A stretch of DNA of 64,000 bases from Citrobacter enshiensis (GTDB lineage: Bacteria > Pseudomonadota > Gammaproteobacteria > Enterobacterales > Enterobacteriaceae), in NCBI RefSeq assembly GCF_029338175.1, contig NZ_CP119862.1, positions 3,224,001 to 3,288,000 on the forward strand. The letters are read 5' to 3'. The notes below the pieces were generated by a model that saw only the letters and a program-made list of their open reading frames with translations, did not search any database and had not been told where the DNA came from. Shown here in pieces: positions 1 through 64,000 of this stretch. Each line of letters opens with the position of its first letter. Positions within the stretch are counted from its first letter, which is position 1. The translations under genes were made by a program, and so were the position numbers.

Positions 1-214
1 TTTTTTCGGTGTAGGTGAAGGAACCAATTACGCCCAGCGGGTTGTTGTCCTGCTCGTAACGATACTTCAGGTTAAAACCGCCCATTTTGTTGGCCTGGCC
101 CTGAGCATCGCTCTGAGCGTAACCACCAGTAACGGTAGAAGTAGCAGCTACAGCAGTACCTGCGGAGATAGCCAGTACAGCGGCCAGTGCTGAAAGACAT
201 GCAATTTTTTTCAT
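1..214 (-). CDS. ompX: Outer membrane protein X, N-terminal part
   Basis: This is the 5' end of a small outer-membrane beta-barrel porin-like protein of the OmpX/Ail family; the rest runs off the left edge. The visible 71 codons start MKKIACLSALAAVLAISAG, a typical Sec signal peptide ending at AVA-A (about residue 23), followed by the first strand of the mature barrel (ATSTVTGGYAQSDAQGQ). The ATG at 214 is preceded by a GAGG ribosome site. OmpX is an eight-stranded barrel, usually about 171 residues, linked to envelope stress and host-cell interaction. It diverges from rhtA, as in E. coli. Identification is confident despite the truncation by the window edge. Confidence 0.95.
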   Translation of the reverse strand, partial: MKKIACLSALAAVLAISAGTAVAATSTVTGGYAQSDAQGQANKMGGFNLKYRYEQDNNPLGVIGSFTYTEK

Positions 215-568
215 AACCACCTCAAATGTGCTTCAAGTAAATCCTAAGCTTTAAATATATCAAATATTGATGAGAAACTCTTTGCGATTCGCGATGTCTA
301 ACGAAGCCTTTCATGTAACAAAACGTTTCCAAAGCTCGCTATCTCTTTCAAATAACATCACTTTTTCGCATGATTGCACCATTATTACGCGCAAAATATG
401 GCACTTTCATCCAGATTAATCCTAATCACGCAGATTATTAATCCATCAACAAACATCCATTTTACGGATTTTCTGGATTTTTTTTTCAACGAATACTCAA
501 CCGCCCGAGGGTTATTTCCATTACACTCCCCCTTTTACTTTTCTACACATTTATTGACAGGAGAAAGG
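215..568. promoter_or_regulatory. ompX-rhtA divergent intergenic region
   Basis: This is 354 bp of A+T-rich sequence between the divergent ompX and rhtA starts and must hold both promoters. An upstream in-frame ATG at 374 would give rhtA a 65-residue extension with no family counterpart, so I treat that stretch as untranslated leader. I see no convincing operator, terminator or small RNA here. Confidence 0.5.
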
Positions 569-1456
569 ATGCCGGGGTCGTCACGAAAAACGCCAGTCTG
601 GTTACCCATCTTGGTTTTACTTATTGCCATGTCCTCTATTCAAAGCGGGGCTTCTTTGGCGAAAACGCTATTCCCTCTCGTTGGCGCACCGGGCGTTACT
701 GCACTGCGCCTCGCGTTGGGTACGTTAATCCTTATCGCGTTCTTTAAACCCTGGCGTTTGCGTTTTGCAAAAGAACAGCGCCTTCCTCTGGTGTTTTATG
801 GGCTGTCGCTGGGGGGAATGAACTACCTCTTTTATTTGTCGATCCAGACGGTACCGCTGGGTATCGCCGTTGCGCTGGAATTCACCGGTCCCCTTGCGGT
901 GGCCCTGTTTTCTTCACGCCGTCCCGTTGATTTTATTTGGGTGGCGCTGGCCGTCCTTGGGCTCTGGTTTCTGTTACCGCTGGGGCAGGATGTGTCTCAT
1001 GTTGATCTCACCGGCGCGGTACTGGCGCTTGGGGCTGGTGCCTGCTGGGCGGTCTATATTCTCACCGGACACCGCGCGGGAGAGGAACACGGCCCCGCCA
1101 CCGTCGCGGTAGGCTCACTCATTGCCGCAATGGTTTTTGTGCCACTTGGCGTAATCCAGGCAGGTGATGCCCTGTGGCACTGGTCGATTATCCCATTAGG
1201 TCTGGCTGTGGCTGTCCTTTCCACAGCACTGCCCTACTCGCTGGAGATGATTGCGCTGACACGCCTGCCCACGCGCACATTTGGCACGCTAATGAGTATG
1301 GAGCCTGCCCTGGCCGCCGTGTCCGGGATGATTTTCCTGGGGGAGACGCTGACGCTGGTACAGACGCTGGCCTTAGGTGCCATCATTGCGGCATCAATGG
1401 GCTCAACGCTCACCCTGCGTCGTGAAACCAAAATTGAGCAGGTCGATATTAATTGA
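569..1456 (+). CDS. rhtA: Threonine/homoserine exporter RhtA
   Basis: Inner-membrane exporter of the drug/metabolite transporter superfamily that effluxes threonine, homoserine and related amino acids. The 295 residues contain two EamA repeats and about ten hydrophobic helices, from VWLPILVLLIAMSSIQ at residue 10 to a final helix before the basic tail TLRRETK. The ATG at 569 follows a GGAGAAAGG ribosome site and gives exactly the E. coli length; the longer reading from 374 adds a non-homologous leader and is rejected. The gene stands alone between ompX (divergent) and dps. Known substrates come from the E. coli orthologue; nothing here tests them. Confidence 0.95.
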   Translation: MPGSSRKTPVWLPILVLLIAMSSIQSGASLAKTLFPLVGAPGVTALRLALGTLILIAFFKPWRLRFAKEQRLPLVFYGLSLGGMNYLFYLSIQTVPLGIAVALEFTGPLAVALFSSRRPVDFIWVALAVLGLWFLLPLGQDVSHVDLTGAVLALGAGACWAVYILTGHRAGEEHGPATVAVGSLIAAMVFVPLGVIQAGDALWHWSIIPLGLAVAVLSTALPYSLEMIALTRLPTRTFGTLMSMEPALAAVSGMIFLGETLTLVQTLALGAIIAASMGSTLTLRRETKIEQVDIN

Positions 1457-2260
<804 letters not shown>

Positions 2261-2285
2261 GCACGTCATAAGTAATCCCTCTAAT

Positions 2286-2309
2286 AACCCTCGCTCTGGC
2301 GGGGGTTTT
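2286..2309 (+). terminator. Rho-independent terminator of dps
   Basis: A 9-bp stem (2286-2294 with 2299-2307, one G-T pair) with a TCTG loop is followed by a short T run. It lies 25 bp after the dps stop codon. Its T run overlaps the first bases of the NtrC-like palindrome at 2309-2325. Confidence 0.85.
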
Positions 2310-2325
2310 GCACTTTTATAGTGCA
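2309..2325. promoter_or_regulatory. Perfect NtrC-type palindrome, distal to glnH
   Basis: The 17-bp sequence TGCACTTTTATAGTGCA is a perfect inverted repeat of the NtrC (GlnG) half-site TGCAC(T/C) with the usual spacing. Its centre lies about 265 bp upstream of the predicted sigma-54 start of glnH, much further than the two canonical sites. It could act as an additional enhancer for glnHPQ. Assignment rests on sequence similarity only. Confidence 0.6.
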
Positions 2326-2453
2326 CCAAAGGATCCTCCCGCCCTGCAAAAGTGAATTAATTGTAATAATCACTTCACACAATCGTTAACGAGAGATTGT
2401 TTTAACAACAATTTTTACGCTAAATAGTCATACCGTTTGCACCAGGACAATTT

Positions 2454-2483
2454 TGCACTAATTCAGTGCCCCAAAATGGTGCG
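2454..2483. promoter_or_regulatory. Tandem NtrC binding sites of glnH
   Basis: Two overlapping NtrC-type repeats are visible: TGCACTAATTCAGTGCC at 2454-2470 and TGCCCCAAAATGGTGCG at 2467-2483. Their centres fall near -120 and -107 relative to the start predicted from the sigma-54 promoter at 2556-2571. That agrees with the NtrC sites described for E. coli glnHp2. Confidence 0.8.
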
Positions 2484-2538
2484 AAGCGTCGGCTTTGCCA
2501 CACTCATTGTGCAACGACATAAAACACATGCCTGTTAA

Positions 2539-3372
<834 letters not shown>

Positions 3373-3397
3373 AACAGCCTGAAAATCGGCTCGTCGT

Positions 3398-3428
3398 GCC
3401 CGGTGGCGCTCGCGCTTACCGGGCCTAC
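3398..3428. repeat. REP palindrome between glnH and glnP
   Basis: GCCCGGTGGCGCT pairs with a GCTTACCGGGC arm across a CGC centre, a classical repetitive extragenic palindrome. It sits in the glnH-glnP gap. In that position such elements are known to stabilise the upstream mRNA, so binding protein can be made in excess over the membrane components. Confidence 0.8.
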
Positions 3429-3498
3429 GTTTTAGCCCCTGTCCGCATCCGGCAACATGGGCGTTTGAATAATTTCACCACGGTAACAGGAACGACAT

Positions 3499-4158
3499 AT
3501 GCAGTTTGACTGGAGTGCCATCTGGCCCGCCATTCCGCTTCTCATTGAAGGTGCCAAAATGACCTTGTGGATCTCGATCCTCGGTCTGGCCGGCGGTTTG
3601 GTTATCGGGCTGGCAGCAGGGTTTGCGCGCACCTATGGCGGTTGGATTGCCAACCACGTCGCGCTGGTCTTTATTGAGGTCATCCGCGGTACGCCCATCG
3701 TCGTGCAGGTGATGTTTATCTACTTCGCACTGCCAATGGCGTTTAACGATCTGCGAATTGACCCGTTCAGCGCCGCCGTCGTCACCATTATGATCAACTC
3801 AGGCGCCTACATCGCAGAGATTACGCGTGGGGCCGTGCTCTCAATACATAAAGGTTTCAGCGAAGCTGGACTGGCGCTTGGACTCTCTCGTACAGAGACC
3901 ATTCGTCATGTCATTTTGCCACTTGCGCTGCGCCGCATGCTGCCGCCGCTGGGTAACCAGTGGATCATCAGCATTAAAGATACCTCACTGTTCATTGTGA
4001 TCGGCGTGGCTGAACTCACCCGTCAGGGCCAGGAGATCATTGCCGGTAACTTCCGCGCACTGGAAATCTGGAGCGCCGTTGCGGTGTTCTACCTGATCAT
4101 TACGCTGGTACTGAGCTTTATTCTGCGTCGTCTGGAAAGAAGGATGAAAATCCTGTGA
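3499..4158 (+). CDS. glnP: Glutamine ABC transporter permease GlnP
   Basis: Integral membrane subunit of the glutamine importer, polar amino acid (HisM/GlnP) type. The 219 residues hold about five transmembrane helices. The cytoplasmic EAA loop ([21 protein letters not shown]) spans roughly residues 120-140 and contacts the GlnQ ATPase. The ATG at 3499 follows AGGAACG. The stop codon overlaps the GTG start of glnQ (GTGA), indicating translational coupling. It functions as a homodimer. Confidence 0.97.
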
Positions 4159-4877
4159 TTGAATTTAAAAACGTCTCTAAGCATTTTGGTCCAACCCAGG
4201 TGCTGCATAACATCGATCTGAACATCCGTCAGGGCGAAGTGGTCGTCATTATCGGGCCTTCCGGCTCCGGTAAATCCACCCTGCTGCGCTGCATCAACAA
4301 GCTGGAAGAAATCACCTCCGGCGATCTGATCGTCGATGGCCTGAAAGTCAACGATCCGAAGGTGGACGAGCGCTTAATCCGCCAGGAAGCCGGGATGGTG
4401 TTTCAGCAGTTCTACCTCTTCCCGCATCTGACGGCGCTGGAAAACGTCATGTTCGGTCCACAGCGCGTGCGCGGTGCGAAAAAAGAGGACGCGGAGAAAC
4501 AGGCCAAAGAGCTACTGGCGAAAGTCGGGCTGGCGGAACGCGCTCATCACTACCCTTCAGAGCTTTCCGGCGGTCAGCAACAGCGCGTGGCGATTGCCCG
4601 TGCGCTGGCGGTGAAACCGAAGATGATGCTGTTTGATGAACCAACCTCTGCGCTCGACCCGGAACTGCGTCACGAAGTGCTGAAAGTGATGCAGGATCTG
4701 GCGGAAGAAGGCATGACGATGGTGATCGTGACGCACGAGATCGGCTTCGCCGAGAAAGTGGCCTCACGTCTGATCTTTATCGACAAAGGCCGCATTGCGG
4801 AAGACGGCAACCCACAAACCCTGATTGAAAATCCACCCAGTCAGCGTTTACAGGAATTTTTACAGCACGTCTCCTGA
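4155..4877 (+). CDS. glnQ: Glutamine ABC transporter ATPase GlnQ
   Basis: Cytoplasmic ATPase that powers glutamine import. Walker A is GPSGSGKST at residues 34-42, the signature LSGGQQQR lies near residue 136, and Walker B with its catalytic Glu is [12 protein letters not shown] shortly after. The switch histidine is in the VTHE motif. The 240 residues match the family. The start is GTG at 4155, overlapping the glnP stop. Last gene of glnHPQ, followed by a hairpin at 4889-4913. Confidence 0.97.
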
Positions 4878-4888
4878 TCCCCGCTCCC

Positions 4889-4913
4889 ACCTCCCTTCTT
4901 TTGGAAGGGAGGT
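4889..4913. terminator. Hairpin after glnQ
   Basis: A perfect 10-bp stem (ACCTCCCTTC with GAAGGGAGGT, loop TTTTG) lies 12 bp after the glnQ stop. It lacks a proper T run, so it is either an imperfect terminator or an mRNA 3'-end stabiliser. Confidence 0.55.
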
Positions 4914-4997
4914 TCCCTGCGAATTTTCCCATTTCAAATCCCTCCTCCCCCATCCTCTATACTTATCTTTTTGTTTTACTTTCTCACTGGAGGAGTC

Positions 4998-7229
4998 ATG
5001 CGGTGGATTCTGTTCATCCTCTTCATTCTACTGGGCGCTCCCGCCCATGCAGTCGTGATACCCGGCGTAACGACGGGCACGCCGTCTCAAGCGGGCGAGG
5101 CACCCACAACGGAACCTGATGTCGAACAAAAGAAAGCGGCCTATGCAGCGCTCGCGGACGTGCTGGAAAATGAGACGTCGCGTAAAGAATTGATTACGCA
5201 GTTACGGTCAGTCGCGAAGACGCCTCCCGCAGAGCCGGTGCCTAAAATCACGCCCCCTACGCTCACCGAAGAAAAAACCGTGCTGGAGAATGTCACTGAC
5301 ATCAGTCGCCAATACGGCGATGCCCTCTCCGGGAAGTTTGCCCAGCTCTATCGCAATATTACCGACGCCCCGCACAAACCCTTCAATTCACAATCGTTTA
5401 CAAATGCCCTGACCCATTTTTTAATGCTGGCGGCCTCCGTCTTCACCTTTTACTGGGTGATCCGCCTGTGTACGCTGCCGCTGTACCGCAAAATGGGTCA
5501 GTGGGCGCGTAACAAAAACCGCGATCGCAGTAACTGGCTACAGCTACCCGCGATGATTGTCGGCGCCTTTATTATCGACCTGCTCCTGCTGGCGCTGACG
5601 TTATTTGTCGGGCAGATACTGAGCGACAAAATGAACGCCGGCAGCCGGACCATCGCGTTTCAGCAGAGTCTGTTTCTCAATGCGTTTGCGCTGATTGAAT
5701 TTTTCAAGGCGATCCTGCGCCTGATATTTTGCCCTGGCGTGCCAGATCTGCGTCCATTTAATCTTCAGGATGCCGGAGCACGCTACTGGAACCGACGTTT
5801 AAGTTCGCTCAGCAGCCTGATTGGGTATGGGCTGATTGTCGCCGTCCCCATTATCTCCAACCAGGTGAATGTCCAGGTTGGGGCGATGGCCAACGTCATC
5901 ATCATGCTGTGCATCACCTTATGGGCATTGTATCTGATCTTCAAAAACAAGCGGGAGATCACCGAGCATCTGCTGGATCTGGCGGAGCGTTCGCTGGCGT
6001 TTTTTAGTCTGTTTATCCGCGCTTTTGCCCTGGTGTGGCACTGGCTGGCCAGCGCCTATTTCATCGTGCTGTTTTTCTTTTCACTGTTTGATCCCGGCAA
6101 TAGCCTGAAATTTATGATGGGTGCCACGGTGCGCAGCCTGATCATTATTGGCGCCGCCGCGTTTATCTCCGGGGTGTTCTCTCGCTGGATAGCCAAAACC
6201 ATCACCCTGTCTCCCGATATGCAGCGGAACTACCCCGAGCTGCAAAAACGGCTCAATAACTGGCTCTCCATGGCGCTGAAAGTGGCGCGATTCCTGACGG
6301 TCTGTATTGCCGCCATGTTGCTGCTGAACGCCTGGGGATTGTTCGATTTCTGGAACTGGCTGCATTACGGCGCGGGTGAAAAAACGGTTGATATCCTGAT
6401 CCGCATCGCGCTGATCCTGTTTTTCTCTGCCATTGGCTGGACCGTACTGGCCAGTCTGATAGAAAACCGTCTGGCCTCCGATGTCCACGGGCGTCCGCTG
6501 CCCAGCGCCCGCACGCGTACGTTGCTTACGCTGTTTCGTAATGCGCTGGCGGTGATCATCAGTACCATCACCATCATGATTGTGCTCTCGGAAATCGGGG
6601 TTAATATCGCGCCGTTACTGGCAGGTGCCGGGGCGCTGGGGCTGGCGGTTTCATTCGGCTCGCAAACGCTGGTGAAAGATATTATTACCGGGATCTTTAT
6701 CCAGTTTGAAAACGGCATGAACACCGGCGATCTGGTGACGATCGGGCCATTAACCGGGACGGTGGAACGGATGTCTATTCGCTCAGTGGGGGTACGTCAG
6801 GATACCGGGGCTTATCATATTGTTCCGTGGTCATCGATTACCACCTTCGCCAACTTTGTACGCGGCATTGGTTCGGTCGTGGCGAACTATGATGTGGATC
6901 GTCATGAAGATGCCGACAAAGCGAACCAGGCGCTGAAAGACGCCGTCGCAGCGGTGATGGAAATAGAGGATGTGCGTGGTCTGATTATTGGCGAGCCGTC
7001 ATTCTCCGGCATTGTGGGCTTAACCAATACGTCATTTACGCTGCGCGTATCGTTTACCACATTGCCGCTGAAGCAGTGGACTGTCCGCTTCGCACTCGAC
7101 GCTCAGGTCAAAAAGCACTTTGACCTCGCCCATATCCGTACGCCGGTACAAACCTATCAGGTTCTACCGGCACCGACCGGGGGGACAGCGGCGGCAGAAC
7201 CTCTACCGCCTGACGAACCGACGCTCTAG
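4998..7229 (+). CDS. ybiO: MscS-family mechanosensitive channel YbiO
   Basis: Large mechanosensitive channel of moderate conductance, MscS superfamily, inner membrane. The 743 residues (E. coli 741) have a signal peptide, MRWILFILFILLGAPAHA, then a periplasmic domain of about 120 residues and roughly ten transmembrane helices. The conserved MscS pore segment (LLAGAGALGLAVSFGSQTL) lies around residues 535-553, followed by the cytoplasmic beta domain with the segment GDLVTIGPLTGTVERMSIR. The ATG at 4998 has an ideal GGAGGAG site. It relieves turgor on osmotic downshift. Stand-alone gene that converges with rlmF. Confidence 0.95.
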   Translation: MRWILFILFILLGAPAHAVVIPGVTTGTPSQAGEAPTTEPDVEQKKAAYAALADVLENETSRKELITQLRSVAKTPPAEPVPKITPPTLTEEKTVLENVTDISRQYGDALSGKFAQLYRNITDAPHKPFNSQSFTNALTHFLMLAASVFTFYWVIRLCTLPLYRKMGQWARNKNRDRSNWLQLPAMIVGAFIIDLLLLALTLFVGQILSDKMNAGSRTIAFQQSLFLNAFALIEFFKAILRLIFCPGVPDLRPFNLQDAGARYWNRRLSSLSSLIGYGLIVAVPIISNQVNVQVGAMANVIIMLCITLWALYLIFKNKREITEHLLDLAERSLAFFSLFIRAFALVWHWLASAYFIVLFFFSLFDPGNSLKFMMGATVRSLIIIGAAAFISGVFSRWIAKTITLSPDMQRNYPELQKRLNNWLSMALKVARFLTVCIAAMLLLNAWGLFDFWNWLHYGAGEKTVDILIRIALILFFSAIGWTVLASLIENRLASDVHGRPLPSARTRTLLTLFRNALAVIISTITIMIVLSEIGVNIAPLLAGAGALGLAVSFGSQTLVKDIITGIFIQFENGMNTGDLVTIGPLTGTVERMSIRSVGVRQDTGAYHIVPWSSITTFANFVRGIGSVVANYDVDRHEDADKANQALKDAVAAVMEIEDVRGLIIGEPSFSGIVGLTNTSFTLRVSFTTLPLKQWTVRFALDAQVKKHFDLAHIRTPVQTYQVLPAPTGGTAAAEPLPPDEPTL

Positions 7230-7234
7230 GCCGG

Positions 7235-8161
7235 TCAGCGTTTCTGCGTCATAAAGCGGCGACGCTGATCGTTATCCATAAAGGTCCAGGCGATAAAGCG
7301 ACTCTGCTTTTGCCCCTGGGCCATCTCTTTTTTAACGACTTTGACCGCGCCAACATCCGTTAAGGCACGATACAGCGGGGGTAAATTCTCACCGCGCGAG
7401 ACCAGCGTGGTAAACCACATCACCTGACGGCCAAACGCCTGGCTCTCCGCGATCATTTTTTTGATGAACGCCACTTCACCGCCTTCACACCATAACTCCT
7501 GCTGCTGCCCGCCAAAATTCAGCGCATCGTCTTTATCCTGCCCGAGGTTACGGCGTTTACGCTCGCTGCCAGCACGCGCAGAAGCGGCCGAATCATGGAA
7601 CGGGGGGTTACACAGGGTGGCTTCAAACTGTTCATTTTTGTGAATAATGCCGTTGAAAATCGCCGTGGGATCTTTTTGTCGACGCAAACGGACAGACCGG
7701 GTTAACCCCGGATTACCCTTAATAATCGCCTGGGCGCTGGCAAGCGCCTCATCGCTGGTTTCGCTTCCGGTAAAGCGCCAGCCATATTCATGAGCCCCAA
7801 TCAGCGGGTAAATACAGTTCGCCCCCACGCCCACGTCCAGTATGCTCGCCGTGGTTGGAATGGTCCCCGTCGTCTCACCGAGCAGATCCGCCAGATGGTG
7901 AATATAATCCGCGCGCCCCGGTACCGGTGGACACAAAAAACCGTCCGGAATATCCCAGCTCGTCACGGCGTAGAAATGCGCTAACAGCGCTTTGTTCAAC
8001 GCCTTTACTGCCAGCGGGTTGGCAAAATCAACGCTTTGTTCGCCGCCTGGCGTGCGAACGAGGAATTGCGTCAGCTCGGGCGTGACCTGGCATAATGTCG
8101 CGAGATCGTAACGACTGTGGTGACGGTTACGGGGGTGTAATCCCGGTTTCTGGGGGGACAT
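7235..8161 (-). CDS. rlmF: 23S rRNA A1618 N6-methyltransferase RlmF
   Basis: SAM-dependent methyltransferase that makes m6A at position 1618 of 23S rRNA. The 308 residues show the SAM-binding segment [14 protein letters not shown] (around residue 104) and the N6-adenine catalytic motif NPPF in LCNPPFHDS (around residue 188). The ATG at 8161 has an AAAAGGAG site directly upstream. It converges with ybiO with only five bases between stop codons. Length and order agree with E. coli ybiN/rlmF. Confidence 0.96.
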
Positions 8162-8448
8162 GGCATTCTCCTTTTAACAGCGGCGTAAGATACCCGTATA
8201 ACGCAACGGGGTAAACATGCTTACACTGCGAAAACCTTTACTACTGCAGGCGGTTATCAACAAAACGCATAAATTTTACTGCCAGAGCTACCCAAATAAG
8301 AAATATTTATGTCCTTGATTTGTCAATATTCGTCAATATATATCGTTCAAAAAATAAGCAGATCTTCATCGATTTTTTGCGTTAATTGTCGTCCTCTGAC
8401 GTCCTAAACTTATCAGGCACTACCTGTTGTTTCTCAGAGGAAGTCATC

Positions 8449-8709
8449 ATGAAAAAATGCCTCACTTTACTTGCAGCCACCGTACTTACCGGCCTGACGT
8501 TTGCCTCATTTGCCGCACCGCCAATCACCAGTCCAGAAACCGGACAGCTAAGAGCGTCTGGTACCGTTTCCGCTTCAGGGGCAACTAACCTGAGCGATTT
8601 GGAAGATAAACTGGCAGAAAAAGCGCGTGAGCAAGGCGCTAAAGGTTTTGTGGTTAACTCAGCTGGCGGTAATAATCAGATGCACGGCACTGCAACCATC
8701 TACAAATAA
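8449..8709 (+). CDS. mcbA: DUF1471 periplasmic protein McbA
   Basis: Small secreted protein of the YhcN/BhsA (DUF1471) family, 86 residues. Signal peptide about 1-22 (MKKCLTLLAATVLTGLTFAS), then the conserved block from GTVSASGATNLSDLEDKL to the C-terminal GTATIYK. The E. coli orthologue (YbiM) affects mucoidy and biofilm and is controlled by McbR. The ATG at 8449 has an AGAGGAAG site; the longer reading from 8386 lacks support. A terminator follows. It resembles ybiJ at 12657, and the two flank the fiu-ybiX-ybiI block. Confidence 0.93.
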   Translation: MKKCLTLLAATVLTGLTFASFAAPPITSPETGQLRASGTVSASGATNLSDLEDKLAEKAREQGAKGFVVNSAGGNNQMHGTATIYK

Positions 8710-8724
8710 CGCTGTTACCTGCTC

Positions 8725-8752
8725 AACTGCATTCATCCTGGATGCAGTTTTC
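8725..8752 (+). terminator. Terminator of mcbA
   Basis: The stem AACTGCAT/ATGCAGTT with a 9-nt loop ends in TTTTCTT. It lies 16 bp after the mcbA stop. Confidence 0.8.
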
Positions 8753-8878
8753 TTCCTCTCCTGCCGCCCTTTCGCTTCTTCAATATTCGCTTAATTTGTA
8801 AACACCTCGTGTGAAATTTGAAGACCATGTAAATAAATGTATTTATTTTTTTACGAATGAATGATAGAAAGTCGCGCC

Positions 8879-8911
8879 AAGTGATAATCCTTATCAAAAT
8901 CATTATCACTT
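8879..8911. promoter_or_regulatory. Fur operator of fiu
   Basis: A 33-bp inverted repeat with arms AAGTGATAAT and ATTATCACTT encloses CCTTATCAAAATC. It contains several overlapping GATAAT/ATTATC hexamers, the pattern of a strong multi-dimer Fur box. Iron-replete Fur would repress fiu. Confidence 0.88.
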
Positions 8912-9013
8912 ACGATTTCACACCGGCGAGACCTGCAGTGGCATGACATCCGCAGAGATGTCCCCTTCGCGGTGTGGAAATATCAATCAAATAATAAAAA
9001 GTCGCTTATTAAC

Positions 9014-11299
9014 ATGGATAAAAATCGCAACCTGCCTTCCAGTAGCTTCCATTCGCTCACGTTTTTTGCCGGTCTGTGCATCGGACTTTCACCTGTTGCA
9101 CACGCTGTCGCCGCAGATGAACAGGCAAAGAAACAGGATGATACGTTAGTCGTGGAAGCCTCCACCCCGTCGCTTTACGCCCCGACGCAATCCGCCGACC
9201 CGAAATTCTCGCGCCCGGTGGCGGACACCACGCGCACAATGACGGTGATTTCAGAACAGGTGATTAAAGATCAGGGCGCCACCAATTTGACCGACGCCCT
9301 GAAAAACGTGCCCGGCGTTGGCGCTTTCTTTGCAGGCGAGAACGGTAACTCCACCACTGGCGATGCGGTTTATATGCGTGGCGCCGATACCTCAAACAGC
9401 ATCTACATTGACGGCGTGCGTGACATTGGCAGCGTCACGCGCGATACCTTCAATACCGAACAGGTAGAAGTGATCAAAGGTCCGTCCGGGACCGATTACG
9501 GCCGTAGCGCACCGACGGGCTCGATCAATATGATCAGCAAACAGCCCCGTACCGACTCGGGCATTGATGCTTCTGCCAGCGTGGGGAGCGCGTGGTTCCG
9601 CCGCGGTACGCTGGATATTAACCAGGTGATAGGCGAAACCACCGCCGCGCGCCTGAACCTGATGGGTGAAAAAACGCACGACGCAGGCCGCGATAACGTT
9701 AAAAATGAACGTTACGGCGTCGCCCCTTCCGTCGCTTTCGGTCTGAGTACGCCTACTCGTCTGTATCTGAACTATCTGCACGTGACCCAGCACAACACGC
9801 CAGACGGGGGGATCCCGACCATTGGTTTACCGGGCTATTCCGCGCCTTCTGCGGGCACGTCCGCGCTCAACAGTTCTGGCAAAGTGGATACGCACAATTT
9901 TTACGGCACGGATTCTGACTACGACGATTCCACGACCGACACCGCCACGATGCGTTTCGAACATGACCTGACTGACAGCACCACCCTGCGTAACACCACA
10001 CGCTGGTCGCGCGTCAAACAGGATTATCTGATGACCGCCGTGATGGGCGGCGCATCAAACATCACGCAGCCTGACAGCAACGTTGACTCCTGGACCTGGT
10101 CCCGCGTGGCGAATACCAAAGATGTCAGCAACAAGATCCTGACCAACCAGACCAATCTGACGTCAACGTTTTATACCGGCTCCATCGGACACGACATCAG
10201 CACGGGTATCGAATTTACCCGCGAAACTCAAACCAACTACGGTGTTAATCCTCTGACGCCGCCTCCGGTCAATATTTACAACCCAAATAGCAACGTCCAC
10301 ATTGGCGGACTGACCCGTAATGGCGCGAACGCCAACGGCCAGACCGACACCTTCGGCATCTACGCGTTCGATACCCTGCAAATCACTCGCGACGTTGAAC
10401 TCAACGGCGGCATTCGACTCGATAATTACCGTACCGAGTACGATAGCGCCACCGCCTGTGGCGCCACTGGACGCGGCGCGGTGGTGTGCCCGGCGGGCGC
10501 AGCGAAAGGTTCCCCGGTCACGACAGTGGACACCGCGAAATCAGGTAACCTGGTGAACTGGAAAGCAGGCGCGTTGTACCATTTGACGGACAACGGCAAT
10601 ATTTATGTTAACTACGCCATTTCTCAGCAACCGCCAGGGGGAAATAACTTTGCCCTCGCCCAGAGCGGCAGCGGCAACAGCGCTAACCGTACTGACTTCA
10701 AACCGCAAAAAGCGAAAACCAGCGAAATTGGCACCAAGTGGGAAGTGCTGGATAAACGTCTGCTGTTAACCGCCGCGATTTTCCGTACCGATATCGAAAA
10801 TGAAGTTGAACAGAACGACGACGGGACGTATTCCCAGTACGGGAAAAAGCGCGTAGAAGGGTATGAACTTTCCGTGGCCGGAAACATCACGCCGGACTGG
10901 CAGGTTATCGGCGGCTACACCCAACAACACGCCACCATCCGCGACGGAAAAGATGTCGCGCAGGATGGCTCCTCTTCCCTGCCGTATACGCCAGAACACG
11001 CCTTTACGCTGTGGAGCCAATATCAGGCCACCAATGATATCTCCGTCGGGGCTGGCGCGCGCTATATCGGCAGTATGCACCGGGGTTCCGACGGTGCGGT
11101 AGGCACGCCGTCTTATACCGAAGGCTATTGGGTCGCGGATGCAAAACTGGGATACCGCGTGAACCGCACTCTCGATTTCCAGTTGAACGTCTACAACCTG
11201 TTTGATACTGACTATGTCTCCTCGATTAACAAGAGCGGATACCGTTATCATCCGGGTGAACCGAGAACCTTCTTGTTCACAGCCAATATGCATTTCTGA
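9014..11299 (+). CDS. fiu: Catecholate siderophore receptor Fiu
   Basis: TonB-dependent outer-membrane receptor for iron-loaded monomeric catechols such as dihydroxybenzoylserine. It is also an entry route for catechol-bearing antibiotics in E. coli. The 761 residues have an extended signal peptide (about 1-34), a TonB box in DDTLVVEAS, a plug domain with NVPGVGAFFAGENGNS and the segment GRSAPTGSINMISKQP, then the 22-strand barrel ending in the outer-membrane motif NMHF with terminal Phe. The ATG at 9014 gives the E. coli-like N-terminus. Fur-controlled; ybiX follows after 45 bp. Confidence 0.97.
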   Translation: MDKNRNLPSSSFHSLTFFAGLCIGLSPVAHAVAADEQAKKQDDTLVVEASTPSLYAPTQSADPKFSRPVADTTRTMTVISEQVIKDQGATNLTDALKNVPGVGAFFAGENGNSTTGDAVYMRGADTSNSIYIDGVRDIGSVTRDTFNTEQVEVIKGPSGTDYGRSAPTGSINMISKQPRTDSGIDASASVGSAWFRRGTLDINQVIGETTAARLNLMGEKTHDAGRDNVKNERYGVAPSVAFGLSTPTRLYLNYLHVTQHNTPDGGIPTIGLPGYSAPSAGTSALNSSGKVDTHNFYGTDSDYDDSTTDTATMRFEHDLTDSTTLRNTTRWSRVKQDYLMTAVMGGASNITQPDSNVDSWTWSRVANTKDVSNKILTNQTNLTSTFYTGSIGHDISTGIEFTRETQTNYGVNPLTPPPVNIYNPNSNVHIGGLTRNGANANGQTDTFGIYAFDTLQITRDVELNGGIRLDNYRTEYDSATACGATGRGAVVCPAGAAKGSPVTTVDTAKSGNLVNWKAGALYHLTDNGNIYVNYAISQQPPGGNNFALAQSGSGNSANRTDFKPQKAKTSEIGTKWEVLDKRLLLTAAIFRTDIENEVEQNDDGTYSQYGKKRVEGYELSVAGNITPDWQVIGGYTQQHATIRDGKDVAQDGSSSLPYTPEHAFTLWSQYQATNDISVGAGARYIGSMHRGSDGAVGTPSYTEGYWVADAKLGYRVNRTLDFQLNVYNLFDTDYVSSINKSGYRYHPGEPRTFLFTANMHF

Positions 11300-11309
11300 T
11301 TTGCATCGC

Positions 11310-11331
11310 GTGGGGCCCCGGCCCCACTTTT
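11310..11331 (+). terminator. Attenuator hairpin between fiu and ybiX
   Basis: The GC-only stem GTGGGGC/GCCCCAC with a CCCG loop is followed by TTTT, 10 bp after the fiu stop and just before the ybiX ribosome site. The T run is short, so partial termination is likely. It would lower ybiX expression relative to fiu. Confidence 0.55.
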
Positions 11332-11344
11332 CGGAGAATCGCAC

Positions 11345-12022
11345 ATGATGTATCACATTCCGGGCGTTTTAACGCCGCAAGGCGTCGCGCAATGTCGACA
11401 ACAACTCGAGCAGGCTGACTGGATCGATGGCCGGGCAACCACTGGCGCTCAGGGCGCTCAGGTTAAAAATAACCAGCAGGTTGATACCGGCAGCGAGCTG
11501 TATATCGCCTTACAGAAGGCGGTACTGTCAGCCATCAACCAGAGTGCCCTGTTTTTCTCGGCCGCCTTGCCGAAAACAATCTCCATGCCGCTGTTTAACC
11601 GCTATCAGAATAATGAAACCTATGGTTTTCACGTTGATGGCGCAGTACGCAGCCATCCGGAAAGCGGCTGGATGCGCACCGATCTTTCCGCCACCTTATT
11701 CCTGAGTTCACCGGAGAGCTATGACGGCGGGGAACTGATCGTTAACGATACTTACGGGCAGCATGCGGTGAAGTTACCGGCCGGCGATGTGGTGCTGTAT
11801 CCCTCCAGCAGCCTGCATTGCGTCACTCCGGTAACGCGGGGAGTCCGCGTTGCATCATTTATGTGGGTCCAGTCGATGATCCGTGATGATAAGAAACGCG
11901 CCATGCTGTTTGAACTGGACAAAAATATCCAGTCGCTCAAAAGCCGCAACGGCGAAAGTGACGAGATCCTCTCTTTACTCAACCTCTACCATAATCTGCT
12001 GCGTGAATGGTCTGAAATCTGA
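11345..12022 (+). CDS. ybiX: Fe(II)/2-oxoglutarate PKHD-type hydroxylase YbiX
   Basis: Predicted cytoplasmic 2-oxoglutarate- and iron-dependent dioxygenase of the PKHX family, 225 residues as in E. coli. The metal-binding triad is visible: H96 and D98 (HVD), and H158 in SSLHCVTP. R168 would bind 2-oxoglutarate. The substrate is unknown. The ATG at 11345 follows CGGAGAATCGCAC. Coupling to fiu across an attenuator-like hairpin suggests a role in iron-limited cells or siderophore handling; this is inference from context. Confidence 0.93.
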
Positions 12023-12104
12023 GAAGACGCTGTCTTGACGGTGCGATTATTGCCCCCACATTCACTACAATTACCCTATGAAATGAATGTGGAGGTAACG
12101 GCTT

Positions 12105-12371
12105 ATGGCATCCGGATGGGCAAATGACGACGCCGTGAATGAGCAGATCAACAATACCATTGAAGATGCTGTCGCACGCGTTCGCGGGGAATTACCCCAG
12201 GGGGAAAGTCTGCATGAATGCGAAGAGTGTGGCGATCCGATTCCCGAAGCCCGACGCAAAGCGGTTCCGGGCGTCAGGTTATGCCTCACCTGCCAGCAGG
12301 AGAAAGATTCAAGAAACGAAACATTCTCAGGATATAATCGCAGAGGATCGAAAGACAGCCAGTTACGTTGA
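12105..12371 (+). CDS. ybiI: DksA/TraR-type zinc finger protein YbiI
   Basis: Small (88-residue) member of the DksA/TraR C4 zinc-finger family. The four zinc cysteines are C39, C42, C60 and C63 (CEEC...CLTC), with the family motif GDPIPEARRKA between them. An acidic, coiled N-terminus (about residues 8-30) precedes the finger. It lacks the long coiled coil of DksA, so direct RNA polymerase regulation is uncertain. The ATG at 12105 follows GGAGGTAACGGCTT. Confidence 0.93.
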   Translation: MASGWANDDAVNEQINNTIEDAVARVRGELPQGESLHECEECGDPIPEARRKAVPGVRLCLTCQQEKDSRNETFSGYNRRGSKDSQLR

Positions 12372-12656
12372 CTTATCTTTACCGAAAAAATCGCGTGACG
12401 CATTTTTCTTTACGCTCACGGTTTTTGGCGAACTGCGTAGCAAAATGTGCCGTTATCCTTCGCTCTGTAAACCGCAGCATCAGGAACTGTAAAGGCATAA
12501 TCTGAATTTATTAATAATCAATAAGTTATTTGTCATTCAATATTTTTGATTAACGCCGTCAATTCTATTCGATTTTATCTCTCGCTAAATAACGTGATAC
12601 TTATCACATCGACGGAACATCGTCTTACTAACAGAATAACCTGCGAGAAATTAACT

Positions 12657-12917
12657 ATGAAAACCATCAAATATGCTGTTGCCGCTATCGCTCTGTCTGG
12701 ACTCTCATTTGGCGTTTTCGCTGCCGAGCCGGTGACGGCTGCACAAGCACAAGACATGAATAAAATCGGTGTAGTTTCTGCGGAAGGCGCCACCACCCTG
12801 GACGGTCTGGAAGCGAAACTGGCTGAGAAAGCGGCGGCGGCTGGCGCCAACGGCTATAGCATTACCTCTGCATACAGCAACAACAAAATGAGCGGTACTG
12901 CGGTTATCTACAAATAA
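12657..12917 (+). CDS. ybiJ: DUF1471 periplasmic protein YbiJ
   Basis: Second YhcN/BhsA-family (DUF1471) protein of the window, 86 residues. Signal peptide about 1-22 (MKTIKYAVAAIALSGLSFG, cleaved at FA-A), then the domain with GVVSAEGATTLDGLEAKL and the C-terminal GTAVIYK. Function unknown; family members respond to envelope stress. The ATG at 12657 lies behind a GCGAGAAA site. The ORF extending upstream to 12546 has no homologous leader. A strong terminator follows. Confidence 0.93.
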   Translation: MKTIKYAVAAIALSGLSFGVFAAEPVTAAQAQDMNKIGVVSAEGATTLDGLEAKLAEKAAAAGANGYSITSAYSNNKMSGTAVIYK

Positions 12918-12984
12918 TTTTTTGTCTGTATGCCAACAGACGCCCTGCTCCAACCCTCATAGACCTGTGTGTTACCCTTTGTTT

Positions 12985-13016
12985 GCCCGTCCTCCACTGG
13001 ACGGGCTTTTTTTTTT
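12985..13016 (+). terminator. Strong terminator of ybiJ
   Basis: The stem GCCCGTCC/GGACGGGC with a 6-nt loop is followed by ten T residues. It lies between convergent ybiJ and ybiB. Confidence 0.95.
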
Positions 13017-13027
13017 ACCTGAATCGG

Positions 13028-13996
13028 TTAAAAACTCTGAGCGACGCGTGCCAGACCTTCAGTCAGTGTCTCCACCTCTGCGGTTGCCACCAGACAGCAG
13101 GCCATTTGAATTTTCAACGCGTCAGGAACCGGTTCGCTACCCGCCAGACAGCGCTCAATCCAACGCGCCGTGGTTTCTGGATCTTTCGCGACAGGGAGTG
13201 GCACCGGCTCCTCGGGCATCTCACGTTGGCGATCCACAATCACCTGCACTCCACGCTTATCGATCAGGCTAATTTGCGGGCAGCGCTGCGGATTGGCGTA
13301 CACTTCCCCTTCGGTGCCATGCATCAGCAGACTGCGTCCGCCAATGTCACCAAAGAACTTCGCCACACGTGGGACATATTCCGGATGAGAAACGCTGGCA
13401 AGACGTAAGGCGGCATCTTCTGCAAAAGGCGTCGCCAGCTTCGCCAGCGTGTGGGCACTGTTACGCACCCCCATTCGCCAGCGCATCGCCAGCTGTTTTT
13501 CCAGCGGCGGGCACAGTGTGCCGACGGGAATGAACACCGGTTGGTGTCCGTCGAGTTTTGCCTGCGCCTGACCGACGCTCAGGGTCGGCGTAATTCCCAA
13601 CAGTTCAAAAATGGTTTCAGTCAATACGCGGGTCGGATCTTCGCTCACCCCGTGAACCACCACCGGAAAACCCAGTTTACGCAGCAGGATAGCCAACAGC
13701 GGCGTCAGGTTCGCCTGTTTACGCGCCCCGTTATAGCTGGGGATCACGATAGGCATCGGTTTTGCCACTGGCGGCGTCAGACGAATAGTGTGGTTCTGCA
13801 TCGCCTCATAGAAGCCCAGCATTTCGGCTTCGCCCTCTCCTTTAATGCGCAGCGCAATCAGTACGCCGCCCATTTCCAGGTCAGGGACTTCCCCTTTTAG
13901 CATATGGGTATACAGGCCGCGCGCGGTGTCCTGGTCCAGATCGCGGGCATGATTTTTACCTCGCCCAACCTCTTTGATGATTTTGCGGTAATCCAT
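13028..13996 (-). CDS. ybiB: TrpD2-like nucleic-acid-binding protein YbiB
   Basis: Homologue of anthranilate phosphoribosyltransferase (glycosyltransferase family 3 fold). The E. coli protein binds nucleic acid rather than making tryptophan. The 322 residues (E. coli 320) show the N-terminal helical domain (MDYRKIIKEVGRGKNHARDL) and the alpha/beta domain with PSYNGARKQANLTPLL in place of the canonical glycine-rich phosphoribosyl loop. It lies 30 bp downstream of dinG on the same strand, so it is probably co-transcribed from the LexA-controlled dinG promoter. Confidence 0.92.
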   Translation of the reverse strand: MDYRKIIKEVGRGKNHARDLDQDTARGLYTHMLKGEVPDLEMGGVLIALRIKGEGEAEMLGFYEAMQNHTIRLTPPVAKPMPIVIPSYNGARKQANLTPLLAILLRKLGFPVVVHGVSEDPTRVLTETIFELLGITPTLSVGQAQAKLDGHQPVFIPVGTLCPPLEKQLAMRWRMGVRNSAHTLAKLATPFAEDAALRLASVSHPEYVPRVAKFFGDIGGRSLLMHGTEGEVYANPQRCPQISLIDKRGVQVIVDRQREMPEEPVPLPVAKDPETTARWIERCLAGSEPVPDALKIQMACCLVATAEVETLTEGLARVAQSF

Positions 13997-14026
13997 CGAA
14001 AACTCCTTGCGGGGGTGCGCACACCA

Positions 14027-16177
14027 TTAGCGCCGTCTGCGGCGAGTCGCTTTTGCTTTTGCTTTTGTTTTTACTATAACGTCTGGCACGACAGGTTGCT
14101 CTATCGGAAAAATGGGTAACGCATTCAGTAAACGCTTCCCATAATTTTTGGTCAACAGACGCTTGTCGTAAATCACCACTTCTCCCCAGCAGCCGTGGCT
14201 ACGGATCAATCGCCCCACCTGCTGGATCAAATTAAACGACGCGCTGGGCAAACTCTGCACTTCAAAGGGGTAACGGTTCAGGCTTTTCAACCACTCCCCT
14301 TCGGTAATCACCACCGGACTGTCGATGGGCGGGAAAGCAATCTTGTGAATATGTACCTGGGTGAGCAAGTCGCCTTTCAGATCCAACCCTTCCGCAAAAG
14401 ATTGCAGACCCACCAGCACACTGCGTTCGCCATTTTCCACCCGCTTGCGGTGCGACTCCACCAGCCGGTATCGCGGCTGATCGCCCTGAACTAATAACAG
14501 CAGGCGTAAATCCGTCACATGCTCAAGAAACCGTTGCATCGCCCTGCCACTGGCAAACAATACCAGCATGCCCTGGTGTTTTTTGCTCTCAAGCTCCTGA
14601 CGAAAATAGGCCGCCATCTCCGCAATATGTTGCTCTTCGTTATCAATAAGCGGCTCATACTGCATTTGGGGGATGACGATTTTCCCCTGTTCAACATGGT
14701 TGAATGGCGAGTCGAGGGCCACGAAACGGTCGCCCGCTTTCTCTTTCAGTCCGCTCATCTCCTGCAAGCGAGAGAAACTGTTCAGCGAACGTAGCGTGGC
14801 TGATGTCACCACAATATGCGGCACGCTGCGCCAGAGCAGCCTTTCCAGCTGATCGCTGACGCGAATGCCGACACAGTGAAACCAGACATGCATTTGCCCG
14901 TCGCGCGTATCGCGGGTGGCCCATTTGGACACCGGCGCGCCTGACGATTGCGCCAGCGACGCCAGACGCCACAGCTTACTTTGCGCTTCGAACATGCCCA
15001 ACGCACGGTTCATCTGCAAAATCACCCGATGCAGACGTACGATGTCGTGGGTTCCGGTTTTTTCGCAGAGATCGTTGAGAAACAGTTCCGCCAGCCCGCG
15101 CAACATTTCGGTGAGTTTCGCCAACCGCTGACAAATCTCCATCACCTCTGCGGGCAATTCGCCCATTGAGAAGCGGTGCTCTGCCTCCTGGGTGGCGGGC
15201 ATATAAAGATTCAGAATCGCGTTCAGCGAGGCAATCAGTTCATACAGCTCTTCGCAGTGCGCGTTCAGACGCTCAGGGTTAGCCAGCGGCGGCGTGGTTT
15301 TCGGCCGAAACTGTTCCAGACAGGTCGCCACCAGTTTGGTAAACAGATCGAGTTGCAAGCGATACCAGGGCGCCGTGATTTCAGCACTCATTTCCAGCGC
15401 ATCGCGTGCGACATCGGGCAGATGATGCCCTTCATCCAGCACCAGCAGCAGATTTTTCGGATCCGGCAAGACCGCTTCGCTCTCCATTGCCGCCATGACC
15501 AGCGCATGGTTTGCCACCACCACTTCGGCTTCCTGAATCTCACGGCGCGCCACAAAGAACGGACATTCGCGGTAATAGTGGCAGTTACGGTTGAGGCAGC
15601 TGGCTTTGTCGGTGCTCAGACGCTGCCACAGTGAATCATCAATGGCGATATCGGTATGATCGCGTAAACCATCCCACTTGTAACTGTCCAGATCGCCCTT
15701 CAGCCGGGCGCAGCGCTTTTGCTCTTCCTGATTGTTCGGTGTGAGTTCGTCGTCAAGAAACGCCAGCAGATCCTGCTGGTCAGGTTCGGTGCTGGCCAAC
15801 GCCGCCAGATTGCGCGGACACACATACCGCCCGCGCCCAAACGCGGCGGTAAAACGGAGATCGGGAATAATTTTTCGCAGCAGGGGAAGGTCTTTGCTGT
15901 AAATCTGATCCTGCAAGGCGACGTTGGCGGTACTCACCACCAGCGTTTTTTGTTCTTCGCGCGCGATGGCGATACCGGGGATCAGGTACGAGAGGGTTTT
16001 CCCGACGCCGGTCGGCGCTTCAATCGCCAGATGCCGCCCGTCTTCCCCGGCAAGCGTTTTAGCAACATCAGCAATCATCTGCCGCTGCGGCGCACGGGGA
16101 ATAAAGTCGGGGATCTGTTCCTGAAGCGCCTTATACCAGGCAGCAATTTGCGCTTTTAGCGCGGCGGTCAATGCCAT
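14027..16177 (-). CDS. dinG: ATP-dependent DNA helicase DinG
   Basis: SOS-induced superfamily 2, XPD-like 5'-3' helicase that resolves R-loops and forked DNA during replication-transcription conflicts. Full length at 716 residues. Walker A is APTGVGKT (54-61), the DEAH-type box is DEGH (248-251), and the four iron-sulfur cysteines C120, C194, C199 and C205 are intact. The C-terminal helicase motif QQVGRLIRS is present. The basic tail AKAKATRRRRR ends the protein. The ATG at 16177 lies just downstream of a LexA box. Confidence 0.97.
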   Translation of the reverse strand: MALTAALKAQIAAWYKALQEQIPDFIPRAPQRQMIADVAKTLAGEDGRHLAIEAPTGVGKTLSYLIPGIAIAREEQKTLVVSTANVALQDQIYSKDLPLLRKIIPDLRFTAAFGRGRYVCPRNLAALASTEPDQQDLLAFLDDELTPNNQEEQKRCARLKGDLDSYKWDGLRDHTDIAIDDSLWQRLSTDKASCLNRNCHYYRECPFFVARREIQEAEVVVANHALVMAAMESEAVLPDPKNLLLVLDEGHHLPDVARDALEMSAEITAPWYRLQLDLFTKLVATCLEQFRPKTTPPLANPERLNAHCEELYELIASLNAILNLYMPATQEAEHRFSMGELPAEVMEICQRLAKLTEMLRGLAELFLNDLCEKTGTHDIVRLHRVILQMNRALGMFEAQSKLWRLASLAQSSGAPVSKWATRDTRDGQMHVWFHCVGIRVSDQLERLLWRSVPHIVVTSATLRSLNSFSRLQEMSGLKEKAGDRFVALDSPFNHVEQGKIVIPQMQYEPLIDNEEQHIAEMAAYFRQELESKKHQGMLVLFASGRAMQRFLEHVTDLRLLLLVQGDQPRYRLVESHRKRVENGERSVLVGLQSFAEGLDLKGDLLTQVHIHKIAFPPIDSPVVITEGEWLKSLNRYPFEVQSLPSASFNLIQQVGRLIRSHGCWGEVVIYDKRLLTKNYGKRLLNALPIFPIEQPVVPDVIVKTKAKAKATRRRRR

Positions 16178-16191
16178 GAGAAAACCTGAAA

Positions 16192-16211
16192 TACTGTATA
16201 AACAGCCACTA
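16192..16211. promoter_or_regulatory. LexA box of dinG
   Basis: On the minus strand the 20-bp site reads TAGTGGCTGTTTATACAGTA. The right half CAG is canonical and the left CTG is replaced by GTG, as expected for the imperfect dinG box. It ends 15 bp upstream of the dinG start. Confidence 0.8.
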
Positions 16212-16237
16212 TTGTGGCACTTTCTTAGACGGGTCGC

Positions 16238-16267
16238 AAAAAGAAAAACCCGACCATTCGGTCGGGC
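16238..16267 (-). terminator. Terminator of rhlE
   Basis: The 7-bp stem CCCGACC/GGTCGGG with a 4-nt loop is followed on the minus strand by TTTTTCTTTTT. It lies 15 bp after the rhlE stop and upstream of the dinG promoter. Confidence 0.9.
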
Positions 16268-16282
16268 TTCCCGTTTACTGCA

Positions 16283-17674
16283 TTACTCTGCGGAAGACAG
16301 TCTGCGCGGACGGCGTGGCGGGCGCGGCTTATCGCCTGCCGGTTTCGCATCACCTGACCGGCGCGAAGGTTTGGCCCCGGCTTTTGGCGCACTACCTTCT
16401 GAACGACGCGGTTGCTGCTGACCACGGCCTGCACCGCCCTGACCTTGCCCCTGTGGGGATCGGCCGCGACCGCCGCCGCCGCCACCACCACGTTGCTGCT
16501 GGCGACCATTTTGAATCGGCTCCGCTTTAATGGAAGGGTCCGGCTCATAGCCCGGCATCGCGATACGCGGGATCTCTTTTTTCAGCAGTTTTTCGATGTC
16601 ATGCAGCAGCTTGTGCTCATCAACACAGACCAGCGACAGCGCTTCACCGGTTGCCGCAGCACGCCCGGTACGACCGATACGGTGGACGTAATCTTCCGGC
16701 ACGTTCGGCAATTCATAGTTCACCACGTGCGGCAGTTCTTCAATATCCAGTCCACGCGCCGCGATATCCGTGGCGACCAGCACACGAATGTCGCCGGATT
16801 TAAAATCAGCCAGCGCACGCGTACGCGCCCCTTGTGATTTATTGCCGTGGATGGCCGCGCTACGAATGCCGTCTTTATTCAACTGTTCCGCCAGATGGTT
16901 GGCGCCATGTTTGGTACGGGTGAAGACCAGCACCTGCCGCCAGTCGCCCTGACCAATCATCTGCGACAACAGTTCACGTTTGCGTTTCTTATCAACGAAA
17001 TGCACGTGCTGAGTTACCTGCTCGGACGCCGTGTTACGACGCGCGACTTCGATTTCCAGCGGATTACGCAGCAGTTTTTCAGCCAGCGCTTTGATGTCGT
17101 CGGAGAAGGTCGCGGAAAACAGCAGGTTCTGACGTTTCGGAGGCAATTTAGCCAGTACGCGACGAATGTCGTGGATAAAGCCCATGTCCAGCATGCGGTC
17201 AGCTTCATCCAGCACCAGAATTTCAATCTGATCCAATTTGACGGCGTTTTGATGTTCCAGATCGAGCAAACGGCCTGGGGTTGCCACCAGCACGTCTACG
17301 CCGCCACGCAGTTTCATCATCTGCGGGTTGATGCTGACCCCGCCGAAGACCACCAGCGAACGAATGTTCAGGTATTTGCTGTAATCCCGTACGTTCTCGC
17401 CAATTTGCGCGGCCAGTTCGCGGGTCGGGGTCAGAATCAACGCACGTACCGGGCGACGTACCTTAGCATGCGGTTCATTGGAAATAAGATGTTGCAACAG
17501 CGGCAGCGTAAAGCCCGCCGTTTTACCCGTACCGGTTTGCGCACTGGCCATCAGGTCGCGGCCTTGCAGCACCGCAGGGATCGCCTGCTGCTGAATAGGG
17601 GTAGGTTCACGATAGCCCTGCTCTGCAACGGCGCGCAAAATATCAGGATTTAAACCCAGGGAATCAAAAGACAT
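16283..17674 (-). CDS. rhlE: ATP-dependent RNA helicase RhlE
   Basis: DEAD-box RNA helicase involved in ribosome maturation and RNA decay. The 463 residues show the Q-motif [10 protein letters not shown] (25-34), Walker A AQTGTGKT (45-52), DEAD (156-159), SAT (187-189), and the C-terminal-domain motifs [10 protein letters not shown] and HRIGRTGR. A glycine-, arginine- and glutamine-rich tail of about 70 residues, with a run of nine glycines broken by an arginine, should bind RNA. It diverges from cecR, whose operator lies in the shared 228-bp intergenic region. Confidence 0.96.
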
Positions 17675-17867
17675 AACTACTCCGAACCGCCCCGACCGTT
17701 CCCGGTGTAGTTTTCAGGGAGATACTCGAAAAAGAGATGACAAAAACCACAATGTCATGAAGGGGCGGAGTGTAGCAGTTTTTGTGACGCACCGCATAAA
17801 TTATCCCGGAGCATACAAGAAACAAAATAACGCCCGGACTGGACAAGCTGAAAAATCAGTCATAATG

Positions 17868-17887
17868 TTAATCAATCGATTGATTAA
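17868..17887. promoter_or_regulatory. CecR operator, perfect 20-bp palindrome
   Basis: TTAATCAATCGATTGATTAA is a perfect inverted repeat ending 15 bp before the cecR ATG, in the cecR-rhlE intergenic region. A TetR-type regulator encoded next door is the obvious ligand. E. coli CecR is known to control its own operon and rhlE. Confidence 0.85.
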
Positions 17888-17902
17888 TACTTAGGTCATG
17901 CC

Positions 17903-18580
17903 ATGAATACCTCAACCATGACGACCAAAGGCGAACAGGCAAAAAGCCAGCTGATTGCCGCTGCCCTTGCGCAGTTCGGTGAATATGGCCTGCATGCCAC
18001 CACCCGGGATATCGCCGCACAGGCCGGGCAGAATATCGCCGCCATTACCTACTATTTTGGCTCAAAGGACGATCTCTACCTCGCCTGCGCCCAGTGGATT
18101 GCCGACTTTATTGGCGGGCAGTTTCGCCCCCACGCCGAGGAGGCGGAACAGCTCTTCGCCCAGCCGCAGCCCGATCGCGGTGCGATGCGCGAGCTGATTC
18201 TGCGCGCCTGTAAGAACATGATTATGCTGCTGACGCAGGAAGACACGGTGAATCTCAGCAAATTCATCTCGCGCGAGCAGCTCTCCCCAACGGCGGCCTA
18301 TCAACTGATACACCATCAGGTTATCGCCCCACTGCATACCCATCTGACGCGGCTGATTGCGGCCTATACCGGCAGTGATGCCGAAGATACCCAAACCATT
18401 TTGCATACCCATGCTCTGTTAGGGGAAGTGCTGGCGTTTCGCCTGGGGAAGGAAACGATCCTCAAGCGCACAGGCTGGTCGCAATTTGATGAGGAGAAAA
18501 CCGCGCTGATTTACCAGACGATCACCTGTCATATCGATCTCATTCTGCAAGGTTTAACGCAAAGGAGTCTGGACTCATGA
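17903..18580 (+). CDS. cecR: TetR-family regulator CecR
   Basis: TetR-type repressor (YbiH) linked in E. coli to sensitivity to cefoperazone and chloramphenicol. The 225 residues have an N-terminal helix-turn-helix ([20 protein letters not shown], then [20 protein letters not shown], about 20-60), followed by a DUF1956-type ligand-binding C-terminal domain. The ATG at 17903 is 15 bp downstream of its likely operator. The stop overlaps the ybhG start (ATGA), so regulator and efflux genes are one operon. E. coli CecR is 223 residues. Confidence 0.94.
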
Positions 18581-19572
18581 AGAAACCCGTCGTTATCGGA
18601 CTGGCCGTGGCGGTGCTTGTCGCCGTGATTGCTGGTGGAACGTGGTGGTACCAAAGTCGGCAGGATAACGGGCTGACGCTGTACGGTAATGTGGACATTC
18701 GCACCGTCAATTTAAGCTTCCGCGTCGGCGGCCGACTCTCTTCACTGGCGGTTGACGAAGGCGATACCATCACCTCCGGGCAGGTGCTGGGCACGCTCGA
18801 TAAAGCGCCGTATGAAAACGCATTAATGCAGGCCAAAGCGGGCGTTTCCGTCGCGCAAGCGCAGTATGATCTGATGCTGGCAGGCTATCGCGATGAAGAG
18901 ATTGCCCAGGCCGCCGCCGCCGTCAAACAGGCGCAGGCCGCCTTTGACTACGCGCAGAACTTTTACCAACGTCAGCAGGGATTGTGGAAAAGCCGTACGA
19001 TCTCCGCCAACGATCTGGAAAACGCCCGCTCCTCCCGTGACCAGGCGCAGGCAACGCTGAAATCAGCGCAGGACAAACTGAGCCAGTACCGCACCGGTAA
19101 CCGCCAACAGGATATCGCCCAGGCGAAAGCCAGCCTTGAACAGGCGCAGGCGCAACTGGCGCAAGCCGAACTCGACTTGCGGGATACCACACTGGTCGCC
19201 CCCTCTGACGGGACGCTGTTAACCCGCGCCGTGGAGCCGGGCAGTATGCTGAATTCCGGCAGCACGGTTCTCACCCTCTCGCTGACGCGTCCGGTCTGGG
19301 TTCGCGCTTACGTCGATGAGCGTAACCTGAGCCAGGTACCGCCGGGTCGAGAAATTTTGCTCTATACCGATGGTCGTCCCGATAAGCCCTATCACGGCAA
19401 AATCGGTTTTGTTTCTCCGACCGCAGAATTCACCCCGAAAACCGTCGAGACACCGGATCTGCGCACCGATCTGGTCTATCGCCTGCGCATTGTGGTGACG
19501 GATGCCGATGATGCGTTACGCCAGGGGATGCCGGTGACGCTGAAGTTCGGTAATGAGGCGCGGCATGAATGA
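18577..19572 (+). CDS. ybhG: HlyD-family membrane fusion protein YbhG
   Basis: Periplasmic adaptor (membrane fusion protein) of the YbhFSR ABC efflux pump. The 331 residues start with an N-terminal signal anchor ([20 protein letters not shown], 4-23), then a lipoyl half-motif, a long Ala/Gln/Lys-rich coiled-coil hairpin (about 75-200, repeated QAQA), the second lipoyl half, and a beta-barrel domain. It overlaps cecR upstream by ATGA and ybhF downstream by 8 bp. It probably bridges the inner-membrane ABC proteins to an outer-membrane channel such as TolC (inference). Confidence 0.94.
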
Positions 19573-21301
19573 CGCCGTCATTACGCTAAACGGACTGGTT
19601 AAACGCTTTGCGGGAATGGAAAAGTGCGCCGTGGCTCCGCTCGACTGCACGATTCACGCGGGCTATGTCACGGGGCTGGTGGGGCCGGACGGTGCCGGGA
19701 AAACCACCCTGATGCGGATGCTGGCGGGACTACTGAAGCCCGACGGCGGCCAGGCTTCAGTGATTGGGTTTGATCCGATTCGCGACGACAGCGCGCTGCA
19801 TGCCGTGCTCGGTTATATGCCGCAAAAATTTGGCCTGTATGAAGATTTGACCGTCATGGAGAACCTTAACCTCTATGCCGATCTGCGCAGCGTCACCGGC
19901 GAGACGAGAAAAAAAACGTTTGAGCGTCTGTTGGAATTCACCTCGCTCGGCCCATTTACCGGGAGGCTGGCCGGTAAGCTCTCCGGCGGGATGAAACAGA
20001 AGCTGGGGCTGGCCTGTACGCTGGTCGGAGCGCCAAAGGTTCTGCTGCTGGATGAACCCGGCGTCGGCGTGGACCCGATTTCACGACGCGAGCTGTGGCA
20101 AATGGTGCATGAGCTGGCGGGCGACGGAATGCTGATTCTGTGGAGCACCTCGTATCTCGATGAAGCCGAACAGTGTCGCGACGTGCTGCTGATGAACGAA
20201 GGTGAACTTCTCTATCAGGGTGAACCGACGGCACTGACGCAAACCATGGCGGGCCGCAGTTTCTTAATCAGCAGTCCGCAGATAAACAACCGCAAGTTGT
20301 TGCAGCAGGCGTTAAAACTGCCGCAGGTCAGCGATGGCATGATTCAGGGAAAATCCGTCCGTCTGATCCTGAAAAAAGAGGCCACGGCTGACGATATTCG
20401 CAACGGCGAAGGGATGCCGGAAATCGCGATTGATGAAACTGCGCCTCGCTTTGAAGATGCGTTTATTGATCTGCTCGGCGGGGCGGGCACGTCAGAATCC
20501 CCGCTTGGCGCAATCCTGCATACGGTGGAGGGAACGCCCGGCGAGACAGTGATTGAAGCAAAGCAACTGACCAAAAAGTTTGGGGATTTTGCCGCAACCG
20601 ACCAGGTGAATTTTGCCGTCAAGCGCGGAGAAATTTTTGGCCTGCTCGGCCCCAACGGCGCGGGGAAATCCACCACATTTAAAATGATGTGTGGTCTGCT
20701 GGTGCCGACCTCTGGTAAAGCGCTGGTCCTGGATATGGACCTGAAAGTCAGCTCGGGCAAGGCGCGTCAGCATTTGGGCTATATGGCACAAAAATTCTCC
20801 CTCTACGGCAACCTGACGGTGGAGCAAAACCTGCGTTTCTTCTCCGGCGTCTACGGCCTGCGGGGACGCGCGCAAAACGAAAAAATTGCGCGGATGAGCG
20901 AAGCCTTTGGCCTGAAAAGCATTGCGTCGCATGCCACTGATGAACTGCCTCTGGGATTTAAACAGCGCCTGGCGCTGGCCTGCTCGCTGATGCACGAGCC
21001 AGATATTCTCTTTCTCGATGAGCCGACCTCAGGCGTAGACCCTCTCACCCGCCGCGAATTTTGGCTGCATATCAATAGCATGGTCGAAAAAGGCGTAACG
21101 GTCATGGTCACCACCCACTTTATGGATGAAGCGGAATACTGTGACCGTATAGGGCTTGTGTATCGCGGGAAACTGATCGCCAGCGGCACCCCGGATGACC
21201 TGAAAGCGCAGACCGCCGACAACGACACGCCGGACCCGACGATGGAGCACGCGTTTATCACCCTCATTCACGACTGGGACAAGGAGCATACGCATGAGTA
21301 A
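19565..21301 (+). CDS. ybhF: ABC efflux ATPase YbhF (tandem nucleotide-binding domains)
   Basis: ATPase of the multidrug exporter YbhFSR. The 578 residues hold two complete nucleotide-binding domains: the first with Walker [10 protein letters not shown] and signature LSGGMKQKL, the second with Walker [10 protein letters not shown] and a variant signature LPLGFKQRL in place of LSGGQ. Walker B segments are [12 protein letters not shown] and [12 protein letters not shown]. The ATG at 19565 matches the E. coli N-terminus ([11 protein letters not shown]); a start at 19553 is possible but less likely. Overlaps ybhG and ybhS. E. coli YbhF has been tied to tetracycline and cation export. Confidence 0.95.
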
Positions 21302-22427
21302 CACCGTACTCTCCTGGCGCCGGGTGCGCGCCCTGTGCGTTAAAGAAACGCGCCAGATCGTTCGCGATCCCAGCAGCTGGCTGATTGCGGTGCTGATCCC
21401 CCTGCTGCTGCTGTTTATTTTTGGCTACGGCATCAACCTCGACTCCAGCAAACTGCGGGTGGGGATCCTGCTTGAGCAGCAGAGTGAAGAGGCGCTCGAC
21501 TTTACGCACACCATGACGGGCTCACCCTATATCGACGCCACCATCAGCGATAACCGTCATGAGCTTATCGAAAAGATGCAGGCCGGGCGCATTCGCGGTC
21601 TGGTGGTGATCCCGGTCGATTTCGCTCAGCAAATGGCGCGGGCCAATGATACCGCCCCGATTCAGGTGATCACCGACGGCAGCGAGCCGAACACGGCAAA
21701 CTTTGTGCAAGGCTATGTCGAGGGTATCTGGCAGATCTGGCAAATGCAGCGGGCGGAAGATCGCGGGGAAGAGTTTAAACCGTTGATTGACGTACAGACC
21801 CGCTATTGGTTTAACCCGGCCGCCATCAGCCAGCATTTTATTATCCCCGGGGCGGTCACCATCATTATGACGGTGATCGGCGCCATCCTCACCTCACTGG
21901 TGATCGCGCGCGAATGGGAACGCGGCACCATGGAAGCGCTACTTTCCACCGAAGTCACCCGCGTGGAATTGCTGCTGTGCAAGCTGATCCCTTATTACTT
22001 CCTCGGGATGCTGGCAATGCTGCTCTGTATGCTGGTGTCAGTGTTTATTCTCGGCGTGCCCTATCGCGGTTCGCTATTGATCCTGTTTTTTATCACTAGC
22101 CTGTTTTTACTCAGCACATTGGGGATGGGACTGCTCATTTCTACCATCACCCGTAACCAGTTTAACGCCGCGCAGGTGGCGTTGAATGCCGCCTTTTTGC
22201 CCTCGATTATGCTGTCGGGGTTTATCTTCCAGATCGACAGCATGCCCGCGGTGATCCGCGCGGTGACGTACATTATCCCGGCGCGCTATTTCGTCAGTAC
22301 CCTGCAAAGTCTGTTTCTGGCCGGTAATATCCCGGTGGTGCTGATGATCAACGTCCTGTTTTTAATCGCCTCGGCAGTCATGTTTATTGGTCTGACGTGG
22401 CTCAAAACCAAACGTCGGCTGGATTAG
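21294..22427 (+). CDS. ybhS: ABC-2 type efflux permease YbhS
   Basis: Inner-membrane permease of YbhFSR, ABC-2 type. The 377 residues have one N-terminal transmembrane helix ([20 protein letters not shown]), a large extracytoplasmic domain of about 150 residues, and five C-terminal helices. The ABC-2 segment [20 protein letters not shown] lies before the last helices. It starts with ATG at 21294, overlapping the ybhF stop by 8 bp. It should pair with the paralogous YbhR to form a heterodimeric channel. Confidence 0.94.
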
Positions 22428-22437
22428 GGAGAAGAGC

Positions 22438-23544
22438 ATGTTTCATCGCTTATGGACGTTAATCCGCAAAGAGCTGCAATCGCTGCTGCGCGAGCCGCAG
22501 ACCCGCGCGATCCTGATTGTGCCCGTGCTGATTCAGGTTATTCTGTTTCCCTTTGCCGCCACGCTGGAAGTCACCAACGCCACCATCGCTATTTATAACG
22601 AAGACAACGGCAAGCATTCGGTCGAGCTGACCCAACGTTTTGCCCGCGCCAAAGCTTTTACGCATATTCTGCTGCTCAATAGCCCGCAAGAGATCCAACC
22701 GACCATCGATACCCAGAAAGCGCTGTTGCTGGTACGCTTCCCGGCGGATTTCTCGCGTAATCTGGATACCTTCCAGCAGGCGCCGATGCAGTTGATCCTT
22801 GACGGGCGAAACTCCAACAGCGCGCAAATCGCTGCCAACTATTTGCAGCAAATCGTCAAAGATTATCAGCAGGAGCTGATGGACGGTAAACCTAAACCCA
22901 ACAACAGCGAGCTGGTTGTGAGAAATTGGTACAACCCGAATCTGGACTATAAGTGGTTCGTGGTGCCGTCACTGATCGCTATGATCACCACCATTGGCGT
23001 GATGATCGTAACCTCGCTTTCCGTTGCCCGCGAACGCGAGCAAGGGACGCTGGATCAACTGTTAGTGTCCCCTCTGACCACCTGGCAAATTTTTATCGGC
23101 AAAGCCGTCCCTGCGCTGATTGTTGCCACCGGTCAGGCCACTATCGTGCTGGGCATCGGCATCTGGGCGTACCAAATTCCCTTTGCTGGTTCGCTGGCCC
23201 TGTTCTACTTCACGATGGTGATTTACGGTTTGTCGCTGGTCGGTTTCGGGCTGTTGATCTCGTCGCTGTGCGCCACCCAGCAGCAGGCGTTTATCGGCGT
23301 GTTTGTCTTTATGATGCCAGCGATTTTGCTTTCGGGGTACGTTTCCCCGGTCGAGAATATGCCGGTCTGGTTGCAGAATTTAACGTGGATAAACCCTATC
23401 CGCCACTTTACGGATATCACCAAGCAGATTTACCTGAAGGATGCGAGTTTGAAGATTGTCTGGGGAAGTTTGTGGCCGCTACTGGTAATAGCAGCCACAA
23501 CGGGATCAGCGGCGTATGCGATGTTTAGACGCAAAGTGATGTAA
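22438..23544 (+). CDS. ybhR: ABC-2 type efflux permease YbhR
   Basis: Second permease of YbhFSR and paralogue of YbhS with the same plan: an N-terminal helix ([20 protein letters not shown]), a periplasmic domain, then five helices preceded by the segment [19 protein letters not shown]. 368 residues as in E. coli. The ATG at 22438 follows GGGAGAAGAGC. Its last 39 bp overlap, in antisense, the end of ybhQ on the other strand. Confidence 0.94.
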
Positions 23545-23916
23545 CTTTTTCTCTTTCGCCAGTAACGAAACCACGGCGGGTCCGGCAAGGATTGCCAGCC
23601 CCGCAAAAGCCAACAGTACGTTGTTTTGCAAAACACGAGACAGCAACCACAGCACAATCATTGCCGCGCCGAAATACCAGGTTGTGGTGAGCTCTTCCAG
23701 TACATCCGCAACGTCACGCCAGCGCTGTTCATGGTGGCGTTGTAACGCCAGCATCAGCAAAACCGTCACGCCGTAAACCACGCAAAGCCCGAGCCCCACG
23801 TGTACCAGTGTACCGCTCATCCAGCCCATCACCAGCAACGCCACTACCAGTAAATGCAACACAATCTGCCAGCAACTTAGACCCGTTGTGACACGAACAC
23901 GTTGTTGCCACCTCAT
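23506..23916 (-). CDS. ybhQ: Inner membrane protein YbhQ
   Basis: Small inner-membrane protein of unknown function, 136 residues with about four transmembrane helices (for example [18 protein letters not shown] and [20 protein letters not shown]) and a basic C-terminus KHRIRR. I place the start at the ATG at 23916, because the AGGAG site is 7 bp upstream and the product matches the E. coli N-terminus; the ATG at 23922 sits too close to that site. Its 3' end overlaps ybhR by 39 bp, convergently. Confidence 0.88.
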
Positions 23917-24049
23917 GGCCATTCTCCTGAAGGATTTTTGTCTAATAACTCAGAGTACCGGACTTTACGGAAAATTCCGTAAGACCGCATCTTTTTGTGA
24001 CGACGACTACACTATTTTTATTCAGGAAAGTGACGTGAACAGGAGAATT

Positions 24050-24811
24050 ATGCCCGGACAAACGCAGCAATTTTCATTCAACGTGCTCACCATCAACACT
24101 CACAAAGGGTTCACGGCGTTTAACCAGCGTTTTATTTTGCCACAGCTGAGGGATGCGGTGCGGACCGTCAGTGCGGATATTGTCTGTCTGCAGGAAGTGA
24201 TGGGTGCCCATAACGTTCACTCCGTGCACATTGCAAACTGGCCGGATGCCCCCCATTACGAGTTTCTCGCCGACACCCTGTGGCGTGATTTCGCTTACGG
24301 GCGTAATGCTGTCTACCCGGAGGGGCACCACGGCAACGCCGTGCTCTCTCGCTATCCCATTGAACATTATGAAAATCGTGACATCTCCGTTGGCAACAGC
24401 GAAAAACGCGGCGTGCTTTATTGCCGCATTATGCCGCCGCAGTTGAGCCGACCGATCCACGTCATGTGCGTACATCTGGGCTTGCGTGAAACCCATCGCC
24501 AGAAGCAGCTCAACATGCTGGCCGACTGGGTAAACAGCCTCCCCGTTGGCGAACCGGTGATTGTCGCCGGGGATTTTAATGACTGGCGACAACACGCTAA
24601 CCGTCCGTTGAAAACCCGTGCGGGCCTGGAGGAGATCTTCACCCGCGCCCACGGTCGCCCGGCGCGAACGTTCCCGGTGCGCCTGCCGTTACTGCGCCTT
24701 GATCGCATTTATGTCAAAAACGCCAACGCCAGCGCTCCCATGGCGCTACCGCTACATCACTGGCGACATTTATCTGACCATGCGCCTCTGAGTGCGGAGA
24801 TTCATCTATGA
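24050..24811 (+). CDS. ybhP: Endonuclease/exonuclease/phosphatase-family protein YbhP
   Basis: Cytoplasmic member of the EEP fold (DNase I/phosphodiesterase-like), 253 residues. Catalytic signatures are visible: TINTHKG near the N-terminus, CLQEVMG (metal-binding Glu), [21 protein letters not shown], the VAGDFNDW motif, and [10 protein letters not shown] with the catalytic His. The ATG at 24050 has an AGGAGA site and the E. coli N-terminus. The stop overlaps clsB (ATGA). Association with cardiolipin synthase ClsB suggests a role in phospholipid metabolism; the substrate is not established. Confidence 0.93.
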
Positions 24812-26049
24812 AATGCGGCTGGCGTGAAGGTAATCAGATTCAGTTACTGGAGAACGGCGATCGGTACTACCCTGCCGTGTTTGACGCCATCGCCCAGGCG
24901 GAGCAGAAAATTATTCTGGAAACCTTTATCTGGTTTGAAGATGAAGTGGGAAGACAACTGCACGCGGCCCTGCTCAATGCCGCCCAACGCGGCGTACACG
25001 CCGAGGTGTTACTGGACGGGTACGGCTCCCCGGATCTCAGCGACCCTTTTGTTGAAGCGCTGACGGCGGCAGGGATTATTTTTCGCTATTACGATCCCCG
25101 CCCCCGCCTGTTGGGTATGCGCACCAATCTTTTTCGCCGGATGCACCGAAAAATTGTGGTGATCGATGCCCGGATCGCCTTTGTTGGCGGGATTAACTAC
25201 TCCGCCGAACATATGTCCGACTATGGCCCCGAGGCCAAACAAGATTACGCCGTTCGGGTTGAAGGGCCGATTGTGGCGGATATTCTGCAATTTGAGCTGG
25301 AGAACCTGCCGGGACAGAGCGCAGCACGCCGCTGGTGGCGCCGCCATCACCGCGCGGAAGAAAATCGCCACCCTGGCGAAGCGCAGGCGCTGTTTGTCTG
25401 GCGCGATAATGGCGAGCACCGCGACGATATCGAACGCCATTACCTGAAAATGCTCACTCAGGCAAAACGCGAAGTGATGATTGCGAACGCCTATTTCTTC
25501 CCGGGTTATCGCCTGCTGCATGCGATGCGCAACGCGGCCCGACGCGGCGTGCGCGTAAAGCTTATCGTGCAGGGTGAACCCGACATGCCGATTGTCAAAG
25601 TCGGCGCACGGCTGCTCTACAACTATCTGGTCAAAGGTGGCGTACAGATTTTTGAATATCACCGTCACCCTCTGCATGGCAAAGTGGCATTGATGGATGA
25701 CCACTGGGCAACCGTAGGTTCCAGTAACCTTGATCCGCTCAGTCTGTCGCTCAATCTGGAAGCGAACATCATCATTCATGATCGGACCTTTAACCAGACG
25801 TTACGCGACAATCTCAGCACGATCATTGCCGATGATTGCAAACAAGTTGATGAATCGATGTTGCCTAAACGCACCTGGTGGAATCTCACCAAAAGCGTAC
25901 TGGCGTTCCACTTTTTACGTCACTTCCCCGCGCTGGTCGGCTGGCTTCCGGCCCATACTCCGCATTTAACACGGGTTGAACCACCAGCCCAGCCAGCGAT
26001 GGAAACTCAGGACCGGGTCGAAGCGCAAGATACGGGGGGCAAACCCTGA
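24808..26049 (+). CDS. clsB: Cardiolipin synthase B
   Basis: Phospholipase D-superfamily cardiolipin synthase (YbhO). The E. coli enzyme can also make phosphatidylglycerol by transphosphatidylation. The 413 residues carry two HKD motifs: H113-x-K115-x4-D120 (HRKIVVID) and H290-x-K292-x4-D297 (HGKVALMD), each followed by a GG or GSSN segment. Membrane-associated. ATGA overlap with ybhP upstream and TGATG overlap with ybhN downstream show a tightly coupled three-gene operon. Confidence 0.96.
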
Positions 26050-27011
26050 TGGCTAAATTGCGTGCGCGCTGGCGGCGGGCTAAAAAAATCCTCACCTGGC
26101 TGTTTTTTATTGCCGTCATCGTACTGCTGGTGGTCTACGCCAGCAAAGTCAACTGGAGCGAGGTCTGGACGGTTGTCCGCGATTACAACCGGATTGCCAT
26201 GGCAGGCGCTGTCGGGCTGGTGATCGTCAGCTACTTACTCTACGGCTGTTATGATTTGCTCGCGCGCCTCTACTGTGGGCACCGGCTGGCAAAGCGGCAG
26301 GTGATGCTGGTCTCTTTCATCTGTTACGCCTTCAATCTGACCCTCAGTACCTGGGTTGGCGGTATCGGGATGCGTTACCGACTGTATTCCCGTCTCGGCT
26401 TACCGGGCAGCACGATCACGCGGATTTTTTCACTCAGCATTGCCACCAACTGGCTGGGTTACATCGTGCTGGGGGGACTGATCTTTACCTTCGGCGTGGT
26501 GCAACTGCCTGACCACTGGTATGTCGATGAAAATACGCTGCGTATTCTGGGCGTGGCGTTGCTTGCGATCATTACGCTGTATCTGTGGTGCTGCGCCTTT
26601 GCGAAGCATCGACATCTAACCATCAAAAGACAAAAGCTGGTGTTGCCCTCCTGGAAGTTCGCCCTCGCACAGATGGCCATTTCCAGCATTAACTGGATGG
26701 TGATGGGGGCGATCATCTGGCTGTTAATGGGTCAGACCGTGAACTATTTCTTTGTGCTTGGCGTGTTACTGGTGAGCAGTATTGCAGGCGTCATTGTGCA
26801 TATTCCGGCAGGGATAGGGGTACTGGAAGCCGTTTTTATCGCCCTTCTCGCGGGAGAACATACCTCTCAGGGCACGATTATCGCCGCCCTGCTCGCCTGG
26901 CGGGTGCTCTATTATTTTATTCCGCTGCTGCTGGCGCTGATCTGTTATCTGGTGCTGGAGAGTCGGGCGAAGAAATTGCGGGCAAAAAACGAAAAGGCGA
27001 TGGCGAAGTGA
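26049..27011 (+). CDS. ybhN: UPF0104 inner membrane protein YbhN
   Basis: Polytopic inner-membrane protein of the lysylphosphatidylglycerol synthase transmembrane-region (flippase-like) family, 320 residues (E. coli 318) with about eight helices. Conserved features include the FNLTLSTWVGGIGMRYRLYS segment (about 96-115) and the late HIPAGIGVLEAVF motif. It has no catalytic aminoacyl-transferase domain. Translationally coupled to clsB, so a role in moving or partitioning anionic phospholipids is plausible; this is inference. Confidence 0.92.
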   Translation: MAKLRARWRRAKKILTWLFFIAVIVLLVVYASKVNWSEVWTVVRDYNRIAMAGAVGLVIVSYLLYGCYDLLARLYCGHRLAKRQVMLVSFICYAFNLTLSTWVGGIGMRYRLYSRLGLPGSTITRIFSLSIATNWLGYIVLGGLIFTFGVVQLPDHWYVDENTLRILGVALLAIITLYLWCCAFAKHRHLTIKRQKLVLPSWKFALAQMAISSINWMVMGAIIWLLMGQTVNYFFVLGVLLVSSIAGVIVHIPAGIGVLEAVFIALLAGEHTSQGTIIAALLAWRVLYYFIPLLLALICYLVLESRAKKLRAKNEKAMAK

Positions 27012-27017
27012 TTTTTT

Positions 27018-27048
27018 CCGGATGGCGTTCAGTACGAACGCCATCCGG
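27018..27048. repeat. REP palindrome between ybhN and ybhL
   Basis: A perfect 13-bp stem, CCGGATGGCGTTC/GAACGCCATCCGG, with loop AGTAC fills the 48-bp gap between convergent ybhN and ybhL. It may protect both transcripts. K-12 has ybhM at this junction, and it is absent here. Confidence 0.85.
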
Positions 27049-27059
27049 CATAACAGCAA

Positions 27060-27764
27060 TTAACGGCGATTACCGAAAATACGCAGCAGCATCAGGAACA
27101 GGTTGATGAAGTCCAGATACAACGTTAATGCGCCCAGTATGGAGTACTTGCGCAGGTTAGCGCTGTCACGGACGTCGATCTGCTCGCCAATGTTTTTCAG
27201 CTTTTGCGTGTCGTAGGCGGTCAGTCCGACAAACACAATCACCCCGATATAGGTCACCGCCCACATCAGCGCTTCGCTTTTCAGCCAGAAGTTGACTAAC
27301 GACGCCAGAACAATACCAATCAGCGCCATAAACAGCATGTTGCCGAAACCGCTGAGATCGCGTTTGGTGGTGTAACCGTACAGGCTCATCGCACCAAACA
27401 TGCCGCCCGAGACCACAAAGGTGCTGGCGATGGAAGAGTAGGTATAGACGATAAAAATGCTCGACAGCGTTAATCCCGTCAGCGCGGAATAAAGCATAAA
27501 CAGCGTGGTCGCCATCCCGGCGCTGAGTTTATGCACCATCGCAGACAGCACAACCACCAACGCAAGCTGAGCGATAATCAAACCAAAGAAGGTGATTTTG
27601 CTGGAAAAGATAAACATCATCAGTTCAGGCGTATTGGCGGCATACCACGCAATAAACGCCGTCAGCAGTAAACCGCAGGTCATCCAGCCGTAGACTTGCG
27701 CCATGTAGGTTTGCAGGCCAGAACGCGCCTGAACGATAGAATCGGATCGTGGAAATCGGTCCAT
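27060..27764 (-). CDS. ybhL: BAX inhibitor-1 family membrane protein YbhL
   Basis: Inner-membrane protein of the BI-1/TMBIM (UPF0005) family, relatives of the calcium-leak channel BsYetJ. The 234 residues have seven predicted helices. The family motifs SALTGLTLSSIF and GLTAYDTQKLKN, with the semi-conserved Asp residues, are visible. The ATG at 27764 with an AGGAGATTATC site gives the E. coli N-terminus MDRFPRSDSI; the longer form from 27809 is rejected. Physiological role in bacteria is uncertain. Confidence 0.93.
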   Translation of the reverse strand: MDRFPRSDSIVQARSGLQTYMAQVYGWMTCGLLLTAFIAWYAANTPELMMFIFSSKITFFGLIIAQLALVVVLSAMVHKLSAGMATTLFMLYSALTGLTLSSIFIVYTYSSIASTFVVSGGMFGAMSLYGYTTKRDLSGFGNMLFMALIGIVLASLVNFWLKSEALMWAVTYIGVIVFVGLTAYDTQKLKNIGEQIDVRDSANLRKYSILGALTLYLDFINLFLMLLRIFGNRR

Positions 27765-27815
27765 GATAATCTCCTGATTGAAAGTGATACCTGTCACTAA
27801 GCGTATCACATTATC

Positions 27816-28268
27816 TCACCAGCGTTTCGCCGCCTGTTGATCGCTATCACGCGCTTCGACCCAGCGGTCGCCCTCCGGCGTCGCCTCACGCTTCCAGAAC
27901 GGCGCACGCGTTTTCAGATAATCCATAATGAACTGTCCGGCTTCAAACGCGCTGCTGCGATGCGCGCTGGTCACGCCGACAAAAACGATTTCATCGCCTG
28001 GCCACAATTCGCCGATGCGATGAATCACCGTCACACGCCCCAGCGGCCAGCGGCTACGCGCTTCATCGACGATATCCGCCAGCGCCTTTTCCGTCATGCC
28101 GGGATAGTGCTCCAGCGTCAGCGCCTTCACGCTGTCGCCAAGATTATGATTGCGGACTTTCCCGGTGAACGTAACGACGGCACCATCTTCATCGCGTTCC
28201 GCCAGCCAGGGATACTCTTCCCCTACGCTAAACGGGGCAGGCCCGACAATAATTCGCGTTTCAGCCAT
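27816..28268 (-). CDS. moaE: Molybdopterin synthase large subunit MoaE
   Basis: Catalytic subunit of molybdopterin synthase; with thiocarboxylated MoaD it inserts two sulfurs into cyclic pyranopterin monophosphate. The 150 residues match E. coli exactly in length. Conserved segments include HRIGELWPGDEIVFVGV, the SAHRSSAF helix, and the active-site KTRAPFWKREATPEG with its lysines. The start codon lies one base after the moaD stop. Last gene of moaABCDE. Confidence 0.97.
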   Translation of the reverse strand: MAETRIIVGPAPFSVGEEYPWLAERDEDGAVVTFTGKVRNHNLGDSVKALTLEHYPGMTEKALADIVDEARSRWPLGRVTVIHRIGELWPGDEIVFVGVTSAHRSSAFEAGQFIMDYLKTRAPFWKREATPEGDRWVEARDSDQQAAKRW

Positions 28269-28269
28269 C

Positions 28270-28515
28270 TCAGCCTCCCGTCACTGGCGGGAAGAACGCC
28301 ACTTCATCACCGTCAACCAACGGTTGATCAAAGCTGACTAATGTCTGGTTAACCGCAGCCAGCAGTTTGCCATCTTCCAGCGCCAGCGCCCAACGATCGC
28401 TTTGTGCCGCCAGATGCTGACGCAGCGCGTCCACCGTGGCGAAATTAGCTGGCAGCTCCAGTGCATCGGTATTGACCAGTTCGCGCACCTGCGCGAAGAA
28501 AAGCACCTTAATCAT
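28270..28515 (-). CDS. moaD: Molybdopterin synthase sulfur carrier MoaD
   Basis: Ubiquitin-fold sulfur carrier, 81 residues, ending in the obligatory Gly-Gly (FFPPVTGG) that is adenylated by MoeB and thiocarboxylated. The ATG at 28515 gives the E. coli N-terminus [13 protein letters not shown] and overlaps the moaC end by 8 bp. A longer reading to 28578 would lie inside moaC and is rejected. Confidence 0.96.
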
Positions 28516-28993
28516 CGGCATCCACCTTAAAATCTCCCGACTTGCCGCCGCTTTTCGCCAGCAAACGTACCGGGCCAATCACCATGTCTTTTTGCACGGC
28601 TTTGCACATGTCGTAGATGGTCAACGCCGCAACAGATGCCGCGATCAGCGCCTCCATTTCCACGCCGGTCTTCCCGGTCAAACGGCAGACAGATTCGATA
28701 CGCACACGGTTGTGCTCCGGTTCCGCCTGCAGTTGTACTTCCACTTTGCTCAACAGCAGTGGATGACACAGAGGGATCAGCTCCCAGGTGCGTTTGGCGG
28801 CCTGAATCCCGGCAATACGGGCGGTCGCAAAAACGTCGCCTTTATGGTGACTGCCAGCGATGATCATCGCCAGCGTTTCGCTATGCATCGTGACAAAGGC
28901 TTCCGCGCGCGCCTCGCGAACGGTTTCCGTTTTGGCGGAGACATCCACCATGTGCGCTTCGCCAGCGGCGTTAATATGGGTCAGTTGCGACAT
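28508..28993 (-). CDS. moaC: Cyclic pyranopterin monophosphate synthase MoaC
   Basis: Works with MoaA to convert GTP to cyclic pyranopterin monophosphate; MoaC performs the second step on 3',8-cyclo-GTP. The 161 residues contain the conserved [19 protein letters not shown] stretch, the active-site PLCHPL, and the [11 protein letters not shown] segment. The ATG at 28993, directly after the moaB stop, gives [19 protein letters not shown] as in E. coli. Confidence 0.96.
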
Positions 28994-28995
28994 AC

Positions 28996-29508
28996 TTATT
29001 TCTTCAAATGGGGGTGGAAATTGCACGGACGCGTGCGGGCATCCAGCTGCGGCGCAATAATATTGTCCCACGCGGTGCGACACGCTTTGGTGGAACCCGG
29101 CATGGCGAAAATTAGCGTTTTGTTGGCCACACCGGCCACCGCGCGAGACTGCAACGTCGCGGTGCCAATCTCTTCAAAAGAGAGCATGCGGAACACTTCG
29201 CCAAACCCTTCAACTTCCCGGTCAAACAGCGGCAGTAGCGCTTCCGGCGCCTGATCGCCTTCAGTCAGCCCGGTCCCACCGGTTATCAGCACCACCTGCA
29301 CGTCGTCGCTGGCAATCCAGGCGGAAACCTGGGCGCGAATGGCGTAACGGTTTTCTTTTACGATCGCTTTATCGACCACTTTATGGCCAGCTTCCAGCGC
29401 GGAATCACGCAGAAAATGGCCTGACGTGTCATCTTCTTCGCCGCGACGGCTGGAAATCGTAAGAATAGCGATACGGGTTGGGATAAATTCAGTACTTACC
29501 TGACTCAT
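28996..29508 (-). CDS. moaB: Molybdopterin adenylyltransferase-like protein MoaB
   Basis: MogA/MoeA-fold protein of 170 residues, present in most moa operons. It shows the molybdopterin-binding [15 protein letters not shown] segment. In E. coli it is not required for cofactor synthesis, MogA being the main adenylyltransferase. Located between moaA and moaC, with 20 bp after moaA. Confidence 0.95.
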
Positions 29509-29528
29509 CTGAAATCTCCTTTTAGCGT

Positions 29529-30518
29529 TTATCCACCAATGTACGATAAATTTTGCGTAATTCCGGTCTGGTTCTGATGCAGGAAATGGGTCTGTTTTTT
29601 CTCCAGCAGCGCGGCAGAAATGCGGTCTTCCAGCGCATGCTGTTGAGCGTCATCTTCCAGCAGATCGCGCAGACTGACGCCACCTTCGCCAAACAGGCAC
29701 AGGTGGAGTTTACCCACTGACGACACGCGCAGACGGTTGCAGGTTGCGCAGAAATCTTTCTCATACGGCATGATAAGACCAATTTCACCGGCATAGTCAG
29801 GGTGACAGAACACCTGTGCCGGGCCGTCGCTGCGCTTGCGTAGCTGATGGAGCCAGCCGCGACGCAACAGTTCGTCACGCAGCACCTGACCAGAAATATG
29901 GTGTTTACGGAAGAGTTCGCTCCCTTCCCCCGTTTCCATCAGTTCGATGAAACGCAGTTGGATGGGGCGCGTCTGAATCCAGGCAAGGAAGGTGTCCAGC
30001 TGATGGTGATTCACATCACGCATCAGCACGGTATTAACTTTGACCTTTTCAAATCCGGCGTCAAAGGCGGCGTCGATTCCCGCCATCACCTGCTGAAATT
30101 TATCCTGCCCGGTAATGGCATGAAACTGACAGGCGTCGAGGCTGTCGACGCTAACGTTGATGCCGGTCAGCCCGGCGTCGCGCCAGTTCGCCGCATCACG
30201 CGCCAGGCGGTAGCCATTGGTGGTGACAGCAATCTGGCGGATCGCGGCATTTTCACGCACGGCGGCGATGATGTCGGTAAAGTCACGACGTAAGGACGGT
30301 TCGCCGCCCGTAAGACGCACTTTCTCGGTGCCCAGGTTCGCAAATGCACGCGTAACCCGGCGAATTTCATCGACGGTCAGGAAGCCATTATTGGTGACCC
30401 CGCCAGGCTTGTAGCCATCCGGCAGGCAGTAGGTGCAACGAAAGTTACACACATCGGTAATCGACAAACGTAAGTAGTAAAACTTACGCGCGAAAGCATC
30501 GGTAAGTTGTGAGCCCAT
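29529..30518 (-). CDS. moaA: GTP 3',8-cyclase MoaA
   Basis: Radical-SAM enzyme that starts molybdenum cofactor synthesis by cyclising GTP. The N-terminal 4Fe-4S cluster cysteines are C24, C28 and C31 (CNFRCTYC). A C-terminal cluster motif [10 protein letters not shown] with a later Cys binds the substrate-side cluster, and the chain ends in Gly-Gly (YIGG), needed for activity. The 329-residue form from ATG 30518 matches E. coli; the reading from 30578 runs into the riboswitch. Controlled by the Moco riboswitch and probably ModE. Confidence 0.97.
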
Positions 30519-30530
30519 GTACACCTTTCC

Positions 30531-30637
30531 AAATACGGGAGGCGGAGTCATTTCTTCCTGCGCCCTGGTGACAAGCACGTTTACGCGTTGTCACGGCCAA
30601 AGCACCGTATCAGTTGACCCAGGTGCAGAGGCTAGAG
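30531..30637 (-). ncRNA. Moco riboswitch in the moaA leader
   Basis: On the minus strand, the moaA 5' leader matches the molybdenum cofactor RNA motif of E. coli nearly base for base from memory. It starts with CTCTAGCCTCTGCACC, includes ACTGATACGGTGC, a long GTGACAA/TTGTCAC hairpin, the GGGCGCAGGAAG...GACTCCGCC stem, and ends at CCCGTATTTGG just before the AAAGG ribosome site. By analogy, high Moco or Wco would shut down moa translation. Confidence 0.88.
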
Positions 30638-30696
30638 TGTTTATTGTGGTTATGCCGATACTAGCGTGTAAACGTTTTTTACGCCATCTACACTTA

Positions 30697-30720
30697 CGCT
30701 GTATAATCATATATATAGCG
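30697..30720. promoter_or_regulatory. ModE operator upstream of moaA
   Basis: On the minus strand the 24-bp site reads CGCTATATA-N6-TATACAGCG, a near-perfect inverted repeat with TATA-centred half-sites and 6-bp spacing like the modA operator of this window. In E. coli, ModE-molybdate activates the moa operon from such a site. Confidence 0.82.
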
Positions 30721-30857
30721 TCACGATCGTGCACTTTCGCTACAGAATAAGCAAAAACCACAGTTTTGCATTGATATACATCATTTTGCTGTACCTTACC
30801 CCTCGCCATAAAGAGGTAGGAGGCAAGATTTTATTTCTACTCAGCCCACCAGGCTAA

Positions 30858-31826
<969 letters not shown>

Positions 31827-31830
31827 ATCG

Positions 31831-31871
31831 GTAGGCCTGATGGCGACGCTAACGCGTCTTATCAGGCCTAC
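31831..31871. repeat. REP palindrome between ybhK and uvrB
   Basis: GTAGGCCTGAT and ATCAGGCCTAC form a perfect 11-bp stem around a GGCGACGCTAACGCGTCTT centre, typical of REP sequences. It lies between the convergent ybhK and uvrB stop codons. Confidence 0.88.
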
Positions 31872-31882
31872 AGCGAAGTACC

Positions 31883-33904
31883 CTAAGACGCCGCAATAAA
31901 CAATTCGCGTAACTGGTGCAACTGATCGCGGATCTGCGCGGCTTCTTCAAATTCCAGATTCTGCGCATGTTGCATCATTTGCCCCTCCAGCTCATGAATT
32001 TTTTGCTGCAATGCTTTCGGCGTCATGTCCAGCTCAACCACTTCAGACTTCGCCCCTGCGCGAGACTTCCCTCTCCCCTTCGCTTTTGTCTTCGCGATGT
32101 TCTGACCCAGCGCCAGAATATCGACCACTTTTTTGTTCAGCCCCTGCGGGATGATGCCGTGTTCTTCGTTGTACTGTTGTTGCTTCTCTCTGCGACGTTC
32201 CGTCTCGCCAATGGCCTTCGCCATCGACGCCGTGATTTTATCGCCGTAGAGAATGGCTTTGCCGTTAATATTGCGCGCCGCGCGCCCGATGGTCTGTATC
32301 AGCGAACGTTCAGAACGCAGGAAGCCCTCTTTGTCGGCATCGAGTATCGCTACCAATGAGACTTCCGGCATATCCAGCCCTTCACGCAACAGGTTGATCC
32401 CCACCAGCACGTCAAACTCGCCCAGACGCAGATCGCGAATAATTTCCATACGCTCAACGGTGTCGATATCGGAGTGCAGGTAGCGCACGCGTTCGCCGTG
32501 TTCTTCCAGATATTCCGTCAGGTCTTCCGCCATCCGTTTGGTCAGCGTGGTCACTAACACACGCTCGTTGATCGCCGCGCGAATACGAATTTCGGAAAGT
32601 AAATCATCTACCTGCGTCGTCACCGGACGGACTTCAATGACCGGATCCAGTAGCCCGGTTGGTCGCACCACCTGATCCACAACATCGTCACCGGATTTCT
32701 CCAGCTCATAGTTACCTGGCGTTGCGGAAACGTAGATGGTTTGTGGTGCCAGCGCTTCGAACTCTTCAAATTTCAGCGGACGGTTATCCAGCGCTGACGG
32801 CAAACGAAATCCGTACTCGACTAGCGTCTCTTTACGCGCTCTGTCGCCGCGGTACATCCCGCCAATCTGTGGAATCGTCACGTGGGATTCATCCACCACC
32901 AGCAGGCCGTCAGCAGGCAGATAGTCAAACAGCGTCGGCGGCGGCTCGCCCGGCCCGCGCCCGGAAAGATAACGGGAGTAGTTTTCGATACCGGAGCAAT
33001 ACCCCAGCTCGTTCATCATTTCCAGATCGAATTGGGTACGCTGTGTTAAACGCTGTTCTTCGAGCAGTTTGTTGTTCGCCAGCAGGTTTTTACGCCGCTC
33101 CGCCAGCTCGACTTTAATCTCTTCCATCGCCTGCACAATACGTTCACGCGGGGTGACGTAGTGCGTCTTAGGGTAGATGGTATAGCGCGTAATCGTTGAC
33201 TCCACCTGCCCGGTCAACGGATCAAACAGCGACAAACGTTCCACCTCTTCATCGAACAATTCGACGCGTAGTGCGATGTCGTCAGACTCCGCCGGGAAAA
33301 TGTCGATCACTTCGCCGCGCACACGGAACGTCCCGCGTTGGAAAGCCTGATCGTTTCGGGTGTATTGCAATTCCGCCAGACGGCGCAAAATGGCGCGCTG
33401 GTCGATGATCATCCCCACCGTCAGGTGCAGCATCATTTTCAGGTATAAATCGGGATCGCCCAGACCATAGATGGCGGAAACAGAGGCCACCACCACCACA
33501 TCCCGCCGCTCCAGCAGCGCTTTGGTGGCCGACAGGCGCATCTGTTCAATGTGTTCGTTCACCGAGGCATCTTTCTCAATAAACGTGTCGGAACTGGGCA
33601 CATAGGCTTCGGGCTGGTAGTAGTCGTAGTAAGAGACGAAATATTCCACCGAGTTCTCCGGGAAGAACTCTTTCATTTCGCCGTACAACTGCGCCGCCAG
33701 CGTTTTATTCGGCGCCAGCACCATTGTGGGGCGCTGCAAATCCGCAATCACGTTGGCAATGGTGAACGTTTTTCCTGAACCCGTGACGCCCAGCAAAGTC
33801 TGGTGCGCCAGACCATCTTCCAGCCCGACCTCCAGACGACGTATCGCCTCAGGCTGATCGCCAGAAGGTTTAAATGCGGAATTCAGTTTGAACGGTTTAC
33901 TCAT
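31883..33904 (-). CDS. uvrB: Excinuclease ABC subunit UvrB
   Basis: DNA damage recognition helicase-like subunit of nucleotide excision repair. 673 residues. Walker A is GVTGSGKT (39-46), the beta-hairpin clamp segment contains [13 protein letters not shown], the helicase motif DESHVT follows, and the C-terminal UVR domain ([15 protein letters not shown]) that contacts UvrC ends the protein. The ATG at 33904 is preceded by AGGTAGCTGCTC. A LexA box lies about 75 bp upstream. Confidence 0.98.
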
Positions 33905-33977
33905 GAGCAGCTACCTGAAGGAATGGGCGGGCAGGTGTGTAATTTTACTCGGGATGGCTAAGATTGCCAGTAAAATA

Positions 33978-33997
33978 TACTGGATGAAAAAACAGTA
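33978..33997. promoter_or_regulatory. LexA box of uvrB
   Basis: On the minus strand the site reads TACTGTTTTTTCATCCAGTA, with canonical CTG-N10-CAG and symmetric flanking TA bases. Position and sequence match the E. coli uvrB SOS box at the P2 promoter. Confidence 0.93.
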
Positions 33998-34299
33998 GCA
34001 CGGTAAAGTATTTCTGTTACGCGAGCAAAAACCACGTCATCACAGTGCAAAATTTAGCCCCTGGCGAGATAAAAAACCACCCGATGTCGGTTATCCCCAG
34101 ACCTATGACTTTTTTAACATTTGTCAAGCAGTGTAATACGCGTTTTATGGCAATCCATGACACTTTTCTTTCAGCCATTGCTTTTATTTAACATTCTGTT
34201 TTATAACGGATATTTCTTTAAGCCGTCTTTCGCATCAATTCAGCCGCAGGCCGCGTATTCTCTCGCTTACGTTATGTTTTCTAACTCTAATGCACAAGG

Positions 34300-34308
34300 T
34301 TATCCACA
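34300..34308. promoter_or_regulatory. DnaA box in the uvrB upstream region
   Basis: TTATCCACA is a perfect high-affinity DnaA 9-mer, about 400 bp upstream of the uvrB start. A DnaA box near the distal uvrB promoter P3 has been described in E. coli, so this site may be the conserved equivalent. Confidence 0.7.
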
Positions 34309-34605
34309 GGAATAGTGGATAACTGCTTCCAGCCCGTATGGACTGCCGCCTGGCAAAATCGACCTTCTGGTGATTTTCGTCAGACTAAAAAAAAATTATC
34401 GCTAATTTTTGATTTTTATCAGCTAACAGCACGACCCCACCCAGACGAGATCTTGCTCGCATTTTCACCATTTTGTTTATTGCACTGCTTTTACTGGTGG
34501 AACAACGTCTGCGGTTTATTCGCCGGGCCGCCGACCGCTTTTGCCTCCTGCACCGGGGACGCAACGTGGCGCAGGGGCAACTGACCCAGCGAAACAACAG
34601 GCTTC

Positions 34606-35304
34606 TTAATCAGTGGATAGCGCCAGTTCCAGAGCGCTGAGATCGAGGTAATGACCTGTCGGGGCGTATTCCGGCGACTCGGCCAGCCAGGGGATTTCCC
34701 CTAACAGCGGCGCCGGGATCACGCGCAATAACGTCGCCATATACTCCTGATGACGTTTCCCTGGCGGCGTCACGTCGTTGGCAACCCAGCCTGCGAGCGT
34801 CAAACCCGCGTGCTGTACCGCCTGCGCTGTCAGCATGGCATGGTTGATACATCCCAGTTTGACGCCCACCACCAGAATCACCGGCAGTTGCTCGGCCTGG
34901 ACCCAGTCAGCAAAGGTCAGCGTCGTTGAGAGCGGCGTAAACCAGCCTCCTGCCCCCTCAACCAACACCCAGTCAGCCTCGGCTTCTAACGCCCGTAAAC
35001 CGTCAGACATCACCGTCGCGAGAATGGGCCTTCCCTCATCGGCGCTGATAATATGCGGCGATGTCGGCTCGGCAAAGGTATATGGATTGATGTCCTGATA
35101 TGCCAGCCTCAGAGTACTGTTGCGCTGTAATGCCTGCGCATCGCCGTTGCGTAAACCATCTGGCGTCATCTCACTGCCCGACGCCACAGGTTTGTAACCT
35201 ACCGTACGGTATCCCCGCAGAGCGGCGGCCTGCAGTAGCGCACAACTGGCAACGGTTTTCCCGACTTCGGTGTCAGTCCCGGTGACAAAATAACGCTTAG
35301 TCAC
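34606..35304 (-). CDS. bioD: Dethiobiotin synthetase BioD
   Basis: ATP-dependent carboxylase that closes the ureido ring, converting 7,8-diaminopelargonate to dethiobiotin. Nucleotide-binding loop [12 protein letters not shown] near residues 6-17, active-site KPVASGSE, and [11 protein letters not shown] are visible. I choose the GTG at 35304: it gives MTKRYF like the E. coli N-terminus, with a GGGAG site 9 bp upstream. A TTG at 35310 is the alternative. The C-terminus extends about seven residues beyond E. coli BioD1. Overlaps bioC by 8 bp. Confidence 0.93.
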
Positions 35305-36052
35305 GTTCAATCACTCCCAAAAAAAGATGATAAGTCAGCGGGTATTTCCCCTGCTGTTGCGGCCAGGCCAGTTGCAGTTGCTGGAGCTGGCTGCGGGTGA
35401 GCACCCGCTGTTCGCGCCCTTCGTGCAGATGGGTCGCCCCAATACCTTTGAGTGAACGCATCGCGCTCAGCGCATCGTCAAACCAGAGCGTGATAGCCTG
35501 AATCCGGTGCCGGGCGCGCCAGTCACTCAGGGCGTTTTCGATGGCAACGCCGTCTAAAAAGTGGTTTGCATGCGCCCGATTGTCGACCGCCTGCCACGCC
35601 TGACGCAGCTCCGGCAACGACCCTTGCGCCAGGGTGGTAAACGCCACCTGTCCGCCGGGGCGTACCACGCGATACAGCTCCGACAACGCCTGGGGTAAAT
35701 CACTGCACCATTGCACCGCAAGGTTGCTCCAGGCCAGATCGAAGCTCGCCGTGGGTTGCGAAATCGATTCAATATCCGCCATCAAATAATGATCTGCGGC
35801 CTGTTGACGACACGCCTCCTCGAGCATTTTCGCCGAGAGGTCGAGCGCCGTTACTTCGCAGCCCTGCGTTCGCCAGTAGCGGCTCATGCGTCCCGGCCCG
35901 CAACCGGCATCCAGTACCTGTGAAAACGCGCGATCCGGCAACAGCCCAAGTAACGCATCCGCGCTCTGGCGCTGCAGTTCGGCATGTTGTTCATACTGCG
36001 TCGCTGCTCGTCCGAACGCCGCCGCGATGGCCTGCTTATCAAACTGCGCCAT
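35297..36052 (-). CDS. bioC: Malonyl-ACP O-methyltransferase BioC
   Basis: SAM-dependent methyltransferase that methylates the free carboxyl of malonyl-ACP, so pimeloyl-ACP can be built by the fatty-acid cycle. The 251 residues carry SAM motif [15 protein letters not shown] (about 46-59), motif II around LMADIES, and the SNLAVQWC segment. The ATG at 36052 ([17 protein letters not shown]) lies inside the end of bioF (14-bp overlap) and fits E. coli BioC; the longer frame to 36091 is rejected. Confidence 0.95.
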
Positions 36053-37193
36053 GCAGCACCTCCAGCAAACGATCGATGTCCTGTTTTTCATGCGCCTGAG
36101 TCAGCGTCAAACGGAGCCGCGCGGTGCCCGCCGGAACGGTAGGCGGGCGGATCGCGCTCGCCCAGCATCCCTGACTGCGCAATGTTTCCGCCAGCTGTAA
36201 TGCGCGCGCGTTATCACCGACGATCAGCGGCTGGATTGCACTGTGTGAAGGCGCCAGGGCGAACGCCGTGGTATCCACGCCCGCACGAAAATGTTCAATC
36301 AATGACGCCAGTTTTTCTCTGCGCTGGCGGCCTTCATCGCTACGGATCACCGCCAAAGCGGCGCGTAACGCCTGGGCCTGAGCGGGCGGCATACTGGTGC
36401 TGTAGATCAGGTGACAGGCAAACTGCAGCAGATACTCTGCCACACTGTCGGAACAGAGAATGGCCGCCCCGCTGACGCCAAACCCTTTGCCGAACGTCAC
36501 CACCAGCAGTTCAGGTTTCACCTGCTGCTGCCAGCAACTCCCTCGCCCCTCATCACCGGTAACGCCAATACCGTGCGCATCATCCACCAGCAGCCACGCA
36601 CGGTGCTGTTGCGCGGTACGCTGAATCTCGACAAGCGGCGCGCTGTCACCATCCATGCTGAATACCCCTTCGGTCACCACCAGTTGTTGACCAGACGTCG
36701 GGGCGGCCAGCAAACGCGACAGATGTTCAGGGTTGTTATGCGTAAAACGACGCAGTTGCGCCGGACTGAGGCTGGCGGCCTCCAGCAGTGATGCGTGGCT
36801 GAGCCGGTCGGCCACGATGCGATCGTCTTTTGCCATCAGTGCGGCAATGACGGCCTGGTTTGCCGCAAAACCGGAGATGAATAACAGCGCACGCGAATAC
36901 CCCAGCCACTGCGCCAGCTCTTCCTCCAGCGCCTGATGGGCAACGGAATAGCCGCTGACATGACCCGAGCCGCCGCTTCCCACCCCAAAACGCTCCGCGC
37001 CTTGCTGCCAGGCGCAGATAATCTGCGGATGGTGACTCAGCCCCAGGTAGTCATTGCTGGAAAAATTGAGATATTGACGATCGCCTGCAGAGAGCCAGCG
37101 CCCGGCGCCCTGCACCACCGCGTGACGGCGGCGCAACGCATCGGCAGAACGACGCGCTGTCAGCGCATCGTCGATTTTTTGCTGCCAGGTCAT
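36039..37193 (-). CDS. bioF: 8-amino-7-oxononanoate synthase BioF
   Basis: PLP-dependent alpha-oxoamine synthase condensing pimeloyl-ACP with L-alanine. 384 residues. Key motifs are [11 protein letters not shown] near the N-terminus, [11 protein letters not shown] with the PLP-pyridine Asp, and [13 protein letters not shown] with the Schiff-base lysine. The start overlaps the bioB stop (ATGA) and the end overlaps bioC, so bioBFCD are translationally coupled. Confidence 0.97.
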
Positions 37194-38230
37194 ACGGTTG
37201 CCGCGTTGTAGTAATCGTCAGTGTCCGGAGTTATCAGCGCCTGTTCGAGGCGTTGCTGCTGTTCGTTGTCACCGGCCAGCACGGCCGTTTGCTGCGGGTT
37301 CAGCCCCAGCTTACGGAACAACTGCAGGTCTTTATCCTCTTCCGGGTTTGGTGTGGTCAGCAGCTTACAGCCGTAGAACACCGAGTTTGCGCCCGCCATA
37401 AAGCACATTGCCTGGGTCTGTTCGTTCATCTGTTCACGGCCCGCGGAGAGACGTACAAACGAGGTGGGCATCATGATACGCGCCACCGCAATGGTGCGAA
37501 TAAAATCAAACGCGTCTACGTCGTCATTATCAGCCAGCGGCGTCCCTTTCACCTTCACCAGCATGTTGATAGGCACGCTTTCCGGTGGTGTCGGCAGGTT
37601 GGCTAATTGCAGCAACAGTCCGGCCCGATCGTTTACCGTTTCACCTAACCCCACGATACCGCCAGAGCAGACCTTAATGCCCGCCTCGCGGACTTTGTCC
37701 AGCGTGTCGAGACGCTCCTGATACGAACGGGTGGTGATAATGTTGCCGTAGAACTCAGGCGAGGTGTCGAGGTTGTGGTTGTAATAGTCCAGACCTGCGT
37801 CAGCCAGTCGCTTCGCCTGGGTGTCGTTGAGCGTGCCCAGCGTCATGCACGCTTCCAGCCCCAGCTCTTTCACGCCCTGCACCATCTGTTCCAGATACGG
37901 CATATCGCGTTCATGTGGATTCTTCCATGCCGCCCCCATGCAGAAGCGGGTCGATCCGGCATTTTTCGCTTTACGCGCAGAGTCCAGAACCTGTTCAACT
38001 TCCATCAAACGTTCTGACTCCAGGCCCGTTTTGTAGCGGGAACTCTGTGGGCAGTATTTGCAGTCTTCCGGGCAGGCGCCGGTTTTAATCGACAACAGCG
38101 TACTCACTTGCACCTGCTGTGGGTCAAAATGTTGACGGTGAACCTGTTGCGCTTCGAACAGCAAATCCAGCAACGGTTTTTCAAATAATTCGGTGACTTG
38201 CGACATTGTCCAGCGAGCGTGGTGAGCCAT
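37190..38230 (-). CDS. bioB: Biotin synthase BioB
   Basis: Radical-SAM enzyme that inserts sulfur into dethiobiotin. The 346 residues have the 4Fe-4S cysteines C53, C57 and C60 (CPEDCKYC); the 2Fe-2S ligand region includes [11 protein letters not shown] and ACMTLGTL, and the later conserved Arg is in [10 protein letters not shown]. The ATG at 38230 follows GGAGAGGCCCG. First gene of bioBFCD, under the BirA operator shared with bioA. Confidence 0.98.
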
Positions 38231-38273
38231 CGGGCCTCTCCAAAGGGTGTTGTTAATTTTTGATTCGGTGTAG

Positions 38274-38311
38274 ACTCGTAAACCTAAATCTTTTTAATTT
38301 GGTTTACAAGT
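38274..38311. promoter_or_regulatory. BirA operator between bioB and bioA
   Basis: The imperfect palindrome has arms ACTCGTAAACC and GGTTTACAAGT around TAAATCTTTTTAATTT, essentially the E. coli bio operator with one arm mismatch (C at 38277). Biotinyl-5'-AMP-loaded BirA dimers would repress both divergent promoters. Confidence 0.93.
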
Positions 38312-38316
38312 CGATT

Positions 38317-39606
38317 ATGACAACGGACGATCTTGCCTTTGACCAACGCCACATCTGGCATCCCTACACGTCAATGACCTCTCCGCTCCCGGTGTATCCG
38401 GTGGAGCGCGCCGAAGGTTGCGAACTGATTTTGTCCAACGGCGAACGCCTGGTTGACGGCATGTCCTCCTGGTGGGCGGCGATTCATGGCTACAATCACC
38501 CACAGCTCAACGCAGCAATGAAAATGCAGATCGACAGCATGTCGCACGTTATGTTCGGCGGTATCACCCATGCCCCTGCCATCAACCTGTGCCGTAAACT
38601 GGTGGCGATGACCCCAGAGCGACTTGAGTGCGTTTTTCTGGCGGATTCCGGTTCGGTCGCGGTGGAAGTGGCGATGAAAATGGCGCTGCAATACTGGCGA
38701 GCATTAGGCGAATCCCGCCAGCGCTTCCTGACGTTTCGTAACGGCTATCACGGGGATACGTTCGGCGCGATGTCCGTCTGTGACCCGGATAACTCGATGC
38801 ATAGTCTGTGGAAGGGCTATCTGCCGGATAATCTGTTCGCTCCCGCGCCGCAAAGCCGGATGGACGGTGAGTGGGATGAACGGGATATGGTGGCATTCGC
38901 CCGTTTGATGGCCGCGCACCGCAAGGAGATTGCGGCGGTGATTCTGGAGCCGATAGTCCAGGGCGCGGGCGGCATGCGGATGTATCACCCTGAATGGCTG
39001 CGCCGCATCCGCAAAATGTGCGACCGCGAAGGCATTCTGCTGATTGCCGATGAGATTGCGACCGGATTCGGCCGTACGGGTAAACTGTTTGCCTGCGAAC
39101 ACGCCGACATCACGCCGGACATTCTGTGTCTGGGGAAAGCGCTGACCGGCGGGACCATGACCCTCTCAGCAACGATAACCACCCGTAATATCGCTGAAAC
39201 TATCAGCAACGGCGAAGCCGGATGTTTTATGCATGGCCCGACCTTTATGGGCAACCCACTGGCCTGTGCCGTGGCGACCGCCAGCCTGTCACTGCTGGAA
39301 ACCGGAGAGTGGCAACACCAGGTCGCCACCATCGAAACGCAGTTACGCGCTGAATTAACCCCTGCCGCGCAGTCGCCGTGGGTGGCGGATGTGCGCGTGC
39401 TTGGCGCTATTGGCGTAGTGGAAACCACGCATCCGGTGAATATGGCGGCGCTCCAACGCTTCTTTGTGGAACAAGGGGTGTGGGTACGCCCGTTCGGTAA
39501 ACTGATTTATCTGATGCCGCCTTACCTTATTCAGCCTGAGCAACTGCGTAAACTGACGCAGGCAGTGAATGACGCCGTGACGCAGGAAACATTTTTTATC
39601 CATTAA
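38317..39606 (+). CDS. bioA: Adenosylmethionine-8-amino-7-oxononanoate aminotransferase BioA
   Basis: PLP aminotransferase that uses SAM as amino donor to make 7,8-diaminopelargonate. 429 residues. Class III signatures include [40 protein letters not shown] (PLP Asp) and [10 protein letters not shown] with the catalytic lysine. The ATG at 38317 abuts the BirA operator and gives the E. coli N-terminus [12 protein letters not shown]; the reading from 38260 crosses the operator and is rejected. Diverges from bioBFCD. Confidence 0.97.
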
Positions 39607-39671
39607 TCGGCGGTAAGCCCGTCTGATACTGACTACACTTTTTTGCGGATCAGCAGATTGACGGAGGGTGC

Positions 39672-40148
39672 ATGATACTTATCAGCCACGACCTGCGCGA
39701 CGGGGAAAAACTGCCCCATCGTCAGGTATTCAACGGGATGGGCTATGACGGAGATAATATCTCTCCGCACCTGGCCTGGGACGATGTCCCCGCCGGGACG
39801 AAAAGCTTTGTCGTGACCTGTTACGATCCCGACGCGCCCACCGGCTCGGGTTGGTGGCACTGGGTTGTCGCCAACTTACCTGCCGACACGCGCGTTTTAC
39901 CGCAAGGCTCAGGCTCCGGTCTGGCACCGCTGCCGGAAGAAGCGATTCAGACGCGCACGGATTTTGGCAAAGCGGGCTACGGTGGCGCTGCGCCGCCAAA
40001 AGGGGAAACGCACCGCTATATCTTTACGGTGCATGCCCTGAATGTGGAACGCATTGAGGTCGATGAAGGCGCCAGCGGTGCGATGGTCGGGTTTAATGTC
40101 CATTTCCATTCGCTCGCCAGCGCGTCAATTACCGCGATGTTTAGTTAA
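39672..40148 (+). CDS. ybhB: PEBP/RKIP-family protein YbhB
   Basis: Cytoplasmic phosphatidylethanolamine-binding-protein-like fold, 158 residues. Family motifs DGDNISPHLAWDDVP, the DPDAPTGSGWWHWVV ligand-site segment, and the late GETHRYIFTVHAL are present. The function in bacteria is unknown, although structural homologues inhibit proteases or kinases. The ATG at 39672 follows CGGAGGGTGC. In K-12 the next gene is ybhC across the lambda attachment site; here the hut genes intervene. Confidence 0.94.
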   Translation: MILISHDLRDGEKLPHRQVFNGMGYDGDNISPHLAWDDVPAGTKSFVVTCYDPDAPTGSGWWHWVVANLPADTRVLPQGSGSGLAPLPEEAIQTRTDFGKAGYGGAAPPKGETHRYIFTVHALNVERIEVDEGASGAMVGFNVHFHSLASASITAMFS

Positions 40149-40158
40149 GTGTCGTTTT

Positions 40159-40233
40159 GCCGGGTGGCGGCGCAAGCGCCTTACCCGGCCTACTGGTTAT
40201 ACAGGTCGGATACACGTTAGCGCCATCCGTCAT
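40159..40233. repeat. REP pair between ybhB and hutH
   Basis: The first unit, GCCGGGTGGCG...CGCCTTACCCGGC (40159-40189), is a strong palindrome. The second, weaker unit, CGGAT...ATCCG (40207-40229), follows. The pair fills the gap between convergent ybhB and hutH. Confidence 0.75.
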
Positions 40234-40235
40234 TG

Positions 40236-41756
40236 TTACAAGAACTCAGGCACCAGGCGCAATAATTCACCCCGTGCCAGTAGCGCAGTGGCGCACTCGA
40301 TATCCGGGGAGAAGAAACGATCCTGGGTGTAGTGCGGAACCTGTTCACGTAATGCCTGACGCGCCTGCTCCAGCAGTGGACTGGAGGTTAATCCTTCACG
40401 CAAATCAATCCCCTGACAGGCTGCCAGCCACTCCACGGCGATCACGCCTCGCGTATTGGCGGCCATTTCCCACAACCGACGACCCGCTGCTGGCGCCATA
40501 GAGACATGGTCTTCCTGGTTCGCCGATGTCGGCAGACTGTCGACACTGTGCGGATGCGCCAGCGCTTTGTTCTCGCTGGCCAGCGCCGCCGCCGTCACCT
40601 GAGCTATCATAAAGCCGGAGTTAACCCCGCCATTTTTCACGAGGAACGGCGGTAGCTGCGACATGTGTTTGTCCATCATCAACGCAATGCGTCTTTCCGA
40701 CAGCGCGCCAATCTCCGCGATCGCCAACGCCAGATTATCCGCCGCCATCGCCACCGGTTCCGCATGGAAATTGCCGCCGGAAATCACATCGCCCTCTTCG
40801 GCAAACACCAGCGGGTTGTCCGAAACCGCGTTGGCTTCAACAAGCAGAACGTCCATGACCTGACGCAGTTGCGTCAGACACGCGCCCATCACCTGCGGCT
40901 GACAGCGCAGAGAGTACGGGTCCTGCACTTTTTCGCAGTTATGGTGGGAGTCAGAAATCGGGCTGCTTTCAGTCAGCACGTGGCGGTAAAGCGCTGCGGC
41001 GTCTATCTGACCGCGTTGCCCACGCGCGGCATGAATGCGCGCATCAAACGGGCGACGTGATCCGAGTACAGCTTCTGTGGTCAGCGCCCCGCACACTACG
41101 GCGGAGGCAAATAGCTCTTGCGCCTCAAACAGACCGCGCAGGGCAAACGCGGTAGACGCCTGGGTGCCGTTAAGCAGCGCCAGCCCCTCTTTTGCCGCCA
41201 GCGTGACAGGCTCCAGACCCGCTTTACGCAGCGCGTCCTTCGCCGGGAGCCACTCACCCTGCCAGCGCGCTTTGCCCTCACCGAGCAGCGTAAGCGACAT
41301 GTGCGCCAACGGCGCTAAGTCGCCTGACGCCCCCACCGATCCTTTTGCCGGAATCAGCGGGTAGACCCCGGCATTGACCAGTGCGATCAGCGCTTCAATC
41401 ACACTCAGACGAATGCCTGAAAATCCACGGGCCAGGCTGTTGATTTTCAGCACCATCATCAGACGCACCATCGCGTCGTCCAGCGGTTCGCCAACCCCTG
41501 CGGCATGTGAAAGCACCAGCGAGCGCTGCAAATTTTGCAAATCTTCGTTAGCGATGCGCGTCTGCGCCAGCAGGCCGAAACCGGTGTTGATCCCGTAAGC
41601 CGTGCGCCCTTCAGCCACAATGTTATTCACACAGGCGACGCTGGCATTAATACCATCAATCGCACAGGCATCCAGACTCAGTTGCACAGGCTGCTGCCAG
41701 ACGTCGCGCAGTTGTTCAAGGCTCAGTTGGCCCGGCGTTAACATAAGCGTATTCAT
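40236..41756 (-). CDS. hutH: Histidine ammonia-lyase HutH
   Basis: First enzyme of histidine degradation: histidine to trans-urocanate plus ammonia. 506 residues. The MIO-forming tripeptide A143-S144-G145 lies in [14 protein letters not shown], and the conserved tyrosine and NTGFG segment precede it (residues 57-61). The ATG at 41756 follows an AAGGAAATCG site and starts one base after the hutU stop. Second gene of hutUH. K-12 lacks this cluster; Klebsiella, Salmonella and Citrobacter have it. Confidence 0.97.
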
Positions 41757-41757
41757 A

Positions 41758-43443
41758 TCAACGATTTCCTTGAGTAGCCGCGATCATAGGTAAGTTTAGT
41801 CCCTGCTCGACGGCGCATTCGACGGCGATGTCATAACCGGCATCGGCATGGCGCATAACACCCGTTGCCGGATCGTTGTGCAGTACCCGGGCGATGCGTG
41901 CTGCCGCCTCATCGGTGCCGTCACAGACGATCACCATCCCGGAATGCTGGGAGAAGCCCATTCCCACGCCGCCACCGTGATGCAGCGAAACCCAGGTTGC
42001 GCCGCTGGCGGTGTTGAGCAGCGCATTCAATAGCGGCCAGTCGGAGACTGCATCGGAGCCGTCGCGCATCGCTTCGGTTTCACGGTTCGGGCTGGCGACG
42101 GAGCCGGAATCAAGATGGTCACGACCAATCACAATCGGCGCGGAGACTTCGCCGCTGCGCACCATTTCGTTAAACGCCAGCCCCAGCTTTTGCCGCCACT
42201 CCAGTCCGACCCAGCAGATACGCGCGGGAAGTCCCTGGAAGTTGATGCGCTCACGGGCCATATCCAGCCAGTGATGCAAATGTTTATCGTCTTTGACGAC
42301 CTCTTTCACTTTGGCATCGGTTTTATAAATATCCTGCGGATCGCCGGAAAGCGCCACCCAGCGGAACGGGCCAATCCCACGGCAGAACAGTGGTCGAATA
42401 TAGGCCGGAACAAAGCCTGGGAAATCAAACGCCTTTTCAACGCCCATCTCTTTGGCCATTTGGCGAATATTGTTGCCGTAGTCAAACGTCGGGACACCCA
42501 TTTCGCTAAACGCCAGCATTGCCTGGACGTGCGTCGCCATTGAGCGTTTCGCCGCCAGTACCGTACCTTGCGGGTCAGAAATCGCTTTCTGCTGGTACTC
42601 TTCCCAGCTCCAGCCGGAGGGCAGATAGCCATGCAGCGGATCGTGGGCGCTGGTCTGGTCAGTCACCATGTCCGGGCGTACGCCGCGTTTTACCAGTTCG
42701 GGTACGATGTCCGCCGCATTGGCGCACAGGGCGATAGAGACGGCTTTACCTTCACGGGTGTATTTTGCAATACGCGCCAGCGCGTCATCCAGGGACTCAG
42801 CCTGTTCATCGACATAGCGGGTACGCAAACGGAAATCGATACGGCTCTGCTGGCATTCAATGTTCAGTGAACAGGCACCGGCCAGCGTCGCGGCCAGCGG
42901 CTGAGCGCCGCCCATCCCACCAAGCCCGGCGGTCAGAACCCAGCGCCCCGCCAGGTTGCCCTGATAGTGCTGGCGTCCGGCTTCAACAAATGTTTCATAG
43001 GTGCCCTGCACGATCCCCTGGCTACCAATGTAGATCCAGCTTCCGGCCGTCATTTGGCCGTACATGGCCAGACCTTTCGCATCCAGCTCGTTGAAGTGCT
43101 CCCAGGTCGCCCAGTGCGGAACCAGGTTGGAGTTGGCGATCAACACGCGCGGCGCATTTTCATGGGTTTTAAATACGCCCACCGGTTTACCAGATTGCAC
43201 CAGCAGGGTTTCATCGTCATTCAGTTGGGTCAGCGCCTTAACGATGGCGTCGTAACATTGCCAGTCGCGCGCGGCGCGCCCAATCCCGCCATACACCACC
43301 AGCTCGTGGGGATTTTCAGCAACATCGGGATCAAGGTTATTCATTAACATGCGCAGCGGCGCTTCGGTCAGCCAGCTTTTGGCTGTTAGGGTCGTCCCTC
43401 TTGGGGCACGGATATCCTGCTCACGATATTTGCTTTGGGGCAT
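41758..43443 (-). CDS. hutU: Urocanate hydratase HutU
   Basis: NAD-dependent urocanase that makes imidazolonepropionate. The 561 residues carry the tight NAD-binding segment around [19 protein letters not shown], the [15 protein letters not shown] and [15 protein letters not shown] blocks with the catalytic Cys region, and the late [15 protein letters not shown]. The ATG at 43443 ([12 protein letters not shown]) has a GAGGAATCTGAC leader. It heads hutUH, whose promoter carries CRP-, NAC- and HutC-like sites. Confidence 0.97.
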
Positions 43444-43479
43444 GTCAGATTCCTCACGAACGCTCAGATAAGTCACTAA

Positions 43480-43508
43480 CATATACTTGTCTATACAAGC
43501 TATCGCAA
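43480..43508 (-). promoter_or_regulatory. hutU promoter with HutC operator in the spacer
   Basis: On the minus strand, -35 TTGCGA (43503-43508) and -10 TATATG (43480-43485) are separated by 17 bp. The spacer holds the palindrome CTTGTATAGACAAG (43486-43499), which shares TTGTATAGACA with a site in front of hutI. HutC bound there would block RNA polymerase until urocanate relieves it. Confidence 0.78.
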
Positions 43509-43528
43509 GGACGCAATTAACAGAAATG

Positions 43529-43543
43529 ATACATTTTTGTTAT
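43529..43543 (-). promoter_or_regulatory. Probable NAC site of hutU
   Basis: On the minus strand the sequence is ATAACAAAAATGTAT, which fits ATAA-N5-TNGTAT except for one base. Its centre is about 63 bp upstream of the predicted hutU start, matching the location of the NAC site (-64) known in Klebsiella hutUH. Confidence 0.6.
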
Positions 43544-43545
43544 AT

Positions 43546-43561
43546 TGCGTCAGCAATCACG
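43546..43561. promoter_or_regulatory. Probable CRP site of hutU
   Basis: TGCGTCAGCAATCACG matches the CRP consensus TGTGA-N6-TCACA at seven of ten positions. Its centre is about 80 bp upstream of the predicted start, the spacing known for CAP at Klebsiella hutUH. Confidence 0.5.
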
Positions 43562-43579
43562 GTTTTCGCTGTTGTCCGG

Positions 43580-44317
43580 TCAGGACATAAAATGGCCTTG
43601 CAGGCGATAACGCGCCCCCGGAAAGAGTAAACGCGCATGGGAGACGATCTGCGTTGCAGACCAGGTGGTACGACGGATCAGCAGGCACGGGTCATGTTCT
43701 TTGATATTTAACAAGGCGCACTCTTCCGCCGTGGCGCGCACCGCCTCAACAATATGCTCCCCTTCCGTCAGCGGGGCGATCAGCGACAAATACGCATGCG
43801 GCGTTGTCTGCTGGTAATCCTGAGAGAGATACTCCGGCACCACCTCTGCATTCACACAGCGATCCTCAATTTGCACCGGCAGAGCATCTTCGTAGTGCAC
43901 CATGATGGAATGGAAAATGGGCGTCCCTTCTTTGACGTTGAGCGCCGCCGCCTGCAACGCCGTCGCCTGGGTGCTCTCCAGTGTCAGCACTTCACAACGG
44001 TGCTGGTGGTGACGGGCGATGATTTCGTCCGCAATACTGCGGATTTCAAACAGCGCGGATTGTCCTTTCGGCTCCGCGACAAATGTCCCGACGCCCTGCA
44101 GGCGCACCAGCAACCCCTCATCGGTTAGCTCCCGCAGCGCCCGGTTGATGGTCATTCGACTGAAACCATACTGCGCCACCAGCTCCGCTTCCGATGGAAT
44201 ACGGTCATGGGGTTGCCAGATCCCGCTGGCGATTTTTTCGCTGATGGCCTGTTTGACCTTTTCATAAAAGGGCGCAGGCGCGCTGGCCGTGGCAGAACGT
44301 GAGCGAGAGGGAAACAT
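43580..44317 (-). CDS. hutC: Histidine utilisation repressor HutC
   Basis: GntR/HutC-type transcriptional repressor of the hut genes, inactivated by urocanate. The 245 residues have a winged helix (SEAELVAQYGFSRMTINRAL, about 42-61) with the wing LVRLQGVGTFVA, followed by the UTRA ligand-binding domain. The ATG at 44317 has a GGAAGG site. Third gene of hutIGC, 39 bp after hutG. Two matching operator sequences are visible, at hutU (43486-43499) and hutI (46541-46551). Confidence 0.95.
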   Translation of the reverse strand: MFPSRSRSATASAPAPFYEKVKQAISEKIASGIWQPHDRIPSEAELVAQYGFSRMTINRALRELTDEGLLVRLQGVGTFVAEPKGQSALFEIRSIADEIIARHHQHRCEVLTLESTQATALQAAALNVKEGTPIFHSIMVHYEDALPVQIEDRCVNAEVVPEYLSQDYQQTTPHAYLSLIAPLTEGEHIVEAVRATAEECALLNIKEHDPCLLIRRTTWSATQIVSHARLLFPGARYRLQGHFMS

Positions 44318-44356
44318 GCAAGAGCCTTCCTTATGCGTATAAAAGTGGGTCTGGTG

Positions 44357-45298
44357 TTAGTGCCACCAGTGCGCGATTTGCCAGCCAAGCCGCGCCGCAA
44401 CTCGCGCTGCTTTGCCATCATCGTCAAAGCGGGGGTTAAATTCAACCATATCCACCGCCTGGAGTTTACCGCTTCGACAAACAGGTTCCACCAGACGCAT
44501 CACAGTGGCCAGCGGCACCCCCAGTGCGGCGGGGGCGGAAACCGCAGGCATTTCCCAGACCGGAAGCACGTCGAGATCGATAGTCAGATAGATTTTGTCC
44601 ACGCTGGCGATAAACTGCGACAGCTGTGATTGTGCGTCGCCGCAGTCCAGATCCTCAACGACCATCACCTTACGCCGTTGCGCTTCATCCCACAGGGCAG
44701 CGGTATTTGCCGCCCGACTCACGCCAAAGCAGGCATAATGAAACCCGCGCTCCTGCGCCTCGCAGAGCTGGGCCAGTTGCCGAAACGGCGTGCCGGACGT
44801 TGCCCTTTCCGCCTGGCGAAGATCCAGATGCGCATCCAGATTGAGGATCCCAATGCGCGCATCCGGGAACGCATCCAGAACGCCAGCCCCATGACCAAAT
44901 GCGGTTTCATGCCCACCGCCTAACACCAGGGTACGCATATTGGCCTGCTGACACTGTCGTACGGCGTCACGCAAGGCGTGTTGTGCCGCTTCCAGATCGG
45001 GGGCCTGCGCGATGATATTACCTAAATCCACCAGCCGGTCATGCCCCTGATGCGCCGCCAGATTCGCCAGCGCTTTTCGCAGCGCATCCGGTGCGCCCGC
45101 CGCACCAGGACGCCCCTGATTACGCTTTACGCCTTCATCGCAGGCAAACCCCAGTAACGCGATGTTCTGCGGGTATGAGGATGGGGAGAATGTCGGGCTG
45201 AGCGTGATTGTCTGGAACAGGCGAAGCGCATTGGCGGCTTCAGCGCGGTCGTCACGCCCCTGCCACAAAGAACGAGGAGTCGGTTGCCATTGCGTCAT
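44357..45298 (-). CDS. hutG: Formimidoylglutamase HutG
   Basis: Arginase/ureohydrolase-family enzyme that hydrolyses N-formimidoyl-L-glutamate to glutamate and formamide, the last step of the four-step pathway. 313 residues. The manganese ligands are in [10 protein letters not shown], the NLDAHLDLR segment, and the TIDLDVLP motif. The ATG overlaps the hutI stop (ATGA). The central gene of hutIGC. Confidence 0.96.
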
Positions 45299-46518
45299 TT
45301 TATCTGCCCTCTGAAAACGCGTTGATACAGCGGGTTACGGCCCGGCTCGTACAGGATTTCAACCGGAAGCGCCGCATCCCAGACCACAAAATCAGCCACA
45401 TAGCCCGCTTTGAGCTGCCCATGCGTTGCCTGTCGCCCAAGCGCGCGCGCAGCATGGCGTGTGACGCCTGCCCATGCCTCTTCCGGCGTTAAACCAAACT
45501 GAACGCAGGCCATGTTCATCGCCAGATGCAGACTAATGAACGGGCTGGTGCCCGGGTTAAAATCGGTGGCGACGGCCATCGGCACCTGGTAGCGGCGCAG
45601 CAGTTCAACCGGCGGACGCTGCGTCTCTTTGAGAAAATAAAACGCCCCCGGCAGCAGGACGCCAACGGTACCGCTTTGGCGCATCGCCGCCACGCCCGCT
45701 TCGTCCAGATATTCGATATGATCGGCAGACAGACCGTGATAGCGGCTGACCAACTGCGCGCCGCCCAGCAAAGAGAGTTGCTCAACGTGGCCCCTAACCG
45801 GGATCCCTAGCGCCTGCGCGGCCTGAAAAACACGCTCGCTTTGCGCCAGGTTAAAACCGACGCTTTCACAGAACAGATCCACGGTCTCAAACAGCCCCTT
45901 TTCCCATAACAGAGGAAGCATCGACTCGCACACCTGCGTAATGTAACCATCAGGATCGTCGCGATATTCCGCTGGCGTGGCGTGCGCCGCCAGTAACGTC
46001 GGGCTAATTTCCACGGTGTTCTCAGACGCCAGCGCCGCGATAACCTGCAGCATCTTCTCTTCTGTGGGTAAATCCAGACCGTAGCCAGACTTTATCTCCA
46101 GCAGCGTGACGCCTTCTTTCACAAGACGCGCCATTCTGGCCCGTGCGATGGCAAGCAGATCGTCAGCGGAGGCTTTTCGCGTCGCCGCCACGGTCGAATT
46201 AATACCGCCGCCCTGCGCGCTAATCTGTTGATACGAAACCCCGTTCAGCCGCTGTTCCCATTCTGCGGCGCGGTTGCCGCCAAAGATCAGGTGCGTATGG
46301 CAGTCTACCAATCCCGGCGTGACCAGACGACCCTGCATATCAAACGTCTTGCCCTGTACCGCGTCTAATGATGACTCGGGGACAATGTCCAGTATGTTGC
46401 CCTGACGCACCACCAGCGCATGACCCTCTACCATGCCATACGGCGTGTTGCGTTCGGGATCCATGGTCGCCAGCCGGACATTACGCCAGATAACGTCATC
46501 AGGTAAAAGTTGCCGCAT
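45295..46518 (-). CDS. hutI: Imidazolonepropionase HutI
   Basis: Amidohydrolase-superfamily metalloenzyme that opens the imidazolone ring to give formimidoylglutamate. The metal motif [10 protein letters not shown] is near residue 70, followed by GGGINSTV, the [12 protein letters not shown] stretch and the late DFNPGTSP. I choose the ATG at 46518 (MRQLLPDD), giving 407 residues as in Salmonella. An in-frame GTG at 46530 would add four residues. First gene of hutIGC, with a HutC-like site overlapping its promoter. Confidence 0.94.
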
Positions 46519-46540
46519 TCCATCCACCACTTGTCATAGA

Positions 46541-46579
46541 TTGTATAGACATTTATTTTTATTCCAGCGCTATTGTCAA
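46541..46579 (-). promoter_or_regulatory. hutI promoter and HutC-like operator
   Basis: On the minus strand, -35 TTGACA (46574-46579) and -10 ATAAAT (46551-46556) have a 17-bp spacer. The HutC-like sequence TGTCTATACAA (46541-46551) lies at the start-site side of the -10 element. Confidence 0.68.
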
Positions 46580-46679
46580 CCGGGGGGACGATAAATGTTG
46601 CTTATTTGTGACGTGTCTGCCCAATCCACGGGGCATCAGCTTCCTAATATGAACTTTTTGCCTTTTCGCCTTCCCGTTT

Positions 46680-46705
46680 CGCTCAACTTAGTATAAAAAA
46701 GCAGG
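46680..46705 (-). other. Lambda-type attB site
   Basis: On the minus strand the 15-bp core GCTTTTTTATACTAA (46688-46702) is identical to the lambda O core. The flanks match E. coli attB (CCTG before, TTGAGCG after) apart from one base: the B' arm reads CAACTTAGT where E. coli attB has CAAGTTAGT. The site is unoccupied and sits 43 bp upstream of the ybhC start codon, where lambda attB lies in K-12. Confidence 0.9.
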
Positions 46706-46747
46706 CTTCAACGAAATTAATTTAACTTTCAAAGCCCGGAGCAACCC

Positions 46748-48031
46748 GTGAACACATTATCGGTTTCCCGTCTGGCGCTGGCACTGGCTTTTGGCGTGAC
46801 GCTGACCGCCTGTAGCTCTACGCCGCCCGATCAAATCCCTTCCGATCAGACTGCGCCTGGAACATCCTCGCGTCCGATCCTGTCGGCGAATGAAGCACAG
46901 AACTTTGTTGCTGCTCATTATTTCGCTTCACTGACGCCGAATACGGCACCGTGGTCACCTTCTTCTATTTCTCTGCCAGCACAGCCTGACTTTGTGGTCG
47001 GCCCGGCAGGCACGCAGGGCGTCACGCATACGACGATTCAGGCTGCGGTAGATGCTGCAATTACCAAACGTACCGATAAGCGTCAGTTTATCGCGATCAT
47101 GCCAGGCGAATATCAGGGTACCGTGTACATTCCGGCCGCACCTGGCAGCCTGACGCTGTACGGTATGGGCGAGAAGCCGATTGATGTGAAAATTGGATAT
47201 GCCATTGACGGCGATATGAGCATTGCTGACTGGCGTCGTACGGTAAACCCAGGCGGTAAATATATGCCGGGTAAACCCGCGTGGTATATGTTTGACAGCT
47301 GCCAGAGCCAACGTAACGCGAACATTGGCGTCATGTGTTCAGCGGCTTTCTGGTCACAGAATAACGGCCTGCAATTGCAGAACCTGACTATCGAAAACAA
47401 TCTCGGTGACAGCGTAGACGACGGTCACCACCCAGCCGTTGCCCTGCGCACCGACGGCGACAAAGTTCAGATCAACAATGTGAACCTTCTCGGTCGTCAG
47501 AACACCTTCCTGGTGACCAACAGCAGTGTGCAAAACCGTCTGCAAAACGATCGTCAGCCGCGCACGCTGGTAACCAACAGCTACCTTGAAGGAGACGTGG
47601 ATATTGTTTCTGGTCGTGGTGCCGTGGTGTTTGACAACACGGACTTCCGCGTTGTGAACTCCCGTACCCAAAAAGAAGCCTACGTATTTGCCCCGGCAAC
47701 GCTGTCCAACGTCTTCTACGGCTTCCTTGCCACCAACAGCCGTTTCACGGCAAGTGGCGACAATGTCGCGCAACTGGGCCGCTCGCTGGATGTCGATACC
47801 AACACCAACGGTCAGGTGGTGATCCGCGATAGCGTGATCAATGAAGGCTTTAATATGGCTAAACCGTGGGCCGATACCGCGATTTTTAAGCGCCCGTTTA
47901 CAGGCAATACCGGCACAATGGATGATAAGGGTGAAGTTCAGCGCAACCTGAACGACACCAACTTCAACCGCCTGTGGGAGTACAACAACCGCGGGTTAGG
48001 CAGCAAAGTGGTTGCTGAGCCGAAGCAGTAA
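46748..48031 (+). CDS. ybhC: Outer-membrane lipoprotein YbhC, pectinesterase family
   Basis: Lipoprotein of the pectin methylesterase (right-handed beta-helix) family, 427 residues. Lipobox LTAC gives lipidated C22 after the signal peptide MNTLSVSRLALALAFGVT. The helix repeats include GVTHTTIQAAVDAA, DVDIVSGRGAVVFDN and the later QEAYVFAP-like segment. The E. coli protein is outer-membrane anchored, with acyl-CoA thioesterase activity reported for a broad substrate range. GTG start at 46748 with a CGGAGC site. A lambda-type attB precedes it. Confidence 0.93.
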   Translation: MNTLSVSRLALALAFGVTLTACSSTPPDQIPSDQTAPGTSSRPILSANEAQNFVAAHYFASLTPNTAPWSPSSISLPAQPDFVVGPAGTQGVTHTTIQAAVDAAITKRTDKRQFIAIMPGEYQGTVYIPAAPGSLTLYGMGEKPIDVKIGYAIDGDMSIADWRRTVNPGGKYMPGKPAWYMFDSCQSQRNANIGVMCSAAFWSQNNGLQLQNLTIENNLGDSVDDGHHPAVALRTDGDKVQINNVNLLGRQNTFLVTNSSVQNRLQNDRQPRTLVTNSYLEGDVDIVSGRGAVVFDNTDFRVVNSRTQKEAYVFAPATLSNVFYGFLATNSRFTASGDNVAQLGRSLDVDTNTNGQVVIRDSVINEGFNMAKPWADTAIFKRPFTGNTGTMDDKGEVQRNLNDTNFNRLWEYNNRGLGSKVVAEPKQ

Positions 48032-48039
48032 TCGCAGTC

Positions 48040-48109
48040 ATTGCCCGGTAAGCGCATACGCTACCGGGCAATATACCGGATAATGGCCGAAACGCCGTAT
48101 CCGGCCTAC
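48040..48109. repeat. BIME of two REP units between ybhC and pgl
   Basis: Unit one, ATTGCCCGGTA...TACCGGGCAAT (48040-48072), has an 11-bp perfect outer stem. Unit two, TACCGGATAATGGC...GCCGTATCCGG, follows to about 48109. They lie between convergent ybhC and pgl. Confidence 0.85.
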
Positions 48110-48118
48110 CCAACAGAA

Positions 48119-49240
<1,122 letters not shown>

Positions 49241-49276
49241 TCAGACAAAACTCTCAACCTTAACCTGGAAATATCT

Positions 49277-50095
49277 ATGACCGCTCGCGTGATTGCTCTG
49301 GATTTAGACGGTACCTTGCTGACCCCGAAAAAGACCTTGCTCCCCTCCTCTCTTGAGGCACTTTCGCGCGCCAGAGAAGCCGGGTATCAACTTATCATTG
49401 TCACCGGTCGCCATCACGTTGCGATTCACCCTTTTTATCAGGCACTGGCGCTGGATACACCTGCAATTTGCTGTAACGGCACCTATTTGTATGATTATCA
49501 TGCAAAAAGTGTACTGGAATCGGATCCAATGCCAGTGGATCAGGCGCTGCAGTTAATCGATATGCTTGATGAGCACCAGATCCACGGGCTGATGTACGTT
49601 GATGATGCCATGCTCTATGAGCGCCCTACCGGGCACGTGGTGCGTACCACTAACTGGGCGCAAGCCCTGCCGCCGGAGCAACGCCCGACGTTTACTCAGG
49701 TGCCTTCGCTGGCACAGGCTGCACATGAGGTGAATGCCGTCTGGAAGTTCGCCCTGACTGACGAAGATATCCCTAAGTTGCAACAGTTTGGTCAGCACGT
49801 CGGACAGACTCTGGGTCTGGAGTGCGAATGGTCGTGGCACGATCAGGTCGATATTGCACGTAAAGGGAACAGCAAAGGGAAACGCCTGACGCAGTGGGTT
49901 GAGGCCCAGGGAGGCTCAATGCAAGACGTGATTGCATTCGGCGATAACTTTAACGATATCAGCATGCTGGAAGCCGCTGGCACCGGCGTCGCTATGGGCA
50001 ATGCCGAGGACGCGGTGAAAGAACGGGCCAATGTTGTCATCGGCGACAACACCACCGACAGCATTGCGGCGTTTATCTATTCTCATCTGCTGTAA
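49277..50095 (+). CDS. ybhA: HAD-family phosphatase YbhA
   Basis: Cof-type HAD hydrolase, 272 residues; the E. coli enzyme dephosphorylates pyridoxal phosphate and sugar phosphates. Motif I DLDGTLLTP (residues 9-17), motif II IVTGRH, a C2 cap domain in the middle, and motif IV GDNFNDISMLEAAG are present. The ATG at 49277 follows CTGGAAATATCT. Its TAA directly abuts the stop of modC on the other strand. Confidence 0.95.
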   Translation: MTARVIALDLDGTLLTPKKTLLPSSLEALSRAREAGYQLIIVTGRHHVAIHPFYQALALDTPAICCNGTYLYDYHAKSVLESDPMPVDQALQLIDMLDEHQIHGLMYVDDAMLYERPTGHVVRTTNWAQALPPEQRPTFTQVPSLAQAAHEVNAVWKFALTDEDIPKLQQFGQHVGQTLGLECEWSWHDQVDIARKGNSKGKRLTQWVEAQGGSMQDVIAFGDNFNDISMLEAAGTGVAMGNAEDAVKERANVVIGDNTTDSIAAFIYSHLL

Positions 50096-51154
50096 TCAGG
50101 CGGTAATTGACACGCTCTTGATTTGCGCATACAGCCACAGGCCAGGTTTGATACCTAACTCATCCCTGGCCCACGGGCTGATCCTCGCCCACAGGGTCTT
50201 GCCCCCAATCTCCAGTTGTACTTCAACCTGTCCTTTGTCGTCATAACACTGCGCCACTTTTGCCCGCAAAATATTACGGATACTGGTTTGCTGCGGCGGT
50301 TGCAGCACCAGTGACACATCCGAGGCCTGAATGCGAATGCGCATCGCGGTTTGCAGCGGCTCATCAAGCTTGCTCACCCACAGATGCTGATCCCCGAGGG
50401 CCAGCGCCGTCATCGCATAATGCGGATGGTGTTCCAGCACGCTGACTTTCAGAATACTGCTCTGCTGCTCCTGCGGCAGCCACGGATGCATGACATTGCT
50501 TCCCCATACCTCCTCCAGCGCGCCAAAGGCTTTCACCTGACCGTTTTCCAGCACCATGACTTTATCCGCCAGGTGCAAGATCTCATCAAGGGAGTGGCTG
50601 ACATACAGCATGGGAATATGGATTTCACGCGCCAGGCGTTGCAGATAAGGCAGCAGCTCGCGCTTACGCGGAATATCCAGCGAGGCCAGCGGTTCATCCA
50701 GCAACAGCAGTTCTGGCGCCGTCAGCAACGCCCGCCCGATGGCCACGCGTTGCTTCTCGCCGCCGGAGAGACTTCCCGGCAAACGGTCCAGCAGCGGTTC
50801 AATACCTAACAAGGCCACCAGTTTATCAAACTGCCCGGCCATGCTTTTCGCCATACCGTAACGAAGATTGCCGCGCACTTTATAATGCGGGAACAGGCGA
50901 GCATCCTGAAAAACATACCCCACGCGCCGTTTTTCCGGGGTTAAACAAATGCCGTTTTCGACATCGTTCAGCACCCGACCGTTGAGCACAATGCGCCCGG
51001 TTTGCGGGCGCGTCAGACCACTGATGGCATTAATGAGCGACGTTTTCCCGGCGCCGGAAACACCAAAAATCGCGGTGATCCCGCTGGCAGGCAACGTTTC
51101 GTTGAGCGTCAGGCAATGTGTGCCTAATGTCTGGGAGAAGTTGAGTTCCAGCAT
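50096..51154 (-). CDS. modC: Molybdate ABC transporter ATPase ModC
   Basis: ATPase of the ModABC molybdate/tungstate importer, 352 residues. Walker [10 protein letters not shown] (31-39), signature [15 protein letters not shown], Walker [15 protein letters not shown]-terminal molybdate-binding (MOP/TOBE) domain, about residues 290-352, senses internal molybdate. Begins 2 bp after the modB stop. The gene ends flush against ybhA with no intergenic base. Confidence 0.97.
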
Positions 51155-51156
51155 CG

Positions 51157-51846
51157 TTATCTCCCCGTCCGTTCACGGCTAATACGAGCCAGCCATTCCG
51201 AAACCAACAGGGAAATCAGCGCCAGCACGATGGAAATCAGACACAGTCTCGCCGCCGCGCTTTCCCCTCCGGGCGTCTGGATCAGGGTATACATCGCGGA
51301 CGGAATGGTGCGCGTTTCACCGGGGATATTGGAAACAAAGGTAATGGTTGCACCAAACTCGCCGAGCGAACGGGCAAACGCCAGCACCGTACCAACAATG
51401 ATACCCGGCAGAGTGAGCGGTAACGTAATGGTCAGAAACACGCGCCAACGGCCTGCGCCGAGCGTACGGGCGGCCTGTTCCAGTTTGACATCTACCCCCT
51501 CCAGCGCCAGGCGAATGGCCCGCACCATCAACGGGAAGGACATGACGGCGGCCGCCAGCACCGCGCCGCGCCAGCTAAATGCAAAAGTGATGCCGAACAC
51601 ATCATACAGCCACTGGCCGATAAATCCGCGTCGCCCCATCGCAACCAGCAGGAGATACCCCACCACCACGGGCGGTAACACCAACGGAAGATGCAGTACG
51701 CTATCGAGCAGGGCTTTGCCTGGAAACGTGCACCGGACAAGTAACCAGGCAAAAAAGATCCCAAACGGCAGGCTAAACAGCACGGCCAGGGAAGAGACTT
51801 TCAGGCTCAGTAAGACAGCCTGCCATTCTGGATCGGTCAGTATCAT
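51157..51846 (-). CDS. modB: Molybdate ABC transporter permease ModB
   Basis: Membrane subunit of ModABC, 229 residues with about five or six helices. The cytoplasmic EAA loop ([22 protein letters not shown]) contacts ModC. The ATG shares a base with the modA stop (TAATG), so the two are translationally coupled. Confidence 0.97.
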
Positions 51847-52619
51847 TACTTCGTCGTAAATCCATAACGTTTAAAAATGTCAGAAGCCTGCGGTCCTTTC
51901 AGGTAGTCATAGAACGCGCTGACCGTGGCGTTTTTGTGTCCATCGACAATCGCTACCGGATATTCTACTTTTTTATGTGAATCTTCCGGGAAGGTACTCA
52001 CTACCTTCACACCTTTACTGGCAACAGCATCAGAGCCGTAAACAATCCCCAGCGGCGCTTCGTTACGTTCCACTAACGCCAGCGCGCCGCGAACATCTTC
52101 AGCCGGTGCCAGTTTCGCCGCCAGAGTATCCCATGCGCCCAGTTTTTGCAGCGCCTCTTTAGCGTAGATGCCAGCAGGAACGTGCTCGGGGTCGCCAACG
52201 GCCAGACGTCCGCCGTTCAGCAGTTGCGTCCAGGGGGTTTTGCTGTCGATGGTGAATGCTTTCTGCTCGCTTGCTTGCGGCGCGACAACCACCAGGCTGT
52301 TACCCAGCAGCGTTTGACGCGAACCGGTATCTATCGCTTTTTTATCTACGGCGTAATCCATCCATTTCTGATCGGCAGAGATAAACAGATCGGCAGGCGC
52401 GCCCGCCTCAATCTGGCGTGCCAGCGTTGAAGAAGACGCAAAAGAAGAGACGACGTCAACGTTCTTCTCTTTTTTGTACTGTGCGGCAATATCCTGCATC
52501 GCGTTGGTCAGTGACGCCGCCGCAAAGACGATGATTTTCCCTTCATCCGCCAGCGTTTGACCAGCAACGGTTAAAGTTAATGTTGCCCCGGCAAACAGGC
52601 GTAACCATGTACGAGCCAT
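51846..52619 (-). CDS. modA: Molybdate-binding periplasmic protein ModA
   Basis: Periplasmic receptor for molybdate and tungstate, 257 residues. Signal peptide about 1-24 (MARTWLRLFAGATLTLTVAG, cleaved at LA-D). The oxyanion-binding segments FAAASLTNAMQD and FASSSTLARQIEAGAPADLF supply the serines that bind the anion in the family. First gene of modABC, with a ModE operator immediately upstream. Confidence 0.97.
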   Translation of the reverse strand: MARTWLRLFAGATLTLTVAGQTLADEGKIIVFAAASLTNAMQDIAAQYKKEKNVDVVSSFASSSTLARQIEAGAPADLFISADQKWMDYAVDKKAIDTGSRQTLLGNSLVVVAPQASEQKAFTIDSKTPWTQLLNGGRLAVGDPEHVPAGIYAKEALQKLGAWDTLAAKLAPAEDVRGALALVERNEAPLGIVYGSDAVASKGVKVVSTFPEDSHKKVEYPVAIVDGHKNATVSAFYDYLKGPQASDIFKRYGFTTK

Positions 52620-52637
52620 CTGTAACTCCTTTTGAAT

Positions 52638-52665
52638 ATCGTTATGTAGTCACAAATATAACGAT
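52638..52665. promoter_or_regulatory. ModE operator of modABC
   Basis: The 28-bp inverted repeat has arms ATCGTTATGTA and AATATAACGAT separated by GTCACA, which is the classical modA operator with one mismatch. It lies 19 bp upstream of the modA start. ModE-molybdate represses there in E. coli. Confidence 0.93.
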
Positions 52666-52746
52666 ATTACCAACATTTGCCCAGCGGTTATTCACGCCCA
52701 TGAGAGATGACACAAAGAAAATATCGGCAGGGAAAGCAGGATCTTG

Positions 52747-52779
52747 AGAAAACAAAAACGCCCGACTGAGCGGGCGTTT
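52747..52779 (-). terminator. Terminator of acrZ
   Basis: The 9-bp stem AAACGCCCG/CGGGCGTTT with loop ACTGAG ends, on the minus strand, in TTTTTGTTTTC. It lies just after the acrZ stop and insulates modABC from acrZ. Confidence 0.9.
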
Positions 52780-52785
52780 GGGGAA

Positions 52786-53061
<276 letters not shown>

Positions 53062-53063
53062 TT

Positions 53064-53852
53064 ATGCAAGCCGAAATCCTTCTCACCCTGAAACTTCAGC
53101 AAAAATTGTTTGCGGACCCACGACGCATTTCTCTGCTTAAGCACATTGCGCTTTCCGGCTCCATTAGTCAGGGAGCGAAAGATGCGGGCATCAGTTACAA
53201 AAGCGCCTGGGATGCAATTAACGAGATGAACCTACTCAGCGAGCAGACGCTCGTAGAGCGCGCAACGGGCGGGAAAGGCGGCGGTGGCGCGGTGTTGACG
53301 CGCTATGGTCAACGACTGATCCAGCTTTACGATTTGCTGGCGCAGATTCAGCAAAAAGCCTTCGATGTGCTGAGCGACGACGATGCTTTACCGCTCAATA
53401 GTCTGCTGGCGGCAATCTCCCGTTTTTCGCTGCAAACCAGCGCCCGCAACCAGTGGTTTGGCACGATCACCTCTCGCGATCACGATCAGGTACAGCAGCA
53501 CGTCGACGTCCTGTTAGCGGACGGCGAAACGCGACTGAAAGTGGCGATCACCGCGCAAAGCGGCGAACGTCTGGGCCTGAATGAAGGTAAAGAAGTGCTG
53601 ATCCTTCTGAAAGCCCCCTGGGTGGGTATTACCCAGGACGATGCCACCGCACAGGCAGCCGACAATCAGCTTCAGGGCACCATCAGCCATATCGAACGCG
53701 GCGTCGAACAGTGTGAAGTGCTGATGACGCTTCCGGATGGTCAGACTTTATGCGCGACACTGCCGATTGAAGAAGCGGCCAGACTGGAACAAGGCGCTAA
53801 CGTGACGGCCTGGTTTAACGCGGACAACGTGATTATCGCTACGTTGTGCTAA
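53064..53852 (+). CDS. modE: Molybdate-responsive regulator ModE
   Basis: Dual regulator, 262 residues: an N-terminal winged helix (SGSISQGAKDAGISYKSAWD, about 30-50), and two C-terminal MOP (molbindin) domains that bind molybdate or tungstate, recognisable as paired SARNQWFGTI and the later DNQLQGTIS segments. It represses modABC and activates moa in E. coli. ATG at 53064. modF follows after 67 bp. Confidence 0.97.
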   Translation: MQAEILLTLKLQQKLFADPRRISLLKHIALSGSISQGAKDAGISYKSAWDAINEMNLLSEQTLVERATGGKGGGGAVLTRYGQRLIQLYDLLAQIQQKAFDVLSDDDALPLNSLLAAISRFSLQTSARNQWFGTITSRDHDQVQQHVDVLLADGETRLKVAITAQSGERLGLNEGKEVLILLKAPWVGITQDDATAQAADNQLQGTISHIERGVEQCEVLMTLPDGQTLCATLPIEEAARLEQGANVTAWFNADNVIIATLC

Positions 53853-53919
53853 GCACATTGACATTGTTTCACGAAAGACGTATCCCTGTGGTTCATCGCT
53901 GCAAAAAATGGGATATAAA

Positions 53920-55392
53920 ATGTCATCGTTGCATATTTCGCAAGGCACGTTTCGTCTGAGCGATACCAAAACGCTTCAACTGAACACGTTTACGTTGAAT
54001 GCGGGTGATAGCTGGGCGTTTGTGGGCGCCAACGGCAGTGGAAAATCCGCGCTGGCGCGAGCACTGGCGGGTGAACTTCCCTTATTAAAAGGCGAACGCC
54101 AGTGCGGGTTTACGCGCAGGACTCGCCTCTCATTTGAACAGTTGCAGCAACTGGTCAGCGATGAATGGCAGCGGAACAACACCGATCTACTCAGCCCTGG
54201 CGAAGAGGATACCGGGCGCACAACGGCGGAAATTATCCAGGAAGAGGTCAAAAACCCCTCCCGTTGCGCGGCGCTCGCCGCGCAGTTTGGCATCTCCGGG
54301 TTACTCACCCGACGTTTTAAATACCTCTCCACCGGCGAAACGCGCAAAACCCTGCTCTGCCAGGCGCTGATGTCTGAACCCGATTTGCTGATCCTCGACG
54401 AGCCGTTTGACGGGCTTGATGTGGCTTCCCGCCGCCAGTTAGCGGACCTTCTCGACACCCTGCATCAATCGGGCTACACGCTCGTGCTGGTCTTAAACCG
54501 TTTCGATGAGATCCCTGACTTTGTGCAATTTGCTGGCGTCCTCGCAGACTGCACGCTGACAGAAACCGGCGAAAAATCCGCTCTGTTACAACAGGCGCTG
54601 ATCGCCCAACTCGCCCACAGCGAGCAACTGGCTGGTATGCAATTACCGGAGCCCGATGTCCCCTCTGCACGCCACACCCTGCCGGAGACAGAGGCGCGGA
54701 TTGTGCTGAAAGACGGCGTCGTTTCCTACAACGATCGCCCTATCCTCAACCGCCTGAGCTGGCAGGTAAATCCGGGTGAGCACTGGCAAATTGTTGGTCC
54801 TAACGGCGCAGGGAAATCGACGCTGCTCAGCCTGGTCACCGGCGATCATCCCCAGGGCTACAGCAACGATCTGACGCTGTTTGGCCGTCGTCGCGGCAGT
54901 GGTGAAACCCTGTGGGATATCAAAAAACACATTGGTTATGTCAGCAGCAGTCTGCACCTTGACTACCGTGTCAGTACCACGCTACGTAATGTGATCCTGT
55001 CAGGTTTTTTTGATTCTATAGGCATCTATCAGGCTGTCTCGGACAGGCAGCGCAAGCTGGTGCAGCAGTGGCTGGATATTCTTGGAATGGATAAGCGCAC
55101 CGCCGACGCGCCGTTCCATAGCCTCTCCTGGGGACAACAGCGGCTGGCGCTGATTGTACGTGCGCTGGTGAAACACCCCACGCTGCTGATCCTCGATGAG
55201 CCACTGCAGGGGCTGGACCCGTTGAATCGTCAGCTTGTCCGCCGCTTTGTCGATGTGCTGATTGGTGACGGAGAAACCCAACTGCTGTTTGTCTCTCACC
55301 ACGCCGAAGACGCGCCAGACTGCATCACCCATCGTCTGGAGTTTGTGTCGGATGGCGACGGGTATCGCTACCGGCAGACAGCACTGCATTGA
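53920..55392 (+). CDS. modF: ABC ATPase-like protein ModF
   Basis: Tandem ATPase (PhrA) of unclear function linked to molybdate metabolism, 490 residues with two nucleotide-binding domains. Walker A motifs are GANGSGKS (36-43) and GPNGAGKST (second half). Signatures are LSTGETRK and LSWGQQRLA, with Walker B LLILDEPFDGLD and LLILDEPLQGLDP. It has no transmembrane part. The ATG at 53920 gives the E. coli N-terminus MSSLHISQGTF; a start at 53908 is the alternative. A terminator follows. Confidence 0.94.
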   Translation: MSSLHISQGTFRLSDTKTLQLNTFTLNAGDSWAFVGANGSGKSALARALAGELPLLKGERQCGFTRRTRLSFEQLQQLVSDEWQRNNTDLLSPGEEDTGRTTAEIIQEEVKNPSRCAALAAQFGISGLLTRRFKYLSTGETRKTLLCQALMSEPDLLILDEPFDGLDVASRRQLADLLDTLHQSGYTLVLVLNRFDEIPDFVQFAGVLADCTLTETGEKSALLQQALIAQLAHSEQLAGMQLPEPDVPSARHTLPETEARIVLKDGVVSYNDRPILNRLSWQVNPGEHWQIVGPNGAGKSTLLSLVTGDHPQGYSNDLTLFGRRRGSGETLWDIKKHIGYVSSSLHLDYRVSTTLRNVILSGFFDSIGIYQAVSDRQRKLVQQWLDILGMDKRTADAPFHSLSWGQQRLALIVRALVKHPTLLILDEPLQGLDPLNRQLVRRFVDVLIGDGETQLLFVSHHAEDAPDCITHRLEFVSDGDGYRYRQTALH

Positions 55393-55403
55393 TTTTCATC
55401 CGT

Positions 55404-55427
55404 GGGCGCGTCAATGCGCCCTTTTTT
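55404..55427 (+). terminator. Terminator of modF
   Basis: The stem GGGCGC/GCGCCC with loop GTCAAT is followed by TTTTTT, 11 bp after the modF stop. Confidence 0.92.
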
Positions 55428-55503
55428 CGGATAAACACCGCAGCCGTTCCTTAATCCTATGATTTACAATGATGTCATTGATTGAAAACATAAAGATACC
55501 GAA

Positions 55504-55519
55504 GTGTAAACGATTCCAC
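55504..55519. promoter_or_regulatory. External gal operator OE
   Basis: GTGTAAACGATTCCAC matches the GalR/GalS operator GTGNAANCGNTTNCAC exactly. Its centre is 113 bp from the internal operator in galE, the E. coli looping distance. Confidence 0.93.
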
Positions 55520-55531
55520 TAATTTATTCCG

Positions 55532-55565
55532 TGTCACACTTTTCGCAACTTTGTTATGCTATGTT
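55532..55565 (+). promoter_or_regulatory. gal promoters P1/P2 with CRP site
   Basis: The CRP-type site TGTCACACTTTTCGCA (55532-55547) is followed by the overlapping -10 elements TATGCT (P2, 55555-55560) and TATGTT (P1, 55560-55565), as in the E. coli gal control region. Confidence 0.85.
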
Positions 55566-55597
55566 TATTCCATACCATAGGCTTAACGGAGCGAATT

Positions 55598-56614
55598 ATG
55601 AGAGTTTTGGTTACAGGTGGTAGCGGTTACATAGGAAGCCATACTTGCGTACAGTTACTGAAAAACGGTCACGACGTCATCATCCTTGATAACCTCTGCA
55701 ACAGTAAGCGCAGTGTACTGCCCGTTATTGAACGTTTAGGCGAAAAGCATCCGACTTTCGTTGAAGGCGATATCCGCAACGAAGCGCTGATGACCGAAAT
55801 CCTGCACGATCACGCGATTGATACCGTGATTCACTTTGCTGGTCTGAAAGCCGTTGGCGAATCCGTCGCTAAACCGCTGGAATATTATGACAACAATGTT
55901 AACGGCACCCTGCGTCTGATCGGCGCCATGCGCGCTGCCGGCGTCAAAAACTTCATCTTCAGCTCCTCCGCCACCGTTTACGGCGACCAGCCGAAAATTC
56001 CTTATGTCGAAAGCTTACCGACCGGTACGCCGCAAAGCCCATATGGCAAAAGCAAACTGATGGTCGAACAGATCCTCACCGATCTGCAGAAAGCACAACC
56101 GGACTGGAGCATCGCGCTGTTGCGTTACTTCAACCCGGTCGGCGCGCATCCGTCAGGCGATATGGGCGAAGACCCGCAGGGCATTCCGAATAACCTGATG
56201 CCTTACATAGCCCAGGTGGCAGTAGGTCGTCGCGACTCTCTCGCTATCTTTGGCAACGACTACCCGACCGAAGACGGCACCGGCGTGCGCGACTACATCC
56301 ACGTGATGGATCTCGCCGACGGGCACGTCGCCGCAATGGAAAAACTGGCCGGTAAACAAGGCGTACACATTTATAACCTTGGCGCAGGTGTCGGCAGCAG
56401 CGTGCTGGACGTCGTCAACGCCTTCAGCAAAGCCTGCGGCAAACCGGTGAACTACCATTTTGCCCCACGTCGCGAAGGCGATCTTCCCGCCTACTGGGCT
56501 GATGCCAGCAAAGCAGACCGCGAACTGAACTGGCGCGTCACCCGTACGCTTGACGAAATGGCGCAAGATACCTGGCACTGGCAGTCACGCCATCCGCAGG
56601 GATATCCGGATTAA
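55598..56614 (+). CDS. galE: UDP-glucose 4-epimerase GalE
   Basis: NAD-dependent short-chain dehydrogenase-type epimerase interconverting UDP-galactose and UDP-glucose. 338 residues. The Rossmann motif VTGGSGYIGSH begins at residue 5; the catalytic Ser is in SSSATVYGD, followed by the YxxxK pair in YGKSK. The ATG at 55598 follows ACGGAGCG. First gene of galETKM; codons 7-12 contain the internal operator. Confidence 0.98.
   Translation: MRVLVTGGSGYIGSHTCVQLLKNGHDVIILDNLCNSKRSVLPVIERLGEKHPTFVEGDIRNEALMTEILHDHAIDTVIHFAGLKAVGESVAKPLEYYDNNVNGTLRLIGAMRAAGVKNFIFSSSATVYGDQPKIPYVESLPTGTPQSPYGKSKLMVEQILTDLQKAQPDWSIALLRYFNPVGAHPSGDMGEDPQGIPNNLMPYIAQVAVGRRDSLAIFGNDYPTEDGTGVRDYIHVMDLADGHVAAMEKLAGKQGVHIYNLGAGVGSSVLDVVNAFSKACGKPVNYHFAPRREGDLPAYWADASKADRELNWRVTRTLDEMAQDTWHWQSRHPQGYPD
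55617..55632. promoter_or_regulatory. Internal gal operator OI in galE
   Basis: GTGGTAGCGGTTACAT lies at codons 7-12 of galE and is identical to the E. coli internal operator used with HU for GalR looping. Confidence 0.92.
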
Positions 56615-56623
56615 GGAACAATC

Positions 56624-57670
56624 ATGACGCAATTTAACCCTGTCGATCATCCACATCGCCGCTTTAACCCGCTCACCGGGCAATGGATTCTGGTGTCGCC
56701 GCATCGTGCGAAACGCCCCTGGCAAGGGGCGCAGGAAACGCCGTCTAACGACGTCCTGCCTGCTCACGATCCGGACTGTTTCCTGTGCGCAGGCAACACC
56801 CGTGTGACCGGTGATAAAAACCCCGACTACACCGGGACCTACGTTTTTACCAACGACTTTGCCGCCTTAATGTCCGACACGCCGGACGCGCCGGAGAGCC
56901 ACGATCCACTGATGCGTTGCCAGAGCGCGCGCGGCACCAGTCGGGTGATCTGTTTTTCTCCGGATCACAGCAAAACCTTACCCGAATTGAGCGTTCCGGC
57001 ACTGACGGAAATCGTTAAAACCTGGCAGGAACAAACGGCCGATCTAGGGAAAACGTATCCGTGGGTGCAGGTTTTCGAGAACAAAGGTGCGGCAATGGGC
57101 TGTTCTAACCCGCATCCACACGGCCAGATCTGGGCGAACAGCTTCCTGCCCAATGAAGCCGAACGTGAAGATCGTTTGCAAAAGGCCTACTTCGCTGAAC
57201 AGGGTTCCCCAATGTTGGTGGATTACGTTCAGCGTGAACTGGCCGATGGTAGCCGCACCGTCGTGGAAACCGAGCACTGGTTAGCGGTCGTCCCCTACTG
57301 GGCAGCCTGGCCGTTTGAAACCTTGCTGTTGCCAAAAGCGCATGTATTACGCATGACCGATCTGACCGATGACCAGCGCGCCGATTTGGCGCTGGCGTTG
57401 AAAAAACTGACCAGTCGTTATGACAACCTGTTCCAGTGCTCATTCCCCTACTCAATGGGCTGGCACGGCGCGCCATTTAACGGCGAAGAGAACGAACACT
57501 GGCAACTGCACGCACACTTTTATCCGCCGCTGCTGCGCTCCGCGACCGTGCGTAAATTTATGGTCGGTTACGAAATGCTGGCGGAAACCCAGCGTGATCT
57601 GACGGCAGAACAAGCGGCAGAACGCCTGCGTGCGGTCAGCGACATCCATTTTCGCGAATCCGGAGTTTAA
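56624..57670 (+). CDS. galT: Galactose-1-phosphate uridylyltransferase GalT
   Basis: Transfers UMP from UDP-glucose to galactose-1-phosphate through a His-UMP intermediate. 348 residues, HIT superfamily. The zinc cysteines C52 and C55 (DCFLC), the active-site NPHPHGQIW with the nucleophilic His, and the [10 protein letters not shown] region are present. The ATG at 56624 follows AAGGAACAATC, 9 bp after galE. Confidence 0.98.
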
Positions 57671-57673
57671 AAA

Positions 57674-58822
57674 ATGAGTCTGAAAGAGAACACACAATCT
57701 CTGTTTGCAGAAATTTTTGGCTACCCTGCCACCCATACGATTCAGGCGCCAGGTCGCGTCAACCTGATCGGCGAACATACCGATTACAACGACGGTTTCG
57801 TGCTGCCCTGTGCTATCGACTATCAGACGGTGATTAGCTGTGCGACGCGCGACGATCGTAAAGTCCGCGTCATTGCCGTCGATTATGACAATCAGATCGA
57901 CGAGTTTTCCCTCGACGCCCCCATCGTCACCCACGACAGCCAGCAATGGTCAAACTACGTACGCGGCGTGGTAAAACACCTGCAAAAACGTCACGCGGGT
58001 TTCGGCGGCGCTGATTTGGTCATTAGCGGTAACGTGCCGCAGGGCGCGGGGTTAAGCTCTTCCGCCGCGCTGGAAGTGGCCGTGGGCACCGTGTTCCAGC
58101 AGCTTTATCATCTGCCGCTGGATGGCGCGCAAATCGCGCTCAACGGTCAGGAAGCAGAAAATCAATTTGTTGGCTGCAACTGCGGCATCATGGATCAACT
58201 GATCTCCGCGCTGGGCAAGAAAGACCATGCCTTGCTTATCGACTGCCGTTCACTGGGCACCAAAGCGGTATCGATGCCAAAAGGCGTGGCGATCGTTATT
58301 ATTAACAGCAACTTTAAACGTACGCTGGTGGGCAGTGAATACAACACTCGCCGCGAACAGTGCGAAACGGGCGCACGCTTCTTCCAACAGCCTGCTCTGC
58401 GCGATGTCAGCCTTGACGCCTTCAACGCCGTAGCCAGTGAGCTGGATCCGGTGGTGGCAAAACGCGTTCGTCACGTCCTGACCGAAAACGCGCGCACCGT
58501 TGAAGCAGCAAACGCGCTGGAAAACGGTGACCTGAAACGGATGGGTGAGCTGATGGCAGAATCTCACGCCTCCATGCGTGATGATTTTGAAATCACCGTG
58601 CCGCAGATCGATACACTGGTTGAGATCGTCAAAGCGACCATCGGCGAAAATGGCGGCGTACGTATGACCGGCGGCGGCTTCGGCGGTTGCATTGTCGCGC
58701 TGATCCCGGAAGCGTTGGTACCTGCCGTACAGCACGCCGTTGCTGAGCAGTACGAAGCAAAAACCGGTATCAAGGAAACCTTCTACGTCTGCAAACCTTC
58801 ACAAGGAGCCGGACAGTGCTAA
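57674..58822 (+). CDS. galK: Galactokinase GalK
   Basis: GHMP-family kinase that phosphorylates galactose at C1. The 382 residues show the galactose-binding signature [19 protein letters not shown] near residue 27, the ATP loop [15 protein letters not shown], and the third GHMP motif [10 protein letters not shown]. Starts 3 bp after galT and overlaps galM by 7 bp. Confidence 0.98.
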
Positions 58823-59856
58823 ATGAAACCCCAGCGCTGGCACCCGATGGTCAGCCGTTTCGCCTGCTGACTCTGCGCAACAGCGCAGGGATGGTGGTCA
58901 CGCTGATGGACTGGGGAGCCACGCTTCTTTCCGCCCGGATCCCCCTGAGCGACGGGAGTGTTCGCGAAGCCTTACTGGGCTGCACCAGCCCAGAACAGTA
59001 TCCCGAACAATCGGCATTTCTCGGCGCATCGGTCGGTCGTTATGCTAACCGCATCGCCGATAGCCGCTACAGCTACGCGGGTGAAACGGTCAGTTTGCTG
59101 CCAAGTCAGGGCGAGAACCAGCTGCATGGCGGACCTGACGGTTTTGATAAACGTCGCTGGCAGGTGGTCAACCAGAACGATTGTCAGGTGTTGTTTGCGT
59201 TGACGTCTGAGGATGGCGACCAGGGCTTCCCGGGGCGTCTGTGCGCCACCGCGCAATATCGCCTGACCGAGGACAATCGTATTTCGATCACCTATCGCGC
59301 TGCTGTGGATAAGCCCTGCCCGGTTAATCTGACCAACCACGTTTATTTCAACCTGGACGGCGACGCGACGGATGTCCGCAATCATAAGCTACAGATTCTG
59401 GCTGATGATTATCTGCCGGTTGATGAAGGGGGTATCCCACGCGAAGGACTGAAATCCGTCGTCGGCACCTCATTCGATTTCCGCCATGCGAAAACGATCG
59501 CCAGTGCGTTTCTGGCTGATGACGATCAACGCAAAGTGAAGGGATATGACCACGCATTTTTGTTGCAGGCCAGGGGCGATGCCCGTACCCCCTGCGCGCA
59601 TCTGTGGTCACAGGATGAAAAGTTGCAGATGAAGGTGTACACCTGTGCGCCAGCGCTGCAATTTTATTCCGGTAACTACCTCGGCGGCACGCCTTCCCGT
59701 GGACCAGACGCCTATGCCGACTGGCAAGGTCTGGCGCTGGAAAGTGAATTCCTGCCGGACAGTCCAAACCATCCTGAATGGCCGCAGCCAGACTGTATTC
59801 TTCGCCCGGGCGAGGAGTATGTGAGCCTGACGGAATATCAGTTTATCCCCGCCTGA
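58816..59856 (+). CDS. galM: Galactose mutarotase GalM
   Basis: Aldose 1-epimerase that converts beta- to alpha-D-galactose. 346 residues. The motifs [16 protein letters not shown] and [10 protein letters not shown] carry conserved active-site residues, including the catalytic His, and [17 protein letters not shown] carries the catalytic Glu. GTG start at 58816 inside the galK end, preceded by AAGGAGCC. Last gene of galETKM. Confidence 0.97.
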
Positions 59857-59861
59857 TTAAG

Positions 59862-59887
59862 CGCCCTCCGAAAGGAGGGCGGTTTTA
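59862..59887 (+). terminator. Terminator of galETKM
   Basis: The stem CGCCCTCC/GGAGGGCG with a GAAA tetraloop is followed by GTTTTAT, a few bases after the galM stop. Confidence 0.92.
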
Positions 59888-60018
59888 TCTCCATCCTGCT
59901 CAAATCCCCATCATCTGAAGACAAAATCGCAACCATGAGTTCACAAGAACCTTACACTGCGTCACTATTTTCGCTATGGTTATGCGTAAGGATTGCCGCT
60001 GAGGCATCACGGCAATAT

Positions 60019-60037
60019 AATGAGAATTATTATCATT
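60019..60037. promoter_or_regulatory. Fur box of gpmA
   Basis: AATGAGAATTATTATCATT is a strong Fur-type sequence, 25 bp upstream of the gpmA ATG. Fur control of gpmA is known in E. coli. Confidence 0.85.
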
Positions 60038-60061
60038 AAATGAAGATTGAGGAGTAAGCAT

Positions 60062-60814
60062 ATGGCTGTAACTAAGCTGGTTCTGGTACGTCATGGTGAA
60101 AGTCAGTGGAACAACGAAAACCGCTTCACCGGCTGGTACGATGTTGATCTGTCTGAGAAAGGCGTGGGCGAAGCAAAAGCAGCAGGTAAACTGCTGAAAG
60201 ATGAAGGCTATAGCTTTGATTTTGCTTATACCTCTGTGCTGAAACGTGCCATCCACACCCTGTGGAACGTACTCGACGAACTGGATCAGGCCTGGCTGCC
60301 GGTAGAGAAATCCTGGAAACTGAACGAGCGTCACTACGGTGCGCTGCAGGGTCTGAACAAAGCTGAAACCGCAGAGAAATACGGCGATGAGCAGGTGAAA
60401 CAGTGGCGTCGTGGCTTTGCGGTAACACCGCCAGAGCTGACCAAAGACGATGAACGCTTCCCGGGCCACGATCCGCGTTATGCCACATTGACCGACAAAG
60501 AGCTGCCGGTCACCGAAAGCCTGGCGCTGACCATTGATCGTGTCATCCCTTACTGGAACGAATCCATTCTGCCGCGCATCAAAAGCGGTGAGCGCGTCAT
60601 TATCGCCGCTCACGGTAACTCCCTGCGCGCGCTGGTGAAATACCTGGATAAGATGGGTGAAGATGAAATTCTTGAACTGAATATCCCGACCGGCGTACCG
60701 CTGGTGTATGAGTTCGACGAAAACTTCAAGCCAATCAAACGTTACTACCTGGGTAATGCTGACGAGATCGCAGCAAAAGCGGCGGCCGTTGCGAATCAGG
60801 GCAAAGCGAAGTAA
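60062..60814 (+). CDS. gpmA: 2,3-bisphosphoglycerate-dependent phosphoglycerate mutase GpmA
   Basis: Glycolytic and gluconeogenic enzyme interconverting 3- and 2-phosphoglycerate through a phosphohistidine. 250 residues. The catalytic motif [12 protein letters not shown] has the phosphorylated His at residue 11; the second His is in [13 protein letters not shown]. The ATG at 60062 follows GAGGAGTAAGCAT. A Fur box lies upstream, and a hairpin separates it from the convergent transporter genes. Confidence 0.98.
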
Positions 60815-60822
60815 TCCATTTG

Positions 60823-60856
60823 CCGGGTAGCCATTTGTCATCTATTGGCTATCCGG
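60823..60856. terminator. Hairpin between gpmA and the transporter genes
   Basis: CCGGGTAGCCA pairs with TGGCTATCCGG over 11 bp with one G-T pair, in the 45-bp gap between convergent genes. It has no T run; it is a REP-like or termination hairpin. Confidence 0.5.
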
Positions 60857-60859
60857 TGC

Positions 60860-61636
60860 TTATACCCCGATAACCCCATCCAGTATCACCTGCGCCCTCC
60901 CCTGCGAGCACCGTTCCACGCGACCACGCACGTTGTACACCTGCGCCAGACGTTCTGCGGTAATCACCGCTTGCGGCGCGCCGCTCGCCACCAGCTTACC
61001 GTCTTTGAGCATCACAATATGTTCGCCATAGCGTAATGCCATATTCATATCGTGCACCACCACCAGCGTCACCAGCTGACGCGATCGCGTCTCCTGAACA
61101 ATCCGTTCCATAACGTGCAACTGATAATTCAGATCCAGTGCGCTGAGTGGCTCATCCAGTAGCAGAAGCTCAGGACGGCGGATCAGTGACTGCGCCAGTC
61201 CGACCAATTGCCGCTGACCGCCGGAGAGCTGATCAAGATAATGCAGCGCGAGGTGCGAAATGCCCAAATGTTCAAGTAGTACCAGTACCTGCGACTGATC
61301 CTGCGAAGCGTCATTCCCGCCCGCTGCGCGTTGTGCGACCACCACAGACTCCAGCACCTGCAAATGCACGCCCTGCGGCAATGACTGAGGTAAAAACACC
61401 ACCTTCTTCGCGCGCTGGGCAAACGGCAGCGACATCAGATTTTCATCACCCAGAAGCACTTCCCCGCGGGCTTTCGTTAAGCCAGCCAGAGCGCGTAACA
61501 ATGTCGACTTTCCACAGCCGTTAGGCCCCAGTAGCACCGTAATTTTGCCGCGCGGCAGTTCAGGAATGCTCAGATCGCCAATCACGGGGCGCTTCGGATA
61601 ACCGGCATTCAGCCCCCGAAGCGTCAGCCCGTTCAT
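60860..61636 (-). CDS. FecE/BtuD-type ABC transporter ATPase
   Basis: ATPase of a type II (FecCD/BtuCD-like) importer, 258 residues. Walker A GPNGCGKST, Q-loop in FLPQSLPQG, signature LSGGQRQLVGLAQSL, Walker [17 protein letters not shown], and the switch His in VVHDMNMALRYG. It overlaps the permease gene by 4 bp (ATGA). No E. coli K-12 gene lies at this position. Automated annotation would call it an iron-siderophore transporter. The ModE-like operator upstream argues for an oxyanion such as molybdate or tungstate, as in H. influenzae MolBC; this is inference. No binding-protein gene is adjacent. Confidence 0.9.
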   Translation of the reverse strand: MNGLTLRGLNAGYPKRPVIGDLSIPELPRGKITVLLGPNGCGKSTLLRALAGLTKARGEVLLGDENLMSLPFAQRAKKVVFLPQSLPQGVHLQVLESVVVAQRAAGGNDASQDQSQVLVLLEHLGISHLALHYLDQLSGGQRQLVGLAQSLIRRPELLLLDEPLSALDLNYQLHVMERIVQETRSRQLVTLVVVHDMNMALRYGEHIVMLKDGKLVASGAPQAVITAERLAQVYNVRGRVERCSQGRAQVILDGVIGV

Positions 61637-62700
61637 AGCGCGCCTCCCCGGCGACGAAGAATGATGCTCAGAAAAAACGGTACGCCCACCAGCGAAGTCA
61701 CAATCCCCACCGGAATGATCACGCCAGGCACCATATTTTTGGAGGCGACCGACGCCAGAGAAAGCACAAGCCCTCCTGTCAGCACGCTGCCGGGCAGATA
61801 AAAACGGTGATCTTCCCCGAACAGCATTCGCGCAATATGCGGTGCCACCAGACCGATAAAACCAATCGGCCCAACAAACGCGACCGAAAGCGCGGAGAGC
61901 AGACTAATGCGCAATAACGCGGCCAGACGTAAACGCCGAACGTCAATTCCGAAGCTCATCGCCCTCTCTTCTCCCAGCCGCAATGCCGTCAGTTGCCAGG
62001 CACTGCGCATTGACCAGCACGAGACAACGACGAAAACCACCGCCAGCACGCCAAGCTTTTCCCATGAGGCGCGGGTCAGGCTGCCCATCGTCCAGAAGAC
62101 CAGTCCCTGCAACGTATCTTCATCCGCCACAAACTGCAGCATTGAAACCAGCGCATTGAAGGTAAACACCAGGGCAATACCGAACAGCACAACGCCCGAC
62201 GTCGCAACTCGCGTCCAGCGGGTGATGCCATCCAGTAACAGCGCGGAAAGCAAGGCAAACGCAAAGGCATTGGCGGGGATAAACCAGGCTGCGGGAATGC
62301 CCGGTATCCCGATGCCCAGCACAATCGCCAGCGCCGCGCCAAACGCTGCAGCAGACGAAACCCCGAGTGTAAAAGGGCTCGCCAGCGGGTTGTTCAAAAT
62401 GGTTTGCATTTCGGCACCCGCCAGCCCAAGCGCCATGCCGATCAGTAGCGCCATCAGCGCATACGGCAAGCGAATATCCCAGACAATCACGCGGGCCCCG
62501 GCATTCGCGCGGGCAGGATGCAGCAATGTTTCCCAGAGTTCACTGAGCGGTAAACCCGACGCGCCAAGGGTGGAATCGAGCACCAACGAAGCAAGGATCG
62601 TCAGAACAATCGCCAGCGCCAACAGTAAGCGTTGACGCACAACCTGTCGGTAGAGGCGCGTAATGGCGTTCGGGGAGGTCACATTAACGGAGAGCGACAT
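61633..62700 (-). CDS. FecCD-family ABC transporter permease
   Basis: Inner-membrane permease of the FecCD/BtuC family, 355 residues with about ten helices. Family landmarks are WDIRLPYALMALLIGMALGLAG, the NNPLASPFTLGVSSAAAFGA block (about 103-122), WTMGSLTRASW, and the cytoplasmic coupling region FVGPIGFIGLVAPHIARMLFG. The ATG at 62700 has no obvious ribosome site and is preceded by a 13-codon upstream ORF in another frame. Its promoter has TATAAT at 62765-62770 and a ModE-like operator over the -35 region. Specificity cannot be read from sequence alone. Confidence 0.9.
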   Translation of the reverse strand: MSLSVNVTSPNAITRLYRQVVRQRLLLALAIVLTILASLVLDSTLGASGLPLSELWETLLHPARANAGARVIVWDIRLPYALMALLIGMALGLAGAEMQTILNNPLASPFTLGVSSAAAFGAALAIVLGIGIPGIPAAWFIPANAFAFALLSALLLDGITRWTRVATSGVVLFGIALVFTFNALVSMLQFVADEDTLQGLVFWTMGSLTRASWEKLGVLAVVFVVVSCWSMRSAWQLTALRLGEERAMSFGIDVRRLRLAALLRISLLSALSVAFVGPIGFIGLVAPHIARMLFGEDHRFYLPGSVLTGGLVLSLASVASKNMVPGVIIPVGIVTSLVGVPFFLSIILRRRGGAL

Positions 62701-62764
62701 GGTACTTCATCACGATGCGTTTCATTCTGCGGGTAGATCTTTTTCTTACGGGGCCGGAAGCGTG

Positions 62765-62770
62765 ATTATA
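62765..62770 (-). promoter_or_regulatory. -10 element of the FecCD-type transporter
   Basis: On the minus strand, GGTATAATCACG contains a perfect TATAAT, putting the start near 62758 and leaving a leader of about 58 nt. The -35 position falls inside the ModE-like operator and is itself poor. Confidence 0.65.
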
Positions 62771-62782
62771 CCGTACTTACCT

Positions 62783-62810
62783 ATCGTTATATATTTTTTT
62801 ATATTCCGAA
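62783..62810. promoter_or_regulatory. ModE-like operator of the FecCD-type transporter
   Basis: ATCGTTATATA and TATATTCCGAA are separated by TTTTTT, the same 11-6-11 layout as the modA operator at 52638-52665. The left arm is a perfect ModE half-site and the right arm keeps TATAT and CGA. The centre is about 38 bp upstream of the predicted start, so binding would block RNA polymerase. Confidence 0.72.
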
Positions 62811-62820
62811 GCGGAGACAC

Positions 62821-62848
62821 AAAAAAAGCCGACTGTCAGAGTCGGCTT
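62821..62848 (-). terminator. Terminator of aroG
   Basis: The 9-bp stem AAGCCGACT/AGTCGGCTT with a 5-nt loop is followed on the minus strand by seven T residues, partly within the stem. It lies 18 bp after the aroG stop. Confidence 0.93.
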
Positions 62849-62866
62849 AGATGCAGATAAGCAGAA

Positions 62867-63919
62867 TTATCCGCGGCGCGCTTTCACCGCGTTCGACAAC
62901 TTACGCAGCAGCGAGTCGGTGTCTTCCCAACCAATGCAGGCATCGGTAATGCTTTTACCGTAAGTCAGCGGTTCACCGCCTTCCAGGTTTTGATTACCTT
63001 CAACCAGATGGCTCTCCACCATCACGCCAATGATCGCCTTTTCTCCGCCGGCAATTTGCTGGCAGACATCCGCGCAGACATCCATCTGCTTTTTGAACTG
63101 CTTGCTGGAATTGGCGTGGCTAAAATCAATCATCACCTGCGCAGCCAACCCTGCTTTCCCAAGTCCCTCTTTCACGGCTGCGACGTGATGCGCGCTGTAG
63201 TTCGGTTCTTTCCCGCCGCGCAGAATGATATGGCAGTCGCCATTTCCGCTGGTATTCACAATTGCGGAGTGACCCCATTTGGTGACGGAAAGGAAACAGT
63301 GCGGCGCCCCTGCGGCGTTGATAGCGTCAATGGCGACCTTGATCGTGCCATCGGTGCCATTTTTGAATCCTACCGGGCAGGAAAGTCCTGAAGCCAGCTC
63401 ACGGTGAACCTGAGATTCGGTAGTACGCGCCCCAATGGCGCCCCAGCTCATCAGGTCGGCAAGGTATTGTGGGGTGATCATGTCAAGGAACTCACCGGCA
63501 GCCGGTAAACCGCTATCATTGATATCCAGCAATAACTTACGGGCGATACGCAGACCATCGTTGATCTGGAAGCTGTTATCCATGTGCGGATCGTTGATCA
63601 GCCCCTTCCAGCCCACGGTGGTGCGCGGTTTTTCAAAATAGACGCGCATGACGATCTCAAGCTCGTCTTTTAATTCTTCACGCAGTGCCAGCAGGCGAGC
63701 CGCATACTCTTTGGCCGCCGCCGGATCATGAATTGAACACGGTCCAATCACGACCAGCAGACGATCGTCATTGCCTTTCAGAATTTTATGAATCGCTTTA
63801 CGGGCATGCGCTACCGTGTTGGCAGCGTTTTCAGTAGCGGGGAATTTTTCCAGGAGTGCGACCGGCGGTAATAACTCGTTGATCTCTTTAATGCGTAAAT
63901 CGTCGTTCTGATAATTCAT
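62867..63919 (-). CDS. aroG: Phe-sensitive DAHP synthase AroG
   Basis: First enzyme of aromatic amino-acid synthesis: condenses phosphoenolpyruvate with erythrose-4-phosphate; the AroG isozyme is inhibited by phenylalanine. The 350 residues match E. coli in length. Key segments are VVIGPCSIHDP with a metal-binding Cys, the YFEKPRTTVGWKG substrate loop, and DFSHANSSK with the metal-binding His region. The ATG at 63919 starts MNYQNDDLRIKEIN. A TyrR half-site lies at the window edge. Confidence 0.98.
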   Translation of the reverse strand: MNYQNDDLRIKEINELLPPVALLEKFPATENAANTVAHARKAIHKILKGNDDRLLVVIGPCSIHDPAAAKEYAARLLALREELKDELEIVMRVYFEKPRTTVGWKGLINDPHMDNSFQINDGLRIARKLLLDINDSGLPAAGEFLDMITPQYLADLMSWGAIGARTTESQVHRELASGLSCPVGFKNGTDGTIKVAIDAINAAGAPHCFLSVTKWGHSAIVNTSGNGDCHIILRGGKEPNYSAHHVAAVKEGLGKAGLAAQVMIDFSHANSSKQFKKQMDVCADVCQQIAGGEKAIIGVMVESHLVEGNQNLEGGEPLTYGKSITDACIGWEDTDSLLRKLSNAVKARRG

Positions 63920-63989
63920 GATTATTCCAGCGTTGCCATACTTATATAAATGAATGCAATCCCTCCAATCTATATCTTCATCCCGAAAG

Positions 63990-63995
63990 TGTAAA
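63990..63995. promoter_or_regulatory. TyrR half-site of aroG, cut by the window edge
   Basis: TGTAAA at 63990-63995 is one arm of a TyrR box (TGTAAA-N6-TTTACA); the other arm would lie outside the window. Position fits the aroG TyrR box of E. coli. Confidence 0.55.
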
Positions 63996-64000
63996 CTGGG

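Follow-up and report, generated by a model that had tools for sequence, protein, structure and literature searches.

A ModE-type operator before a Yiu-like permease-ATPase pair in Citrobacter enshiensis suggests a molybdate or tungstate importer served by MolA

The MolABC system of Haemophilus influenzae (HI1470-1472) joins a type II permease of the FecCD fold to one ATPase and is present beside ModABC, according to PMC4031551, which also describes the regulation of MolBC-A transport as poorly understood. The DNA analysed here (the window, 64,000 nucleotides of Citrobacter enshiensis, positions 3,224,001 to 3,288,000 of contig NZ_CP119862.1) encodes a permease-ATPase pair of this general build, and its genome encodes a clear homologue of MolA. 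The window permease differs, however, in not being MolB, which forms a separate clade; molA and the pair stand at two unlinked loci, both with ModE-type boxes, rather than in one cluster of molA, permease and ATPase (in E. coli A36, molA is linked to a permease of this kind). The YiuABCR system of Yersinia pestis is similar in permease family and in operon logic (binding protein, permease, ATPase and outer-membrane receptor), and PMC5683015 and PMC2835676 describe it as regulated by Fur and serving iron. The window pair departs from it: its box is of the ModE type, a Fur-like site is lacking, and neither a receptor nor YiuA adjoins. ModABC is a different type of importer, with ModA as its binding protein; the ModABC-ModE system of enterobacteria has the same type of operator in the window and the same presumed signal, but lacks an outer-membrane receptor, unlike a fuller form of the pair's operon found in relatives. 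The receptor of that fuller operon resembles the TonB-dependent siderophore receptors of TIGR01783 (299 bits against a cut-off of 223.5), from which it is set apart by the ModE-type box that precedes it in all 14 genomes where it occurs.

We regard it as probable, reading from sequence, that the pair is a ModE-repressed importer of molybdate or tungstate (or of a complex of them), built from a siderophore transporter and using MolA as its receptor in this genome. The first-pass annotation, which had proposed a ModE-repressed oxyanion importer acting as a backup to ModABC, is partly supported.

The pair, its operator and other ModE-type boxes

The features on which the argument draws are these:

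61633-62700, minus strand: FecCD-type permease of a Yiu-like family, in the ModE-boxed clade (PF01032, E 4e-83; trees)
60860-61636, minus strand: ABC ATPase partner, overlapping the permease stop (PF00005, E 1e-28)
62867-63919, minus strand: aroG, the upstream neighbour, which marks the full-operon site in relatives
60047-60814, plus strand: gpmA, the downstream neighbour and other edge of the site
62785-62808, no strand: ModE-type operator, core CGTTATATATTTTTTTATATTCCG, scoring 27/28 to the consensus (full 11-6-11 element 62783-62810)
62765-62770, minus strand: -10 hexamer TATAAT of a predicted promoter, read in the sequence, with no consensus -35
62826-62848, minus strand: terminator-like hairpin, separating the pair from aroG
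53064-53852, plus strand: modE, the presumed regulator (NF007957, E 3e-150)
52640-52663, no strand: ModE-type operator of modA, a comparison site
30697-30720, no strand: ModE-type operator before moaA, a comparison site

The two transporter families are as the first-pass annotation had named them, and no binding-protein ORF adjoins the pair, its neighbours being gpmA and aroG only. An ATPase more than 55% identical adjoins the permease in all 30 of the permease loci L052-L081 (the window's own included). Against three relatives, dN/dS is 0.05-0.12 for the permease and 0.05-0.30 for permease and ATPase taken together, and in ten comparisons with relatives that cover permease, ATPase, MolA and the ModA-like protein encoded after it the range is again 0.05-0.30. 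By this measure the pair is under purifying selection and its function is still used.

The 11-6-11 element at 62783-62810 is present exactly as had been claimed, reading ATCGTTATATA-N6-TATATTCCGAA, and the modA and moaA boxes of the same window have the same layout. Boxes were scored by summing both strands against CGNTATATN7TATATNNCG, which we take to be the ModE consensus (maximum 28); the core at 62785-62808 has no mismatch on the plus strand and one on the minus strand. Across the 166 bp that separate aroG from the pair the best score is 27/28, a value reached by none of 2,000 dinucleotide shuffles (one reached 25), and the claim of a ModE-type operator in a repressor-like position stands. 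The accompanying promoter stands in part: the TATAAT is perfect and a spacer of 16-18 bp from it would place the -35 within the box, so that the box would cover the -35 region of the pair, but no good -35 is seen inside the box, and a promoter scan of 62600-62900 gave no promoter. Citrobacter sp. R56 and Salmonella enterica subsp. diarizonae have the box at the same place with a TATAAT at a like distance.

The presumed regulator is encoded in the same genome as the operator (ModE is found in 90 of the 149 family genomes). The ModE pattern is matched with no mismatch at three places in the whole genome; with up to two mismatches allowed there are 41 matches and 46 to the reversed pattern, and since the reversed pattern is equally frequent such loose matches are uninformative. 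Weight is placed only on boxes that are both high-scoring and well placed. Among the strong boxes in this genome are two before dmsA, one 263 bp before a torC homologue and one 346 bp before the gene for a ferredoxin-like protein. A one-mismatch site lies 164 bp upstream of lrhA (L017 2121-2144), two more one-mismatch matches fall within ORFs and look like chance, and a weaker match (22/28, window 8322-8345) separates divergent ORFs close to the start of the window.

A palindrome with no mismatch on either strand (L014 3421-3444; G000 C1:720420-720443), upstream of molA, precedes a 99-residue ORF; the small-subunit ORF of hydrogenase 2 (hyb operon) follows at 297 bp. It would be unexpected for hydrogenase 2 to be tied to molybdate status.

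MolA as the candidate receptor

The window's genome encodes five proteins of the Peripla_BP_2 family (PF01497). The best of these, P0005 (C1:727571-728620), lies 2.56 Mb from the window pair and matches H. influenzae MolA (HI_1472, structures 3psa and 3psh) with an E-value of 1e-131 over 324 residues. Its gene has a ModE-type box, CGCTGTATACTTAATTATACATCG (C1:727530-727553), ending 17 bp upstream of the start, and is followed by one for a 230-residue ModA-like protein (NCBIfam NF002915, E 5e-122) that starts at the mature end, with no signal peptide visible. The four other binding proteins have permeases of their own (FhuD-FhuB, FepB-FepDG, BtuF-BtuC, and L010 adjoining L261), so that among the clear members of the two families in this genome only the window permease and MolA remain without a partner, three FecCD matches of 30-40 bits being too weak to count as clear. 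By elimination the two would be partners, and the pair's receptor in this genome is probably MolA. The earlier description of the pair as an orphan with an unknown receptor no longer strictly holds: the genome search that accompanied it as a suggestion, for a MolA-like protein with a similar operator, found MolA behind such a box.

The two halves are joined in E. coli A36, where an ATPase-permease unit (64% and 73% identical to the window's) is divergent from molA and a ModA-like gene (80% and 63% identical to those of the window's genome) and a 28/28 box lies between the divergent units. A locus of this type occurs in 45 of 5,426 complete E. coli genomes.

MolA genes in the family fall into 19 with MolB and MolC next door and 18 without (G050 is undecided at a contig end, and G011 has a weak ATPase match nearby but no MolB). 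A permease of the window's type is present in 18 of 18 genomes whose MolA lacks MolBC, against 10 of 19 with MolBC (p 0.001). Restricted to the 90 genomes holding ModE, the figures are 17 of 17 and 42 of 73 (p 0.0004); for the genomes with the full-operon receptor they are 13 of 13 (p 0.003), and for receptors not adjoining the permease only 7 of 7 (p 0.09). These counts are not independent, because the two kinds of MolA nearly form two clades. In 15 of the 18 orphan-MolA genomes, moreover, the permease is not a member of the boxed clade, and 11 of the 15 have a Fur-like site; co-regulation therefore does not back the pairing there. With that proviso, MolA appears, from its distribution, to have changed its permease partner.

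Upstream regions of MolA score at least 23 in 34 of 38 cases, as do 10 of 3,800 shuffles. The reversed pattern is a weak control here because it shares the palindromic core (it reached 22 before molA in 20 of 37 cases), and shuffles and 768 ORF starts were used instead. Thirty-eight of those 768 starts, all in fetched neighbourhoods, score at least 23: 27 belong to molA, five to the full-operon receptor, four to genes divergent from molA, one to a Proteus permease and one to a ModA-like gene. In G042 molA is preceded by different sequence, and the only match, 22/28, stands farther upstream; in G014 (L165) half a box remains before molA while ModE is split into two ORFs (C1:1326340-1327193), as if operator and regulator had decayed together. 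G014 bears on whether ModE is the protein that binds, since it is one of only two genomes in 37 without the MolA box; the same box also stands before modA, moaA and dmsA in the window's genome. Both points speak against binding by some other regulator that shares the TATAT-N7-TATAT palindrome, a reading we hold to be very unlikely even though the reversed pattern is as frequent at two mismatches and genome G082 has boxes with no ModE domain found.

The permease family and its change of operator

By sequence, the best solved relatives of the window permease are hemin permeases, with MolB ranking after FhuB, a point that speaks against a molybdate importer. Permeases of its type occur in 61 of the 149 family genomes and MolA in 38 (own included in both), and it is 66-89% identical to the Yiu-type family permeases of the 60 other genomes. 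In trees MolB forms a separate clade (100/99 and 100/100) at 33-40% identity; the idea that the window permease is a MolB orthologue was rejected on these grounds, and the relation to MolBC claimed by the first-pass annotation survives as a link to MolABC through MolA. The Yiu-type assignment is drawn from the permease trees and identities and from locus L105, a Fur-type relative whose adjoining binding protein matches YiuA (6b2x, E 7e-187); permeases at the Yersinia loci L246, L249, L252 and L256 are 78-79% identical. The phylogeny proposed along with the original reading thus places the permease with siderophore transporters, contrary to what that reading expected, while the Fur-like site that would complete the objection is absent from the pair's promoter.

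Permeases with boxes of at least 25 form one clade (98/95, 12 rows) in a tree to which 34 further permeases and three weakly boxed ones were added from the 140 loci fetched. An earlier tree recovered the same clade (99/86, 11 rows) with its bootstrap not settled. The operators were compared upstream of the first gene of each operon, against the ModE pattern and against a 19-position sequence taken here as the Fur consensus. The ten ModE-type rows have ModE scores of 25-28 and Fur-like scores that 11-96 of 100 shuffles match, while among the 55 other rows, whose ModE scores are 15-22, there are 36 with a Fur-like site that no more than 3 of 100 mononucleotide shuffles equal. (There is no row for L114; the ORF start of L083 extends beyond the box, which makes its score wrong; and L129 misses its 23/28 box because it was scored before a small ORF.) The window promoter (L021) has no Fur-like site, its score of 11 of 19 being reached by 66 of 100 shuffles. 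On this comparison the boxed clade is one that has changed operators, with ModE-type in place of Fur-like.

Such an ancestry invites the reading that an iron-siderophore is still the pair's cargo, taken from a borrowed binding protein, and that ModE control only matches the supply of iron to what molybdoenzyme assembly requires. The high identity to Yiu-type permeases, the Fur-like sites in 36 of 55 such operons and the full-operon receptor, nearest to siderophore receptors (TIGR01783, FemA, BauA), all favour it. The window promoter, however, is without a Fur-like site, neither that receptor nor an orthologue of its operon's binding protein is found in this genome, each other PF01497 protein here has its own permease, and the partner gene at the box in E. 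coli A36 is molA; import of iron is in our judgement unlikely.

Weak boxes of 23/28 also precede the permease at the Proteus loci L129, L191 and L200 and in Pantoea sp. AS-PWVM4 (L205); L129, L200 and L205 fall outside the boxed clade, and their boxes are accordingly chance or separate gains. A ModE-type box of 22-26/28 is also seen between the end of the permease operon and a WtpA-like gene in Enterobacter soli, Leclercia and Enterobacter sp. BIGb0383 (L197 8081-9814, L198 7139-8872, L189 8064-9024), L197 encoding a WtpA-like and a ModB-like protein. These loci are another putative importer of molybdate or tungstate.

Fuller operons with a TonB-dependent receptor

The full form of the operon consists of a box, a TonB-dependent receptor, a binding protein (PBPy), the permease and the ATPase, and is found in G134 (permease 89% identical) and others. 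It occurs at L082, L083, L086, L088, L093 and L114 among 60 neighbourhoods and, among 80 named loci, in Citrobacter sp. MGH106 (L194) and Yokenella (L243), with a box of 25-27/28 beginning 23-30 bp before the aligned receptor start. Both aroG and gpmA flank it at L086, L114 and L194, one or both flanks lying outside the view elsewhere. The short form, box-permease-ATPase, is seen in the window, in Citrobacter sp. R56 (L180) and in S. diarizonae (L206); aroG is the neighbour at all three of L086, L114 and L194 and also at L180 and L206, and gpmA at L082, L086, L114, L194 and L206. R56 and S. diarizonae have MolA without adjacent MolBC (95% and 86%, boxes 24 and 26), and MGH106 and Yokenella, the named genomes with the full operon, have MolA with MolBC. 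A box directly before the permease in all orthologues was considered and rejected, 2 of 60 scoring at least 22 within 300 bp. Conservation of the operator, which the first-pass annotation had offered as a check, is therefore mixed: the box is kept before the permease in R56 and S. diarizonae and absent there at most of the other loci examined, and in the fuller operons it stands before the receptor gene instead.

The receptor is present in 14 of the 149 family genomes (E 1e-150 or better, 40-100% identity), and a box scoring at least 23 begins 23-124 bp upstream in every one, against 5 of 1,400 shuffled receptor upstream regions; Fur-like scores at these boxes are only 10-13 of 19. Receptor and PBPy also occur together on plasmids: among the 6 plasmid records examined (of 16), copies in Cronobacter condimenti, Pantoea sp. 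At-9b and Chimaeribacter have boxes of 26-27. The full operon (at least 80% in one place) is present in 897 of 5,426 complete E. coli genomes, with a box of 25/28 in each of the four examined (SE15, an ST131 strain, W224N and ChlosBP-23-1), whose records annotate the genes as a TonB-dependent receptor and generic ABC parts only.

The copy of the full operon in E. coli SE15 is seen at L300 4827-9868, its receptor box at 4827-4850, and an E. coli plasmid copy at L272 6900-11920 has a 25/28 box and genes that match only in pieces. Receptor relatives in Paracoccus and Methylocystis have no ModE-type box (scores 20 and 17). On a Paracoccus denitrificans plasmid (L273 6844-12754) a receptor (46%), a permease-like protein (36%) and PBPy (52%) are encoded together, without an enteric-type ModE box and with a CGATATG-N10-CATATCG palindrome before the receptor.

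The window's genome lacks the outer parts of this system: a search for the receptor returned at best partial matches of 25-28%, and a search for PBPy returned only MolA and BtuF. Their absence from site and genome would fit a functionless relic left after receptor and binding protein were lost, as would G094, of the same genus, in which neither MolA nor the permease was found. The low dN/dS of permease and ATPase against three relatives and the retention of box and TATAAT in R56 and S. diarizonae count against decay, which we consider highly improbable. A more serious alternative is that the substrate is molybdate or tungstate bound to a siderophore (a catecholate) and not the free oxyanion, the window genome keeping the inner-membrane half only. 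The box before the siderophore-type TonB receptor of the full operon, in all 14 family genomes that have this receptor, suggests this, as does the divergence of PBPy from MolA (32% identity over 252 columns); but this genome has neither receptor nor PBPy, and the data point to no known chelate, so that for the window pair we entertain the possibility only tentatively.

Under the preferred reading, the pair would form the inner-membrane part of a type II ABC importer that takes up molybdate, tungstate or a complex of them; ModE would repress it while molybdate is abundant, and MolA (C1:727571, behind its own ModE-type box) would be its receptor. Permease and ATPase would descend from a Fur-controlled Yiu-type siderophore importer, of which one lineage gained ModE-type in place of Fur-like control; a Citrobacter-like lineage would then have lost the TonB receptor and binding protein, leaving box, permease and ATPase to serve MolA. 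The box, the homologies, the clade, the synteny, the absence of receptor and PBPy, the co-occurrence and the purifying selection are read from sequence; ModE binding and repression, the substrate, the partnership with MolA and this order of events are inferred. A role as backup to ModABC becomes only one option, given that the full versions carry a TonB-dependent receptor.

A wider proposal, on which we are evenly divided, is that a TonB-dependent system under ModE control carries molybdenum or tungsten, probably chelated, through the outer membrane of enterobacteria, about one in six of the complete E. coli genomes among them; that it arose by ModE capture of a Fur-controlled siderophore importer; that its permease serves two binding proteins under molybdenum regulation, PBPy and MolA; and that the window represents a reduced, MolA-only end state. 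The literature searched gave no report of a ModE-controlled TonB receptor or of ModE control of MolA; as subscription papers (mostly) and regulon databases fell outside its scope, an earlier prediction is possible.

Molybdate is thought to cross the outer membrane through pores, by drift. The box before a TonB receptor, found from receptors 40% identical in other genera to an operon present in 897 of 5,426 E. coli genomes (box examined in four), is an argument for energy-consuming import of molybdenum or tungsten by some enterobacteria, and the generic annotation in the four E. coli records means that the purpose of the system may have been missed. The family would offer a clear case of a regulatory switch from Fur to ModE inside one transporter family, and also of a binding protein, MolA, apparently switching its permease.
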